64,000 nucleotides of DNA from Aegicerativicinus sediminis. Lineage in GTDB: Bacteria; Bacteroidota; Bacteroidia; Flavobacteriales; Flavobacteriaceae. The notes under the pieces were generated by a model. That model worked only from the letters and a program-made list of their open reading frames with translations. It ran no database searches and had not been told where the DNA came from. A program made the translations under genes and the position numbers. Shown in pieces: positions 1 through 64,000 of this stretch. Positions within the stretch are counted from its first letter, which is position 1, and each line of letters starts with the position of its first letter. The DNA lies in assembly GCF_015476115.1 (NCBI RefSeq), contig NZ_CP064295.1, positions 1,730,001 through 1,794,000 on the forward strand. Direction: 5' to 3'.

Positions 1-769
1 GCCAATTTGAAAGTGCAATTCCATGGCCAGCACAATCGAAACGCATATCATATTTACCTGGGAGTAGATAAGAACAAAAATGCTGTTGCTTCCTTTTAAC
101 TGCTTCGTTAAAGGCCTCTTTGTGATGTTTTAAATTATCTTCCGTTCCCTCAGTTGGCCAATAATTTGCAAGATAATTTCTTTCAATGGATTGCAAATTA
201 ATTTCGTTTTCGGGATTTATATTGGAATAACAATTTCTTGCCCAATAATAAAGCGCATTGTCATAAAGTGTATAGCCTTGAATGGGGTATTCGTCTGCCC
301 AATTACCACTTAAAGGGGTATAAAGCCAACCCCTTCCATTAAATTCGACTGATTTAAGAAACTGAAGACATTTTTCAACTACGGGTCCTAATTTTGCCCA
401 TGTGGCCCCGTCATTTTCAGAATTGTAATATAGGCAAGCGCCAATAATAAACCAACAGTTTGAATCTACCCTACCAACCAAGCTTCCGAAGGATACATCG
501 GCCTTATCCTTCATTTCTAAAACGTTAGAGGGGATCATTCCCAATTCATGTTGGTGTCTGGCCAGCGTAAGCAGGGAATTTTTTAATCCAAGAATTAAGT
601 TTTTTTCCTTGGTTAGCAATCCAGCTATTCCACATATAATGCTGTCCCTAGCCCAAACCCTTTGATAATTATCAGAACTTACGGCACTTGCCATATATCC
701 ATCTTCGGTGGATAATGTATTAAGCAGGGCTTTGGCCTGTTCATAGTATGAGCCTAGTTTCGAGTCCAT
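1..769 (-). CDS. (alpha/alpha)6-barrel glycosidase, amylo-1,6-glucosidase/GH100-like, partial (N-terminal part)
   Basis: Only the first 256 codons are present; the gene runs off the left edge. I read this frame myself from the ATG at 769. There is no signal peptide (MDSKLGSYYEQAKALL), so the enzyme is probably cytoplasmic. Visible landmarks are RVWARDS near residues 37-43, GMIPSNV near 77-83, GRVDSN near 99-104 and SGNWADEYP near 154-162, the style of the glycogen-debranching C-domain and GH100 invertase-like clans. Its start codon directly abuts the GH97 stop codon at 770, so it is the next gene of the same operon. It probably completes breakdown of an imported glucoside. The exact GH family cannot be fixed without the C-terminus. 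Confidence 0.7.
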   Translation of the reverse strand, partial: MDSKLGSYYEQAKALLNTLSTEDGYMASAVSSDNYQRVWARDSIICGIAGLLTKEKNLILGLKNSLLTLARHQHELGMIPSNVLEMKDKADVSFGSLVGRVDSNCWFIIGACLYYNSENDGATWAKLGPVVEKCLQFLKSVEFNGRGWLYTPLSGNWADEYPIQGYTLYDNALYYWARNCYSNINPENEINLQSIERNYLANYWPTEGTEDNLKHHKEAFNEAVKRKQQHFCSYLLPGKYDMRFDCAGHGIALSNW

Positions 770-2902
770 TTATTTAGTCATTAGGCTAATGGCAAAACCA
801 CCACCCGCGGCTAAATGTATGTCAATCGTTGATTGCTTATCTACATCCATTTCTTCAATGGTATAGCTAGTTGGATTGGTATCCCAATCTGCATCATCAC
901 CATCCTTATATATTCTTGCAGCATATGATTTGCCTTCTTCTAGGAAATCAAAATTTAAGGTCACATCGCGTGGATTTTCATCCGTAATACCTCCAATAAA
1001 CCAGTTTGAGGTTTCTTTTTCTTGTCTTGCAATAATTACGAAATCTCCAACCTCACCATCCAACACTTTAGACTGTTGCCAATCAACTCCAACATCAGAA
1101 ATAAATTGAAATGCTGGATGTATTTTATCATCTACCATATAATTTTCTGGTAAATCGCAAGCCATTTGAATAGGACTATAAATTACCACATACAAAGCTA
1201 GTTGTTGGGCAATAGTAGTATTGACTTGATTGTTTGGTTTGTATTGATCAAATTTAATATCAAAAACTCCTGGAGTAAAATCAATGGGTCCACTCAACAT
1301 TCTTGTAAAGGCAACAGTTGGTAAATGGGATGGTGGATTGCCGCCATCAGTTGCCCATGCATTAAATTCTTGACCTCTAAGACCCTCTCTTGCAATTGCA
1401 TTTGGGTAAGTCCTTCGCTTTCCTGTTGCTTTAATTGGCTCATGTGCATCTACCGCAATTTGCTTTTTAGCGGTTTCTTCCAATACTTTTTGATAGTGGT
1501 TCACCATCCATTGCCCATGATGGTATTCTCCTTCAGGAATTATCTTTCCAACATAACCAGTTTTTACAGAATGAATACCGTGTTTAACCATAAAATTGTA
1601 CGCAGGTTCCATTTGTTTTTCATAGGTCATTGGTGCTGCGGATGTTTCATGGTGCATAATCATTTCTACGCCCTTAGATTTGGCGTAATCCATAACTGCA
1701 TCAAAATCATAATCTGGGTAAGGAGTTATAAAATCGAAAACTCCTTCGCGATCATTGTTAATCCATTTATCCCAACCAGTATTCCAACCTTCAACAAGTA
1801 ATCCCTTAATACCATTTTGAGAGGCAAAATCAATATATCTTTTTGCATTTTCAGTTGTAGCTCCATGTCTGCTCGTTCCTGCTTTGCCTTCCGTGAACGT
1901 ATTCATGTCCTGACTTCCTTCCATATCCCAGGTTGATTTGCCAAGGTGCATTTCCCACCATATTCCAACATATTTCATTGGTCTGAAATAGCTCACATCA
2001 CCAATAGCGTTAGGGTCATTTAGATTAAGAATAAGTTTAGACTCTATTAGGTCACCTGGCTTTTTTGCAATTTGTAAGGTACGCCACGGCGTAACAAAAG
2101 GAGTGGTCAATTTTGCTTTTCCACCGAGCCGCTCAGATCCTACAAGTTCACTAACAAAACTGTGATTTTTGTTGTCCACTTTTAGGGTCATACCAGCATA
2201 ATTGGTTAAATCTGCTTCGTGAAGACTTAAATACAAACCGTTGTCAGTTTTCATGGTAACGGGTGTGTTTACTGCATTTTCCGGTATATAGGTGGCACTA
2301 AGATTAGGATGGTTTCGCTTAGAAATTGCATCAATTTCAGAAATGGAAGTTTCGTTGTATAGGTGTTCATATATATCCCAATCTCCAGGAATCCACCAAG
2401 TCTTGTGATCTCCTGTAAGATTAAATTCAGTAAGTTCATCCGTAATTAGCCCCTCTTTTAAATTTTCCTGTTCAGGAAATTCATATCTAAAACCAATACC
2501 GTCATTAAAAGCCCGAAATATAATGGTCATTTTACGATGTGGATCGATGGTTTCTTCGAGTTCTACCTTTAACTCATTATATTTATTTTCAACGGTAGCC
2601 TGTTCTCCCCAAGGCATATCCCATGTTTCATTAAAAGAAGATTCTGTACTGGCACTAATTTGGAAACTAGCAGACATATCTGGCAAATCTTTAAATTGAA
2701 ATGCCATATAAGAAGTATCTACAATCTTTTCATTGTTATGAAAAACCAAATAGGTAGGTTTACCTTTTTCATCTAATAAAAAATGAATTGTGTTTTCGTT
2801 ATTTGGAGAGCTTACACTTAGACCTGAATCATTTTTTTGTTCTTTTTCCTCACATCCCAATGCGAAAAGGAGCATTAATACTGTAATAATTGAAAATCTC
2901 AT
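770..2902 (-). CDS. GH97 alpha-glucosidase, SusB-type (inverting), lipoprotein
   Basis: Hydrolyses alpha-glucosidic bonds, probably in the periplasm. The N-terminus MRFSIITVLMLLFALGC is a lipoprotein signal with Cys17. The 710 residues show the GH97 layout: N-terminal beta-sandwich, then a TIM barrel from about residue 310. Glutamates E419 (MHHETS), E488 (DAHEPI) and E512 (GQEF) have the same spacing (69 and 24 residues) as E439, E508 and E532 of Bacteroides thetaiotaomicron SusB. The position of the nucleophile Asp of retaining GH97 members is Gly here (VKTGYVG), as in SusB. Both points predict an inverting alpha-glucosidase rather than an alpha-galactosidase. It lies three bases after the GyrI-like gene and touches the next glycosidase. 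Confidence 0.92.
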   Translation of the reverse strand: MRFSIITVLMLLFALGCEEKEQKNDSGLSVSSPNNENTIHFLLDEKGKPTYLVFHNNEKIVDTSYMAFQFKDLPDMSASFQISASTESSFNETWDMPWGEQATVENKYNELKVELEETIDPHRKMTIIFRAFNDGIGFRYEFPEQENLKEGLITDELTEFNLTGDHKTWWIPGDWDIYEHLYNETSISEIDAISKRNHPNLSATYIPENAVNTPVTMKTDNGLYLSLHEADLTNYAGMTLKVDNKNHSFVSELVGSERLGGKAKLTTPFVTPWRTLQIAKKPGDLIESKLILNLNDPNAIGDVSYFRPMKYVGIWWEMHLGKSTWDMEGSQDMNTFTEGKAGTSRHGATTENAKRYIDFASQNGIKGLLVEGWNTGWDKWINNDREGVFDFITPYPDYDFDAVMDYAKSKGVEMIMHHETSAAPMTYEKQMEPAYNFMVKHGIHSVKTGYVGKIIPEGEYHHGQWMVNHYQKVLEETAKKQIAVDAHEPIKATGKRRTYPNAIAREGLRGQEFNAWATDGGNPPSHLPTVAFTRMLSGPIDFTPGVFDIKFDQYKPNNQVNTTIAQQLALYVVIYSPIQMACDLPENYMVDDKIHPAFQFISDVGVDWQQSKVLDGEVGDFVIIARQEKETSNWFIGGITDENPRDVTLNFDFLEEGKSYAARIYKDGDDADWDTNPTSYTIEEMDVDKQSTIDIHLAAGGGFAISLMTK

Positions 2903-2905
2903 GAG

Positions 2906-3814
2906 TTAGTTATTAAGTGGAAAATATACTTCCGCCTTCCATTCTAAAGGATTGCCACCATTATGAGGATCATTCCTGTAAATTTCAATGGGTAGGGGCT
3001 GTACTGAAATATTGTGTTCTTGAGCATATTCTAATAGTGCATTCCAAGCAAAGTTAGATTCTCTATAATTGCCATTGAAATCAGCCCTTAAAGCTTGGAA
3101 TGTATTAAGATAACCAAATTTTATAATATTTGTAGAAGGTTTTTCGGGTGATTTTCTGATGGGAAAACAGAAATCAAATTCAATCTCACCAGTCCTTTGA
3201 TTCCAATGGGTTACTTTTAAAAAGGGGTCGCCATTTAATTCAATATTATTGTCTTTAATGTATGCCATTATATCCCCGATGCTTTGCAACATTAAATTTG
3301 CCTTATTTTTTATTTCACCTTTTGAGGAAACATATGCATAGTGCTGCTCCTTGAATTTTTGTTTAGCTGGACGAAGAATTTCAACATTATAAGCATTTTT
3401 AAATCCATTAAGATATCCTATAAAGTTCTTTACCTCAACGGTGCTTTTTTCAACGAATGAATTTTTAATAATCGGAACTTCGATTTTTTGTTTTAGACTA
3501 TTCTTTAAATCTTTGGTGTAGACCTTCACCTCTGTTAAACTGTCTGAAAGTCTTTTAAATTCCCAATTAAAAGAAATACTATCATCACTTGTAATGAGAG
3601 AATAAGCATAAGAATTAAAGGGTTCATTTGAACCTAGTTTAATATTTTTCTCTTCCAAACGGTTGTAATGGTTCCAATAATCTAGGGTTGTATAGACAAT
3701 GGCAGGTGAGGATTGTGTTTTAAATGAAATACGATAATCGTGATCTTTTATTATAAAATACCAACCGATAAAAAGTACGATAATGAATAATAGCGCATAT
3801 GCAGCTTTCCTCAT
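2906..3814 (-). CDS. Membrane-anchored GyrI-like small-molecule-binding protein
   Basis: 302 residues. One N-terminal hydrophobic anchor (about residues 5-22) is followed by a segment that resembles an SRPBCC/polyketide-cyclase-type domain (about 28-140), then a C-terminal half (about 145-302) with the pattern of GyrI-like/AraC effector-binding domains: a conserved tyrosine segment, a GDPFLKVTHW strand and a FPLNN end. GyrI-like domains bind hydrophobic small molecules, and some members hydrolyse reactive compounds. No DNA-binding domain is present. It sits one base after the haloperoxidase-like gene and three bases before GH97, so it is probably co-translated with both. Binding or disposing of a product of the haloperoxidase-like enzyme is my inference. 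Confidence 0.65.
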   Translation of the reverse strand: MRKAAYALLFIIVLFIGWYFIIKDHDYRISFKTQSSPAIVYTTLDYWNHYNRLEEKNIKLGSNEPFNSYAYSLITSDDSISFNWEFKRLSDSLTEVKVYTKDLKNSLKQKIEVPIIKNSFVEKSTVEVKNFIGYLNGFKNAYNVEILRPAKQKFKEQHYAYVSSKGEIKNKANLMLQSIGDIMAYIKDNNIELNGDPFLKVTHWNQRTGEIEFDFCFPIRKSPEKPSTNIIKFGYLNTFQALRADFNGNYRESNFAWNALLEYAQEHNISVQPLPIEIYRNDPHNGGNPLEWKAEVYFPLNN

Positions 3815-3815
3815 T

Positions 3816-5144
3816 TTAAAAATTCTTCATTTTAAATTTGTTTACAACTAAATCACCCACTTTTCTGCCCTGTACAAGACCATTTTTACAAGCTGCCATA
3901 TAGTGAATGCCTCCGTACAACCTGCTCATTGCAGCTTCATCGGCAGCAGCGTTAAAAGACGTAAAATCTCTTGCAGGAAGCCCATATGGTTCTTCTGTAT
4001 CATCATGAAATTTATAGTTGTCGCCAAAAATGGAGGTTAGGACCGTTGAAGCGGCACCTGAAACAACGGAATGTCCACTTGGATATTCGGGGAAAGGAGG
4101 TGTTTGTAAAATAGGCTCCCATTGATCATCAATAAAATTGTTGATTAAGGTCTCAGGACGAACCAAATTACTCCTGTATTTTTCATCCCAACAGCTAATA
4201 AATCCATCAAATAAAGCGATAGAAGTTTTGGTATACGCGTACAGTGTCTCTTCAAAATTATAATCACTTTGCCTACATGCAATTTCGGTTATCCCAATCC
4301 AATGGGCTCCGGGGGTAATTTTCTTTTTGGCGAACATTAAATGACCACGATTTACGGATACGTAAGGATTGCAATCCCAAAATCGGGCGATTTCCATTTG
4401 CTCTGATTCATCTCCACCTCCTCTAATAGAGTTTCCAATTTCGTATACCTCTTGGAGTTCTTGATAGAATTGACTCTCCTCTTCTAATGAAAATTCTGGG
4501 TGTTCCTCAGGTCTAAATTGATCTGGAGATTCCATAGCTAAGGTTCGTATTTTATTCCAGGCAGGCTCAATACCATCCATATAAGCAGGTGGGGTTGGCT
4601 GCCACCGGGAAACTTCTTCAGTGTTAACTGTAAATTTGGGCATTGTACGGGTTTGCTTATACATATCTTGATCAATCCAAGAAGCAATTTCATCCGCCAC
4701 TTGCAAACCATAAATTATTGAGGCTTCTAGGCTTTTAGGGTTTTTCTTCTCCCAAATATTGTAAAGACTATCTCGGAATTCTTCCATCATTTGTTCCGAA
4801 AATATAAGACGTTTACTAACCTCCATATGGGCAATAAGTGCCGCCATATCATAATTTACATTCGGATCTGTGGCTTTTTGGATTTTTGGAAAATCTTTGA
4901 TCTGTCCATAAAATGAATTGAAAGAATCTGAATGAACGGCCATTATTTCGTATGCAGTAATATTTGGATAAACATAAATCCTACTTGCTACCGGAGGTGA
5001 GAAAATATCGTGAACCATTATATCGGTGACCTTATCCACCGAGGCTTGATACATTTCTCTGCTTATTTCAATGGGCTCAGATTTACCGCAATTAAAAAGA
5101 AACAGGAGACCTATAAGTGTTGTAATTAGTTTTATCGCTTTCAT
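3816..5144 (-). CDS. Vanadium-dependent haloperoxidase-like / PAP2 superfamily lipoprotein
   Basis: 442 residues with a lipoprotein signal ending at Cys19 (LLFLFNC). The oxyanion (vanadate or phosphate) site of the PAP2/haloperoxidase superfamily is complete: K322-x6-R329-P (KYRSNLVRP), P355-SGH358 (YPSGH), and R408 with H414 (SRLYGGIH). Spacings K-R (7) and R-H (6) equal those of fungal vanadium chloroperoxidase. The Asp that normally ends SRx5Hx3D is Ala here (HYMAA). The enzyme may oxidise halides with peroxide or may be a phosphatase; sequence alone does not decide. It lies between the third propeller lipoprotein and the GyrI-like gene with gaps of three and one bases, so it belongs to the susCD operon. 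Confidence 0.8.
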   Translation of the reverse strand: MKAIKLITTLIGLLFLFNCGKSEPIEISREMYQASVDKVTDIMVHDIFSPPVASRIYVYPNITAYEIMAVHSDSFNSFYGQIKDFPKIQKATDPNVNYDMAALIAHMEVSKRLIFSEQMMEEFRDSLYNIWEKKNPKSLEASIIYGLQVADEIASWIDQDMYKQTRTMPKFTVNTEEVSRWQPTPPAYMDGIEPAWNKIRTLAMESPDQFRPEEHPEFSLEEESQFYQELQEVYEIGNSIRGGGDESEQMEIARFWDCNPYVSVNRGHLMFAKKKITPGAHWIGITEIACRQSDYNFEETLYAYTKTSIALFDGFISCWDEKYRSNLVRPETLINNFIDDQWEPILQTPPFPEYPSGHSVVSGAASTVLTSIFGDNYKFHDDTEEPYGLPARDFTSFNAAADEAAMSRLYGGIHYMAACKNGLVQGRKVGDLVVNKFKMKNF

Positions 5145-5147
5145 AAT

Positions 5148-8100
5148 TTAATCTAGTATTTTATAAACTTCCGCTTTATCATTGTTAGTTGTAACCAATA
5201 AATAATTAATTCCATTTTTATTTAAAATGTTTAAATGCCGAACCGATTTGCCCTTTAAATTAAGTCCAATTTCTGAAGTGTTAACCACTTTTCCATTCGA
5301 ATTTATTAGGGCTCCCGAGAATGAATCAAACCTACCGTGATATGGTGTAACACCAAAATAATTCCCGGCGGCTAAAACATCCTTTTTTCCATCCCTATCA
5401 AAATCAAAGTCAACAAATGCTTTGATTGGCGAAATTTGAAGTTGGTTTGCAAAAGGGTGGAAACTGAATTCACCGTTATTATTTTCCAGATAACCTGAGG
5501 CTAAAATATTCACCTCAAATATTTCCGCATTTTCTAATCTTTCATCTTCAAAAATATCTTCCATCTTTTTGCCAGCGAAGGACTTATAGGAATTGAACTT
5601 CTTTTTTAAGAATACCATTTGGCTAGATAATTCATCCAAACTTAATATGGGATAGTAACCATCATTTTTATAATTGGCTAGGATAGTTTCTGTTTGACCA
5701 TTGTTATCGAAATCACCATAATACATTCTAAGCGGATATTTAATAGAAGCTTTAAATTTTGAATTCAAGCCCCAATTTCCTAATAAATAATCATTATCAC
5801 CGTCATGGTCAAAATCAAATTCCAAGATTTGCTGCCATAAACCATTTAATGGTTTTTTTATTGGTGTGATCTCTTTAAAAGAATCCTTTTCGTTTATAAA
5901 AAACCTTGGCGAGAACCATTCTCCAACAACTATTAAATCTTTTAAATTATCACCATCAATATCACTCCAAATGGCATGATTAACCAAGCCCATAGATTTG
6001 GGGACTAAATCTGAAATTGCCAACTCTCCATTTTCATTTATCAATAAATAAGAATCCGGTGATTTTCCATAATTACCTGTAATAATTGAATTTCCTACGA
6101 AAACATCCAAATCTCCGTCACCGTCAAAATCATATGGTGCTATTATTGATGCATTATTATATAAATCCGGAATTGTTTTTTCAATCAATTTTCCGTTCTC
6201 AAATTTCGAAATTGCATCTAACAGTGGGGCATTTTTGCCGTAGAAATCTGCTCCTCCATTACCTAGGAATAATTCATTGATGCCGTCATTATCCAAATCA
6301 ATCACTGCAGCGGAAACTTGTTCAGTTATTGAATCGGTAACCATTGAGTTAATTGAATCTTTTATAAAACCTTCTGAATTTCCTAAAAATAAAACAGACT
6401 TTTTGAATTTGGAACTACCAAAGAAAATGTCAGTATTGCCGTCCGAATTTAAATCTCCTATAGCAACAGCTGGTCCAGCATCTGATTTTTCAAAAGGTAT
6501 TAATTTTTGACGATTGAAATCAATATAACCATCCTCTTCGTGAGCAAAATTAATTCCTAAATTATCATTTACCTTTTCAAACAGTTTGTTTGTAGTGGCA
6601 AAATATTTATATGGTTTATTGTTTTGAGGGGCAATTGATAAAGTTTGTTTGGTTTCAATATTTTCCAGCTTTTGACTTGTAAAATCTGGCCAAATAACTA
6701 TTAATGAATCAACCCTTTCTTCTTTGCCATATCCGAAATACAAAGTAGGTTCAGAACTAGATTGAAATCCTCTTACGGTATATAATTCCTTATATTGTTT
6801 AATGCCGTTGTGATAGGAAACAGCCTTTGTACCTATACCAAATGGGTTTTGTTGAGAATATGAAAATTTAATTTTCAAAAAATTATTAAATGAGCTGCCT
6901 TTATTTTCAAGTAACGTTAGAGGGCTATTGATATTATTTATTATTAAATCTAAGTCCCCATCATTATCCAGATCTCCTAAAGCAGTGGCACCAGAGATTA
7001 GGGAATCTGCTACAATCCAATTTCCAGTTTGATTTTTAAACATCAAATCTTTTTTACCCTCAAAGACATAATTAACAGCTTTGCCTGTAGGCATAAGATC
7101 AAAAGCTTCTTGATCCACCAATTTGGTCTCGTTAATTTTATTTTTAATTTTTTCGCTTGAAACGAATTTGATAAAATCTAAATCATTGGGTCGCTTAGGA
7201 ATTCCATTGGAAATAAAAACATCTTGGTTTCCGTCAAGATTAAAGTCTTCAATTAAAACACTCCAACTCCAATCCGTTGCCGCCAGACCACTTAAAAGGG
7301 CGGTTTCAGCATATCCACTGCCTTTTTCATTTACAAAAAGCATATTGCGGGTATATTGGTAATGATAACCATAATCTTCAGTGCGCATTTTCAAAGTTTG
7401 AAAACTGTCATCTCCTTCTGAAGTCTTTAATACCTTTTCATCCTCTGCTAACATATCAAGGGAAATAAGGTCTGGCCAACCATCATGGTTAATATCCGCT
7501 ACGTCGTTGCCCATTGAAAACCTAGAAATATGCCCAAAATTTTCCTTCAGGGATTCCTTAAAAGTTCCATCTTTTTGGTTGATGTAATAATAATCATCTT
7601 CATGAAAATCATTGCCTACGTAAATATCTGGGTAACCATCTTTATTAAAGTCTGAAACCGCTATTCCTAAACCATAACCATTTACACCGCCATATATTCC
7701 TGCCTCCTCACTAACATCGATAAATTTTCCGTTATCGTTCCGCATAAGACGGTCACCAGTTTCATAATTGCGTTGGGTGCGAATTGCAGCCTTGCCGAAT
7801 GACTCTTGAGTATGGATTGCATGGTTTAAAATAAATATATCTAGATCGCCGTCTAAGTCATAATCCAGAAATGCTGAAGAAGAGGCAAAGCTATCAAGGT
7901 CTAATCCGTAATCTGAGGATTTTTCACTGAAAGTTAGGTCCCCATTGTTGATGAATAATTCATTATGTCCTTTAAATCCGTTAATCCCAACTACTGCATT
8001 TACATAAATATCCAATAATCCATCCGCATTAATGTCGGCCATTGAAACTCCTGTATTCCAGCTGCTGTTACCGGCCACTCCTGCAATTGAAGTAATATCT

Positions 8101-8384
8101 TCAAAATTTAAATTCCCCTTATTTAGATAAAGTTTGTTTTTATTTTGATTAGAAGAGACGTAAATATCTGGCAAGCCATCATTATTTATATCACCAATAG
8201 CAACCCCACCACCGTTATAAAAATACAAGTAGTCTAATATATTAAGTTCATCTGTTTCCTTTAGAGTGTTATTAAAATCTAAACCAGAATCATTAGCCTT
8301 AATACTTTTGAATAAGGAACCTTCTTTTTCTGAGCATGAAAAAATAATCGAGACTACTAAAAAATACATTAAGGTCTTATTCAT
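5148..8384 (-). CDS. FG-GAP/VCBS repeat lipoprotein with ASPIC/UnbV domain, copy 1
   Basis: About 1,078 residues, secreted lipoprotein (MNKTLMYFLVVSIIFSC, Cys17). I count 14 Ca-binding-type motifs of the form D-x-[DN]-x-[DN]-G, seven before and seven after an ASPIC/UnbV domain at about residues 515-582, which suggests two seven-bladed propellers. An upstream ATG at 8414 is in frame, but the ATG at 8384 gives a clean signal peptide and overlaps the preceding stop by only 8 bases, so I chose it. Acidic and Lys residues after the Cys (SEKEG) fit a surface-export signal of Bacteroidota lipoproteins (inference). Last of three paralogues in tandem after susD. A binding or scaffold role at the cell surface is likely; no catalytic motif was seen. 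Confidence 0.85.
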   Translation of the reverse strand: MNKTLMYFLVVSIIFSCSEKEGSLFKSIKANDSGLDFNNTLKETDELNILDYLYFYNGGGVAIGDINNDGLPDIYVSSNQNKNKLYLNKGNLNFEDITSIAGVAGNSSWNTGVSMADINADGLLDIYVNAVVGINGFKGHNELFINNGDLTFSEKSSDYGLDLDSFASSSAFLDYDLDGDLDIFILNHAIHTQESFGKAAIRTQRNYETGDRLMRNDNGKFIDVSEEAGIYGGVNGYGLGIAVSDFNKDGYPDIYVGNDFHEDDYYYINQKDGTFKESLKENFGHISRFSMGNDVADINHDGWPDLISLDMLAEDEKVLKTSEGDDSFQTLKMRTEDYGYHYQYTRNMLFVNEKGSGYAETALLSGLAATDWSWSVLIEDFNLDGNQDVFISNGIPKRPNDLDFIKFVSSEKIKNKINETKLVDQEAFDLMPTGKAVNYVFEGKKDLMFKNQTGNWIVADSLISGATALGDLDNDGDLDLIINNINSPLTLLENKGSSFNNFLKIKFSYSQQNPFGIGTKAVSYHNGIKQYKELYTVRGFQSSSEPTLYFGYGKEERVDSLIVIWPDFTSQKLENIETKQTLSIAPQNNKPYKYFATTNKLFEKVNDNLGINFAHEEDGYIDFNRQKLIPFEKSDAGPAVAIGDLNSDGNTDIFFGSSKFKKSVLFLGNSEGFIKDSINSMVTDSITEQVSAAVIDLDNDGINELFLGNGGADFYGKNAPLLDAISKFENGKLIEKTIPDLYNNASIIAPYDFDGDGDLDVFVGNSIITGNYGKSPDSYLLINENGELAISDLVPKSMGLVNHAIWSDIDGDNLKDLIVVGEWFSPRFFINEKDSFKEITPIKKPLNGLWQQILEFDFDHDGDNDYLLGNWGLNSKFKASIKYPLRMYYGDFDNNGQTETILANYKNDGYYPILSLDELSSQMVFLKKKFNSYKSFAGKKMEDIFEDERLENAEIFEVNILASGYLENNNGEFSFHPFANQLQISPIKAFVDFDFDRDGKKDVLAAGNYFGVTPYHGRFDSFSGALINSNGKVVNTSEIGLNLKGKSVRHLNILNKNGINYLLVTTNNDKAEVYKILD

Positions 8385-11300
8385 TGATTTTAAACACCTT
8401 GGGTTTGTCATCATTTAAGGCGGTGAATATGTAACTGTTTCCGTGCTTATCTCGGATTTTGTCTAGATGTTTTACTTCACCTTTAATAAAAAATCCACTT
8501 TGTTCGTAAGGTTGCCACTCAAAATTATTATTTCCATCTCCTAAAAGAACATGTCCATAACTAGCATCAAGTCTAGAAAATTGAGGACGATATTCATAAT
8601 TATTTCCTCCCATAATTAGATCAATGTTGCCATCGTCATTAATATCGGTGCAGTTAATACCACAGACGCAAGACAATTGAACCTTTGCAGGTAGTTCTTT
8701 TACAGTAAACTTTCCATTACCATTGTTAATTGCTATGATAGATTCAGAATATTTAACCTCTTTAACAATTGTATTTGAAATTATTTCCTCAGGGAATAAT
8801 TCTCGTATACTTTTCGTTGAATACTCGGACGCCTTGAGGTTTTGTTTTTTAAGTGAAACAATTTGACCAACAATGTCTTTTTTTTGGTGTAGGGGATAAT
8901 CCTTTTGGTTTTCAAATTGGGTCATAATTTGTTCAATGGTACCGTTATTATCGAAGTCATTGATCCATAACCTCATTGGAGATTCAATTGATGGTTTGTA
9001 GTGAATATTTTTCCCTTGGTTTCCTATTACTAGATCTAAATCTCCATCATTATCGAAATCTGCAAAGTTTATTGTATTCCACCATCCAGTTAAGCTGTCC
9101 AGTTCTGAATTCTGTTTGCTTAGGCGCCTTCCATTGTTTTTGAAAATTTGAGGGCTTCCCCAATCAGATACTGTAATTAGTTCATTTTTTCCATCACCAT
9201 CTATGTCGAGCCATTTTGCATCAGTTATCATGCCTGAGTTTTTTATATCATAAGCAAATCGCTCAGTGGAATTTTTAAAGGTACCGTTACCTATATTTTC
9301 TAAATATAAATGCTGAGGATTAATACCGTATACTCCAACAACACTTCTACTTCCAATAAAAAGATCGATATCCCCGTCTCCATCTGCATCTTCTGTAGCA
9401 ATTACGGAAACATTGCTGTTGTTAGAGGGTAATTGGATTTCCGATTTTATGAAATTTCCGTTTCCATCGTTTATATATAAACGGTTTTTCATGAAGTTAG
9501 AATTCCCTACTTCATTTCCCCCAGAACCTACGATTAAGTCTAAATCGCCATCATTGTCGGCATCAAAGAATGCTGAAGATGTGTCTTCAAATTCAGCATC
9601 TTCCAAAAAACAATTTTGTTTAACAGGATTAAGTTTTCCGTTTCCAGCATGTAAATAGATAATACCTTGGGAATTTTTGGCTCCTCCTACAAATATATCC
9701 TCATTTCCGTCATTGTTTAAGTCTCCTATTGCCAATGAAGGTCCTTCCTGGGAAACCAAAACATTTAATAACCCTTCGTAATCAAAATCATTATAACTGT
9801 TTTCATTATGGGAGTTTAGATTTTGTTCGTCCAATTGGGTAAGTAAGGTTTGGAGGAGAAACTTGTTATTTTGGGAAACTTTGTAAGGTTCTGTTGCCTC
9901 AGATTGGTTTAATTGTACTGTTTGATTAGCAGATATATTGACAAGTTTGGTTGTTAAATCATTCGGCCAAACAACGCGGATCGAATCAATTTTATTCGCA
10001 GATCCTAATCCAACGGTCATCGGATATTCCATAGAAGATTGAAAACCTCTTGAAGGGATCAATTCTTGCATAATTATCTGATTTCCGAAATAGAGGTAAG
10101 CTTTAGTTCCTATGGCAAACTTATTGCCATTTGCACCTTGAAATTTTAATTTGACGAAATTATTTTCCGAAGTTTCTGAGGTGTTGTTTCTATAAACAAA
10201 TGCCTCCATATTTACGTTGTTAATTACCAAATCTAAGTCGCCGTCATTGTCAAGATCTCCATATGCGGCACCATTTGAAAAACTTGGTTTGCTAAATCCC
10301 CATTGCATAGAGACATCGTTAAACGTTAAGTTCCTTTTGTTGTGATAAGCATAGTTGGGTAATGGATAAATAGGCATTTTGTCTATTATGGAATCTATAG
10401 CTTCTTTCTTTCCAGTTAGGGCCATTTCTTGGATGATTTCATCAGCAAAGAATTCAATAAAATCAAGATCTGTAAGGTCATGATTAATGCCATTTGTAAC
10501 GAAAATGTCCTTAAACCCATCATTGTCCATATCAAACATAAGTGCAGACCAACTCCAATCAGTTGCATCAACTCCACTGAAATAGGCTATTTCAGAAAAA
10601 CTATTATTACCATTGTTTAATTGTAGCGTGTTTTGAATGTACTGTTGGTAAAAATCCTTGGATTGTTTTAACTTAAAAACATTGTAGCCCTCAAACTCCA
10701 TTACCGATTTAACCCTTACGCTTTCCTTTGGTAGCATCTCTGTAACAAAAATGTCAAGATGTGAATCGTTATTTATATCTGCAATATCTACTCCCATTGC
10801 CGAAAGTGACAAATGTGAAGTGTAATCCCTGATTGATTCAGTGAAGGTTCCGTCCTGATTATTTATGTATAAATAATCTCTCTCATAAAAATCATTTGTA
10901 ACATATATATCGGGATAGAGATCGTTATTGACATCTCCGATTTGAACACCTAATCCAAAACCAATTAAACTTCCATAAATACCAGCTTCTTCGCTGACAT
11001 CAGTGAATTTTCCATCTTCATTTTTCATTAATTTATCACCTTGCCCACTCAAAACTTTTGGAACATTAAGCCAATCTTCTGCTCTAACATCTCTTTGTTC
11101 CATATATCCCAATCCATTAACAGGTACATTACTATTGTTTAGGATGTAGGCATCTAAATCCCCATCTTTATCGTAATCAAAAAAAACTGTCTGTATGGTA
11201 AACCCTGAATCAGCTAAATTATATGTTTCTGCACTTTCTGTAAAGGTTAAATCTCCATTATTAATAAACAGATCGTTATCATGATTATTCCCTTCCATTT

Positions 11301-11736
11301 TGCCAGCGTTACTAACATAAATGTCTAGCAGGCCATCATTATTTATATCCACCATATTTACTCCGGTAGACCAAGGTTTTTGACCGCCTACCCCTGCTTT
11401 GTCTGTAATATCCTCAAATTGAAAGTCCCCCTTATTTAGATAAAGTTTATTGGAGGTCATGTTGGCTGTAAAGAAAATATCAGCCAACCCATCATTGTTA
11501 ATGTCTCCTATAGCCACACCCCCTCCATTATAAAAATTACGGTATTTGAAAATATTAAAGTCTTTTTGATTTTCTACCCGATTCAAAAAATCAATTCCCG
11601 TTTCTGCCGAGGATAGTAGGGTAAATAGGGTAGGTTCAAAATTTATATCTTCAATGGATTTGGCTCTTTCCTTTTTGCATGAAAATATCACTAAAACCAA
11701 TAAGCAAAAGACTAAACTGGTGAACGTTTTACTCAT
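8377..11736 (-). CDS. FG-GAP/VCBS repeat lipoprotein with ASPIC/UnbV domain, copy 2
   Basis: 1,119 residues with signal MSKTFTSLVFCLLVLVIFSC (Cys20) followed by KKERAK. Its layout matches its two neighbours: 14 Asp-rich Ca-binding-type motifs, seven before (first DINNDGLAD, seventh DLDNDGDLD) and seven after an ASPIC/UnbV domain at about residues 540-607. The N-terminal block containing FYNGGGVAIGDINNDG is nearly identical in the three copies. A few motifs are degenerate (DVNNDLYPD, DINNDSHLD). Its ATG overlaps the stop of copy 3 as ATGA, and its stop overlaps the start of copy 1. Tandem duplication followed by divergence is the simplest origin. The ligand is unknown. Confidence 0.88.
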   Translation of the reverse strand: MSKTFTSLVFCLLVLVIFSCKKERAKSIEDINFEPTLFTLLSSAETGIDFLNRVENQKDFNIFKYRNFYNGGGVAIGDINNDGLADIFFTANMTSNKLYLNKGDFQFEDITDKAGVGGQKPWSTGVNMVDINNDGLLDIYVSNAGKMEGNNHDNDLFINNGDLTFTESAETYNLADSGFTIQTVFFDYDKDGDLDAYILNNSNVPVNGLGYMEQRDVRAEDWLNVPKVLSGQGDKLMKNEDGKFTDVSEEAGIYGSLIGFGLGVQIGDVNNDLYPDIYVTNDFYERDYLYINNQDGTFTESIRDYTSHLSLSAMGVDIADINNDSHLDIFVTEMLPKESVRVKSVMEFEGYNVFKLKQSKDFYQQYIQNTLQLNNGNNSFSEIAYFSGVDATDWSWSALMFDMDNDGFKDIFVTNGINHDLTDLDFIEFFADEIIQEMALTGKKEAIDSIIDKMPIYPLPNYAYHNKRNLTFNDVSMQWGFSKPSFSNGAAYGDLDNDGDLDLVINNVNMEAFVYRNNTSETSENNFVKLKFQGANGNKFAIGTKAYLYFGNQIIMQELIPSRGFQSSMEYPMTVGLGSANKIDSIRVVWPNDLTTKLVNISANQTVQLNQSEATEPYKVSQNNKFLLQTLLTQLDEQNLNSHNENSYNDFDYEGLLNVLVSQEGPSLAIGDLNNDGNEDIFVGGAKNSQGIIYLHAGNGKLNPVKQNCFLEDAEFEDTSSAFFDADNDGDLDLIVGSGGNEVGNSNFMKNRLYINDGNGNFIKSEIQLPSNNSNVSVIATEDADGDGDIDLFIGSRSVVGVYGINPQHLYLENIGNGTFKNSTERFAYDIKNSGMITDAKWLDIDGDGKNELITVSDWGSPQIFKNNGRRLSKQNSELDSLTGWWNTINFADFDNDGDLDLVIGNQGKNIHYKPSIESPMRLWINDFDNNGTIEQIMTQFENQKDYPLHQKKDIVGQIVSLKKQNLKASEYSTKSIRELFPEEIISNTIVKEVKYSESIIAINNGNGKFTVKELPAKVQLSCVCGINCTDINDDGNIDLIMGGNNYEYRPQFSRLDASYGHVLLGDGNNNFEWQPYEQSGFFIKGEVKHLDKIRDKHGNSYIFTALNDDKPKVFKINE

Positions 11737-14700
11737 TTTTTTGGCAATGCAATGTTTAACAATAATGGTTTTTCATTATTCCTGCCCACAATCATTAATG
11801 GTTTGTTTTTTACGGTGATAAGATTCAACGAGCGGCCAGCACCTTGAATGAAAAAACCAGTATTAGAGACCGATTCAAAACCAGTCTTTTGGTTGTTTAT
11901 TAATAGTTCGCCTTTAGAAGCGTCTAATCTACCCAATTGGGTGCTGATTTCATAATTATTGCCTGTTAAAAAAAGATCTAAGTAACCGTCCTTATTGAAA
12001 TCGTAAGATAAAATGTCATTAATTGATGAAATTTGTGCTTGCAAGGGCAGCAATTCTTTTGAAAAATGCCCATCACCATCATTTTTAAAAATACAGCTAC
12101 CCAATTCGTATACCTTTTTCTTTTTTGATTTTTTGATTTTGTCACTTCCTAATATACTTTCTATAGTTGCGTCGGCATAGTCTGAATAGGTGAGATATTC
12201 CTTATTGGTATAAGGTAAGCTTTTGGAGAGGTCTTCTTTTGATGCAAATAAGGTTTCCTCCCCATTAAAAAAGTAACTCACAAGTGGGTCTACTTTTCCA
12301 TTATTGTCAAAATCATAAGAATATAGGGTGATAGGAAATTCAATTGAGGCTTTAAGGAGTGAATTTAACCCCCAATTACCTACGGCCAAATCCAAATCTC
12401 CATCAAGGTCAATATCCAAGACTTCAATACTATTCCACCAACCATTTGTATTTTCTAATCCATTTTTGGATGAAAGCATAAATGTTTTTCCATCAAATAA
12501 GAATACTGAAACGGGCATCCAATGACCAACAACAATTAAATCCACCAATCCATCATTATTTACATCAGCAAACAATTGGTCTTTTACATTTCCTATTGTA
12601 ATTAATTCTGGTGCTATTTCTTTTGTGACATCCACCAATTTTTTCCCTTCTATATTTTGAAAAATGTATTGTCTTGGAGACTTGCCGTAAGTTAAATCTA
12701 TTGCATCGCAGGATATAAAAATGTCTTGATATCCATCACTATTAAAATCACAGACTTTAATAGATGAGGCATTCATCGATTGGTTTTTAAACAAGCTCGA
12801 ATCAAAAAGTAGATTTCCATTTTTATTCCAATATAATCTGGGCTGTAAAGGGATTCCATCAGAAAATTCATTTCCCCCACTTACAACTATTAAATCCTTG
12901 AAACCATCATTGTCTAAATCTGAAAAAACCGCATCTATGTCTTCATGGAGTCTAAATTCTGAAAATGCATTTTCATGAACATTTTTAAAGCCTTGTGCGG
13001 TTTGTTCAAGTAGGGCAGAGGGTTGACCTTTGGCTCCTGTAATGAAAATGTCTTCCAATCCATCATTATTATAATCCGAAACTGTAACATTCGGCCCTTC
13101 ATTTGAATTTACCATTGGTATCAAAGGGTCGCGATTAAAATCGATCGTTGTTTTTTCACTATGAGAATAGGGTAACGTTATTTCAGATTTATTCAATAAA
13201 GGCTCATTATAAATAGACCTTGGTTTTTTAGCTCCTTGATTATTGTTATAACTCAGAGTTAGGTTTTGGTTAGCCGGAATATTTTTTAAAACCTGATAGT
13301 TTCCATCCGACCAAGTGACGAGTAAACTGTCGATTTCTGTATGATTACCAATCCCGAAATGTAAAGACGGGGCTACTGCAGAAAGATAACCTCGGCTAAG
13401 GTAGTTTTCCTTAATCCAATGTAGATTATTTGTGAATAATTCAACTTTACACCCAATTCCCAAAGTATTATTCCCAGAACCTTCAAAGTCAATAGTTATA
13501 TAATTGTTTTTATTAAGTTGGTTAGAATTGTTTTTAAGGACAAAGGCCTCTTCATTAACATTATTTACAACCACATCTAAATCCCCATCGTTATCTAAAT
13601 CAACATAAATACTACCATTGCTGTATGAATCTGGTAAAGAAGCCCAATGGTCTGTGCTATTTTCAAAAAGAGCATTTTTTAAATTTCTGTAGAAGTAGTT
13701 TTTAGTTTTTTTCTTTGGAAGTTTTTCTATCAATTTTAAGTCCTCTTCCGTCATGCCCTTATTTATCCTATTTTGAATGGCATCGTTAGAAATGAATTTT
13801 ATAAAATCCATATCATTTGTTGCGCCGAAAATGCCATTAGTAATATGAATATCGTTCCAACCATCATTGTCAAAATCGGCAATAAGTGGGCTCCATGACC
13901 ATTCCGTAGCGGCTATACCACTTTGAAATGCAATTTCACTGAAATTGCCATCACCTCTATTTAGATTTAAAGAGTTCTGCATATACTGTGGAGAATAACC
14001 GTTTTTTAAATAACCTTGGTAAATTTGATAGTTATACTCTTGAGCAGAAGTTTTGTAGGTGGTTAAATCTTCAGGAAGCATATCCATTGATATAATATCA
14101 ATTTGTCCGTCATTATTTATATCACCTAAATCATTACCCATAGAAAAGTGGGTAGTGTGTCCTAAAGGATTATTGCTTGTATGGATAATCTCTTTAAAAC
14201 TCCCATTCTTATTGTTTATATAGAGATAGTCATTTTCAAAAAAGTCGTTGCCGACATAGATATCAGGAAAATCGTCATTATTAATGTCACCAAATCCTAG
14301 TCCCAGCCCGTAGCCTATAATACTTTGATAAATGCCAGCCTCTTCACTTTTATCTATGAATTTGCCATTTATGTTCTCCATTAACCTATCGCCAAATTGA
14401 GAATCGCCCAATTTGCGTTTACTACCTTTACCGTAGGTTCTGTTAGGATGGACGGAGTGAGTTAATAAAAATAAATCAAGATCACCATCTCTATCGTAAT
14501 CTAAAAAACCAGCTTGTGTAGATAGCGTAGATAAGTCAAGGCCATATTCTTTAGAGAGTTCATTGAAATGAGGTATTCCTTTTTCATCATTTCCTTGATT
14601 GACAAATAACAAATTATGGTCTTCCTTAAACTGTTTATAATTTCCCAGTTTGGATATGTAGATATCTAACAACCCATCATTATTTATATCCACTGTCGTT

Positions 14701-15053
14701 ACCCCAGTTGTCCACCCAGAACTATTACTAATTCCTGCCAAATTGGTTATATCATCAAAGGAAAAAAATCCTTTGTTAAGATATAGTTTGTCTTCTGTTT
14801 GGTTTGCAGTAAAGTATAAATCTATTAGGCCATCATTGTTGAAATCACCAGCAGCTACACCGCCACCATTATAGAAATAGAGATAATTTAAAATGTTAAA
14901 TTCCGCCTTGCTCTTAAGCGTATTTTTAAAATCTATTTTGGTTTCTGAGGAGGGGAGAAGGCTAAAAAGTTTTATGTCTGACTTTGATTGTTTTTCAGAT
15001 TCACAGCCGAATATACTAATGGCAATGATAATATAGAAAGCTTTTTTGATCAC
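11733..15053 (-). CDS. FG-GAP/VCBS repeat lipoprotein with ASPIC/UnbV domain, copy 3
   Basis: 1,106 residues, lipoprotein signal MIKKAFYIIIAISIFGC (Cys17) followed by ESEKQ. It has 14 Asp-rich motifs, seven before (first DFNNDGLID) and seven after (first DYNNDGLED) an ASPIC/UnbV domain at about residues 530-600. It is the first of the three paralogues to be transcribed, 95 bases after susD with a terminator-like hairpin in the gap. In B. thetaiotaomicron the matching place after susD holds the glycan-binding lipoproteins SusE and SusF, so a surface ligand-binding role is reasonable but unproven. The family resembles eukaryotic CRTAC1 in domain content. Confidence 0.88.
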   Translation of the reverse strand: MIKKAFYIIIAISIFGCESEKQSKSDIKLFSLLPSSETKIDFKNTLKSKAEFNILNYLYFYNGGGVAAGDFNNDGLIDLYFTANQTEDKLYLNKGFFSFDDITNLAGISNSSGWTTGVTTVDINNDGLLDIYISKLGNYKQFKEDHNLLFVNQGNDEKGIPHFNELSKEYGLDLSTLSTQAGFLDYDRDGDLDLFLLTHSVHPNRTYGKGSKRKLGDSQFGDRLMENINGKFIDKSEEAGIYQSIIGYGLGLGFGDINNDDFPDIYVGNDFFENDYLYINNKNGSFKEIIHTSNNPLGHTTHFSMGNDLGDINNDGQIDIISMDMLPEDLTTYKTSAQEYNYQIYQGYLKNGYSPQYMQNSLNLNRGDGNFSEIAFQSGIAATEWSWSPLIADFDNDGWNDIHITNGIFGATNDMDFIKFISNDAIQNRINKGMTEEDLKLIEKLPKKKTKNYFYRNLKNALFENSTDHWASLPDSYSNGSIYVDLDNDGDLDVVVNNVNEEAFVLKNNSNQLNKNNYITIDFEGSGNNTLGIGCKVELFTNNLHWIKENYLSRGYLSAVAPSLHFGIGNHTEIDSLLVTWSDGNYQVLKNIPANQNLTLSYNNNQGAKKPRSIYNEPLLNKSEITLPYSHSEKTTIDFNRDPLIPMVNSNEGPNVTVSDYNNDGLEDIFITGAKGQPSALLEQTAQGFKNVHENAFSEFRLHEDIDAVFSDLDNDGFKDLIVVSGGNEFSDGIPLQPRLYWNKNGNLLFDSSLFKNQSMNASSIKVCDFNSDGYQDIFISCDAIDLTYGKSPRQYIFQNIEGKKLVDVTKEIAPELITIGNVKDQLFADVNNDGLVDLIVVGHWMPVSVFLFDGKTFMLSSKNGLENTNGWWNSIEVLDIDLDGDLDLAVGNWGLNSLLKASIEFPITLYSYDFDNNGKVDPLVSYFFNGEETLFASKEDLSKSLPYTNKEYLTYSDYADATIESILGSDKIKKSKKKKVYELGSCIFKNDGDGHFSKELLPLQAQISSINDILSYDFNKDGYLDLFLTGNNYEISTQLGRLDASKGELLINNQKTGFESVSNTGFFIQGAGRSLNLITVKNKPLMIVGRNNEKPLLLNIALPKK

Positions 15054-15097
15054 GGAAGGAATAATTCCTAATTAGAGTAAATGGAAATATATGGAAT

Positions 15098-15130
15098 AAA
15101 AACAGGCTATCCATTGGATAACCTGTTTTT
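15098..15130 (-). terminator. Terminator-like hairpin between susD and the propeller genes
   Basis: A stem of 15 bases a side (15098-15112 with 15116-15130, one internal mismatch, three-base loop) lies in the 95-base gap after the susD stop. Read on the minus strand, the right arm ends in a run of five T. In many susC/susD operons a partial terminator here keeps susCD transcript levels above those of downstream genes. That this one is only partial is an inference from the tight gene order beyond it. Confidence 0.7.
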
Positions 15131-15148
15131 ATAATTTAAGCCTATTAA

Positions 15149-16672
15149 TTAATATCCTGGATTTTGAACCAAATTAGGATTAGTGGTTAGAGCAGCTGTT
15201 GGTATCGGATACAAATTCTTTGTATCATCCCCATCCACTTCTTTGTAAGACCATGGATTTGTAAATTGACCAAAACGGATCAAATCGTTACGTCGCCAAC
15301 CTTCAGCATAAAGTTCTCTTCCTCTCTCATCTAATAATTGTTGTTCTCCAACGCTTCCTAAAGGTGATGCACCTCTAATAGATCTTAATTCATTTACCAA
15401 TGCGGTTGGATCACCTCCCATGCGCATCATAGCCTCTGCTTTCATCAAATGGGCATCTGAATATCTAAAAAGAATCCTATGGCCTGCATAGGCCCCATTT
15501 TCTGGATGATACTTTATGACCCTAATTCCCGTCCTTTCATCATTTCCTAAAAGTCCAGGTAATTCCTTCGTAAAGATTAAAGGGTTTCCTGGTCTATCTT
15601 TTAATTCGGCACCAGAAGCGTCATATTGTTGGCCAATTAAAAACCCGTAACCAATCCCATAGTGAGATCCGTCTTTAGGAACATAACCTCTTCTTTCTTC
15701 TTGGCCATCTCCTATATAGTTAGAATTTGCACTCCCTTCGAATTTATCATAAAATTCAGCAATGGTAGTCCAGCCATTCCATCCACCACCAGTATTATCT
15801 GGAGTAATTTGGTTATAGTGCAAACCATTCCATATTAAGTTTCCTGCACTAGAAGTAGTGAAATAAATGGTTTCAGAATCAACGGCATCTGTAAATAGGT
15901 CAAAGTATCCAGATTGCAAGTCAAAGCCAGCCGCGTGAATAGCATCAACTAAATTAACCACTTGTTGCATATCTGCATTGTCTGGGCTTCCAGATCCGTT
16001 ATAGACATGCTTATTAAGTAAAATTTTAGCCAATAAAAATTGGGCTCCTTCTTTGGTTGCTTTATTGGATCCTCCCGCTGGAGCTGAAGGCAATAAATTA
16101 ATGGCTTGATTTAAATCATCAATTATAAAATTCAAAGACTCAGTTCTGCTCATCACCATTGGAGTTGCATCAATTGCATCATCAACATTACGGAATGGCT
16201 GTTGACCAAAAAGATCCATTATTTGGTACATACTGTAAGCCCTTAAGAATCGTGCTTCTCCTTCCTGTTGTGAGGTTGGATTACTCCTGCTGTCAATTAT
16301 AGCGGTGGTATTGAAAACATTTTTATTCATGTTATTCCATGTGGCATTAACATAAGAATGGTTTGCATTCCATGTATGAGAATGTAATGTTCTCCAAACT
16401 CCGTTATCTCCCCAGTCAGTTCCCCTTGTAGCTACAAGAAATTCATCGGTACTGACTTCAAGTAAGGCATATAAGTCCGCTTGATTTTCAATTTGTCCTC
16501 TGAGGTCGTTATACACTGTATTTAAAACTCCCGCAGCATCCACTCCAGAAAAATCTCCAGATTGTTCACTGAAAATGGAATCCGTCTCTTCAATTTCTAA
16601 ATCTGAGCAACTAGCAAAGAAAATTGTTAGAAGCACAAATGTTACGTGTTTAATAAATTTTATTCTCTTCAT
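15149..16672 (-). CDS. SusD/RagB-family outer-membrane glycan-binding lipoprotein
   Basis: 507 residues with a lipoprotein signal ending FFASC (Cys22). It binds oligosaccharide at the cell surface and works as the lid of the SusC channel. Family marks include the N-terminal TPR-like helical part, a segment of the type EARFLRAYSMYQIMDLFGQQPF, the later HLMKAEAMMRMGG helix, and the typical C-terminus EGWRRNDLIRFG ... NLYPIPTAALTTNPNLVQNPGY. The gene starts 12 bases after the susC stop and is followed by a terminator-like hairpin. The substrate cannot be read from SusD; the GH97 further down suggests an alpha-glucoside. Confidence 0.95.
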   Translation of the reverse strand: MKRIKFIKHVTFVLLTIFFASCSDLEIEETDSIFSEQSGDFSGVDAAGVLNTVYNDLRGQIENQADLYALLEVSTDEFLVATRGTDWGDNGVWRTLHSHTWNANHSYVNATWNNMNKNVFNTTAIIDSRSNPTSQQEGEARFLRAYSMYQIMDLFGQQPFRNVDDAIDATPMVMSRTESLNFIIDDLNQAINLLPSAPAGGSNKATKEGAQFLLAKILLNKHVYNGSGSPDNADMQQVVNLVDAIHAAGFDLQSGYFDLFTDAVDSETIYFTTSSAGNLIWNGLHYNQITPDNTGGGWNGWTTIAEFYDKFEGSANSNYIGDGQEERRGYVPKDGSHYGIGYGFLIGQQYDASGAELKDRPGNPLIFTKELPGLLGNDERTGIRVIKYHPENGAYAGHRILFRYSDAHLMKAEAMMRMGGDPTALVNELRSIRGASPLGSVGEQQLLDERGRELYAEGWRRNDLIRFGQFTNPWSYKEVDGDDTKNLYPIPTAALTTNPNLVQNPGY

Positions 16673-16684
16673 TTTTCAATTTTT

Positions 16685-19600
16685 TTAAAAAGTTGCGCTT
16701 AGCCCTAAGGTTATCGTTCTTGGTCTCGGAAAACTCGTATAATCAATTCCCAAAGATGGAAGATCATTCAAAGGCTTACTTACGTTAACCTCTGGATCTA
16801 AACCAGAATAATCCGTAATTACAAATAAATTTTGGCCAGTTAAGGATATTCTAAAGCTATCAAATACACTGTCTTCGACAGGAACTTGGTAGGCTAAACT
16901 TAGTGTTTGCATACGAATAAAGTCACCTTTTTCTAAAAATCTAGTGGATACATCCGGAGCGTTTGCCGGTGATTCACCATTAGTTAATACATCTTTGGTT
17001 ACGTTTTTACCTCCATTAATAATACCTGCAGTAAAGAATGCGTTAGCCGAATTGTTGTAAATATATTGCCCAAATTGTCCTGTAAGGAAAGCATCAAGAC
17101 TCCATCGTTTATAAGTTAACGTAGTATTAAAACCAGCATTTACTTTTGGGAGAGCAGATTTCCCTACCAATTCTTGAACATCTCCGTTAGGATAAATACT
17201 AATACCATTACTATCAAAACCGCCAAATTCTCTTAGGAAATACGAAAATAGAGGTTCACCATCTGTTAAAACCTGTGCAAATGCTCCAGTTAAACCATTT
17301 CCGTTAATATCTCCAGTGTTTATCTGTCCCTGGAAGTCTTGAACCTCATTTTTGTTGTATGAAATATTAAATCCTGCAGTCCAGAAAAGATCTTCCTGTT
17401 GAATTACATCGTAATTTATTGAAAATTCTGCTCCATAATTTATAACACTGGCATCGATGTTGGAAAAGTTAAAATCCTGTGGTGAAGGTGCAGCAGTTGC
17501 GGATTTTAACAATAAATCTGCCGTGCTTTTATAATAAAGATCAAGGGAACCACTTAATCGATCATTTCCAAATCCATAATCAATACCAAAATTGTATTGG
17601 GTTGTTTCTTCCCATTTAAGATCTGCATCTGGGTATGATTGAATAGCTAATCCAGGAACATCAACGTTTCCGCTGTTCTGAATTCCGGGTGCTGCGTAGC
17701 GTTGTCTAAACAGATAATTTCCATATCCAAGACCGTCTTGAGATCCTGTAATCCCAAAACCGAGCCTTAATTTTAAGGTTGAAACACTCTCCCCTATAAA
17801 ATCTTCTTCATGCATTTTCCAAGCAAATGCTGCAGATGGAAACCAACCATATTTATCATTTGGTCCAAATCTTGTTGAACCATCCACTCTTAAAGTAGCT
17901 GTAAATAAATATTTATTGGCGATTGTATAATTAGCTCTTGTAAAGTACGATTGCAATTCGTCTGTGTAGTCAAAACGATCATAAGTAAATGATGTTAAGC
18001 TTGCGCCATTCGGAACACTTAAACCGGTTTGAGAATCTGCAAAAAGCCTATTAACTGCTAACCCTGATAAATTTGGAGCATACATTGCTTGTTGAAAATC
18101 TCCGCTTACAGCCCCTAGGACCCTACTTCTTGTTGCATTGATTTGATCTTGCATACGCGAATGACTTGAGGAACTAAACCCAAATCCAACTGAAGTATTT
18201 CCATAGCGTTGAAAACTTTGATAAGAATATCCAACTAATATTTCAAGATTAGAATTTTCGAATTCCTTGGTATAATTTAATGTTGCATCTAAAAGTTCAT
18301 TTTTTGTATTTACAACACTATAAGCTCCTTTTCCAAATCCGGGAACTCCATTGTTAATACCTACCGTAGCTGCGTTTAATGTTTGGTAGCGATTGCCTTT
18401 AGATTCATCATAACCCAAAGCAATTTTAGCAGTTAAATTTGGTAGGATACTATATTCAACGGATCCATTAACTAAAATTCTATCGGTATCCGCCACATCT
18501 CGGTAGGATTCTAATAAGTTCGCAGGATTTAATTCTGCACCTCCGGGATCAAATGTTGGGTCATTTGGCCAAGTTGGGTTTGCAAAATAGGCTGCTGCAA
18601 TCAAATCTCCCTGTGCGGGTGCTGTATTACCTATAAAAGGGGTTTCATCATTAACTCGAGAAATAGTACCATTTAAGTCTATTTTTAATTTGTCATCAAA
18701 AAGACGTTGACGGAAATTTAATCGGCCAGTAATTCTTTCTTGTGAAGAATTAACCATAATACCTTGTTGATTTTGGTACCCAAAGGAAGCTCTAACATTA
18801 CCTGAGCCATAATTTTGGGAATAAGCCAAATCCACTATTGGAGAAATTGTATGTCGAGTGATAACATCTTGCCAATCGGTATTGTTGCCAAAATCACGAT
18901 CATCAGGGTTATTGCCATATTGTGCAATAGCTCCCAAATATTCATTTCTATCCAACAGATCAAATTCATTAGCAGGAGTTGCACTTGCAAAGCTAGCATT
19001 TACTTCCCATTTACCTCCAGTAGATCCTTTACGTCCAGATTTTGTTGTGATTAAAACGACACCATTTGCACCACGTGATCCATAAATTGCAGTTGCGGAA
19101 GCATCTTTCAAGATACTAATACTTTCAATATCATTTGGATTAAGGAAGTTGAGAGGATTCCTAGCAGAAGTGGCCCCACCTCCCAAATCTGTTCCGGCAC
19201 CTTGAGTATCATCCGCGGCCAATGGGATACCATCAACAACGAATAAAGGGTTATTATTAGATCGTACAGAGGCTGTACCTCTAATCCGAATATTCACTCC
19301 TGCTCCAGGTTCACCACTTGCTTGTGTTATTTGTACCCCAGCGGTTTTACCTTGGATTAATTGTTCTGGGGAGGATATAACTCCCTTTTGGAAATTTTCT
19401 GAACTTACAACATCAACAGCACCTGTGGCATCTTTCACGGCCTGGGTACCATAACCAATCACCACCACCTCATCAAGGATCGCTGCATCTTCCGCCATAG
19501 TAACATTAATTGAAGTCCTTCCATTTACTGGAATTTCTTGAGTTTGGTAACCCAGGAAGCTGAATACCAAAACGGCATCATCTGATACGTCAATAGTATA

Positions 19601-19780
19601 ATTTCCATCAAAGTCAGATTGGGTACCAGTTGTGGTCCCTTTAACTATGATGTTAACCCCCGGGAGGGGGCCTGCTGCATCAGACACCGTTCCTGAAACA
19701 GTTGTCTGAGCAAAAACAAAACTCCCACATAGCATCAATACCATGGGGAGCCATAGATTTCTAAGTAGCTTGTTTTTCAT
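16685..19780 (-). CDS. SusC/RagA-family TonB-linked outer-membrane transporter
   Basis: 1,031 residues; takes up oligosaccharides through the outer membrane using TonB energy. Order of parts: signal peptide ending FVFAQ (about residue 25), carboxypeptidase-regulatory-like beta-sandwich (about 27-100), TonB box and linker DEVVVIGYG (about 104-112), plug domain (about 115-235) with NIRIRGTASVRSNNNPLFVVDG, then a 22-strand-type barrel ending PRPRTITLGLSATF. There is no extra N-terminal signalling domain, so it is not an anti-sigma-linked transducer. First gene of the operon; an operator-like palindrome lies about 230 bases upstream. Confidence 0.96.
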   Translation of the reverse strand: MKNKLLRNLWLPMVLMLCGSFVFAQTTVSGTVSDAAGPLPGVNIIVKGTTTGTQSDFDGNYTIDVSDDAVLVFSFLGYQTQEIPVNGRTSINVTMAEDAAILDEVVVIGYGTQAVKDATGAVDVVSSENFQKGVISSPEQLIQGKTAGVQITQASGEPGAGVNIRIRGTASVRSNNNPLFVVDGIPLAADDTQGAGTDLGGGATSARNPLNFLNPNDIESISILKDASATAIYGSRGANGVVLITTKSGRKGSTGGKWEVNASFASATPANEFDLLDRNEYLGAIAQYGNNPDDRDFGNNTDWQDVITRHTISPIVDLAYSQNYGSGNVRASFGYQNQQGIMVNSSQERITGRLNFRQRLFDDKLKIDLNGTISRVNDETPFIGNTAPAQGDLIAAAYFANPTWPNDPTFDPGGAELNPANLLESYRDVADTDRILVNGSVEYSILPNLTAKIALGYDESKGNRYQTLNAATVGINNGVPGFGKGAYSVVNTKNELLDATLNYTKEFENSNLEILVGYSYQSFQRYGNTSVGFGFSSSSHSRMQDQINATRSRVLGAVSGDFQQAMYAPNLSGLAVNRLFADSQTGLSVPNGASLTSFTYDRFDYTDELQSYFTRANYTIANKYLFTATLRVDGSTRFGPNDKYGWFPSAAFAWKMHEEDFIGESVSTLKLRLGFGITGSQDGLGYGNYLFRQRYAAPGIQNSGNVDVPGLAIQSYPDADLKWEETTQYNFGIDYGFGNDRLSGSLDLYYKSTADLLLKSATAAPSPQDFNFSNIDASVINYGAEFSINYDVIQQEDLFWTAGFNISYNKNEVQDFQGQINTGDINGNGLTGAFAQVLTDGEPLFSYFLREFGGFDSNGISIYPNGDVQELVGKSALPKVNAGFNTTLTYKRWSLDAFLTGQFGQYIYNNSANAFFTAGIINGGKNVTKDVLTNGESPANAPDVSTRFLEKGDFIRMQTLSLAYQVPVEDSVFDSFRISLTGQNLFVITDYSGLDPEVNVSKPLNDLPSLGIDYTSFPRPRTITLGLSATF

Positions 19781-20068
19781 ATTGCCTAATTATTCGAGTT
19801 AGTAAAAGTTTGTTTTAGCCTAAGTTGCATTGAAAATAAGAGAAACTTTATCATATTCCTAAATTTTGAGATCTTTTATTGTTAAAATCTCAATTAAGAA
19901 TATTTTAAATGTGGTTTATACATTTATAAAGTATATTTTCAGCGTGAAAACAAATGTTAGCAATTGTTGTGTAAATACGAAAAAATTAACCTAAAACTAT
20001 TCAATTTTTTCTCGAAATCGTTTTCGGAAACCAAAAAATAAGTGTTTTCTTACGAATGTTTAATGATG
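19781..20068. other. Upstream region of the susC operon
   Basis: 288 bases between the SDR gene (stop at 20069) and the susC start (19780), both on the minus strand. It holds an operator-like palindrome at 20013-20026. No perfect TAnnTTTG element is visible on the minus strand; near matches are TAGTTTTA just downstream of the palindrome (about 20003-19996) and a TAACATTTG with one extra base near 19959-19951. The 5' leader is probably long. No short coding frame was found. Confidence 0.5.
20013..20026. promoter_or_regulatory. LacI/GalR-type operator upstream of susC
   Basis: The 14-base sequence CGAAATCGTTTTCG is an inverted repeat around a central CG with one mismatched pair, the form (GAAAnCGnTTTC) bound by LacI-family repressors. 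It lies next to a near -7 element, where a repressor could block RNA polymerase. No LacI-family gene is in the window, so the regulator would be outside it. Confidence 0.45.
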
Positions 20069-21013
20069 TTAATCGATTTTGATGTTTGTTAACATCACGT
20101 CCGTTATTTGTTTTAGGGTAAATTTTGGCTTCCAGTCCCAGTCTTGTCTTGCAATTGAATCATCAATGCTCTGCGGCCAAGAATCTGCTATTGCCTGGCG
20201 GAAATCTGGATTGTATGAAATTTTAAAATCTGGAAGGTTTTCAGTTATTGTAGCTGCTATTTCTTCAGGAGTAAAGTCTACAGCACCTAAATTATAAGAT
20301 GATCTAATTTTGATTTTTTCGGCAGGTGCATCCATTAATTGTAGTGTGCCTTCTATAGCATCATCCATATACATCATAGGAAGGCGGGTGTCTTTGGATA
20401 GAAAACATTCGTACTGCCCTGTTTTTAATGCTTCATAATAAATCTCAACAGCATAATCGGTTGTTCCTCCTCCTGGTTTTGTTTTATAACTAATCAAACC
20501 AGGATATCTCAAACTTCTTACGTCAACATTATAATTGTTGAAATAGTATTCGCACCATCTTTCTCCAACTTGTTTTGTTATGCCATAAACTGTTGAGGGT
20601 TCCATTATGGTTCTTTGGGCGGTATTTTCTTTAGGGGTAGTTGGGCCAAAAACGGCTATACTCGATGGCCAAAACACCTTTTTAATAAACCCCTCCTTGG
20701 CAAGATTAAGTACATGGAACAAGGTGTTCATATTTAAATCCCAAGCCTTCATTGGATATTTTTCACCTACAGCACTTAACATTGCTGCCATTAAGTAGAC
20801 CGTATGGATTTTATTTCTGTCCACACATTTTTTTACTTCGGTGTAATTGTTCGCATCTAGAATTTGAAACAAACCTGAGTTTACCACTTCAGAATTATTA
20901 TAGCTTATATCACTAGCAATAACATTTTCAATACCATAAATCGACCTTAATCTAGCGGTAAGTTCTGAGCCTATTTGTCCACAGGCACCAATAATGAGAA
21001 TTTTTGAAGACAT
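20069..21013 (-). CDS. L-threonine 3-dehydrogenase, extended-SDR (UDP-galactose epimerase-like) type
   Basis: 314 residues, cytoplasmic. Oxidises L-threonine with NAD+ to 2-amino-3-ketobutyrate, the first step of threonine breakdown to glycine and acetyl-CoA. The Rossmann motif is GACGQIG (residues 8-14), the catalytic pair is Y143 and K147 (YGITK), and the segment PGLISYKTKPGGGTTDYAVE is typical of the SDR-type threonine dehydrogenases described in Flavobacterium frigidimaris, unlike the zinc enzyme Tdh of E. coli. It has its own promoter element at 21034-21041 and is divergent from the next gene. A general epimerase is the alternative, less likely given the specific motif. Confidence 0.85.
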   Translation of the reverse strand: MSSKILIIGACGQIGSELTARLRSIYGIENVIASDISYNNSEVVNSGLFQILDANNYTEVKKCVDRNKIHTVYLMAAMLSAVGEKYPMKAWDLNMNTLFHVLNLAKEGFIKKVFWPSSIAVFGPTTPKENTAQRTIMEPSTVYGITKQVGERWCEYYFNNYNVDVRSLRYPGLISYKTKPGGGTTDYAVEIYYEALKTGQYECFLSKDTRLPMMYMDDAIEGTLQLMDAPAEKIKIRSSYNLGAVDFTPEEIAATITENLPDFKISYNPDFRQAIADSWPQSIDDSIARQDWDWKPKFTLKQITDVMLTNIKID

Positions 21014-21033
21014 GAACTTTAATTAGTGTTTTG

Positions 21034-21041
21034 CAAAAATA
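21034..21041 (-). promoter_or_regulatory. -7 promoter element (TATTTTTG) of the threonine dehydrogenase gene
   Basis: Perfect match to the Bacteroidota -7 consensus TAnnTTTG on the minus strand, 20 bases before the start codon at 21013. No clear -33 TTG element at the usual distance was seen. Confidence 0.45.
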
Positions 21042-21087
21042 ATAAGAATGCAAATTTTAGACTGATTATCTTCAATTCCTATTTACT

Positions 21088-21095
21088 TATTTTTG
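21088..21095 (+). promoter_or_regulatory. -7 promoter element (TATTTTTG) of the lipoprotein gene at 21112
   Basis: Perfect TAnnTTTG match on the plus strand, 16 bases before the ATG, divergent from the matching element at 21034-21041. The -33 element is not clear. Confidence 0.45.
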
Positions 21096-21111
21096 CAAAA
21101 GAATTTACCCT

Positions 21112-21642
21112 ATGAAATCCTTACTTATAATTTGTTTTGGTTTACTGCTTACAATTTCTTGCAATGAAAAAAGTAAGCAGCAGGATATTGAAGCTGATGA
21201 AGTGCAGGAATCAAAATCAGGAGAAATAACTGCTGCTGACATAGAATCACTGAAAATATTAGAGTTTGGGCTGAGTATTGATGGCCAAAAATCGGTTGAA
21301 GATTGGGGGGCATTTCAAACAATGATTTTAGAGATTGAAAATTTAAAATCGGGTGACTTAAACTTTTTCAAACAAGAATCAGAAATTATTAGAACGCAGA
21401 TCGGGGAAATGAATTCAAGTATTCCAGATAACATTAAATCTAAACCAATACAGGCTCGATTATTAGCTCTTAACACTAAATTACTCCTTATGAATAATTT
21501 ATTGAGACTTCAAAATATTTCTAAGTCAGAAAAGTTGGAATCTATACGGGAATTTCTTGTAGCCTATTCCAACTTACTTCTTCAAATCAATAAAAAATTA
21601 GAATTGGATTCGAATATTAATGTTCAAAAAACTCAATCCTAA
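21112..21642 (+). CDS. Small helical lipoprotein of unknown function
   Basis: 176 residues with signal MKSLLIICFGLLLTISC (Cys17), followed by a charged linker and predicted mostly helical sequence rich in Leu, Lys, Glu and Ser. I do not recognise a domain. It lies 83 bases before the M13 peptidase on the same strand; the gap contains a possible promoter for the latter, so the two may be only loosely linked. The ATG at 21112 is supported by the lipobox and the upstream -7 element. Confidence 0.75.
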   Translation: MKSLLIICFGLLLTISCNEKSKQQDIEADEVQESKSGEITAADIESLKILEFGLSIDGQKSVEDWGAFQTMILEIENLKSGDLNFFKQESEIIRTQIGEMNSSIPDNIKSKPIQARLLALNTKLLLMNNLLRLQNISKSEKLESIREFLVAYSNLLLQINKKLELDSNINVQKTQS

Positions 21643-21673
21643 AAAGACCTTTTCTATTAACAGTGTAACAAAT

Positions 21674-21707
21674 TTTGTCAACTTCCGTCTAAATAGGCGT
21701 AAATTCG
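21674..21707 (+). promoter_or_regulatory. Possible promoter of the M13 peptidase gene
   Basis: TTTG at 21674-21677 and TAAATTCG at 21700-21707 are 22 bases apart, the usual Bacteroidota -33/-7 spacing. The -7 box has one mismatch to TAnnTTTG. Confidence 0.3.
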
Positions 21708-21725
21708 GAAACCAAAACCCAAAGA

Positions 21726-23822
21726 ATGAAATTAAATAGAATTACCGTTCCCATGGTGGCCGTGCTGCTTATGGGACTTTCCTCTTGCAAGGAAGAAAAA
21801 AAGGAACAGGCTATTGATAATAATAAAGAAATTGAGTCTGCTTTAGATATCAAAAACCTAGATACTACTGTAAAACCAGCTGATGATTTCTATAAATATG
21901 TGAATGGAACATGGCTGGCAACAGAGCAGATTCCTGGAGACCGTTCTAGTTGGGGAAGTTTCCAAGCTCTTGCCCAAAAAACAGATGAAGATGCTTTAGG
22001 AATTTTAAAGCAAGCTATGAATGATGATCCTGACTTAAGAACCATTAAAATAGTTCCTGGATCAGATCAAGAGAAGGCGGTATTCCTTTATGAAACAATC
22101 GTTGATACAGTTACTAGACAGGAGCAGGGAATAGAACCTATAAGGCCTATTTTAAACAGTATTGAAAAATTAAAAAACATTCAGGATCTTCAAGCCTATC
22201 TTATTGAAATGGAGCCAAAAGGACCTAGCGCTTTGTTTGGTTTCGGAGTAGGAGCAGATGCAAAGGACAGTAACATGAACATCGGGTATATTTCTCCTGG
22301 CGGTTTAGGCTTGCCAGAAAAGGATTATTATACCAAAGAGGATGATAAGTCAGTTGAAATTAGAGAAAAGTATGTTGACCATGTTTCTCGTATGTTGCAA
22401 TTTATTGGAGAATCGCAAGATGATGCAATAAAAGATGCTAAATCTGTTTTGGCTTTTGAAACCAAGTTGGCAAAGGCGCAGATGGATAAGGAAGAAAGAA
22501 GAAATCCTGAAAAGCGTTATAATCCAACCTCGATTTCTGATTTGCAAAAGATTGTAACAAACATTGAATGGAATGAATATTTCCAAGGATTGGGAATATC
22601 TGAAATAGATACCGTTGTTGTAACAGATCCAGGTTATTTTAAAGCTTTAGATAAAGTTTTGACAATAGGTAATATCTCAACTTGGCAAACTTATCTTAGA
22701 TGGCATACCATTGATAATGCTGCCAACAAACTTTCACCAGAAATTGAAAAGGCAAATTGGGATTTTTTCAGTAAAGAACTCAACGGAACAAAAGAACAAC
22801 GTCCAATAGAGGAACGTGCGTTACAGACTCTTAATTGGTCTATTGGGGAAGCGTTAGGGAAACTTTATGTAGATCAAAAATTTCCTCCTGCTGCTAAGGA
22901 GAAAGCTGAAAAGATGATTGAAAATGTCATCTTGGCGTATGAAAATCGCATTCAACAATTGGATTGGATGAGTGAGCAAACAAAAAAGCAAGCCATTGAA
23001 AAGCTTAAAGCCACCAAGATCAAAGTGGGTTATCCTGACACTTGGAAAGATTATTCAGATTTGGAGGTGATGGATCCAGAAAATGGCGGTAGTTACTACC
23101 AAAATATGCTAAATGTTAGCGAATGGAACTTTAAAGATCAAATTGGTGATTTAGGGAAACCAGTTGATAAAAGCGAGTGGTTTATGGCTCCTCAAATTGT
23201 TAATGCATATTTCAACCCTTCCTATAATGAAATAGTTTTTCCAGCTGCAATACTTCAACCCCCTTACTATAATTACAAAGCTGATGACGCTGTAAATTAT
23301 GGGGGAATGGGAGCTGTTATTGGACATGAAATTTCGCATAGTTTTGATGACCAAGGTGCAAAATTCGATAAAGATGGGAATTTAAAAAATTGGTGGACCG
23401 AAAGCGATTACGAAAGGTTCAAAGAATTGGGTGAAGCTTTGGCGAGACAGTATGATTCTTTGGAAGTTTTACCAAATGTGAATGTGAATGGAGCATTTAC
23501 TTTGGGAGAGAATATTGGTGATCTGGGAGGCCTAAATGCTGCTTATGATGCACTGCAAATGAGTTTAGAAAAAAATGGCCGACCTAGTGAAATTGATGGT
23601 CTTACACCCGAACAGCGGTTTTTTATGAATTGGGCAACCGTATGGAGAACCTTAAGTACTGATGAATATTTAAATAACCAGGTGAAGACCGATCCTCATT
23701 CTCCAGGTATGTTTAGAGCTATACAACCCCTAAGAAATATAGATGCTTTTTACGAAGCATTTAATATCCAAGAGGGTGATGCAATGTTCTTGCCTCCTGA
23801 TGAGCGTGTAAGAATATGGTAA
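21726..23822 (+). CDS. pepO: M13-family (neprilysin-like) zinc endopeptidase, lipoprotein
   Basis: 698 residues, full length for bacterial M13. Cleaves small peptides outside the cytoplasm. Lipoprotein signal ends GLSSC (Cys21). N-terminal M13 domain from about residue 48 (PADDFYKYVNGTW), catalytic domain with NAYFNPSYNEIVFPA, HEISH zinc motif H534-E535-x-x-H538 and third ligand E595 with D599 (ENIGD). The C-terminus DERVRIW is the normal family end, so it is intact. It ends at a strong hairpin shared with the convergent TPR gene. Confidence 0.92.
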   Translation: MKLNRITVPMVAVLLMGLSSCKEEKKEQAIDNNKEIESALDIKNLDTTVKPADDFYKYVNGTWLATEQIPGDRSSWGSFQALAQKTDEDALGILKQAMNDDPDLRTIKIVPGSDQEKAVFLYETIVDTVTRQEQGIEPIRPILNSIEKLKNIQDLQAYLIEMEPKGPSALFGFGVGADAKDSNMNIGYISPGGLGLPEKDYYTKEDDKSVEIREKYVDHVSRMLQFIGESQDDAIKDAKSVLAFETKLAKAQMDKEERRNPEKRYNPTSISDLQKIVTNIEWNEYFQGLGISEIDTVVVTDPGYFKALDKVLTIGNISTWQTYLRWHTIDNAANKLSPEIEKANWDFFSKELNGTKEQRPIEERALQTLNWSIGEALGKLYVDQKFPPAAKEKAEKMIENVILAYENRIQQLDWMSEQTKKQAIEKLKATKIKVGYPDTWKDYSDLEVMDPENGGSYYQNMLNVSEWNFKDQIGDLGKPVDKSEWFMAPQIVNAYFNPSYNEIVFPAAILQPPYYNYKADDAVNYGGMGAVIGHEISHSFDDQGAKFDKDGNLKNWWTESDYERFKELGEALARQYDSLEVLPNVNVNGAFTLGENIGDLGGLNAAYDALQMSLEKNGRPSEIDGLTPEQRFFMNWATVWRTLSTDEYLNNQVKTDPHSPGMFRAIQPLRNIDAFYEAFNIQEGDAMFLPPDERVRIW

Positions 23823-23823
23823 T

Positions 23824-23851
23824 AAAAAAGCAGCCTTTTGGCTGCTTTTTT
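23824..23851. terminator. Bidirectional terminator between pepO and the TPR gene
   Basis: Perfect 12-base stem (23824-23835 with 23840-23851), four-base TTTT loop, A-run on the left and T-run on the right, so it can serve both convergent genes. It begins almost at the pepO stop. Confidence 0.9.
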
Positions 23852-23852
23852 A

Positions 23853-24566
23853 TTAATTGTTTGTTTTAGGTTGTGCCTTTGGAGGATTCTTTTTTGCGTT
23901 AAGTGCATCCTTAGTTATCCTGGCCATGTTGAAGTTAGGAGCCTCGGTTAAAGCTTGATCCATAAAACCTATTGCTGCATCGAGATTTCCTACCTGATCT
24001 TCATTAAATAGAGCTATTCCTTTTAAGTACAAAAAGCCAGCTTTTAAAGGTACCTCATAAGGTTGTTGAGACTCGAAATAGGCGCGTTTCATATCTGCGG
24101 TAACATTTGCTAAGCCATATTCAATGTCCCTTTTAGCACCGACTACATTGTTGGTTTGCATTTTCAAATCTGCCAATTCGTATGCAATGGCTGGAGCTGG
24201 TTTTCTTTTAAATAATTCCTGATATTGTTCTAAGGCCCGCTGAGGTTGATTTACAGCTTTCAATGCAATAGCCTTTACCTCAATATTCATATCCGTATCT
24301 GTTGGTTTAATGTCTATACCTATGGTATTAAGGGCTTGAACATATCGTCCTTCGGTAGTGTAAATGTAGGCAAGCGTATCTCTCCTGGCTTGAGAAGGGC
24401 TTACCACTTCTAGGTGGGTCATTGCATTAATCATACCTTGAACATCACCATGTTCGCGCATCATTTTATAGTATTGCTCAAAATGCTTTTTTAATTGGGC
24501 ATTGTCTTGCGCCGTCATACCAATGGCTCCGATCAACATCAGGCTTACTAACAAAACTTTTTTCAT
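23853..24566 (-). CDS. Secreted TPR-like protein
   Basis: 237 residues with a cleavable signal peptide (MKKVLLVSLMLIGAIGMTAQ). The rest is helical with TPR-like spacing: A-x(3)-Y/L patterns and pairs such as RALEQYQELFKRKPAPAIAYELADL and the final AIGFMDQALTEAPNF repeat. The end (about residues 222-237) is Lys/Pro/Asn-rich. Probably a periplasmic protein-interaction module; no enzyme motif. Similar small TPR proteins are common in this group. The nearest neighbour on the same strand starts 80 bases away. Confidence 0.8.
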   Translation of the reverse strand: MKKVLLVSLMLIGAIGMTAQDNAQLKKHFEQYYKMMREHGDVQGMINAMTHLEVVSPSQARRDTLAYIYTTEGRYVQALNTIGIDIKPTDTDMNIEVKAIALKAVNQPQRALEQYQELFKRKPAPAIAYELADLKMQTNNVVGAKRDIEYGLANVTADMKRAYFESQQPYEVPLKAGFLYLKGIALFNEDQVGNLDAAIGFMDQALTEAPNFNMARITKDALNAKKNPPKAQPKTNN

Positions 24567-24645
24567 TGTAATTTATCTAAAGGTTATTTTTTTCAGGCCC
24601 CAAATCTAAACATTTATGTTATATAATTCTCGATACTTCAAGTAT

Positions 24646-25458
24646 TTAATAAATTGGGTGTTTGTATTTAAAAGACAATAATTCTTGTCCCAATTGCGAA
24701 TTAATTCTTTTTCCTATACTCACGGAATTGAAATCGAATTGTGGAACAGGTAATTTCATTTTGTTACAAATATGTTGATAGTATTCACTTTTTGATGGAT
24801 GTTCTGGGAAGACAGCATTAATGGTATATCCAAATGCATTCTTCCCAATAATTTTTAGGATTAAACCAATACAGTCTTCTCTGTGGATAAGGTTAATTGG
24901 AGCTTTTGGATTTTTAACATTCATTTTCCCAGATAATATCCGCGCTGGATGGCGATCATTCGCTACAAGTCCACCGAACCTTATTATAGTAGTTTTCAGA
25001 TTGGGCTGTGTTTTTAATAGTACTTCACTTTTCAGCAGTTGTTTCCCGGCTTTCGATTCGGGCTTGGTTGGTGATGATTCGTCATATATAGGAAATGGGA
25101 ATCCATTTTCATAAACTGAAGTTGAACTCACGAAAATGATATTCTTTAATTCGCTTGAATGTATATGTGGTAGTAGAGTTTTAATCTTTTTTGTAAAATC
25201 ACCCATAGGGTTTGTTCTAAGTTTAGGGGGAATGTCAATAATCAATGTTTCAGAATTTGATAAAAAATCATCGAATGGGCCGATTACCTTATTTTCAAAA
25301 ACTTCAATTTTATATCCTATTATGCCACTTTCATTCAATTGAGCGACCCCATTTTCTGAGGTTTTTGATCCCTTGATATGATATCCAGCATTTTTCAGGG
25401 TAAGTGCCAAAGGAAAACCTAACCAACCACAACCTAGAATACTAATTCCTTCTTTCAT
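24646..25458 (-). CDS. NAD(P)-binding Rossmann protein, YeeZ-like SDR
   Basis: 270 residues, cytoplasmic. Begins with a dinucleotide-binding turn GCGWLGFPLA (about residues 9-18), and shows FVSSTSVYENG (about 105-115), the position of the SDR Ser/Tyr region, and IRFGGLVANDRHPARILSG. This matches the YeeZ-type group of epimerase-like proteins, whose substrate is unknown. The usual YxxxK catalytic pair is not obvious, so activity is uncertain. Single gene, divergent from the CBS gene at 25533. Confidence 0.75.
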   Translation of the reverse strand: MKEGISILGCGWLGFPLALTLKNAGYHIKGSKTSENGVAQLNESGIIGYKIEVFENKVIGPFDDFLSNSETLIIDIPPKLRTNPMGDFTKKIKTLLPHIHSSELKNIIFVSSTSVYENGFPFPIYDESSPTKPESKAGKQLLKSEVLLKTQPNLKTTIIRFGGLVANDRHPARILSGKMNVKNPKAPINLIHREDCIGLILKIIGKNAFGYTINAVFPEHPSKSEYYQHICNKMKLPVPQFDFNSVSIGKRINSQLGQELLSFKYKHPIY

Positions 25459-25478
25459 GAGTCACTGCTATGAGAATG

Positions 25479-25511
25479 TTTGCGAAAATTAACTTATTTT
25501 AAGTAAATTTA
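25479..25511 (+). promoter_or_regulatory. Possible promoter of the CBS-pair gene
   Basis: TTTG at 25479-25482 and TAAATTTA at 25504-25511 with a 21-base spacer resemble a -33/-7 promoter, with one mismatch in the -7 box. The ATG is 21 bases downstream. Confidence 0.3.
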
Positions 25512-25532
25512 AAGAGATTAAAATCAACTAAC

Positions 25533-26000
25533 ATGGGCATTAAAAGTTTTATAGCTTCAAGGAAGCAGAGTAAGAACGTTTCCCAAAACGTACCAATTAA
25601 AGTGAGTGATTACATGACGCGTAAATTAATTACTTTTCGTCCTGAACAATCTATTGAAGAGGTAATTCAATCCCTTATAAAGCACAAAATTTCTGGTGGT
25701 CCTGTTGTAAATGAACGAAAAGAATTAATCGGGATTATTTCAGAAGGCGATTGCCTCAAACAAATTAGCGACAGCCGGTATTACAATATGCCATTAGAGC
25801 AACAAAACGTTGAACATCGAATGGTAACTAATGTTGAAACCATAGATGGGAATATGAATGTCTTTGATGCTGCCAATAAATTCCTCGAGTCTAAAATCCG
25901 TCGTTTTCCAATAGTAGAAAAGGGTAAATTGGTAGGGCAAATAAGTCAAAAAGACATTTTAAAAGCAGCCATAAAATTAAAAGGGCAAACTTGGAAGTAA
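25533..26000 (+). CDS. CBS-domain pair protein
   Basis: 155 residues, almost entirely two CBS domains (about residues 24-85 and 92-152). Motifs are YMTRKLITFRPEQSIEEVIQ, GGPVVNERKELIGIISEGDCL, MVTNVETIDGNMNVFDAANKF and RRFPIVEKGKLVGQISQKDIL. CBS pairs bind adenine nucleotides and act as energy or redox sensors. No catalytic or membrane domain is fused to it, so it probably acts in trans. A hairpin overlaps its stop codon. Confidence 0.9.
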   Translation: MGIKSFIASRKQSKNVSQNVPIKVSDYMTRKLITFRPEQSIEEVIQSLIKHKISGGPVVNERKELIGIISEGDCLKQISDSRYYNMPLEQQNVEHRMVTNVETIDGNMNVFDAANKFLESKIRRFPIVEKGKLVGQISQKDILKAAIKLKGQTWK

Positions 26001-26008
26001 TGCCCTTT
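25980..26008 (+). terminator. Probable terminator after the CBS gene
   Basis: Eight-base stem AAAGGGCA (25980-25987) with TGCCCTTT (26001-26008), 13-base loop that includes the stop codon, followed about 12 bases later by a T-run. It lies between convergent genes. Confidence 0.45.
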
Positions 26009-26032
26009 AATTAGACCATTTTTTATTGCGGC

Positions 26033-26992
26033 TTAGTATTCTGAAACATTAGCAATTTCAAAAATCCTGCTGTTTTCACCATTTACCAATTTGTATTGAA
26101 TTTGCCTCATTTTGCCTGAACCCTCAATAGGAAACCTCCTTACGAGACTTGCTTCAATAAGTGCAAATTCATCTTTGCCATTATACCCTTTTGAAGCCTC
26201 AGCATTATTTGTAATTGGCGGAAGATAAACCATGCTCATAGATTTGTTATTATTACCTGAATATGCGATAACATCATTATTGCCAATGTTATCTTTTGTG
26301 AATAAAAGAATTTCTGGAGATCCGTCACGGTTAAGGTCCTCAACTTCGGCATCTACAATTTCCCCTTCGATAGTATGGGTTAATAGATCAGGACGCATTT
26401 CTGGTCCATATGGCATTATTGTAACTTGTGTGCTTCCTCCTTCTGGTTTGCTAGTAACATAAAACCCAATATTCTCCAGTTTCAAATTCTTTGAAAATAT
26501 AGTATTGTCGACTTGATCTTTATCTAAATCACCTTCAATTTTGGTATAGGTTCCTTCCAATGTAGCACCACCTGAGCAAAAGAAATATAAAGTGGTATTG
26601 TCTTCTGGGTTTTCAGGTTTAATGGAAATTTGATTATCTGTAAATGAAAATAAAATGGTCTTTCCTTCGTACCAGGTTTGGTAAGTATTTTCATCAATTT
26701 TCTCTGCTTTAGCGTCCCATGTACAAGTAGGTTTTTTTTGGTCTGCCCTAGACCTTACCGAAACGTGTAAAGTGTTGTCTTCATTATTAGAAACCCTAAC
26801 CCCAACCCAATCAAAGCCTTCACCTCGTTTAGAATAGCTATCATCTACATAGCTTCCCGAAATAGAAGCTGTTTCAACAACTATTTCGTTCTCAGGAGTA
26901 GATAAAATAGCCTTTGGTTCTTCAGTTTTAGTTTCGTTTTTACAACTCAATGCCATAAATCCGGCAATAAGTAATAGATATGGTGTTTTCAT
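26033..26992 (-). CDS. Lipoprotein of unknown function
   Basis: 319 residues, lipoprotein signal MKTPYLLLIAGFMALSC (Cys17). The first half contains beta-rich sequence with two cysteines (PTCTWDAK and FFCSGGATLEGTY), the second half one FG-GAP-like segment VEDLNRDGSPEILLFTKD (about residues 228-245). I do not recognise a known family. It faces the CBS gene and is followed upstream by an AT-rich gap. A periplasmic, perhaps stress-related protein is a guess only. Confidence 0.75.
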   Translation of the reverse strand: MKTPYLLLIAGFMALSCKNETKTEEPKAILSTPENEIVVETASISGSYVDDSYSKRGEGFDWVGVRVSNNEDNTLHVSVRSRADQKKPTCTWDAKAEKIDENTYQTWYEGKTILFSFTDNQISIKPENPEDNTTLYFFCSGGATLEGTYTKIEGDLDKDQVDNTIFSKNLKLENIGFYVTSKPEGGSTQVTIMPYGPEMRPDLLTHTIEGEIVDAEVEDLNRDGSPEILLFTKDNIGNNDVIAYSGNNNKSMSMVYLPPITNNAEASKGYNGKDEFALIEASLVRRFPIEGSGKMRQIQYKLVNGENSRIFEIANVSEY

Positions 26993-27076
26993 ATTTAAAA
27001 ATTATATGTTTCAAAGTTACTCCCAAAAATTATAAAAGGCATGTAGCTTACACAAAATAAGTGTGGTAACTAAAGA

Positions 27077-27424
27077 TTATTCTCTTCGTACCAAGGCTAA
27101 GTAATTATTTTCTATGGGAAGATACCCTTGATCATAAACGAAATAATAAATGCTTCCGGCTTTTGTAGTATAGGTACTAGTGTAGTAATTGAAATCGAAT
27201 CCTTTTTCTGCCAATTTTTGTTTGGAGACCGTGGTTTTTTGTTCTGGATTAAACTCTTGTAGGATGCGATGGTTTTTGCGAAGGATGTTATTTATATTTC
27301 TTATTTGGTTGGTTGAATCTTTATTCAGGCGGTTATTATAAGTATTTCTGCATGCATCACTACAAAACTTTTTGTCAACCCTGCCGACAATTTTTTCTCC
27401 ACATTCGGGACAGACTTTTGGCAT
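27077..27424 (-). CDS. Small zinc-ribbon protein
   Basis: 115 residues. The N-terminus carries CPECGEKIVGRVDKKFCSDAC, that is C5-x2-C8 and C22-x3-C26, a treble-clef or zinc-ribbon metal site of the type found in DUF2116-like proteins. The C-terminal part (about 65-115) is a short basic alpha/beta segment with YYFVYDQGYLPIENN. Probably a nucleic-acid or protein adaptor in the cytoplasm; conserved small proteins of this form occur in flavobacteria. It starts 55 bases after the methyltransferase gene and may be transcribed with it. Confidence 0.75.
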   Translation of the reverse strand: MPKVCPECGEKIVGRVDKKFCSDACRNTYNNRLNKDSTNQIRNINNILRKNHRILQEFNPEQKTTVSKQKLAEKGFDFNYYTSTYTTKAGSIYYFVYDQGYLPIENNYLALVRRE

Positions 27425-27479
27425 TTACCTAATCAATTTATTACAGTTAAAATTATGAATTTTAGATTAAAATGTTTGC

Positions 27480-28232
27480 CTAATAGGGCTTTTTGAAAAG
27501 CCTCAAAAATATTGGGAAAATCACAGTTCTTTCGCCATTCCATATTTCCGATAGGTTTTCTCTTAATTTAATGGTGGGATCTGATCCGTTGGATTTCTTA
27601 AAGTTTTTCACTGCCGACCAAGAGGATATATAACCAATAAAATGGTCTAAACTCCATTGAATTTTAAATTCAAAGAAATACTTAACAGGGATTTCTTCGA
27701 ATGTAAAGTCCAAGTCCTCGTAATGTTTTTCTATCGATTTACGCTCCTTATTCCAATATTCCCCAACTGTTTTATTATAAAATTGGTCGACTATCATGTC
27801 AATTTTTTGGTTTACCATTATCAGATCATATCCCCAAATTGCAAGGGTTCCATCAGGTTTAAGTACTCTTTTGGCCTCAGTATTAAAGGTATCTAAGTCA
27901 AACCAATGTACTGCTTGTGCTACACAAATTAAATCGAAATAATCAGATTCAAATTCGGTAGATTCGGCTCGTTGAATTAAATAAGTTATGTTGTCTTGAT
28001 TGGTTGCAAGATTTAATTGGTTTTGGCTTATGTCAGTGGCAAAAACTTCTTTGAATTTTTTTGAGAGCATTATTGCAGCTTGTCCATTACCTGTTCCACA
28101 ATCCCAAGCTTTGTCAAAATATCGGCAATGGCCATAAATAAATTCAAACAATTCTTTTGGATAGGATGGTCTATATTTTTGATATCCCTGCGATAATTCC
28201 GAAAAATGGTCTTTTATTCCTTTCAACTTCAA
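27480..28232 (-). CDS. Class I SAM-dependent methyltransferase
   Basis: 250 residues, cytoplasmic. The SAM motif is DCGTGNGQAAIML (about residues 40-52), followed by acidic FATDISQNQL, then FDLICVAQAVHWFDLDTF and LKPDGTLAIWGYDL. This is the UbiE/trans-aconitate-type methyltransferase fold; the VHWFD motif is common to a yeast Crg1/TMT1-like subgroup that methylates small carboxylic acids. The true substrate is unknown. Confidence 0.85.
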   Translation of the reverse strand: MKLKGIKDHFSELSQGYQKYRPSYPKELFEFIYGHCRYFDKAWDCGTGNGQAAIMLSKKFKEVFATDISQNQLNLATNQDNITYLIQRAESTEFESDYFDLICVAQAVHWFDLDTFNTEAKRVLKPDGTLAIWGYDLIMVNQKIDMIVDQFYNKTVGEYWNKERKSIEKHYEDLDFTFEEIPVKYFFEFKIQWSLDHFIGYISSWSAVKNFKKSNGSDPTIKLRENLSEIWNGERTVIFPIFLRLFKKPY

Positions 28233-28537
28233 TTTAATAATTAGGTTGGTTTCTAAGGTTCCTTAAAAATATAACCAGAGGTTACTAAAATGTTTGTATT
28301 TAACATACAAATAGCTTTTAAAAGTAAAATAAACGGGTAATGGATTTAGGGAAGACAAATACTCTCTTTTCTTTAAATACCTTTAGCTTATTCTATGTTA
28401 TTAGAAACTAATAATTTATTATCTTTAAGGTGCTTCGCAAAATCTATCTCATTATAATTTTTTGCCTCAGATAGCTCTCCAATCACCATGAAGACTACAA
28501 TTTAGGGCTGTATCTAATTAACTAAAACCAATAAATT
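28233..28537. other. Intergenic region between divergent genes
   Basis: 305 bases, strongly AT-rich. It holds one short inverted repeat (28293-28311) but no perfect TAnnTTTG box and no open frame with a plausible start. The nearby plus-strand gene at 28538 should be driven from here. Confidence 0.5.
28293..28311. promoter_or_regulatory. Inverted repeat, possible operator
   Basis: TTTGTAT and ATACAAA (seven bases each) around a five-base spacer, between divergent genes at 28232 and 28538. The dyad form suits a dimeric repressor, but it could also be chance in AT-rich DNA. Confidence 0.25.
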
Positions 28538-29323
28538 ATGAGACGTTTATTCATTTTAACGTTTGTACTAACGTTTGTGATGCCATTAAGAGCACAAAAC
28601 CAATTACCTGAAAAATTTTTTCTGATCATGGAATTAATGAAGGTTGATAATGAACAAGAGGATTCCTATTGGGAGACTGAGGAGTTTTGGCAAAAAATTC
28701 ATGAAAAAAGAGTAGAGGCTGGTGAAATTATAGGATGGGACTTATGGCAATTATTGCCAGGAGGTGAAGATCAAGGTTACCAATATGCTACAGTAACTGT
28801 ATTTTCAGATGCGAAAAAAATGTTGGGCCCATCGGACCTTATGGCCTCAGCAAAAAAAGCATATCCAAATATGTCTGAAGCAGATTTGAATAAAAAACTC
28901 AACAGTGCCAGTAAAACTAGGGATCTTGCCGTTCGATTATTTTTGGAAGTTTTGGCACATACCAAAGGAGATTTTGAAATCAAGGAAGGTATCCTAGCTA
29001 ACATTGATTTTATGAAAGCTGATTTTTCAAATTATGACGCCTATGAAACTATGGAGCAAAAAATCTTTCAACCTATGCACCAACAGCAGGTTGATAGAGG
29101 TGAAAAGGGTTCGTGGGAATTATTAAGAATTATGATACCTATTGGCTCTGAGGCCTTTGCTTCCCATATAACAGTAAATATGTTTGAAAACCTAGATCAA
29201 TTACTGATGGAGGGTGAGGGTATGACGTTCACGCCTGCTCAGCAAAAAGAAATGCAGGAGGGAATGGAAACACGCGATCAGAAGTGGACCTATTTGGCAA
29301 GGCTGGTTCGAATGGTTCGTTAA
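28538..29323 (+). CDS. Secreted protein with two related halves, unknown function
   Basis: 261 residues with a signal peptide ending PLRAQ (about residue 20). Two segments look alike: about residues 45-90 (EFWQKIHEKRVEAGEIIGWDLWQLLPGG) and about 175-220 (KIFQPMHQQQVDRGEKGSWELLRIMIPIG), each followed by a strand and an F-x-(N/D)-L/AKK-type helix. This suggests duplication of a roughly 110-residue unit of dimeric alpha/beta-barrel type. No catalytic motif was identified. It ends at a perfect hairpin terminator. Confidence 0.75.
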   Translation: MRRLFILTFVLTFVMPLRAQNQLPEKFFLIMELMKVDNEQEDSYWETEEFWQKIHEKRVEAGEIIGWDLWQLLPGGEDQGYQYATVTVFSDAKKMLGPSDLMASAKKAYPNMSEADLNKKLNSASKTRDLAVRLFLEVLAHTKGDFEIKEGILANIDFMKADFSNYDAYETMEQKIFQPMHQQQVDRGEKGSWELLRIMIPIGSEAFASHITVNMFENLDQLLMEGEGMTFTPAQQKEMQEGMETRDQKWTYLARLVRMVR

Positions 29324-29334
29324 GAATAACTATT

Positions 29335-29369
29335 AAAAGAAAAGCCAACCTTAGGTTGGCTTTTCTTTT
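29335..29369. terminator. Bidirectional terminator
   Basis: Perfect 16-base stem (29335-29350 with 29354-29369) and a three-base loop, with A-rich left and T-rich right flanks. It lies between the convergent genes ending at 29323 and 29397. Confidence 0.9.
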
Positions 29370-29396
29370 TAATTTAATTGGTTGAGATAATTTTTC

Positions 29397-29699
29397 TTAT
29401 TCATTTGGTGGGATAAATTCTTGAGCCAAATAGATTGAATTGTTTTTGGTGCTTTCTAATCTGATTTTTTTAACCGATGCGTATTCAGGATCATTAAACC
29501 AATTCATAGCGGATTCTTCATTGGGGAATTTAAGAACCACAGCCACACCACGGTCATCCCCTTCAATTTTCTTTGGATTCATATCTGCTGCCAAAATTTC
29601 TGCACCATGCTTAAACAATAGGGGTACTACCAATGGAACATACGGTTCGAAACTTTTGGGGTCTTCAATGTCATAAGTAATCAATAGATATACAGCCAT
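29397..29699 (-). CDS. DUF1330 family protein
   Basis: 100 residues when started at MAVYLLITYDIED; the longer frame adds only three residues (ATG at 29708). The ferredoxin-like alpha/beta DUF1330 fold is shown by YDIEDPKSFEPYVPLVVPLL, then GAEILAADMNPKKIEGD, VVLKFPNEESAMNWFNDPEYASVKKIR. These are small cytoplasmic dimeric proteins of unknown function. Single gene; its 3' end faces the bidirectional terminator. Confidence 0.8.
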   Translation of the reverse strand: MAVYLLITYDIEDPKSFEPYVPLVVPLLFKHGAEILAADMNPKKIEGDDRGVAVVLKFPNEESAMNWFNDPEYASVKKIRLESTKNNSIYLAQEFIPPNE

Positions 29700-29816
29700 A
29701 CTGAACAATGTTAAAAAGTGAAATTTGGTAAGTGGAGATAAACTAAAGTTAAGAATTCTTTGGTTTATCCTTTCAACTTTCAGTCCAAATTTGAATTAAA
29801 AGTTGAAACCCTAGGT

Positions 29817-30389
29817 TTAATTAATTGTTCGTTCTATTCTTTTATCCGGAATCAACCACATTAAGGCAACCAAAATATAGCCTGAAGCTGATAGCCAAGG
29901 ATTCACCCAACATAACAAAATAGAAATTATATAAACGATGGGGGAAATTTTTCCTTTAATGTCTTTTCCAATTGCTTTGGCTAAAATTGAATTTTCACCT
30001 TGGGATTTTATAATTTGATTTTGCAAAATGAAATAGGCTATTGCAGCCATTAAAAGAACGAAACCGTACAACGCCATAGGGACTGTTTCAAAATGGTTTT
30101 CACCCATCCATCCAGTGGTAAAGGGTACTAGTGAAAGCCAAAAAAGCAGATGTAAATTTGCCCAGAGAATACCTCCAGAAATTTTAGTAACGGTATGAAG
30201 CATATGGTGATGATTATTCCAATAGATGCCTAAATAAATGAAGCTAAGTACATAACTGAGAAAAATTGGAATTAAAGGCTTTAAATCTGAAGATTCGGAA
30301 CCATGCGGGACCTTAATTTCCAGAACCATTATAGTAATTACAATGGCCAACACACCATCGCTAAAAGCTTCAAGTCTACCTTTGTTCAT
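29817..30389 (-). CDS. TMEM175-family (DUF1211) membrane protein, probable K+ channel
   Basis: 190 residues. I start at MNKGRLEAFSDG because it is the canonical TMEM175 N-terminus and its ATG overlaps the preceding stop as ATGA; the longer frame from 30485 lies inside the upstream gene. The first helix carries the family motif FSD (EAFSDGVLAIVIT), whose residues form the pore in characterised bacterial and human TMEM175. About six transmembrane helices are visible, including IPIFLSYVLSFIYLGIYWNNHHH. Bacterial members are weakly selective K+ leak channels. Translational coupling to a sialidase-like gene is unusual. Confidence 0.85.
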   Translation of the reverse strand: MNKGRLEAFSDGVLAIVITIMVLEIKVPHGSESSDLKPLIPIFLSYVLSFIYLGIYWNNHHHMLHTVTKISGGILWANLHLLFWLSLVPFTTGWMGENHFETVPMALYGFVLLMAAIAYFILQNQIIKSQGENSILAKAIGKDIKGKISPIVYIISILLCWVNPWLSASGYILVALMWLIPDKRIERTIN

Positions 30390-31564
30390 TGTGTTGAATT
30401 TAAGGAAATACTTTTTAATGGAATACGAGTCAACTCTATGGTCTCCTTGTTGGTTGCATAGCCCACATATAAATAATCGTTCCATATAACGCTCTTGGGG
30501 TAACTAAACCCTTTCCTTTTGTACTTACCTTCAAATTGAATTTCTGGTAAGTCTGAACCTCCATTCCTCAAAAGGTAGGATTTTGTAAAATGCTTGCCAT
30601 CTTTGCTTAGGGTAATCGCCAAAGGGAAACGATTTTTATTACCTGAGGGGTTATTAATAATGAATGCTGTTCCGTCAACTAGGTTTCCGGCGCTTTGCTT
30701 GGCTCTACTATCGGGCATATTTACAATTACCGGATCAGTCCAACTAACACCTAGGTCGTTACTGATTGCTGCTAGTTGTTTAAAACTGCTTTCCTGATCT
30801 CTAAAAACCATTACAATTGAACCATCTGATTGGGTAAACCAACTTGGCTCGATACCTCTGCTCATGTTGTCATTTGATTGTGGCATCTTAATTTTTCCCA
30901 TAGTCCAACCCCTAATTGCAGAAGGATTGTCGGTAAAGGAGGGTGTAATTTTTAACCCTGGTTGCATATGAAATGCAGTAAGTATTCTGCCGTTTACCAA
31001 TGTATCTAAATCCTGTTCAATTATTCCTTTAATAGGGAAGTTTTCTGCGTTAAGGACAGGTTTCTCCGGACTCCATTTTAATCCATTTTTGGACACCTTA
31101 TAATGTGTAAATCCTTGTTTTTTCTTTCCGTTATAAGGCCAAACATTAATAAAGGCTATCAAATCATCATTGAAACTCCACCAACCACCAGAAGTTTTTA
31201 TGCCGCCATTCCATGGTTTTGTAAGCTGTGTTGGGGCCGACCAATTTTCCCCATCCTTACTATAGCTATAGAGTATTTGAGTGCCATTCTCATCTTCATT
31301 CTTTTTGGAGCTTTGCCACATTGCAAATAATTTGTCTTGAAATGGATAGAGTACAACTCCATGATTATACTGATGCTTATTTATAACAGGCATAAATATG
31401 GTGATATTTTCAATTCCATTTGGATAGTTTAGCCCAAGTGATAGACTGTCTGAAGTGTCAAAAAAATTATCAACTTCATAAGGTTTGGATTGGGCCTCAA
31501 TTGGGATTGAAAGAAAAATTACGAGTAGTATTGAAATGAGTTTAATAATCATTTGAAACTTCAC
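30386..31564 (-). CDS. Secreted sialidase-like (Asp-box) six-bladed propeller protein
   Basis: 392 residues with a signal peptide (about residues 1-24, ending PIEAQ). Several Asp-box/BNR motifs occur: SYSKDGENWSAP (about 94-105), YKVSKNGLKWSPE, ISNDLGVSWTDP and TLSKDGKHFTK. The fold is that of sialidases and related glycosidases. I could not place the complete arginine triad and Tyr/Glu of true sialidases with confidence, so the activity is open. The next gene begins inside its stop codon (ATGA). Confidence 0.75.
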   Translation of the reverse strand: MKFQMIIKLISILLVIFLSIPIEAQSKPYEVDNFFDTSDSLSLGLNYPNGIENITIFMPVINKHQYNHGVVLYPFQDKLFAMWQSSKKNEDENGTQILYSYSKDGENWSAPTQLTKPWNGGIKTSGGWWSFNDDLIAFINVWPYNGKKKQGFTHYKVSKNGLKWSPEKPVLNAENFPIKGIIEQDLDTLVNGRILTAFHMQPGLKITPSFTDNPSAIRGWTMGKIKMPQSNDNMSRGIEPSWFTQSDGSIVMVFRDQESSFKQLAAISNDLGVSWTDPVIVNMPDSRAKQSAGNLVDGTAFIINNPSGNKNRFPLAITLSKDGKHFTKSYLLRNGGSDLPEIQFEGKYKRKGFSYPKSVIWNDYLYVGYATNKETIELTRIPLKSISLNSTQ

Positions 31565-31906
31565 GATTTATCCATTTTTATTTTTAAATCAACAAGGTGT
31601 TTTAATGAAATGCTAATTTAATGTCTATATGTGAATACATCAGTTTTTAAATCCTTGTTTCAATTTCTTCAAAAAGAATAGACCGGCGATTATAGTAATT
31701 GCAATATTATCCTCTGAATTGGAATTACCAACTTTTTGATCTTGGGAATCAATATTGCAATAATAAATATGATTCCCTTTTCAATACAATCGGATAAAAA
31801 ATCGGTAAATGGAATTAATTCGTTAACGACCTCAAATGAATATGATTCGCGAAATAAAACAATTAAATGAATCTCAAATTAAGGTTCTGTTTAAGATACT
31901 TTCGTT
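31565..31906. other. Intergenic region with a possible coding remnant
   Basis: 342 AT-rich bases. On the minus strand two overlapping frames look protein-like: one (about 31885 down to 31711) reads SYSFEVVNELIPFTDFLSD and a hydrophobic stretch, the other (ending at a TGA at 31640) reads NIAITIIAGLFFLKKLKQG. Neither has a convincing start. Together they may be a decayed small membrane-protein gene with a frameshift. No promoter box was recognised. Confidence 0.25.
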
Positions 31907-33076
31907 TTATCTCTTTTTAAATAAATGGGTTAGTCCAAATATAGGACCAAGAGCTAGCAGTAAATAAATAAATGTGGATGACAATATACTTCCAAGATAA
32001 GTAATTAATTGTATGCTGAAAATGGTTACTGCAAACCCTATGCAATTAACTATTGTCAGGGCTGTTCCTTTTATTTCTGGATTTGCATTCTTCGCTACTA
32101 AAGTTGAAAATAATGGCGAATCCGCAACTACCATAAACCCCCAAAATAATAATACTGCCAAAAAGAGTTCAAGGGTATCTAATTGAAAAATAAAAGGAGA
32201 GATTAGGCAACAAAAACCTGAACAAAATAACGCAAGGCCAGCTATTCTCTTGGCACCGCGTTTAATTGACAATTTGCCAGCAACCGCACAACCAATGCTG
32301 CCCATAGCAATAATTAAAAATGACCAAAGGGAAATATTTAAATCTATTTTGGGATGAATATTCTTATAAGTAAGCAAAAGAACCGGTACCAAAGCCCAAA
32401 AGGTATAGAGTTCCCACATGTGTCCAAAATAACCGAATGCCGCAGACTTGAAAGATTTGTTTTTAAAAACTTTAAAAAATGCTGAAAGATGAATATTTGG
32501 CATGGCTTTTCGATGGGGACCTGGAGGCACTGTAAATTTCATTAAAAAACCACCAACGATTGAGGCTATGGAAACTGATAAAACTACTGAAGTCCAATTG
32601 AGGTCCGTACCCATTCCTTTGATGGCATGTGGAAAAGAAGTGCCTAATACCAATGCTCCGACTAAATACCCTAAAGATTTTCCTAAATCTTTATCGTAAT
32701 AGTCAGCGGCAATTTTCATTCCGACAGGATAAATGCCCGCCAAAAAAAATCCGGTTCCAAATCTCAAACTTGCAAGACTTAATAAATTATTATTTGGAAG
32801 GTTTAGACCAAGATTGAATAAAGCTGCGATTAATGCACAACCAAAAAATACATTAGATGGAAGAAAGCGGTCGGCGATATTTAAAAGGGCAAATAAAAGT
32901 GTCCCAATAATAAATCCTAATTGTACTGCAGATGTCAAAAAGCCAAGGGCGTCATTTTGTAGTCCAAAGACTGAAATTAAATCACTCATCACCGCATTTC
33001 CAGCGAACCATAGAGACGTACAGCAGAATTGTGAAATAACAATAACTGGAAGTATATGTTTTGGGATGGCTTTCAA
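31907..33076 (-). CDS. MFS transporter
   Basis: 389 residues with about 12 transmembrane helices. The N-terminal half shows FRFG-TGF and YPVGMKIAADYYDKDLGKSLGYLVGALVLGTSFP; the family loop 2-3 signature is weak. The C-terminal half includes SLWSFLIIAMGSIGCAVAGKLSIKRGAKRIAG, a normal mid-protein MFS signature. Substrate unknown. It lies 43 bases after the DUF1801 gene on the same strand, but the proteins have no obvious shared role. Confidence 0.88.
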   Translation of the reverse strand: MKAIPKHILPVIVISQFCCTSLWFAGNAVMSDLISVFGLQNDALGFLTSAVQLGFIIGTLLFALLNIADRFLPSNVFFGCALIAALFNLGLNLPNNNLLSLASLRFGTGFFLAGIYPVGMKIAADYYDKDLGKSLGYLVGALVLGTSFPHAIKGMGTDLNWTSVVLSVSIASIVGGFLMKFTVPPGPHRKAMPNIHLSAFFKVFKNKSFKSAAFGYFGHMWELYTFWALVPVLLLTYKNIHPKIDLNISLWSFLIIAMGSIGCAVAGKLSIKRGAKRIAGLALFCSGFCCLISPFIFQLDTLELFLAVLLFWGFMVVADSPLFSTLVAKNANPEIKGTALTIVNCIGFAVTIFSIQLITYLGSILSSTFIYLLLALGPIFGLTHLFKKR

Positions 33077-33119
33077 AAATGTAAAACTTACCCTAAATAT
33101 AAATCAATTCTCGGCCTTT

Positions 33120-33464
33120 TTATTTTTGATCAATTTCATTTTGCTTATACACGACCATCTCTTCAATTAATTTATAAGGAATAGGTTTATTTAATGGAAA
33201 TTGAACCGATCCTTTGCCAGATTTATATGATTGAAGTTTATCCTTGAAATATTGATGGGCTGAAGGAGTGGCATAAACCCCTATGTGATTTTTGAAGGCT
33301 GCATAATAGATCAGTGGCTGTCCTTTGTATTTATATGCGGGCATTCCATAAGCGATTTCTTCTTCTGCATCTGGGACCTGATTTAATATTATTTTTCTTA
33401 TTCCAATTAAAATGTCCTGTACATCCCCAGAAAAACTTGAAATATAAGATTTTACATCTGCCAT
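33120..33464 (-). CDS. DUF1801 (YdhG-like) protein
   Basis: 114 residues. Family marks are VKSYISSFSGDVQDILIGIRKIILNQVPDAEEEIAYGMPAYKYKGQPLIYYAAFKNHIGVYATP. The fold is that of the YdhG/frataxin-like putative iron chaperones (Bacillus Fra is in this group), though the iron role is not settled. It begins 24 bases after the cydB stop and could be read with cydAB. Confidence 0.85.
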   Translation of the reverse strand: MADVKSYISSFSGDVQDILIGIRKIILNQVPDAEEEIAYGMPAYKYKGQPLIYYAAFKNHIGVYATPSAHQYFKDKLQSYKSGKGSVQFPLNKPIPYKLIEEMVVYKQNEIDQK

Positions 33465-33488
33465 AATTTAGTTCCCATTATTGTTTTC

Positions 33489-34526
33489 CTAATAACTTGT
33501 TTCGTCTAAAGTAACCTTGCCTCTAAATGTTCTGTAGACAAAGGCCGTATAACCTAACACCAATGGTGCCCCTATAGCAACAATGGTAAGCATTATTTTG
33601 AGTGATTTTGTAGAAGCGGCCGCATTATAAATTGTAATGGTGTACTTAGGGTCTATGGAGGACATCAACAAATCTGGGTACAACTCTATTGAAACTAATA
33701 CTAATAAAAGGGCTATGGTTAAGGAGGAAAAAAAGAATGCCCGTTTGAATTTACGCTTACTTGCCAATCTCGGTACATTGGCTATGCTCAAAAAAACTAG
33801 AACTGGAACAAAGAATAGCAATGGATTGCTTTTAAATTCGTCAGATAAATGCGGTATGTAGAGTAAGGTGTAAAGCGTAGTTATCCCAAAACTAACCATG
33901 AAAAAAATCATTCCCTTTTTAAGCAGAAAGGTTAATTTAGTATAAAGTCTCCCTTCTGTTTTTAGTAGAAGATAAATTGCGCCATGTGACATAAAAAGTG
34001 ATAAAGTGGTAATTCCTGTCATTAGTGCATAAGGATTTAAGAATTCAAGGAATGGACCTCCAGTATATTCAAAATTTTCACCTATGGCAATTCCTTGCAA
34101 TACATTTCCCAGAACAACCCCTAGCAAAAAAGCCAACATGATACTTGAGATACTATAACAAATATCCCATAATTTTCTCCACCATATCATTTCTTCCTTG
34201 CTGCGAAATTCTATAGCTATCGCCCTGAAAATTATGAACATTAAGAAAAGCATGAATGGGATATAAAGTGAAGAAAAGAAAGTTGCATACATTATTGGAA
34301 AGCCCGCGAATAAGGCGCCTCCACCAATAACCAACCACACCTCATTTCCATCCCAAACTGGTCCTACTGCATTCAATGCTATCCTTCGGCTAAGTTCTTT
34401 TTTGAAAAATAAATGCCAAGCACCTGCTCCAAAATCAAAACCGTCTAGTATGGCATAACCAGAGAAAAGTCCCCCGACAACCAAAAACCACCAAGTTGGA
34501 TAATCTAAACCTAAAAATGTTTCCAT
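33489..34526 (-). CDS. cydB: Cytochrome bd oxidase subunit II
   Basis: 345 residues, about nine transmembrane helices, starting METFLGLDYPTWWFLVVGGLFSGYAILDGFDFGAG. The GYAILDGFDFGAG block with its acidic residues and the LNAVGPVWDGNEVWLV block are diagnostic for CydB. It pairs with CydA, reduces O2 to water using menaquinol, and conserves energy in the inner membrane. The gene starts nine bases after the cydA stop. Confidence 0.95.
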   Translation of the reverse strand: METFLGLDYPTWWFLVVGGLFSGYAILDGFDFGAGAWHLFFKKELSRRIALNAVGPVWDGNEVWLVIGGGALFAGFPIMYATFFSSLYIPFMLFLMFIIFRAIAIEFRSKEEMIWWRKLWDICYSISSIMLAFLLGVVLGNVLQGIAIGENFEYTGGPFLEFLNPYALMTGITTLSLFMSHGAIYLLLKTEGRLYTKLTFLLKKGMIFFMVSFGITTLYTLLYIPHLSDEFKSNPLLFFVPVLVFLSIANVPRLASKRKFKRAFFFSSLTIALLLVLVSIELYPDLLMSSIDPKYTITIYNAAASTKSLKIMLTIVAIGAPLVLGYTAFVYRTFRGKVTLDETSY

Positions 34527-34535
34527 AAATTTTAT

Positions 34536-35912
34536 TTATCCGGTTATTGCTTCAGAGATTTCTTTAGTTAATGGCCTATCATCTTCCTCTGAGTCATCAT
34601 AAGGCCCATGTTTAATTTTTTTATTCAATAAGTACAGGAAAAGTATGAGTAAAAGACTGTAAACGAATAAAAATAATATTAAGGAAAATAAGATTTGATT
34701 GTCGGTTACAGCTTGTGAAAAGGCTTCAGACGTTCTAAGATGTCCGTAGACCACCCATGGTTGACGCCCCATTTCGGCAGCAAACCATCCTACCTGGTTT
34801 GCAATTTGTGGAAGGAACACGGCAAAAACAAAAGCCCACAGCAACCAACGTTGTTTAAATAATTTTCGCCTTTTCCATTGGATACTTGCGTATACGGTTA
34901 ATATAATTAATGCAATTCCAATAGCAACCATAATATGGTAAAACTGGAAAACAGCATTTATTTGCGATGGTATCTCGTCCTTTGGAAAATCATTTAAACC
35001 CTGTACGGGCGCTTCAAAATCATAGTGTAGGAGAAAGGATAATCCTCCCGGAATTTTTAATCCCGTAACAGATTTATTCTTTTTGTCCACCCATCCCATG
35101 ACGTACATATCTGCTGGTGCATTGGCATCAAAATGACCTTCAAGTGCTGCCAATTTAGCGGGTTGGTTTTTAGCAACTCCTTCAGCAGATTTATGTCCGG
35201 CAAATAATTGCGCCAGAGAAAAAATCGTTGCCACCGTTAATGCAATTTTAAAAGCTTTTTTAGAGATTATTATAAACCGACCTTTTAAAATATAGTAAGC
35301 GTGGACACTTAAAACCAAGAAAGCACCGGCCAAAAAAGCACCAAGCCAAACATGAAGTAGTCTATCAACACTAGAAGGATTGAAGACCATTGCCCAAAAA
35401 TCTGTTATTTCTGCACGTGCATTTAGCCCTTCACCAACTATATGGTAACCAGCAGGCGTTTGTTGCCAACTATTAGCGACTACTATCCAAACGGCGGAAA
35501 ACATGGAGCCTAAAAACACGCCCACAGTTGCCACAAAATGCACCCATGGTTTTACTCGATTCCATCCAAAAAGTAGTACTCCGAGAAAACCACTTTCAAG
35601 TGCAAAAGCAAAAATTCCCTCTGCCGCTAGAGCACTGCCGAAAACATCTCCTACATATCTTGAATAGGTGGCCCAATTCGTGCCAAATTCAAATTCCATT
35701 ACAATCCCTGTGACCACCCCAATTCCAAAAGTGAGTGCAAAAATCTTGGTCCAGAATTTAGCTAGGGTATGGTAATCTTTAATTTTTGTTTTTATGTATA
35801 ATCCTTCAAAAATTACCATTAAAAGCCCCAAACCGATGCTTAAGGGAGGGTATATGTAATGGAAAGCAATTGTAAAAGCAAATTGTATTCTTGCGAGAAT
35901 TTCAGTGTCCAT
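34536..35912 (-). CDS. cydA: Cytochrome bd oxidase subunit I
   Basis: 458 residues, shorter than the 522 of E. coli CydA, which means a short Q-loop (CIO-type). Haem ligands are visible as H18 ([13 protein letters not shown]) and H187 ([11 protein letters not shown]), and the conserved [11 protein letters not shown] block lies near the end of the quinol-binding half. First gene of the cydAB operon. High-affinity O2 reduction suits low-oxygen growth and also peroxide or NO tolerance; katG lies nearby. Confidence 0.95.
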
Positions 35913-35994
35913 AGGCTGAGGTATTGTTCATTGGACTGGGGAGTTTTTGAAATATATGCAAAACAAAGTTCGGTATTCTCTATTTAAATGCCAT

Positions 35995-36441
35995 CTAATC
36001 AAACACAAATTTCCAACTACCATCTTCCTGTCGTTTCCATACAGTGTGAAAAATTCCTGTTTCTATTTGGGAATTACCTAAAGAGTCTGTTTTTGTCATT
36101 TCATACTCACCATAAGTATAACCCATATCACCGGAAGATGAAACATCCACAAAATCAGGAGCCCATTTAAGATTTAAAGATTTCAGGATCTCCTCTTTAT
36201 TTGCGAAATCGGACTGTATTGCTTCTTTTCCTATAATTAGTTTGTTATTCCGCATTAAAACCGCATTGTCGTCGGCATAGGTTAAAAAAGCATCAGCTAT
36301 GCCTTTCTCTTGAGCCAAATTAGAAAATGCATTTTCTGCATCTCTTATTTCATTTTCCCATTGTTCTTTAAGGGGAATGCGTTCTTCTTTACAATTAAAA
36401 TTAAGCAAGACAAGACACATAATTAAAAATAGATTCTTCAT
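35995..36441 (-). CDS. NTF2/SnoaL-like (DUF4440) lipoprotein
   Basis: 148 residues with lipoprotein signal ending LNFNC (Cys17). The remaining part is a cone-shaped NTF2-like fold: WENEIRDAENAFSNLAQEKGIADAFLTYADDNAVLMRNNKLIIGKEAI, then GDMGYTYGEYEM and FHTVWKRQEDGSWKFVFD. This is the DUF4440 form, known for ligand binding or unknown roles, not for one fixed reaction. It ends 82 bases before the cydA start, on the same strand. Confidence 0.85.
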   Translation of the reverse strand: MKNLFLIMCLVLLNFNCKEERIPLKEQWENEIRDAENAFSNLAQEKGIADAFLTYADDNAVLMRNNKLIIGKEAIQSDFANKEEILKSLNLKWAPDFVDVSSSGDMGYTYGEYEMTKTDSLGNSQIETGIFHTVWKRQEDGSWKFVFD

Positions 36442-36885
36442 AAGAAAAAGGTCATAACGTTATTACTGAGTGAAGAGCCTTAAAGATAGCGAATCTTCCT
36501 AAGTTCGTAAATTAGGTGAAGGATATTTGGCATTAAAAAGCCTATTTAATTTGATTGGTGTTGAAGTCTTAATTTACTGTTCCTTGCCAATTGTGTTGCG
36601 AATTGGGGTATCCCCAACTAATATAACTATCTGTAAACCAATTATGTAAGATCTATAAATAATTTTTCAATTTTACCAAAAAATATTGAAAGGGGACTCC
36701 AATATGGGATCACATTTTCTGGATAAATATGGATTCCCCAAGGATTACTTTTTCCGAAAAGTCAAAGAATAATGAGTCACCCATTACATCCATCAAAGTT
36801 GCATTAGGTTCAATACACATAGGATCAATTAGATCTTCACAAAAATTGAAAAACTATTGTTTGGGTTGATAATTAAGAGTAATAT
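36442..36885. other. Long intergenic region with a short protein-like frame
   Basis: 444 bases without a recognised gene. A minus-strand frame of 48 codons (36710-36856) has the look of coding sequence (CEDLIDPMCIEPNATLMDV) but no good start and no known family; it could be a gene fragment. The rest is AT-rich with no recognisable promoter box, terminator or RNA. Confidence 0.3.
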
Positions 36886-37266
36886 TTACTTAGGAAAGTT
36901 TTGACCTGCCCACAATTTAAGCTTGTCTATTTCTACATCGGTTAAGGCTGGCTTTTTGCTTTTCCAAGGCATGTAACCTTTTTCCTCAATTGGCTTTTGT
37001 ACTCTTACCAATATATCTTCTATGTTTTCTTTTACAGAAGCGTATGTATCTAAATATTTCTTTTTTCCTTCATCTGGAAAATGGCAAGGGGAACAACTTC
37101 TTGTCATAAAGGGGCTAATATCTTTTTCGTAGGAAACAGCATTTTTGGCAACTACATAATTGTCGTCGCTAGCTTTTTTGGAAGCCCCGCAGGTATATAG
37201 AAAAATGGCCAATAAAAAACTAATAGAAAGAACTCCCACGGTTCTTAAAAATTTGAATGTCTTCAT
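36886..37266 (-). CDS. Haem c-binding lipoprotein
   Basis: 126 residues, N-terminal signal with lipobox LYTC followed by GASKK. A single haem c motif C58-SPC61-H62 is present, with a later Met (KGYMPWKSKKPAL) that may be the sixth haem ligand. This is the pattern of the Bacteroidota haem-binding domain and of small class I cytochromes. It may carry electrons in the periplasm or sense redox state. Located between the bd oxidase and katG. Confidence 0.85.
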   Translation of the reverse strand: MKTFKFLRTVGVLSISFLLAIFLYTCGASKKASDDNYVVAKNAVSYEKDISPFMTRSCSPCHFPDEGKKKYLDTYASVKENIEDILVRVQKPIEEKGYMPWKSKKPALTDVEIDKLKLWAGQNFPK

Positions 37267-37435
37267 AAATTGTTGAGATCGGATGGTTATATAGAATAGC
37301 TAATTTAATTAAAAATAGTTACAATATCAGATGAAGGTGTTTTCTTGAAAATATGAGATTTTGATGAAATTTATTATAAAAGTCAGGAATGATAATAGAT
37401 TTAAATTTTCAATAAGTTTTAGCAATCGAATATAA

Positions 37436-39769
<2,334 letters not shown>

Positions 39770-39793
39770 TCATTTAGATTAATTAGATTGTTC

Positions 39794-39824
39794 AAAAGAG
39801 GTGGTCATTAAGGTCACCTTTTTT
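39794..39824. terminator. Terminator between katG and pncA
   Basis: Stem of 10 pairs (39794-39803 with 39815-39824, one G-T pair), extendable inward by G-T, T-G and C-G pairs, ending in a T-run. It lies between convergent katG and pncA. Confidence 0.75.
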
Positions 39825-39827
39825 GTT

Positions 39828-40433
39828 TTAAATGTTCTTGGAAGTTATAAAAGTTACGTTTAGAGATTTCAATGTTTCAATGGCTTCAGAATATGTATTA
39901 TCTGAAATTGCTTTTGTAGCATCAGTGATATAAAACGTTCTAAATCCTTCTTTTATGGCATCTTTTGCCGTATAATACACGCAGTAATCCGCAGCCAAAC
40001 CACATACATATACCTCCTTAATATTTTTTCCTTTTAAGTAGGCTGATAACCCGGTATTATTTTTATGCCCATTATCAAAAAATCCGCTATAACTATCAAC
40101 TTTCGGATCCATGCCTTTTCTAAATATGGCTGAAATATTATTGGATTCTAATTCTTTAGAAAATTCGGCCCCTTCACTTCCTTGAACACAATGGTCTGGC
40201 CAAAGAACTTGAGTAAGTCCGAACAAATCGATAATATTAAATGGCTGTTGTTCTAAATGGTTAGAGGCGAAACTTAAGTGGTTTTGGGGATGCCAATCTT
40301 GGGTTGCAACCACTAAATCGAACTTAGTTTGCAAGTCATTTACAATTGGGATTATTTCATCTCCTTTAGGTACTGCCAGTGAACCGCCTGGCAAGAAATC
40401 ATTTTGAATATCCACAATTAATAAAGCTCTCAT
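39828..40433 (-). CDS. pncA: Nicotinamidase
   Basis: 201 residues, cytoplasmic. Converts nicotinamide to nicotinate for NAD salvage. The catalytic triad is D8 (VDIQNDF), K106 (FRKGMDP) and C151 (LAADYCV); the metal site includes the DWHPQNH segment. Its ATG overlaps the pncB stop by four bases (40430-40433), so the pair is translationally coupled and forms the first two steps of the Preiss-Handler route. Confidence 0.95.
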   Translation of the reverse strand: MRALLIVDIQNDFLPGGSLAVPKGDEIIPIVNDLQTKFDLVVATQDWHPQNHLSFASNHLEQQPFNIIDLFGLTQVLWPDHCVQGSEGAEFSKELESNNISAIFRKGMDPKVDSYSGFFDNGHKNNTGLSAYLKGKNIKEVYVCGLAADYCVYYTAKDAIKEGFRTFYITDATKAISDNTYSEAIETLKSLNVTFITSKNI

Positions 40434-41830
40434 TTTCTTTCATTTTTTAATTGGTCCCTAAGTTGCTCCAGCGTTTTGCTAATACCAACTTTATAAACAT
40501 GTGGATTGTCAAATCTCCTATGTTCATTAGGTAGTAATTTTAGATTTTTGCTAGCTTGATTTGCAATCTCCTTGGCGGAGGTTCTTTGAGTAATTCTTTT
40601 TCCATTTGTCATTGCCATCTTTAAAATGGATTGACTATTATCTGAATCTAGAGCCATAGTTTTATGAGGTTCAAATGGGTGAGCCATACTAGGCGGAGCC
40701 GGTTCGCCTTTGGTAGAAATAGCGTCTGCTATAATCTGCCCATGGTTATTGGAATATCGGTAGAGCTCTTTAGAACCGGGAAAGTTCATTTTTTTCAAAT
40801 TCTCGGATATTTTAATTCGTGGATCACCATCAAAACTGCACAATTTGTATACGCCATCTAGAGCGCCATTCTCCCGGCCAACAACCAAGTTCGTTCCTAC
40901 GCCAAAAATATCGATTTCAGCTTCCTGCTCTTTTAAACTTCGAATTACGTGTTCGTCTAGTTGATTGGACGCTGCAATTTTCACCTCCGGATATCCTGCA
41001 GCATCTAACATCTTTCTAGCTTGTTTGGAAAGGTATGCTAAATCTCCACTATCTAATCTTATTGCCGCAAGTTGTTGCCCGTTTTCTGATAGAGCCTTTG
41101 CAACCTTTATGGCATTTGGTAAACCACTTTTAAGGGTATTATAGGTGTCCACAAGCAAGGTGCAGTTATCAGGAAAAGTTTCAGCATAGGCCATAAATGC
41201 AGAAAGTTCATTATCATAAGATTGAATGAAGGCATGTGACATGGTTCCGCCAATCGGAACCTCAAAGCTCTTCCCGGCTAACACATTTGAAGTGCTATTA
41301 AATCCTCCAATAAAGGATGCCCTAGAGGCTAAGATACCTGCATATCCTTGAGAACGTCTTAACCCAAATTCAGCAAGAATTGCATGATCTCCAGCAATGT
41401 ATCTTACCCTACTTGCCTTTGTTGCAATTAAGGATTGAAAGTTGAGGATATTCAGTAAAAATGTTTCAATTATTTGGCATTCAACAATGCTTGCTTCTAC
41501 TGTTAATATTGGTGCAAATGGGAAAACGACTTGTCCTTCTTCAACCGACAAGATGCTACCATTAAAACTAAATCCTTTTAAATATTCTAAAAAATCGTTT
41601 TGAAAGCCTTGTTGTTTTAAATAATACAAGTCTTCTTCAGAAAAGTGAACCTCTTCTAACCAATCCAGTAGTTGTTCTAACCCGCAGAAAAGCACATAAC
41701 CACTATTGAATGGATTTTTCCTAAAAAAATAATCGAAGGTTGCTTTCTTATTGTGTTTTCCATGGTTGAAATAAGACTGGGCCATGGTAATTTGATACAA
41801 ATCGGTATATAGAGCTGAGTTAAAATCCAT
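40430..41830 (-). CDS. pncB: Nicotinate phosphoribosyltransferase
   Basis: 466 residues, cytoplasmic. Makes nicotinate mononucleotide from nicotinate and PRPP with ATP. Marks are the N-terminal LYTDLYQITMAQSYF, ILAEFGLRRSQG, the catalytic-loop region GGTMSHAFIQSYDNE with its conserved His, and IRLDSGDLAYLSKQARKMLDAAGY in the phosphate-binding part. The length suits the bacterial PncB family. It precedes pncA in one operon. Confidence 0.95.
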   Translation of the reverse strand: MDFNSALYTDLYQITMAQSYFNHGKHNKKATFDYFFRKNPFNSGYVLFCGLEQLLDWLEEVHFSEEDLYYLKQQGFQNDFLEYLKGFSFNGSILSVEEGQVVFPFAPILTVEASIVECQIIETFLLNILNFQSLIATKASRVRYIAGDHAILAEFGLRRSQGYAGILASRASFIGGFNSTSNVLAGKSFEVPIGGTMSHAFIQSYDNELSAFMAYAETFPDNCTLLVDTYNTLKSGLPNAIKVAKALSENGQQLAAIRLDSGDLAYLSKQARKMLDAAGYPEVKIAASNQLDEHVIRSLKEQEAEIDIFGVGTNLVVGRENGALDGVYKLCSFDGDPRIKISENLKKMNFPGSKELYRYSNNHGQIIADAISTKGEPAPPSMAHPFEPHKTMALDSDNSQSILKMAMTNGKRITQRTSAKEIANQASKNLKLLPNEHRRFDNPHVYKVGISKTLEQLRDQLKNERK

Positions 41831-41999
41831 CTGCAGTCGCCGTTTTATTAATTATTGACTTTCTGAAATTCCATTAAGTAAATATACGTTGCTTGGACCA
41901 ATTATTTTAAACACGAGATTTCTAATAAAGAAAGTAGAATTAAGGGGTGTTAGGGTAAATTATATGACAATAATCATAAGCAGTAGAGTTTATGACTTT

Positions 42000-42007
42000 T
42001 AATTTTG
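42000..42007 (+). promoter_or_regulatory. -7 promoter element (TAATTTTG) of the FadL-family gene
   Basis: Perfect TAnnTTTG match about 70 bases before the ATG at 42078, giving a 5' leader of roughly 60 bases. Within the leader TGAGG (42057-42061) and CCTCA (42071-42075) could form a short hairpin just ahead of the start codon. Confidence 0.4.
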
Positions 42008-42077
42008 AACAATTAATTACACCCCATCCAAGCTTCACTCTTCTTAGGAGCTTGCCTGAGGATATAAATACCTCAAT

Positions 42078-43385
42078 ATGAAAAATATTTTTACCTTTTT
42101 ATTGTCCCTTTTAACTCTTTATTCTTTTGCCCAAGCTGGGCATATCATGCAAGGTGCAGGTGCCTTTAATATGTCAATGGGAGGTGCCGCTACTGGCCAA
42201 CCGTTAGATATTACAGGCGCTCTTTTATGGAACCCTGCCGGGATTACCGAATTCGAAAATTCCTCAATGAAATTCGATATCGGCATGTTTTTCTCCTCTC
42301 CAAAATTTTATTCTTCTGTACCTGATATGCAAACCGGTACCATATATAGTGGTATGACAAAAGATGATAGGGGAGTTTCTCCTATGCCGGCTTACGCTTA
42401 CATATATAAGCCAAAAAATAGCCGACATAGTTTTGGGGTTTCCGCTATTGGTATTAGTGGATTTGGTGTTACTTTCCCAGAGAATAATTTTAACCCTGTA
42501 AATGCTAACCAAGCCCTTGGAGGTTTTGGAAAAATTGAATCAGACTATGGTTTGTTCCAATTTGGATTAACTTGGGCCTATGCGCTAAGTGATAATTTCT
42601 CAATTGCGGTACAACCGAATATAGATTGGGCCACTTTAGAACTAATGCCCAATCCTACAGCCAACCCAAATCAGGAATTTACCTATCCATATACAAACAA
42701 GGTGAATGCCTTTGGATTTGGAGCCCAGATAGCACTGCTTTACCACACAGATTCTGGATTTAAAGCAGGTATTTCTTATAAGACCCTTCAAAATTTTAAG
42801 GATTTTGAGTTCGATAATACTTATCCAAATGGCGATCAGTCTACCAATTCATTCGCCATGGATTATCCTTCAATTTTATCTCTAGGCTTAGGTTATTCAA
42901 TCGGACAATTTGATTTGGCCCTAGATTTTAGACATGTAGATTATGAGAATACCGATGGATTTAATACTACAGGTTGGACCCAAACAGGCTCAGTAGCTGG
43001 CTTTGGATGGGATAATATTCAAATTTGGTCTGCAGGAGTTCAATATAAAGGAATTGATAAATTACCATTGCGATTGGGCTATACCAATAGTTCAAACCCT
43101 ATTAGCAGTGATGTAGCATTTTTCAATATTCCCGCAACTGCCATTATCAAAAATGCATTCCAAGTCGGTTTGAGTTATGAATTTAGTAAGTGGTTTCAGT
43201 TAGATTTTACCTATCATACCGCAAGCAGCGATGGTAAAACCTCTGGACCTGTATTGAACCCAATGATGATACAAAATTTCCCTCCTTATGGTGCAGTACC
43301 TAATAGCAATGTAGCTTATGAAATGAAAACTTCTATGATCATGCTTGGTTTTAACTTTAAGTTTGATCGACCTGAAGAGGAATAA
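42078..43385 (+). CDS. OmpP1/FadL/TodX-family outer-membrane transporter
   Basis: 435 residues, signal peptide ending YSFAQ (about residue 19). FadL features are the short N-terminal hatch segment GHIMQGAGAFNMSMGGAATGQP followed by LLWNPAGITEF, and a beta-barrel with alternating aromatic strands ending SMIMLGFNFKFDRPEEE. Members carry hydrophobic compounds such as long-chain fatty acids across the outer membrane. A long-chain acyl-CoA synthetase lies at 62011, but too far away to infer a common operon. Confidence 0.9.
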   Translation: MKNIFTFLLSLLTLYSFAQAGHIMQGAGAFNMSMGGAATGQPLDITGALLWNPAGITEFENSSMKFDIGMFFSSPKFYSSVPDMQTGTIYSGMTKDDRGVSPMPAYAYIYKPKNSRHSFGVSAIGISGFGVTFPENNFNPVNANQALGGFGKIESDYGLFQFGLTWAYALSDNFSIAVQPNIDWATLELMPNPTANPNQEFTYPYTNKVNAFGFGAQIALLYHTDSGFKAGISYKTLQNFKDFEFDNTYPNGDQSTNSFAMDYPSILSLGLGYSIGQFDLALDFRHVDYENTDGFNTTGWTQTGSVAGFGWDNIQIWSAGVQYKGIDKLPLRLGYTNSSNPISSDVAFFNIPATAIIKNAFQVGLSYEFSKWFQLDFTYHTASSDGKTSGPVLNPMMIQNFPPYGAVPNSNVAYEMKTSMIMLGFNFKFDRPEEE

Positions 43386-43403
43386 AAAGTTTATAGATTT
43401 AAT

Positions 43404-43437
43404 AAAAGAGCCGGACAAATAGCCCGGCTCTTTTTTT
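43404..43437. terminator. Terminator after the FadL-family gene
   Basis: Stem AAAAGAGCCGG (43404-43414) with CCGGCTCTTTT (43424-43434), nine-base loop, followed by a T-run. It lies between convergent genes and can act in both directions. Confidence 0.88.
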
Positions 43438-43465
43438 ATTTTCTATTTATAATTTCATCCATCTA

Positions 43466-45511
43466 TTATTCAACAATATTTGGAATGTCTGTGAAGGGTT
43501 GAATGCCAAATTCTGGGTAAACTTCTGAAGGATAATAAAATGTACCCCCTCGCGATACCAAAGAAATGGTTTTTATGGCTTTCAAATCTTCAACAGGGTT
43601 ACCAGGTACCAAAAAGAAATCAGCCAACTTTCCTGGTTCTACAATCCCCAATTCTTCATCTCCTAAATAATTAGCCATATCAAAAGTTGCTAATTTAAGT
43701 AATTCGGCAGGGGTATAACCCAACTGCTGATATAATTCTAATTCACGATGGAAAAAGAAAGAACCGCCTAGATCTGTACCAGGAACTATAAAGATCCCTT
43801 TATCTTTCATCAACTTCAAAGCTTCAATAATTTTATTGTAAGCTGCCCTATAAGCCTGGTCATCTTCTTCACTGGAGATTTCAGCCATTGCCACCTTTAG
43901 ACCGCGTTGGGCATTGGGAGGCATATTTTTAATAAAGTCTTTGGTGCCTTCCCAAACTTCACCATTTCTAGATAGTAATAAGGCTTCATGTATTGCTACT
44001 GTAGGATCAATTGCCGTTTCATTTTTCAGAAAAAGGTCTATAGTTTCCTGAACTTCAGGGCTATTTAAATCTAATTCAGGCAAACGTTTTAAAGCAGTTA
44101 ATCTCAACAAAGTGCGTGTATCCTCATCAGGCTCAAGAACCCAACCTAACATGGTTTGATTTATGTGAGTCATTTCATCGAATCCTGCTCTAAGCATTGC
44201 ATTTGCATTTGAAAATGCAGGTACATGCCCACAAACAAACATGCCATAGTCATGTGCTTTTTTAACGATTGCCTGGGCCCAATCCCCATTCATGCTGTTA
44301 TAAAGTTTTATACCATAGAACCCTTGATCGTGATAGGTATCTACAGCTGCTAGTGCTTCCTCCTCTGTTGAAACAATTATGCCATTGTTGCTATTGTATG
44401 GGCTTTTTCCCTCTATAAAACCTAATCTATGAATACGCGGTCCAGCCAATTGACCATTTTCTATTTTCTCCATCAAATCAGATAACACCTCATTGTTGTT
44501 TCCCATATCCCTAACAGATGTTACTCCGGCCAAAACATTTAACAGTGCACCATTACTACCTGTATGGGCATGCATTTCATACATGCCTGGTATCAGGGTG
44601 CCTCCATTGCCATCTATAATAACTTCATTGTCTTCTTCACTGTCAGCTTGTTCAATACCTATAATTCTATCCCCTTCAACAACCACTGATTGTGGCCCAG
44701 AAAGTTCCATTGTTTTAGAATTAAAAATCCGCACATTCTTTATTCTAACTTTTTTGTCATAATTATGAGCATATGTTTTTTGTAGTTTTTCAAATCGATC
44801 AGCCGAATAATTCTGTGCCATTTTTTGAAAACGACTTTCTTCACCTTCGAAACCTTTTCTTATGATGTTAAATCTCTCATTAATAAAAGCGAACAAACGT
44901 AGTTGATCATCTAAGACGAAATATAAAGGATCTGTATCTACACCTGTTAAGGCATAAGATTTAAGTGGAATAGCGGTAGAATCTGAATCAATAGAAAAAC
45001 TTTCCATTTCCATAAGCTTTAATTTACCTCCCGGCAACACCTCCAATTCAGGATCAGGAGATTTTAACAAGGACCTTGCCGCTAAGATTATGGGATAAGG
45101 ACTTCCAGATTGTGCCACATACATTAGAGGTAAGTCGGTTGAAGTGCTGTCCTTACCGGTAGCATCTACCCAAGATGCCATTTTACCATCATAGTTGTAG
45201 TGTTCATCAACCTTATTTCCAAATGTAGTGTTTCCACTAATGTTCCATTTTATTGGTATACCATCCCTGTTTAAAACAATTGTCTCCTGCATTGTTGGTC
45301 CACGACCATTGTTTTTATAGTCGTAATCAACGATTACAGTATCCCCGATAATTTCAGTATTTAGATGACCGACATTAGTTCCACTTATAATAACTGAATA
45401 ACTTTCTTGGCCTTGATATTCGGCTAGTGAAGAGGTATTATCAGCGTCATTTTTTTGGCAAGAGGTAAGAGTAAAAAATAGGGCAACAAAAATGGAAGAT
45501 AGAATTTTCAT
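43466..45511 (-). CDS. Amidohydrolase (imidazolonepropionase-like) lipoprotein
   Basis: 681 residues with lipobox TSC (Cys18). About 250 N-terminal residues form a beta-rich extension of unclear role. The amidohydrolase domain begins near residue 255 with composite-site residues H314 and H316 (MHAHTG), a possible carbamylated Lys segment (IKLYNSM), GHVP and THINQ histidines, and PGTDLGG with the final Asp. This is the imidazolonepropionase/prolidase-like group; substrate unknown. It lies 80 bases after the GH95 stop on the same strand and may be the end of that operon. Confidence 0.85.
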   Translation of the reverse strand: MKILSSIFVALFFTLTSCQKNDADNTSSLAEYQGQESYSVIISGTNVGHLNTEIIGDTVIVDYDYKNNGRGPTMQETIVLNRDGIPIKWNISGNTTFGNKVDEHYNYDGKMASWVDATGKDSTSTDLPLMYVAQSGSPYPIILAARSLLKSPDPELEVLPGGKLKLMEMESFSIDSDSTAIPLKSYALTGVDTDPLYFVLDDQLRLFAFINERFNIIRKGFEGEESRFQKMAQNYSADRFEKLQKTYAHNYDKKVRIKNVRIFNSKTMELSGPQSVVVEGDRIIGIEQADSEEDNEVIIDGNGGTLIPGMYEMHAHTGSNGALLNVLAGVTSVRDMGNNNEVLSDLMEKIENGQLAGPRIHRLGFIEGKSPYNSNNGIIVSTEEEALAAVDTYHDQGFYGIKLYNSMNGDWAQAIVKKAHDYGMFVCGHVPAFSNANAMLRAGFDEMTHINQTMLGWVLEPDEDTRTLLRLTALKRLPELDLNSPEVQETIDLFLKNETAIDPTVAIHEALLLSRNGEVWEGTKDFIKNMPPNAQRGLKVAMAEISSEEDDQAYRAAYNKIIEALKLMKDKGIFIVPGTDLGGSFFFHRELELYQQLGYTPAELLKLATFDMANYLGDEELGIVEPGKLADFFLVPGNPVEDLKAIKTISLVSRGGTFYYPSEVYPEFGIQPFTDIPNIVE

Positions 45512-45591
45512 ATGTGTTAGTTGAGATTAGATTTTTAAGGTAAGTATTTTAAGACTAATAGATGCCAAAAACTTTTTATTCTAATAATGAT

Positions 45592-47997
45592 TTACCATGT
45601 TATTGTCATGTGCTCACCATCTCCAAGTTTAATATGTTGAGTTATACCGTTGTAAATCAGTTTTGTCTCGCGTGCTTTTTTTGCTATTATTTCAGTGGAA
45701 ACAAGTTTATGATTTTTCCATTCCATCGAAATTTCAAAACCGCCTCTTGCCCTTATTCCGCTCACCCTACCTTCATCCCATGCATCTGGTAGTGCAGGCA
45801 ACAGGTATATCTCATTCATAGAAGATTGCAATAACATTTCTATAACAGCAGCTGAACCTCCAAAATTCCCATCGATTTGAAATGGAGGATGTGCATCAAA
45901 AAGGTTAGGGTAGGTGCCCCCATGGCCTTTATGTATCCCATCTGAAGCATCTGGATCCACATATTTTAGTAGTTCCCTGTACATTTTATATGCCCTATTG
46001 CCATCTAATAAACGCGCCCATAAATTAATGCGCCAACCCTTAGACCAACCTGTGGTTTCATCACCCTTAATTTCTAAGGTGGTGCGCGCAGCCTCCGCTA
46101 ATTTTGGTGTGTTGATTGGTGTGATTTGGTGACCTGGATACAAACCAAATAACTGGGATTGGTGTCTGTGTTTTGGATCTTGATCCTCCCAATCATAATA
46201 CCATTCTTGTAGGTTACCTCTAGCTCCAATTTTATAGGGCAATAATTCTTGATTAACCGCTTCAACTTTTTTCACCAACGAATCGTGGACATTTAATTCC
46301 TTAGAGGCATATATGAAATTATTGATTAGCTCACGAATCATAGCTATATCTGAGGTGCTTCCGTACATGGTAGCCCCTCGATATCCATCGGGAGTTATAT
46401 AAATATTTTCAGGCGAGGTTGAAGGCGAAGTTATCCAATTTCCATAACGGTCTTTTATCATCCAATCCAAACAAAATTGTACAGCGCCCTTCATCAATGG
46501 ATAGGCCTCTTCTTTCAGGAATTCAGTATCTAAGTTAAATGAATAATGCTCCCATAAATGGGTTGCCATCCATACCCCACCCATATTCCAATTTGCCCAA
46601 CTAGGATCTCCCTTCCCAAAATCTCCAACAGGATTAGTCATGGCCCAAATATCTGAATTATGACCACTGGCCCAGCCTCCGCAATTGTAATAGGTTTTTG
46701 CTGTAACACTTCCAGTTTCAGACATGTTTTTTATAAAGCTTAAAAGAGGTTGATGGAGTTCAGAGAGGTTGGCTGTTTCTGCCATCCAATAGTTTTCTTC
46801 AGCATTAATATTTAAGGTGTAATTACTGCTCCAAGGGGGACGTATATAGGGGTTCCAGATGCCTTGGAGATTGGCTGGTACTCCCAGAGTTCTAGAAGAT
46901 GCAATAAGTAAATAACGACCATATTGAAAATATAAAATCTCTAGATTTTTATCCTCCAGATCATAATCGCTATACCTTAGAAGTCGTTCGTTGGTGGGTA
47001 AGTCTTGGGCTAAACTCTCTCCGAAATCTAGTTGAACTCTGTTAAATAATATTTGGTAGTCCTCAGTATGTCGAGATTTTAATTCATCAAAAGTTTGATT
47101 AAATGCATGATCTAGATTTCGTAACCCAATTTTATGATGGTCTTTTCCTTCAGTGACAGGATTTTTATCGAAACCATTGAAGCTTGTTTCCATTGACACA
47201 TAAATAATAGCCTCACTTACATTTGTTAGGTTTAAGGAAGTGCCGTCGGTTTCTAACAACCCATCTGTGTGCTTAACCTTGAAAAGTGAAGTGAAGCGTG
47301 TTCCTCTTTCGGAATCAAACTTTATGGCTTCAGGCATATCTCCTCTATAACTAGGTTCTACATGGTAAGGTGCATAACCCGATGCTCTTAGAACCTCTTC
47401 AGAAGTTGAGATTGAGTATTTCATTTGGCTATCAAACCGTAGACTACAATTGATGGAATTAGGTTGGTCACTTGATAAACGAATAACCATGATGCTATCT
47501 GGATGGGATACAAAATATTCTCTTTTGTAATCTATTCCATTTTGGGTGTATGTAACTGTGGAAATAGCGTTTTTTAAATCTAATTCCCGTCGATAATTAC
47601 TATATCCTTCCTCATTATTGTTTTTAATAAATAATGTCCCTAATGGCATATATGACTCCGAAAATTCACCCTGCACATAACGGTTTAAAGAATCCGCTAA
47701 CTTATAATTTTCATTTTTTAATGCTTCCCTAATCAAGGGTATGTAAGAGCTGGCTGTTGGGTTATTGTCTGGATTTACTGGTTCTCCAGACCAAAAGGTT
47801 ATGTCATTGAGATAAATTTTATCTGAATCTACGCCACCAAATACGGAGGCTCCAATCTTCCCATTTCCTAATACCAGTGTTTCTTCAAAAAATTCGGCGG
47901 GTTTGTCATACCATAACACATCCTTAGGCTGTGCTATTAATAGAATATTCTGAAAGAACGTTAGGGCTGTAATAGGGATTATAGAAGCTTTGAACAT
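45592..47997 (-). CDS. GH95 alpha-L-fucosidase (or alpha-L-galactosidase)
   Basis: 801 residues from MFKASIIPITALTF, whose signal-like N-terminus I prefer to the ATG at 48087 (which would overlap the S41 gene). GH95 marks: KPAEFFEETLVLGNGKIGASVFGG at the N-terminal beta domain and the (alpha/alpha)6 barrel. The catalytic residues of the Bifidobacterium AfcA model are matched: N396 and N398 (LNINAEENYW), E530 (TSPSTSPENIY) and D709 (FQIDGNFGG). It inverts at the anomeric centre. Substrate may be fucosylated algal glycan; a few GH95 members are alpha-L-galactosidases. Confidence 0.93.
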   Translation of the reverse strand: MFKASIIPITALTFFQNILLIAQPKDVLWYDKPAEFFEETLVLGNGKIGASVFGGVDSDKIYLNDITFWSGEPVNPDNNPTASSYIPLIREALKNENYKLADSLNRYVQGEFSESYMPLGTLFIKNNNEEGYSNYRRELDLKNAISTVTYTQNGIDYKREYFVSHPDSIMVIRLSSDQPNSINCSLRFDSQMKYSISTSEEVLRASGYAPYHVEPSYRGDMPEAIKFDSERGTRFTSLFKVKHTDGLLETDGTSLNLTNVSEAIIYVSMETSFNGFDKNPVTEGKDHHKIGLRNLDHAFNQTFDELKSRHTEDYQILFNRVQLDFGESLAQDLPTNERLLRYSDYDLEDKNLEILYFQYGRYLLIASSRTLGVPANLQGIWNPYIRPPWSSNYTLNINAEENYWMAETANLSELHQPLLSFIKNMSETGSVTAKTYYNCGGWASGHNSDIWAMTNPVGDFGKGDPSWANWNMGGVWMATHLWEHYSFNLDTEFLKEEAYPLMKGAVQFCLDWMIKDRYGNWITSPSTSPENIYITPDGYRGATMYGSTSDIAMIRELINNFIYASKELNVHDSLVKKVEAVNQELLPYKIGARGNLQEWYYDWEDQDPKHRHQSQLFGLYPGHQITPINTPKLAEAARTTLEIKGDETTGWSKGWRINLWARLLDGNRAYKMYRELLKYVDPDASDGIHKGHGGTYPNLFDAHPPFQIDGNFGGSAAVIEMLLQSSMNEIYLLPALPDAWDEGRVSGIRARGGFEISMEWKNHKLVSTEIIAKKARETKLIYNGITQHIKLGDGEHMTITW

Positions 47998-48050
47998 ATT
48001 AAAACGTTTAAAAAAGGATGTCAATTTAATCAACTCTGTTGAAACAATGT

Positions 48051-49493
48051 CTAATCGATTAACTTCAATACTTCCTGCAAATCCCAATCTTCCTTTTGAA
48101 GAAAGTAGCGATATTTTGTTTCTTCTGAAATAGGTATGTCTGGTTCTATTTTTGTGCCAGGAATATTAGTTACGGCTTCAGAAAATTCCAATACTCCCAG
48201 TGGCATACCCAACAGCAATTTAGAATTAGGGAGTTCATATTGTACTTGTAATCCAGCCGTAATTGTTTTGTGAGAACCTCCCAATTGCTCCCCTACTAAT
48301 TTCCCCCGGTTTTCACTTTTAAAAAGTGCCGTGAAATGTGAGGCAGCCGAAAAGGTTTTCCCACCAATTAATAGATAAACGTTACCATTATAGGCCCTTT
48401 TATTAGGCTTCATCTTAAAGCTGTCAATGAACCTATGTTCGTAATGGTCATCTATTTTGGTAAAAGGCTTTTTAAAATCCTCTATTATCTGGGTTATAGC
48501 TGAATCATCAACTTCTCTTCCCTCGATAGTTTTGATGTATTCCTTATACGGTAATTGAAAATCTGGAATTTTTAGATGTATAGTTTCATTAAAAGGTTTG
48601 GCTGCCAGGTATGAATAAAATAACGCCGGGATAATCATGCGTCCACCACCATTATACCTTAAGTCGATTATAACATTCTTGGGGTCTTTCTTTTTTATGT
48701 CCTTGAAAAGTTCGGTGAACACATCGTCGAATTCTTTGTAAAAATTATCTGAGTCGGTTTTTGCATTGAACGAATTTAATTGAACATAATAGGTGTCTTT
48801 TTCTTCAAAATATTTTGTGTTAAGCAAATTGGATAAACTCTCCCGATCTAAAGGATATATTGCGTTTCTATGTAAGGTTTCCCTGCTTTTTACATCTATG
48901 GCCTCTACCCAAATAGTTTCAATTATGCGTGAATTTGGTGGTGTATAAAGTATCTTAAACGTTTCGGCACTTCCATACTTAATTAAGTAAAGCGCATCAA
49001 ACGATGGTTCAAGATTCCTCAGGGTGAAGGCATCCTTCCTATTCAGCATTTCATCTAAAAGTTCCCCGACTTTACGATCATTAATTTCATGAATGATTGA
49101 ACCATAGGGTAAAGGCAACTTTTCGTGATTCACTACCAATTTATCGTCGATTATTAAAATAGGAATTGGGAATAACACATTGCTTTGGGTTAATATTTCC
49201 TTCATAACATCTGCGGATAGGGTAAGAGACCCATGCTCATCCGTTTTGGTATTGGCTTTTAATTCAATTAGAAACCGGAAGAACTCAATGCTGCTCATTT
49301 CTTTGTCCTGCAACTCACTTTCATGGCTATTGAAGTAGTTTATTAAATTAATCTTATCGTCTGCGGTAAGAGCAGGTGAGACTTCTGAAATGATTGTTTT
49401 TAATATTTCATAATCTTCTTTAAGTTGGGTTTCCTTAAGTTGCGATTGTGAGAAACAGCAAATTGTGGATAGGAAAAAGAGAAGGTGTTTCAT
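48051..49493 (-). CDS. Secreted S41-family peptidase-like protein
   Basis: 480 residues with a signal peptide ending CCFSQ (about residue 16). The C-terminal half has the S41 (tail-specific protease/IRBP) core: NVIIDLRYNGGGRMIIPALF (about residues 275-294) and GGKTFSAASHFTALFK with candidate catalytic S382. The N-terminal part may contain a degenerate PDZ-like segment. A full Ser-Lys pair cannot be assigned by eye. It lies 53 bases before the GH95 start, on the same strand. Confidence 0.8.
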   Translation of the reverse strand: MKHLLFFLSTICCFSQSQLKETQLKEDYEILKTIISEVSPALTADDKINLINYFNSHESELQDKEMSSIEFFRFLIELKANTKTDEHGSLTLSADVMKEILTQSNVLFPIPILIIDDKLVVNHEKLPLPYGSIIHEINDRKVGELLDEMLNRKDAFTLRNLEPSFDALYLIKYGSAETFKILYTPPNSRIIETIWVEAIDVKSRETLHRNAIYPLDRESLSNLLNTKYFEEKDTYYVQLNSFNAKTDSDNFYKEFDDVFTELFKDIKKKDPKNVIIDLRYNGGGRMIIPALFYSYLAAKPFNETIHLKIPDFQLPYKEYIKTIEGREVDDSAITQIIEDFKKPFTKIDDHYEHRFIDSFKMKPNKRAYNGNVYLLIGGKTFSAASHFTALFKSENRGKLVGEQLGGSHKTITAGLQVQYELPNSKLLLGMPLGVLEFSEAVTNIPGTKIEPDIPISEETKYRYFLQKEDWDLQEVLKLID

Positions 49494-49552
49494 AAAAAGT
49501 TAGGTGGTGAATTAATGTTTTAAAAGATATCGGAGTTGCTTATTTGGGCTAT

Positions 49553-51277
49553 TTAAAAATTCATCTCTTTACGTAATTCTATAAATCTTGGATGGTTCAA
49601 TAAATGCTTGGAATAAAAAACATCTATATTAAATAAATAAGAGCCAACAGCTTTTTCTTTAACACACAACTCTGCCCAATCTAAGGCTTTTTCAATTTCG
49701 TCATTTGTATTATAAACGCTAAAAACTGCAAACGGATCTTTATAATTTGTGTCATTAACATGCTTAAAAAATTCTTTGGTTAAGGCGTTTGTTTTAGTTT
49801 CATTTCCACATTGTCCGTGAATGAATATTATTGCAGACTCTATTAGTTCAGATCCCCAATTTCCGACTAATTCCTTCGCTTTGGTTGCACCTTCTTGTGC
49901 CTCATCGCACTTATTTTGGAACAATTGAGCATATCCTCTTTTAACATAGCCCCATGCCCATGTGGGATGCAAGGTGAGGGCTTCATTGAATGCTTCCTCT
50001 GATTTTTTAAAATTTCTGGCAATAAGGTGAACCCAACCTAAATTATGAAGGCTTGAGATAGAAATAGGGTCTAAGGAAATAGCCTTATCGGCCATCTCAA
50101 TTGCCATGTCATATTTCTTCATTGCTGCGAGAAGAGCGGAATATCGGATATAAGCATTGGCGTTATAGGGATTTAGTTCAATAGATTTTCTATATGAATT
50201 TTCGGCTCCTTCCCAATCGAAATTGCCATAAAATTTAATTGCGCCATCTACATCATAGGCTCCAGCTGAGTTAGGATTATAAGCCAAAGCAGTCTGTACA
50301 GCAAGTCGTGCCTCATTAAAAATTTCATCGCGTTTAGCGGTTGAAAAAATGGCTTGAATAATTTTTTCGTTTGCAATTGCGACATAGGCCGCCGCAAATT
50401 TTGGGTCAATTTCAATTGCTTTTCTAAAATGCTCTAATGCCAATTCAGATTTTTCAATAGTAGAACCATAGCTTAAAACTCTGCCTTTCATATAATGAGA
50501 CTGTGCTTCCGGAATACTGCTAGCATCATTAGTTTCAGATTTTTCTGTAATAGTGCTTTGATTAGGCAATCTGTTTAGCAACGATGCCATCATTTTGTCC
50601 TCTAAGCTGTTAACATCCCCATTTTCAAAAATAGCCTTATCTCCCCATATTTGAGTGTGGTCTTGGGTATTGATAAGATCGCAACTTATAACCAATCCAT
50701 CCTTGGAATTCTCAATTTTACCTGTTAATACTAAATCAGCATTTAAATTAACCTTTACCCAATCGCTTGTTCTTTCGAATTCTTCTAAAATAAAGGTTGA
50801 GTTCCGGGATAATACCTTAAAATTGGTGGTTCGAGATAGGCGATTAATAAAATTCTCTGGAATACCCTCTGAAAGGTATAATAGGGAAGAGTCGGAAGAC
50901 TTATTTTCAAAAGGCAATACAGCCAATCTATTTGAAGCTACTGATAATAATGAGTTTGAATTTTCGGTTATATATGGTGTTTTGAACCAGTAATAACTTC
51001 CGCCAAGAAGTGTTGAAGCAATTAGAGCGCCATAAAGAAGAAGCTCTTTTCTCGAAAATTCTTGAATTCCTTTTTCACCATGATTCCAATTCCATGTAAA
51101 TGAAATAAAAAAACCACCGATGAGTAAAATTAAGGTAAGAGTTAAAAGTTTAGGGTTTAGATCGTAATTAACAATAAAAAAGTCCACTGCCTGTAGAATG
51201 ACAAATGCCGCGGCAGGATATGCCACTAGGGATCGCCATATCTGTTTCTTTTTAAGGTCATTAAAAGGGTTGGCCAT
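49553..51277 (-). CDS. Membrane TPR protein with FlgO/TolB-like domain
   Basis: 574 residues from MANPFNDLKKKQIWRS; an ATG eight codons earlier is possible. Three transmembrane helices near the N-terminus (about residues 15-95) are followed by a periplasmic FlgO/TolB-N-like domain (LAVLPFENKSSDSSLLYLSEG ... ADLVLTGKI) and at least six TPR units (for example SELALEHFRKAIEIDPKFAAAYVAIA and WAWGYVKRGYAQLF). The same layout is common in proteins that otherwise carry adenylate-cyclase or HTH domains; here no such effector is present. Function unknown. Confidence 0.8.
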   Translation of the reverse strand: MANPFNDLKKKQIWRSLVAYPAAAFVILQAVDFFIVNYDLNPKLLTLTLILLIGGFFISFTWNWNHGEKGIQEFSRKELLLYGALIASTLLGGSYYWFKTPYITENSNSLLSVASNRLAVLPFENKSSDSSLLYLSEGIPENFINRLSRTTNFKVLSRNSTFILEEFERTSDWVKVNLNADLVLTGKIENSKDGLVISCDLINTQDHTQIWGDKAIFENGDVNSLEDKMMASLLNRLPNQSTITEKSETNDASSIPEAQSHYMKGRVLSYGSTIEKSELALEHFRKAIEIDPKFAAAYVAIANEKIIQAIFSTAKRDEIFNEARLAVQTALAYNPNSAGAYDVDGAIKFYGNFDWEGAENSYRKSIELNPYNANAYIRYSALLAAMKKYDMAIEMADKAISLDPISISSLHNLGWVHLIARNFKKSEEAFNEALTLHPTWAWGYVKRGYAQLFQNKCDEAQEGATKAKELVGNWGSELIESAIIFIHGQCGNETKTNALTKEFFKHVNDTNYKDPFAVFSVYNTNDEIEKALDWAELCVKEKAVGSYLFNIDVFYSKHLLNHPRFIELRKEMNF

Positions 51278-51435
51278 AATGTAGTGGTGGATTTCATCCA
51301 ATTGTAATCTTTATAAATTTAATAGCTATGCATCTTAATTCCTAAGAAATACTCCAAAATGGTTTAATTTCTGTGCTGTGCTATCAAATGCAACATTTTT
51401 GAAATGCTTTCAATTTAAAGAAGATTTATTAGGAA

Positions 51436-51960
51436 TTATCTCAAGATTATTCGGTAATGGAGCAATTCTTCAGGATCATTTGGCAGGTTAGTGGTTCCTA
51501 TGCATTCTAAGCCAAGTTTTTCTAATAGCTGTTGAGATGAGATATTGTCTTTTAGGGTATATGCTTGAATTTCCTTGATACCAAGTTCATTAAAGGCTAT
51601 ATCTCTTAACTTGCTTGCTGCTTCAAAGGCATATCCCAACTTTTCGAAAGGAGGGAGAAATGCAAAACCTATATCAATGCCTTCCTTTCCTTCGCGTTCG
51701 TATAATCCACAGGTACCAATTTTATAACCTTCTGTTTTAGTTATTAGTGTATAATTTGAATAACCAAGTCGCTCTAACTGGGTCAACATTCTATTTTGGA
51801 TGTAATTTTCTGCATCTTCCACACTATGAATATTTCTATCCCCAATATATTTCAACCATTTAGGGGTATTCATTAATTTTTGGATGAATTCAGCATCATC
51901 CAAATCGGTTGGTTTTAGAAATAGGCGTTCCGTTTCGTATGTTTTATAAACTGCTCCCAT
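51436..51960 (-). CDS. GNAT-family acetyltransferase (RimJ/RimL type)
   Basis: 174 residues starting MGAVYKTYETERLFLKP; five extra residues would be added by an earlier ATG at 51975. The Acetyltransf_3 pattern is clear: ETERLFLKPTDLDDAEFIQKLMN, YTLITKTEGYKIGTCGLY, GIDIGFAFLPPFEKLGYAFEAASKL (acetyl-CoA loop) and NISSQQLLEKLGLE. Likely acetylates a protein N-terminus or a small amine. Confidence 0.88.
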   Translation of the reverse strand: MGAVYKTYETERLFLKPTDLDDAEFIQKLMNTPKWLKYIGDRNIHSVEDAENYIQNRMLTQLERLGYSNYTLITKTEGYKIGTCGLYEREGKEGIDIGFAFLPPFEKLGYAFEAASKLRDIAFNELGIKEIQAYTLKDNISSQQLLEKLGLECIGTTNLPNDPEELLHYRIILR

Positions 51961-52062
51961 CAAAAAAGCTAACAAGTTATTCTTCTCTTTTTAACTGGAA
52001 TGATTATTGAAATTAAATTAATCTAATTTTTAGACATCTAATGGAATATTATGATTTCAAAA

Positions 52063-52785
52063 TTAACCGAAAAAGCGTATTAATTTTTCACCCCAACCAG
52101 CATTGAGTAATGAAAATATGATCGGTAATGTTAAAAGAAAAACAATTAAAATTACGACCGAGATTTTATATGGCTTTTTTCTCTTAACAATATCATATAT
52201 AATCAATGAAATTGGGAATAAATAAATTACGGTAAATTTCAAAAGTGGGTGAATATCCTGTAGTCCTAATGGGTCAATAAAACGGTCAAAGGCAGGATTT
52301 AATAAAAGTCCAGACACACCGAACATTGCTCTTTTATGGACGTAGGGTTTGTTTCTTTTATAATACCCAATTGCCAAAAAGGCTAAACCGCTTAGGGTTA
52401 GGTACAGATTGCCTACGACCAGTCCGCCAGTATTTTCAAAAGTCCTAATGACATCGTAATAAGATTTTTCACCATTCATAGTTTCTGAAGAGATTTCCAA
52501 TATTACGTTTAGGTTAGCCATGGTAATGATTAGTGCAAATAAGAATCAAAAGGTCCCAAATCTTCGATGATTAATAATGTTGCCTTTATAAACTAAATGA
52601 GATTGGTAAACATAGGCCACATACCATATAACCATTAAAGCCCCATGAATTACTAAATAGGATGGAATTGACGTTTCTTTATAAATGGGTCGAAAGAAAA
52701 ACCCTTTAGAAAATCCAATTATTACAACAATTAGAAACATCCATGCCGTAATCAAAAAATAGCTGTCTCTTTTTCTTCCCATCAC
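52063..52785 (-). pseudogene. Multi-pass membrane protein, interrupted by an in-frame TGA
   Basis: Two open frames of 79 codons (52546-52785, starts MMGRKRDSY) and 152 codons (52063-52521) lie in the same reading frame, separated by one TGA (52546-52548) and seven to eight sense codons. Read through, they give one protein of about 240 residues with roughly seven helices: helix pairs around FLITAWMFLIVVIIGF, LVIHGALMVIWYVAYVYQ, FLFALIIT and FPISLIIYDIV. This suggests a TGG-to-TGA nonsense change or a sequence error. Alternatively the second part is translated alone from MANLNVILEI. Function not recognised; the broken amidohydrolase is next door. Confidence 0.6.
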
Positions 52786-52807
52786 TTAAATTACTGGTTA
52801 GGAATTA

Positions 52808-53743
52808 TTAATTGCCTAAGCCCAAAAATCTCGCCGCGTTATTGTAAAAAATATCAGCTTTTTTTGTTTTTGGGTTAAAAATTCTGCAGAATTTACCGTT
52901 TCAATGGCGACATCAATAGTGTCGGGCCAAACCATTTGGTCCGTGCCAAACATAATTCTATCACCAAAGCCGGCTGTGATTAAGGATTTGATATAACTAT
53001 AAAGCTCCTCTTTTGGTAATATCCAATTTATAACAGCGATATCTACGTATACATTTGCATGGGCGTATAGAAGTGCTTTTACATCCTCCACATAGGGCCA
53101 TCCACCATGCATAATATATAATTTTAATTTAGGGAATTTAGCCAATACTGGTTCCAATTGTGTGGGGCTTGCATTATTAACACGCATTCCCCCCCAACAT
53201 TTCTGGCATAAGGTGTATTCCATTATTTGGTCCGCAAGGTAAAATATGAAAGCCAACAGGAATCTGTAACTCCTCAGCTAATTCAAAATAGGGTTCTTGT
53301 GAGGGGGCATCCGCTAAAATACCAGCATAGTAAGGAGCCATTTCGGCAATTGCACCTAATTTTCCTTGAGAATGAAGAAACCGTATGGTGTCTAGATTAT
53401 TAGTTTTTGCATTGATTATTGTCTCAGGCACATCGGTATACCAAAAATCTGCATTTGTTAGAATCGCCTTTTTAATGTTATACTTTTCAAATCGTTTTAA
53501 AATTTCAGTTTGAAGTTCCTTTGCGCTTTTACTTCCTTTAAAAGTTTGACCTCTAAGTGTTGGTGGATGGGTAAGTCCTAACATTGGATCACCCTCCTTA
53601 AAGGCATGGAGATGCATGTCTATAATTGGTCCGGTATATCGAGATTCGGTTGAAGAATTGTTGTTTGTTTGGCTAAAGCCATTAGGACAACTAAAAACTA
53701 AAGAAATGATAAAGATTAACAAAATGAGAATTGGTTGCTTCAT
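52808..53743 (-). pseudogene. Amidohydrolase_2-family secreted hydrolase, two frameshifts
   Basis: The N-terminal part (188 codons, signal peptide ending NGFSQ, metal motif DMHLH) stops just after a G7 run (C7 on plus, 53189-53195). With one base less, reading continues GGMRVNNASPTQLEPV and then through YIMHGGWP and MFGTDQMVWPD. A second run (T7 on plus, 52859-52865) needs one extra base to restore the usual ending YNNAARFLGL and a stop at 52808. The repaired protein has about 310 residues with both metal-ligand halves. Either the gene is dead, is switched by slippage, or the sequence has homopolymer errors. Confidence 0.7.
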
Positions 53744-53945
53744 TGCATTGTGTTTTACAGTAAGTTAAGGAGTTTATGATGCTGTAGAAAGGGTGGCGTT
53801 ATAAACTACAAATTACAATAACAAAAATCAATAAGTAACCTTACTTATTTCTTATCCAAAGTGACCAGCTATCGTTATAAACTTAATATAGACCGTCTTT
53901 TAGAATGGAGGTTTTCCTAATAAAATTATTTAATAAAAGAATTAA

Positions 53946-55814
53946 TTAATTAACCCTTCCTACCGGATATAATAAGTACCGACTGTCATAATATGGTGAT
54001 TTGCTGTAGAACCAATTCATTATTGCATACGGTCTTTTGGCAAAAGAACTGTCTTTCATTTTCTCTTCATATTCTTTTTTCAATACAGGAGAATCCTCGA
54101 GCATTTGTTTAGCCATTGGTTCTATAACATAAGATTCCATATATTCTGTTCTTTGAAAAATATTTAGAAAAAACCCCCAGCTAAAAAATGAATCGCTAAC
54201 ACTTGGTTCTAATAAGTGAACAGCTAAATCACCCAAGGGCTGATCGGTAGAAATGTAGGCTGATCCTTGTGGAAACAATTGTTTTTTCTTAATTGTCACA
54301 GGTTTGCCACTAACCGTCATATGTCCTTCATAGGGAGTCTTTCCAAATTCTGCATCTTCAATACGGTACATCTCAACCTCTAATTCTTTTGGTTCTGTAA
54401 TAATTTCCATTTGGATGCCGTGAATTTTTAATCGTTCAATAACTTCACTATAACTTGCAGGAATATAATAACCTTTTGGTCTTGAGATGAAATCTGAAGG
54501 TTCAGTTGCCTTAAAATTCGCAATCGTTTTTGTTTCTGGTTTGGCAAGCCATTCAATATAGTCGGAATTTGTGACGGCTGAAGTTGTTAATTTAGAGCTG
54601 ATGCCTAAAAACAATAACGAATCTGGAGGTGTAATTGTTGAAGCTGTATTAAGGTCTTTTGCTGAGTCAAAATCTGCCCGTTTTTTCATTTGGGGAATTA
54701 AATAGGAGGTCGGTAAAGAAGACTGCCTCAAGTTTTTGTCCAACTCGGTTGCATTTCTAAGATTATTCCCTTCTTTTGAGAGGAGCTTCAACGTATTTTC
54801 AAGCAAGACATAAGTTCCTAATACACGCTGTCTGTAAGGCTTTAGAGAATGATTTTCTACCAAAATGGTAGCCAAGTGCCTTAAATTACCATAACTATGT
54901 GAAAAACGCGGACCGAATCCGTACACCATATTACCTGCGCTAAAATCCCTATTGTTTGCTGCAAATAGTAAAGGACCTGGAATGTGTCCGGCAGTTTCAA
55001 GACTAGCATCAGAATTTGGCTTAAATGTATTCCCCAACCACTTGGCAATATTTGGGGAATTGCCAACAACATCAGATCCACTAAATGTGATGTCGTATTG
55101 ATAGTCAGCACCATCCGTTACATGAATATCCATATAAAGCAAAGGATCATATTCATTGATCACGCCTAATACAGCCCTAATCCCTTCTGTGTCTAGTTTT
55201 GTATAATCACGATTAAGGTTGAGGTTTAAAGCGTTGGTTCGCCACCCCATATTTTTTGGACCTCTTTGGTTTGGTCTATTATAGGGAGAGGAATTTTCAT
55301 GCCCGTCAACATTTAGTATTGGAATAAATAAAAAGTTCACTTGGTCTAGTAATGATTTTTTATTTCCAAAGGCAATATCTCTAAGAAGCATCATCCCTGC
55401 ATCCTTTCCATCGATCTCACCTGAATGTATTCCCGCTTGGGCTAGAAATATTGGTTTTAAGGATTTTTTCAATCCCTCCGCACTTTTATCATTCTCATTG
55501 GAAACTACAATCATAAAAATTTCCCTGCCTTCAGCACTTGTGCCGATACTTATTTTATTTAATAGGGGGGAAGAGGCACAAAGTTTATCTAACCATACAA
55601 AAGTTTCTTTGTAAGTAGGGGTTGATTCAAAATTTGACAATTCTGCAGGGGTCACCCAGGGATGGTTATTTTTTACAACTAGGTTTTCACTTTTACCATG
55701 CCACTCCATAACTGGGGGTAGGAAATTTTGGGGAAAAGATGAAAACGTGATGCATATGGTTGTAGCAATGGCTAAAGCGAGATGTCTAAAATTTAGATGG
55801 AATGATTGATACAT
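53946..55814 (-). CDS. M14-family zinc carboxypeptidase-like protein
   Basis: 622 residues with a signal peptide ending SSFPQ (about residue 28). The zinc motif is H130-SGE133 (AGIHSGEIDG), the third ligand lies in MDIHVTDGADY, and the conserved Glu of the catalytic base is in TILVENHSLKPY. The C-terminal half (about 340-622) is a beta-rich extension with FLGISSKL and unknown role. Such M14 proteins in Bacteroidota usually act in the periplasm on peptides or peptidoglycan. Complete gene. Confidence 0.9.
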   Translation of the reverse strand: MYQSFHLNFRHLALAIATTICITFSSFPQNFLPPVMEWHGKSENLVVKNNHPWVTPAELSNFESTPTYKETFVWLDKLCASSPLLNKISIGTSAEGREIFMIVVSNENDKSAEGLKKSLKPIFLAQAGIHSGEIDGKDAGMMLLRDIAFGNKKSLLDQVNFLFIPILNVDGHENSSPYNRPNQRGPKNMGWRTNALNLNLNRDYTKLDTEGIRAVLGVINEYDPLLYMDIHVTDGADYQYDITFSGSDVVGNSPNIAKWLGNTFKPNSDASLETAGHIPGPLLFAANNRDFSAGNMVYGFGPRFSHSYGNLRHLATILVENHSLKPYRQRVLGTYVLLENTLKLLSKEGNNLRNATELDKNLRQSSLPTSYLIPQMKKRADFDSAKDLNTASTITPPDSLLFLGISSKLTTSAVTNSDYIEWLAKPETKTIANFKATEPSDFISRPKGYYIPASYSEVIERLKIHGIQMEIITEPKELEVEMYRIEDAEFGKTPYEGHMTVSGKPVTIKKKQLFPQGSAYISTDQPLGDLAVHLLEPSVSDSFFSWGFFLNIFQRTEYMESYVIEPMAKQMLEDSPVLKKEYEEKMKDSSFAKRPYAIMNWFYSKSPYYDSRYLLYPVGRVN

Positions 55815-55873
55815 AGGTTAGCATTAATTTACCTACGCAAGATAAAATTTAAAAGGTCTAAATCCAGACTTTT

Positions 55874-56335
55874 TTATTGCTCTTGTACAGAGGATTCGTG
55901 CACATACAAAACTTTCCAGTCAGAATTGTCTTTAGTCATTACTAGGGTAGCTGCACCGCTCCCAAAAGGATCCTCGTTCTTATCGTTAAATTGAAAAAAA
56001 ACAATGGCTGAGGTATAGTCTATTACTGTTACATCGGGGTTGGAAATAGAAATATCATAAGTGGCTGTTTGAGAAAAGTTTTCCATTAAAAATTTTTTAA
56101 ATCCTACATAATTACCCGGTGGATATGTACCTCTCCAAAAATATTTCATATCGGGGTGATAAAGCGCCATCATTTTATCAGCATCTATTTTACCATTCCA
56201 AGCGGATGTCCAATTTTTTGCTACCTCCATCACCTCTTTTTCTATAAGCTTGATTTCATCTTGAGATTGAGCGCTAACTGTTGTTAATGATAAGCAACTA
56301 ATAAGTAATGCAATACAATAGATTTTAAATTTCAT
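55874..56335 (-). CDS. Secreted NTF2-like protein
   Basis: 153 residues with a signal peptide ending TVSAQ (about residue 23). The rest is a SnoaL/NTF2-type fold: VMEVAKNWTSAWNGKIDADKMMALYHPDMKYFWRGTYPPGNYVGF and DWKVLYVHESS at the end. Similar to the DUF4440-like lipoprotein at 35995 in form but not in sequence. Ligand or function unknown. Confidence 0.8.
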   Translation of the reverse strand: MKFKIYCIALLISCLSLTTVSAQSQDEIKLIEKEVMEVAKNWTSAWNGKIDADKMMALYHPDMKYFWRGTYPPGNYVGFKKFLMENFSQTATYDISISNPDVTVIDYTSAIVFFQFNDKNEDPFGSGAATLVMTKDNSDWKVLYVHESSVQEQ

Positions 56336-56418
56336 ATTCCTTAAAATTAGAATTTACACAAAAGGTAGTGCTTTATTTTTTAAGGAAGTTTTAATTAAAT
56401 GAAAATGAATTGGTTAGA

Positions 56419-57255
56419 TTAAAGGTGTTCACTAACATCCCTAAAATGGCGTTTTCCTTTTAAGGCTTTTTCATATTCGTTCTTGCTTAGAATATTTTCA
56501 TCTAACTTCATGTCAACCTTGCAGAGGGTATCTAAAAATTTATCGATTAACTTTGGATTGTTCCGCACTTCCTCATTCAAAAAATTATAGTCAACATTGA
56601 TGCAAATAGCACCCACTATACCCATTTTATCTTTATAAATAGGGATGGTGGTGCACTTAAATCGTCGGGAACCTATATTGAGTTCGTAATTAAGTTTGTC
56701 CTCCTTATTCGTATCTCTTCGCTTTAAATCCATCACCAAATTAGTTGCGGGAGCTTCCACATTTCTACCTGTAACATTGTTTTTAATATGGTATAAAGCT
56801 TTGGATGGGTTACTTAGATTATGTAGCAATATTTCGATGCCACAGTCGGGGAAACTATCGCCTATTAGGCGAACAATACGCTTGTAGTTTTCTAAAAACT
56901 GTAAGGATTCGTCTAATACCTGATCGCCATTATAAATTTTATAAAGCTTTTCATAATTTTTAAGTTGTGAGGGCTTATAAACATGACGGATATTGTTCTG
57001 TTCACCTATTAAGATTAGTTGTGGACCTGCCTGATAATCTCTTTTTTTCAGGAGATGAGCCACCCCTTCATTAAATAAATCAAAATCGAACTGCAACATT
57101 TTTTTGTCATCCAAGGAAAATGGGTAAAAGGGATAATTTTCTAACGGTTGCCCCTTTTTCTTACGTTCTTTATAACGTCCGTATAGATAACCTAATCCAA
57201 CAAATACTGCTGAGGCAATTAAGCCATAGACGATATTTAAAATTCCTTCTATCAT
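56419..57255 (-). CDS. Membrane-anchored YheO-type PAS protein
   Basis: 278 residues. One N-terminal transmembrane helix (about residues 5-24) is followed by a basic stretch and then a domain (about 115-235) that follows the YheO/DauR PAS pattern: IGDSFPDCGIEILLHNLSNP, HIKNNVTGRNVEAP and IPIYKDKMGIVGAICINVDYNFL. In E. coli-type DauR proteins this domain precedes a helix-turn-helix; here the C-terminus (NEYEKALKGKRHFRDVSEHL) shows none. A membrane sensor that partners another protein is plausible. Confidence 0.72.
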   Translation of the reverse strand: MIEGILNIVYGLIASAVFVGLGYLYGRYKERKKKGQPLENYPFYPFSLDDKKMLQFDFDLFNEGVAHLLKKRDYQAGPQLILIGEQNNIRHVYKPSQLKNYEKLYKIYNGDQVLDESLQFLENYKRIVRLIGDSFPDCGIEILLHNLSNPSKALYHIKNNVTGRNVEAPATNLVMDLKRRDTNKEDKLNYELNIGSRRFKCTTIPIYKDKMGIVGAICINVDYNFLNEEVRNNPKLIDKFLDTLCKVDMKLDENILSKNEYEKALKGKRHFRDVSEHL

Positions 57256-57327
57256 AATAGATTATTAAATTCTATAGGGTTATCAAATGCTTTGCTTCTC
57301 GATATTTATAATCGAAATTAAGGAAAA

Positions 57328-58170
57328 TCATTCTACGGTAAAGGTAGAAATTGCTCCTTCCAATATATGATATGTACCTTCGGCATTGGCCATGCAATAA
57401 AGGACATAACTTCCTGGTTCAAAATTTAGGTTTAATCTTACCGATAATCCTTGGCCAATTGCTGAGGTTACTCCGACTCCCTTTGCTGGAGGTGGCCCTG
57501 CAAAGGTGCTAAACCAATTAATAACATCTTTTTGGGTAGCACCAGGATTTAATTTGGAAATTGCGGCTAAATGGTATTTCGAACCTGAATTAACCACATC
57601 AATGGCCTGGCTGCCAGATTTAATTTTAGAATTAAGCTGATGGTTTTCATCAGTCATAACTATAGTGACATCTGGTTTTGGTAATTCTATTTGGTCATCA
57701 ACCCTCCCAGAAACAACTACACCTTTATGTTCTATTCCTGCAAAATGAGGCTCAGTATCTGAGCCCATAACGCAAACCCAAGTATAGTTTCCAGGCTCAA
57801 GTAATAAAGTTACATTGGCCTTTCCGTTTTCTGAAATAACACCCCCTCGGTGGATCATCCAACTTGGTCGAGCTCCCCCGGTTCTGCTAGAATCAACATA
57901 TGCCTTAATCAATTGTTGGGTAGAATATCCATCCTCCAGTTTAATAAGATGGGCAGAATGTATTTCATTTGTTTGGTTGACTAATGAAATGTCTACATAG
58001 CCGGCTGGTACATTTTCAGGAGCTTCAAATGAGTTTTCAGTGATGGAAACAGTTACCTTTTCTATTTTTCCGGTTTCTAGTTCACTTTTTATTATTCCTA
58101 CCTTGGAATTTTGATCTTTACATCCTATCAAGACCATAAAAAGAATGTAGACTTGGGCAATAAACTTCAT
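57328..58170 (-). CDS. Double cupredoxin-like lipoprotein
   Basis: 280 residues, lipobox VLIGC (Cys17). Two similar beta-domains are visible: about residues 40-150 (VDISLVNQTNEIHSAHLIKLED ... EPGNYTWVCVMGSDTEPHFAG) and about 165-280 (KYHLAAISKL ... EPGSYVLYCMANAEGTYHILEG). Each carries a His in the first part and a Cys-x(7-8)-His pair in the last part, the order of type-1 copper ligands, but the usual Met is missing. Copper binding is therefore possible but unproven. Periplasmic. Confidence 0.65.
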   Translation of the reverse strand: MKFIAQVYILFMVLIGCKDQNSKVGIIKSELETGKIEKVTVSITENSFEAPENVPAGYVDISLVNQTNEIHSAHLIKLEDGYSTQQLIKAYVDSSRTGGARPSWMIHRGGVISENGKANVTLLLEPGNYTWVCVMGSDTEPHFAGIEHKGVVVSGRVDDQIELPKPDVTIVMTDENHQLNSKIKSGSQAIDVVNSGSKYHLAAISKLNPGATQKDVINWFSTFAGPPPAKGVGVTSAIGQGLSVRLNLNFEPGSYVLYCMANAEGTYHILEGAISTFTVE

Positions 58171-58230
58171 ATTAAGACATTGATTTAAAACACTTTAAAT
58201 CTCTTTTAAAAATACAAATTATATCAGATC

Positions 58231-59268
58231 TCACTTAATGGCGATAGCTGCGCTGGAAGGTCCTGCCAAAGGCATTACATCAATTTTGGAAAAGCCAGCT
58301 TCTTTTGCCCACTTTTCAAAATCGGCAGCCGTGAAATCAAATCCGCCATCCGTTTCTATAGCCATATTTAAGGACATCATTAAACCGAAGGCGTTTTTGT
58401 TTCTTTCGTTATCTATGATGTTTTCAACGACAATGAAGGCACCTCCATCTGGCAATGAGTTATACGCTTTTTTTATAAGCATTTTTTTGTCTTCTAGGCT
58501 CCAATCATGAAGAATGTTTCCCATAGTTATAATATCGGCATTTGGCAAATCGTCTTCGAAAAAATCACCTGAACGAACTTCAATTCTGTCACCGAATCCA
58601 AAACGGTCGATGTTTGCTTGGGCAATTGGGGAAACAGCTGGTAAATCAAACGAAATACATTTCATATGGCTATTGTTCTTTGCAACATGGATTGAAAGAT
58701 TGCCTCCTGAACCGCCCACATCGCATAGAGTTTTATATTTAGAAAAATCAAAATCATGAGCTAGTTTCATGAAATTCCCAGCTTGAACACCGCCCATTCC
58801 ATGAATAAATTCTCTTAACCGATCTTCATTCGCATAAATTGCCTCGAATAGTGGTGCACCGCCATTTTTGGTTTCGTTTTGTGGTTGACCGGTTTTTAAA
58901 CAAGTTTCTAAATCATTCCAAAAGGGATACAGCCTATTGTTGGACATTTCCAAAATACCCCCTATATAACTAGGTTTGTCTTTATCTAAAAACAAATTCG
59001 AGTCTTCTGAATTACTGTAGATTGAGCTTTCCTTCAATCCAGTTCTTTTTAAAAATCCTAAGGCAACCAAGGTGTCAAGAAAATCGTAGACAGACCTTTC
59101 GTGTAGACCTAATTTATCCTGTATATCCTTTGCTGACAATGGGCCTTTTGCTAGGTGGGTGAATAATTCCATATTCACGGCCGTGAGCAAGGTTTTTGAA
59201 GCCCAAAAGCCCATGCCTATTTGCATTATTTTTGAAGGGTTTGGTTCAGATGGTGTTGATTCTTCCAT
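58231..59268 (-). CDS. HIOMT/Methyltransf_2-family O-methyltransferase
   Basis: 345 residues. An N-terminal dimerisation domain with winged-helix form (ELFTHLAKGPLSAKDIQDKLGLHERSVYDFLDTLVALGFL) precedes a SAM domain with CDVGGSGGNLSIHVAKN (about residues 183-199), SFDLPAVSPIAQ, and ILHDWSLEDKKMLIKKAYNSLPDGG. In plant and bacterial relatives this family methylates phenolic hydroxyls or acetylserotonin; the HD pair in the last motif is the usual catalytic base region. Substrate unknown. Confidence 0.88.
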   Translation of the reverse strand: MEESTPSEPNPSKIMQIGMGFWASKTLLTAVNMELFTHLAKGPLSAKDIQDKLGLHERSVYDFLDTLVALGFLKRTGLKESSIYSNSEDSNLFLDKDKPSYIGGILEMSNNRLYPFWNDLETCLKTGQPQNETKNGGAPLFEAIYANEDRLREFIHGMGGVQAGNFMKLAHDFDFSKYKTLCDVGGSGGNLSIHVAKNNSHMKCISFDLPAVSPIAQANIDRFGFGDRIEVRSGDFFEDDLPNADIITMGNILHDWSLEDKKMLIKKAYNSLPDGGAFIVVENIIDNERNKNAFGLMMSLNMAIETDGGFDFTAADFEKWAKEAGFSKIDVMPLAGPSSAAIAIK

Positions 59269-59506
59269 TTTAAAAACTTTAGTTGGTTAAAATTCCCTAA
59301 AACTATAAGCGGTGAATATCATTCTGGTAGATTAAAGTTGGTGGTAAGAGCTGCCAACTTGAAAGGGAAATATCTATGACATTTTATAAAGATAAGTTAT
59401 AATTTATAAAGGGAAAAAGTGACTTAGTTATTCCTTTAAATAGCATGAATTTCTAAGCAGCGTTACAATATTTAAGAGTAAAAGATATTCTTGAATGTCT
59501 TTTGTT

Positions 59507-60010
59507 TTAATCCTTGGGTAAATACTTTTCCGGTAGTGGATTGCTTCCAGTTTCATCCTGCCAAAATAAATTTACAATCCACCATCGTGCCCCATCAAAC
59601 ATTAACTGTAAGCTATTAATCCCTCTGCTGCGATTACCATTGATGTCTTTTTCGTAGGTGCTCCAAATATGAGCAATATTGCCAAAACTTTCTTCCACTC
59701 GGTAAATTTCTCTTTCATAAAATCCAATTTCTTTCATACGATCAAAATTCCTAGCGCTGAAATCCTCGGGTGAAAAATATAAAGCCTTGGCCATGTCTTT
59801 GGTTGTGGTTGCAATTAACTTAGCTTCGGGATGAAACATCGACATGAACAATTCCTTGTTGCGCTCCACTCCCTTATCTCCTGATATAACTGAATATAAA
59901 ATATCAATAGTGCTGTCTAAGGTTGAAAACTCGATAGGATTTTCATTTTCTTGGCCATAATTGTTGGTGAAAGACAATAATAATATGATGATGGCGAATT
60001 TCAGTTTCAT
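59507..60010 (-). CDS. Secreted NTF2-like protein of unknown function
   Basis: 167 residues with a signal peptide (about residues 1-19, ending NNYGQ). The sequence STLDSTIDILYSVISGDKGVERNKELFMSMFHPEAKLIATT, then IYRVEESFGNIAHIWSTYEKD and LQLMFDGARWWIVNLFWQDE has the NTF2/SnoaL layout and is found in many flavobacteria. The C-terminus GSNPLPEKYLPKD is typical of that group. Third NTF2-like gene in the window. Confidence 0.8.
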   Translation of the reverse strand: MKLKFAIIILLLSFTNNYGQENENPIEFSTLDSTIDILYSVISGDKGVERNKELFMSMFHPEAKLIATTTKDMAKALYFSPEDFSARNFDRMKEIGFYEREIYRVEESFGNIAHIWSTYEKDINGNRSRGINSLQLMFDGARWWIVNLFWQDETGSNPLPEKYLPKD

Positions 60011-60184
60011 TTGATGTATGTGAAGTTGATGTTATCCATTGATTTTATGTCAAGGTAGTAAAAAGATTAATTGATTTAGAAGTTTCTATTAGTAAGCTTG
60101 CATCCCTTTTTTGCGTCAATCTTACGGCATGGCCATGCTGTTAACAGTTTAAACAGGCTTGGAAATATTATAGGAATGGGTTGT

Positions 60185-60643
60185 TTAACTTCTTTCTTCA
60201 AAAGGAAGAATAATTCCCTTTTCAACATAATCTTTAAGCCCTTTGAGTAACATTGCCCAACAAAAGGATGCAATCCTAAAATGGGAATTGCGTTCTTTCC
60301 AATTCAAATGTGTGAATTGTAGTACTGATTTGCCTTTCTCTTCCCTTATTTCAAACCCAAAAGTGGTAGGATCCCAATCAACGTCCGATTTGGTCATTTT
60401 TATATGGAAGCTTTTGTTCACATCAAACTTCACGACTTCTCCAAACCAATTGTATTCTGGTGAAAAAAAGAAATTGTATTGAGACCCTAATGCAGGGTTG
60501 CCTTGGCATTTTTTTGGCCACCAATTTATTAGGTGTTCAGGTTGTGCAATCGCTGTGAACAATTTTTCTGGAGTAACATCAATAGTTAAATCATGATAGA
60601 TTCCAAAAGTTGCATCAATATTTTGAGAGTGTTTTGTAGCCAT
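60185..60643 (-). CDS. SRPBCC (AHSA1-like) protein
   Basis: 152 residues from MATKHSQN (an earlier ATG at 60658 is in frame). START-like fold: YHDLTIDVTPEKLFTAIAQPEHLINWWPKKCQGNPALGSQYNFFF, then GEVVKFDVNKSFHIKM, FGFEIREEKGKSVLQFTHLNWKERN and a last amphipathic helix FCWAMLLKGLKDYVEKG. The family includes Hsp90 activator-like and small-ligand-binding proteins. Cytoplasmic. Its role here is unknown. Confidence 0.85.
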   Translation of the reverse strand: MATKHSQNIDATFGIYHDLTIDVTPEKLFTAIAQPEHLINWWPKKCQGNPALGSQYNFFFSPEYNWFGEVVKFDVNKSFHIKMTKSDVDWDPTTFGFEIREEKGKSVLQFTHLNWKERNSHFRIASFCWAMLLKGLKDYVEKGIILPFEERS

Positions 60644-60726
60644 TTTTTCTAAACTCAAGAAATATGAATTAAATTTTGATAATCTCTATATTCTCTGTGA
60701 ATACTATTCAATTTTATAGAGACAGT

Positions 60727-61932
60727 TTAAAATAATCTCGGTACAAACTGAGACAAATAAATTCGCCAATTTCGCCAAATATGTCCTCCTTCAGACTCCA
60801 TATATTCGTAAGGCATTTCTATGGAATCTAAAAGTTTTATAAACTCCATATTGGCGTCATATAAAAAATCGGTTTTGCCTATTGCAATCCAGTACAGTTT
60901 ATAGCCATTTGTTTTTTGAGTATTTAAGCTTTCCTCGAAATTGGAATAAACTTTAGATTCAGAACCGTCTCGCGGCATAATGGCCGCAGAAAACAATCCG
61001 ATATAGTCAAAAGTATTAGGAAAATATCTCGAAATGTGAAGCGAATGGAACCCACCCATAGAAAGACCTGCAATTGCACGGAATTCTTTTTGTTTTTTAA
61101 CGCGATAGTTACTCTCAACAAAAGATATGATATCCATAAAAGTTTCTTCGTAAGTTCCATTCATGCTGCCGGGTACCATAAATTGGGGTTTATAATATCC
61201 CTTATTACCTTGACCCGGTGCCGCATCTTGTATAATATTGGCATTGGGCATAACCACAATCATCGGCTTCGCTTTTCCTTGAGCGATGAGATTATCCATA
61301 ATTTGGGAGGTTCTTCCTAATTCTATCCAAGCTTCCTCATCTCCACCGGCTCCATGTAATAAATAAAGCACTGGATATGTGGTAGTTTTATTCGATTCAT
61401 AATTTGGTGGGGTGTAAACCGTTAATCGCCTATCCATCTTAAGTCCGGGGGAATTATACCAAATGCGTGAAACGGTTCCGTGGGGAACGTCATTCACCTT
61501 ATATAAATCTGCTTGTTTGCCACCGACAATGAATATATTGGTAACTGAAGCCACATCTCTAATTAAAAAAGGATTATTAGGGTCTGTATTTGAAACTCCA
61601 TCAACAATAAATGAGTAGTTATATAATTCTGGCATCAATGGATCGGAAGTAAAACTCCACAACCCATTCTTGTCTTTGGTTAAATCCGCATGGGTCGGAG
61701 CGTCTACCATTCCCCATTGAGTTTCCTTCTTTATAGTTGGCAAAAAATCGCCTGTAACCTTAACAGAATCTGCCGTTGGGGCAAAAAACCTGAAAGTAAC
61801 TGATTTATCGTCATGAATTTCGGGAGAGGTGATATCTTGGTTTGAAAATATGGCCTCCTGACCAAATGCTTGGTGGAAAACTAAACTGGAAATAAATAGA
61901 AATACTGAGATTTTGGAAAAGATGGTTTTCAT
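60727..61932 (-). CDS. Secreted esterase with CBM48-like N-domain (esterase D/CE1 type)
   Basis: 401 residues from MKTIFSKIS, with a signal peptide ending AFGQ (about residue 24). An N-terminal CBM48/isoamylase-N-like domain (DDKSVTFRFFAPTADSVKVTGDF) precedes an alpha/beta hydrolase: YPVLYLLHGAGGDEEAWIELG, nucleophile S291 (AGLSMGG), likely Asp in AIGKTDFLYD and His in EGGHIWRNW. This layout is that of feruloyl/acetyl-xylan esterases of Bacteroidota. It probably removes ester groups from plant or algal polysaccharides. Confidence 0.88.
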   Translation of the reverse strand: MKTIFSKISVFLFISSLVFHQAFGQEAIFSNQDITSPEIHDDKSVTFRFFAPTADSVKVTGDFLPTIKKETQWGMVDAPTHADLTKDKNGLWSFTSDPLMPELYNYSFIVDGVSNTDPNNPFLIRDVASVTNIFIVGGKQADLYKVNDVPHGTVSRIWYNSPGLKMDRRLTVYTPPNYESNKTTTYPVLYLLHGAGGDEEAWIELGRTSQIMDNLIAQGKAKPMIVVMPNANIIQDAAPGQGNKGYYKPQFMVPGSMNGTYEETFMDIISFVESNYRVKKQKEFRAIAGLSMGGFHSLHISRYFPNTFDYIGLFSAAIMPRDGSESKVYSNFEESLNTQKTNGYKLYWIAIGKTDFLYDANMEFIKLLDSIEMPYEYMESEGGHIWRNWRIYLSQFVPRLF

Positions 61933-62010
61933 AATTAAGTTAAGCAATTAACTATAAAAATACGATAGATTTTTTCAGTCAGAGCTTAATTTTGACAGTA
62001 AATCGGTCTC

Positions 62011-63654
62011 CTATTCAAATACTACCTCTCCCTCTTGGTTAAACCAATTTTTATAGTTGGGCATATGGATTTTTTCGATTTGATTTCGCTTAGTTTTTAA
62101 AGTGGGAGTTAACAGACCATTATCTACCGACCAGTCAGCCTTCATGATAACCATCTTTGATAATTTCTCCACTTTTTTAAGCTTTTTATTGACTGTTACA
62201 AGCGTTGTTTTAAGACTTTCAATTAGTGTTTGGTGGTCTTTAGCTATACCATCTTCAGACAAAACGCAAAGAGCTATAGGCTGGGGGATTCCCATACCTA
62301 CTACACAGCATAATTCTATATTTTCATTTTTCAATAGTTGCAATTCAATAGGTGCAGGAGAAATGTATTTCCCTTTATCTGTTTTAAACTGGTCTTTTAT
62401 GCGCCCAGTTATGAAAAGGTATCCATCCTTATCATATTCGCCAATATCACCAGTTTTAAGAAATCCTTCGCTATCAAACATTTCCTTTGTTAGATCAGGG
62501 TTTTTATAGTAACCCTTCATGAGAACCTCATTTTTTATGCAGATTTCTCCCTCCTCAGATATTTTTCCTGTTACTCCAGGTAAGGCCTTACCAACCGATC
62601 CTATTCTGTTTTCGGCAGGAAAATTATAATGTGATAAAATACAGTCTTCGGTCATTCCGTAAACTTGGTTGATATTTACACCAATTTTCCTAAACCAATG
62701 AATTAGTTCGACGGAAATAGGGGCTGCACCAGAGGCAATAAATGTAGCTGTGGAAAGTCCCAGTTTTTTCTTTAACTTTTTTCTGACAAGCAAATTGACA
62801 ATTGGGATACTCGTAAGAAGATTTAATTTTTTCTGGGGTATCTTTTTTAAAATGGCTTCTTGAAATTTTGCCCAAATACGCGGAACTGCAAAAAACATGT
62901 GAGGTTGAACCTTCTCAAGATCAAGTGCAAAGGTTTCAATAGATTCTGCAAAATAAAAAGTGGATCCTCTAAACAAACCATTCATTTCTATACCAACTCG
63001 CTCTGCTACATGTGCTAGAGGTAGGTAAGAAAAGAAGCGTGGATTGTCAGGGACGCTAAGTTTCTTAGGGTAGGTTTGAGGAACTATAGTGAAATTTTGT
63101 ACAGTATGCATTACGCCCTTTGGGGTACCCGTAGTTCCAGAGGTATAAAGAATTGAAATTAAGTCATCGGGGTTTTGGTCTGCATAGGAAGTCAAGGGTT
63201 GGTTGTTTGCTACCAATTCATCCCAAGAAGTTCCATCATCCATACCATAGCAATTGAATCCGATTTTATTTATCTCTGGTATTCCAACCTTTTGGGATGG
63301 ATAATCATCAAGTTTCCCGAGAAATATGGAGGAAGACTCACTGTGGTCTAAAATTTGACGAATTGAATCGGCGTCTAAAGTGGGATAAATAGGTACAGAT
63401 ATATGACCTGCCATCATGATAGCGAGATCGGCCATAATCCAATGTGCACAATTTTTGGACAATATCGCCACCTTACTTTTAGGAGGCAAATCGAGTTGCC
63501 TCAATGACTTAGCTACCCTCCTTATTTCATCTCCAGCTTGAGAACGGGTATATGTTTTTCTTTTGCCTCCATGAAGGGGTTGGTGGAATAAAATTAAATC
63601 AGGATTTTCCTTTTCCCATTGGAGAAAGGCGCCTAAGGGTGATTGAACAGACAT
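62011..63654 (-). CDS. Long-chain acyl-CoA synthetase (AMP-binding)
   Basis: 547 residues. Activates fatty acids with ATP and CoA. ANL-family motifs: YTSGTTGTPKGVMHT (A3, about residues 168-182), FSYLPLAHVAERV, VYGMTEDC (A5, about 333-340), LKTGDIGEYDKDGYLFITGRIKDQFKTDKGKYISP (A7-A8), and a later PTLKTKRNQI with the A10 Lys. Length and LAHVAER motif suit the FadD15-like long-chain group. A 346-base upstream stretch carries no known gene fully. Confidence 0.92.
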   Translation of the reverse strand: MSVQSPLGAFLQWEKENPDLILFHQPLHGGKRKTYTRSQAGDEIRRVAKSLRQLDLPPKSKVAILSKNCAHWIMADLAIMMAGHISVPIYPTLDADSIRQILDHSESSSIFLGKLDDYPSQKVGIPEINKIGFNCYGMDDGTSWDELVANNQPLTSYADQNPDDLISILYTSGTTGTPKGVMHTVQNFTIVPQTYPKKLSVPDNPRFFSYLPLAHVAERVGIEMNGLFRGSTFYFAESIETFALDLEKVQPHMFFAVPRIWAKFQEAILKKIPQKKLNLLTSIPIVNLLVRKKLKKKLGLSTATFIASGAAPISVELIHWFRKIGVNINQVYGMTEDCILSHYNFPAENRIGSVGKALPGVTGKISEEGEICIKNEVLMKGYYKNPDLTKEMFDSEGFLKTGDIGEYDKDGYLFITGRIKDQFKTDKGKYISPAPIELQLLKNENIELCCVVGMGIPQPIALCVLSEDGIAKDHQTLIESLKTTLVTVNKKLKKVEKLSKMVIMKADWSVDNGLLTPTLKTKRNQIEKIHMPNYKNWFNQEGEVVFE

Positions 63655-63810
63655 GTTAAAGTTAGTAGTTGTACTACAAGATAACTATTAGATTTCAATT
63701 ATTTGGCTATTGCATTCATTTTGTGCTAATTGCAAAAGTTGAATTACGGATTGCATTAAAAAAATGAAACAAATTTTTAAACCAATTGAGGGCAAGTCAA
63801 CACTTTTGTC
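63655..63810. other. Upstream region of the acyl-CoA synthetase gene
   Basis: 156 AT-rich bases between the acyl-CoA synthetase start and the stop of a possible partial gene at the right edge. No perfect TAnnTTTG element was seen on the minus strand. Confidence 0.4.
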
Positions 63811-64000
63811 CTAGTTGTTAGGTGTTAATTGAGGTTCTAAACTGTGGTTTGCTCCAAAGTTGAAAATATTGGTGATTTTCTTTTTAAGAAGGCGTATTCT
63901 CTTCATAGGATGACTTTTTATTATAAGTCTGCCAAGGCGTGGTGAGATTCTGTTAATAGATAATAGATAAACTTCAAATTTACCCACAACAATTCGCTGG
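63811..64000 (-). CDS. Possible C-terminal end of an unknown gene, cut by the window edge
   Basis: A minus-strand frame stays open from the right edge to a TAG at 63811-63813 (about 62 codons). Its sequence is basic and protein-like (EVYLLSINRISPRLGRLI, then a Lys/Arg-rich helix and NFGANHSLEPQLTPNN). No family is recognised. Chance openness at this length in AT-rich DNA is not negligible. Confidence 0.35.
   Translation of the reverse strand, partial: QRIVVGKFEVYLLSINRISPRLGRLIIKSHPMKRIRLLKKKITNIFNFGANHSLEPQLTPNN

Follow-up and report, generated by a model that had tools for sequence, protein, structure and literature searches.

A gene of the Amidohydro_2 type in the 64,000-nucleotide stretch of Aegicerativicinus sediminis DNA analyzed here (the window) has probably been inactivated recently, within a patch that appears to be decaying. 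This gene occupies minus-strand positions 53743 to 52808, and its reading frame, followed directly in the sequence, changes at a run of seven G residues and then at a run of seven A residues. An earlier note had offered three causes for this pattern, namely, slippage-based switching, recent decay, and assembly error, without choosing among them. Recent decay is the best supported of the three, because the neighboring gene is also interrupted, no other split gene was found among 67 comparable open reading frames (ORFs), and the copy carried by a second genome of the genus is broken elsewhere. Slippage-based switching has little in its favor.

The first part of the gene, ORF1 (53177 to 53743, minus strand; 188 amino acids), is the N-terminal part of an amidohydrolase with the motifs DMHLHA and GFHILP. 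It begins with what we take to be a lipoprotein-like signal peptide, agrees with its family in alignments to relatives as far as ...HLMPEMLGG, and stops a few codons past the G run. This run (53189 to 53195, minus strand; seven C residues on the plus strand) marks the first frame break, where one base is in surplus. The C-terminal part, ORF2 (52816 to 53256, minus strand; 146 amino acids), lies in the next frame, overlapping ORF1, and carries the motifs IMHGGW and FGTDQM. Its agreement with the family extends from GGMRVNN... to ...LTQKQKK, and its ATG, starting at 53187, overlaps the stop of ORF1 by 11 bases. The second break, opposite in direction to the first, is found at the A run (52859 to 52865, minus strand; seven T residues on the plus strand). 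Beyond it, the conserved C-terminal end of the family is encoded in a further frame (52808 to 52858, minus strand), reading ADIFYNNAARFLGLGN before a stop at 52808. The two frame changes reported earlier were thus borne out, since each side of each run matches the family in its own frame.

The G and A runs are the only runs of at least seven in the 928 bases of the gene that were checked, and such runs cover 0.5% of the 324 kb sampled from the window genome, so that the location of both breaks at runs is hardly a matter of chance. This placing fits slippage, whether by a polymerase or by a sequencer. The breaks had been described as sitting exactly in homopolymers; both are indeed at or beside seven-base runs, but the first is not necessarily inside the G run. 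An intact relative, L007, carries seven G residues in frame at that site, and the surplus base may therefore be a G or the adjoining A. The description of YNNAARFLGL as the usual family end did not hold, since relatives extend further: about 11 or more residues follow FLGL or its equivalent in the eight named relatives aligned, in the paralogue from the window genome, and in the copy from the second genome of the genus, compared to just two in the window copy.

Membership in the family was supported by a match of ORF2 to Pfam Amidohydro_2 (PF04909) at 63.2 bits, against a gathering score of 26.4. ORF1 alone gave no Pfam match, since even in the intact relative L010 the match to the profile does not begin before residue 134. 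All four motifs, DMHLHA, GFHILP, IMHGGW, and FGTDQM, are kept across the two frames, and we take their HxH, H, H, and D residues to be those of the metal site. No uninterrupted frame covers the whole Amidohydro_2 domain, which is crossed by the two frame breaks. A search of NCBIfam found no family for the ORF pieces or for two intact members. L010, the intact Amidohydro_2 gene of Lentiprolixibacter aurantiacus M415, shares about 64% identity with the window copy over the alignable parts and has the same motifs; the window copy differs from it in its two frame breaks, in a Gly-to-Cys change in HxxPGGP, and in a shorter C terminus. The sole solved structure matched by sequence with L010 at E values up to 0.01 was that of BB4693 (PDB 3irs), an uncharacterized and distant protein whose match was weak (residues 185 to 268; E value of 8.8e-5).

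The Amidohydro_2-type gene is normally whole in the family. In a scan, 48 loci were found in named genomes; 44 of them (L007 to L050) were examined, and the weakest four (L051 to L054) were left out. An ORF of at least 290 amino acids was present in 42 of these 44, the exceptions being L044, which is cut by the end of a contig, and L049, which measures 232 amino acids from its first ATG. Among 397 family genomes, 27 had matches at E values up to 1e-30, at 31 places, and a stop-to-stop frame of at least 306 amino acids was found at 28 of them. The three places with short frames were the window copy (153), the copy in the second genome of the genus (249), and one place in another genome, G284 (199). 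This last family member (contig C64, 109404 to 109733), with its frame of 199 amino acids, is possibly broken or cut by the contig. None of the 15 relatives displayed carries seven A residues in a row where the A break lies, and neither a shared out-of-frame site nor a shared frame transition was seen among the 44 loci and the 31 family-genome matches. As in a pseudogene, the disruption is absent from relatives, the second copy from the genus being broken at another site.

That copy belongs to G001, which was the one further genome of the genus covered by the searches. Its amidohydrolase gene (L004:1096-2062) is broken near codon 78, at or next to a different run of seven A residues. Each of the two genomes has another, more distant, family member that is intact: a paralogue of 318 amino acids is retained in the window genome (G000), and a second member is present in G001. 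A common origin of the breaks in the two genomes was considered and rejected, as the sites differ and the copies are not sisters in the tree. In the tree, a group with support of 98/93 unites the window row with Lentiprolixibacter and two family genomes, and the G001 copy stands apart in an unresolved fork. No neighboring genes common to the two copies were found in the 32 kb compared. With a length of 0.56, the end branch of the window copy exceeds all others in the part of the tree to which it belongs (17 rows). One further row, L130_G, has a very long branch because it is a neighboring ORF of its locus and not the intended gene; it lies far from the clade of the window copy.

Constraint on the remaining sequence was assessed in columns that do not vary among 15 close relatives, which belong to a set of 37 intact rows. 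The window row had changes in 5 of 75 such columns, the highest share among 17 rows, including the Gly-to-Cys change in HxxPGGP; the intact L014 had 5 of 88. With a 90% threshold, the intact L020 (12 of 115) exceeded the window copy (8 of 99), and L014 (9 of 112) equaled it. In a relative-rate test against the intact L010 with six outgroups, 27 to 33 changes were unique to the window copy, compared to 24 to 31 for L010, with a chi-square value of at most 0.60. The substitutions thus give no clear sign of relaxed constraint, and in the relative-rate test the window copy shows no faster evolution than its intact relative. Together with the conservation of all four motifs, this suggests either that the loss is very recent or that the gene is intact and was misread.

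The next gene downstream (52063 to 52785, minus strand), for a small membrane-type protein, is split into ORFs of 79 and 152 amino acids by an in-frame TGA (52546 to 52548, minus strand). This stop, which is not a run-length change, went unmentioned in the earlier note. At the position of the stop, two of four homologues have Trp (TGG) and the other two have Gly. When the halves were joined with an X at the stop, they aligned along single ORFs in L006 (242 amino acids), L100 (242), L101 (209), and L102 (234). Compared piecewise, both halves match the one ORF of L006, at 36% and 26% identity; at this range of 26 to 36%, the homologues of the neighbor are distant, which is a caveat to the reading of a decaying patch. 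Reading of TGA as an amino acid was unsupported, since TGA ends 33 of the 194 long ORFs sampled from this genome and is thus an ordinary stop.

The genomic background was sampled in 324 kb of the window genome, comprising the window, three more 20-kb stretches nearby, and ten 20-kb stretches elsewhere, and was compared with samples of 232 kb from G001 and 100 kb each from G015, G033, G026, and G022. A test for split genes by BLAST between the samples found a single split pair in the window genome, the amidohydrolase gene itself; 69 of the ORFs there had a homologue that was covered by the match over more than half of its length. Two of these 69 are the pieces of this gene, and among the 67 further comparable ORFs in the 324 kb no second split gene was found. 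Elsewhere, the test gave no split pair in G001 (51 ORFs), G015 (19), G033 (18), or G026 (22) and one in G022 (30); it missed the known break in G001, probably because the second ORF crosses the border of two sampled stretches, which makes it a weak test. Applied to the 48 named loci, the same test reported 35 split pairs alongside 200 ORFs, a result that was set aside because many of the pairs were judged to be antisense shadow ORFs of close species. A frameshift scan based on codon periodicity reported one strict event in the window genome, three in G001, and two in G015; the samples of G033, G026, and G022 had no strict event. These counts come from a weak scan: of 80 simulated indels, 30 were caught strictly and 30 more resembled overlapping genes. 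It flagged neither the window breaks, as ORF2 has an ATG at the break, nor the break in G001.

Inside the 194 long ORFs of the 324-kb sample there are 143 runs of at least seven. A/T runs of eight and nine are fewest in the window genome among the six sampled, at 10.8 and 1.5 per 100 kb, compared to 13.4 to 22 and 3 to 4 in the five others. Within the 64-kb window, A/T runs do not exceed eight, although about 13 to 14 longer ones would be expected from a dinucleotide model. Only 4 G/C runs of seven were counted in the 324 kb, which makes them rare. A search of the window found no tRNA and no Rfam family at gathering score. Elsewhere in the window, two same-strand genes (48051 to 49493 and 45592 to 48087) overlap by 37 bases, with a TTG start in the decoded model; the start of the second is uncertain.

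The main rival to recent decay is an error of sequencing or assembly, whereby the lengths of the two homopolymers were miscalled and the gene would be whole and working in the living strain. We regard this as possible, though it is not the account that we favor. Homopolymer runs of seven are a classic site of sequencing error; both breaks are at such runs, and the coding sequence is well kept. Undercalling of long runs would give the observed scarcity of A/T runs of eight and nine and the deficit of long runs relative to the dinucleotide model, as would natural avoidance. It accounts for the shortness of the A run, whereas the extra base at the G run is left unexplained, and no split was found in the 67 further comparable ORFs despite the 143 runs of at least seven in the long ORFs. 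Moreover, the TGA in the neighboring gene involves no run-length error, and it would be odd for two errors in one gene and a stop in the adjacent one to cluster in such a sequence. The window copy resembles recent frameshift pseudogenes of bacteria, as grouped by Antonov et al. (2013; PMC3711429) into a pseudogene class and a singleton class, in having a similarity-supported break at a site that the relatives examined do not share. As stated there, similarity-supported frameshifts that homologues do not share, singletons included, are expected to represent errors in more cases than true indels, which would make unshared frameshifts such as these mostly errors, and those near the 3' end are likelier to be true. 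The window copy differs from such singletons by the interrupted gene alongside.

Three further explanations were considered. In phase variation, slippage would lengthen and shorten the runs and toggle the enzyme on and off, which we consider very unlikely here. A run of seven is short for a known phase-variation switch, and the gene would be on only if two runs with opposite shifts were both correct. The broken sites are also unshared, as none of the 15 displayed relatives has seven A residues at the A site and the G run of L007 is in frame, and the 143 runs of at least seven occur in long open ORFs of this same genome. Set against these points are the rarity of G/C runs of seven in the genome and the G001 copy, whose break likewise lies at or beside seven A residues. 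The product also looks exported, which is common in phase-variable genes according to PMC3711429, where A/T stretches of at least seven are counted as possible switches, so that length alone is not decisive. It seems just as improbable that we are dealing with a slow contingency gene of the genus, whose copies are parked out of frame at seven-base runs and revived by rare slippage. Different runs are broken in the two genomes, and an intact, more distant member exists elsewhere in each; the copies are not sisters, so that this state would have to have arisen twice. Recoding, in which ribosomal frameshifting or transcriptional slippage would join the frames into a full-length enzyme, is more doubtful still. 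The heptamer A_AAA_AAG is a -1 slip site, and the A run forms one in frame, as read by eye, with -1 being the direction of shift needed there. However, this heptamer is found in frame in 29 of the 194 long ORFs of the genome, and the G site would need a separate, opposite shift. The heptamer also lacks a clear downstream structure, such as a programmed -1 frameshift would have: the RNA after the A run, alone or with preceding bases, folds hardly better than shuffled sequences (z scores of -0.46 and -0.67), and that after the G run folds worse (z score of 1.65). The frame transition is not conserved, being absent from the relatives examined. Selection against transcriptional slippage, according to PMC1088944, is visible at nine A or T residues in a large share of genomes; the runs here are of seven. 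Switching and recoding are thus unlikely, given the short runs, the two opposite shifts, the lack of a shared broken site, and a slip motif that is common in the genome. Finally, ORF1 and ORF2 might be made as two coupled chains that together form a single barrel, the 11-base overlap of the ORF2 ATG with the ORF1 stop having the geometry of translational coupling. This is the least credible of the explanations, to the point of being nearly negligible: the ATG encodes the Met of the family motif GGMR and is thus present by descent, ORF2 still has the second break ahead of the conserved end, and a split at the corresponding place is absent from the relatives examined.

Under recent decay, the gene would have encoded a metal-dependent hydrolase of the Amidohydro_2 type that was exported and lipoprotein-like. 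Provided that the living strain has the sequence given here, as we infer, two single-base changes in length, most simply from replication slippage at or beside the G run and at the A run, would have shifted the middle and terminal parts of the gene into other frames. From the normal start, translation would then give a stub of 188 residues, and no active enzyme is expected, because this stub carries only two of the four metal-site motifs. With the in-frame stop in the neighboring membrane-protein gene, decay seems to affect both genes at once, over about 1.7 kb.

The pattern is thus real and its cause ordinary: most likely a recently lost gene, possibly an intact one that was misread. Its import lies largely in annotation, where the two ORFs should not be counted as two hydrolases. 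Both genomes of the genus examined here carry a frame-broken copy of a gene that is nearly always whole in relatives, and, if both breaks are real, the hydrolase would be dispensable in the genus.
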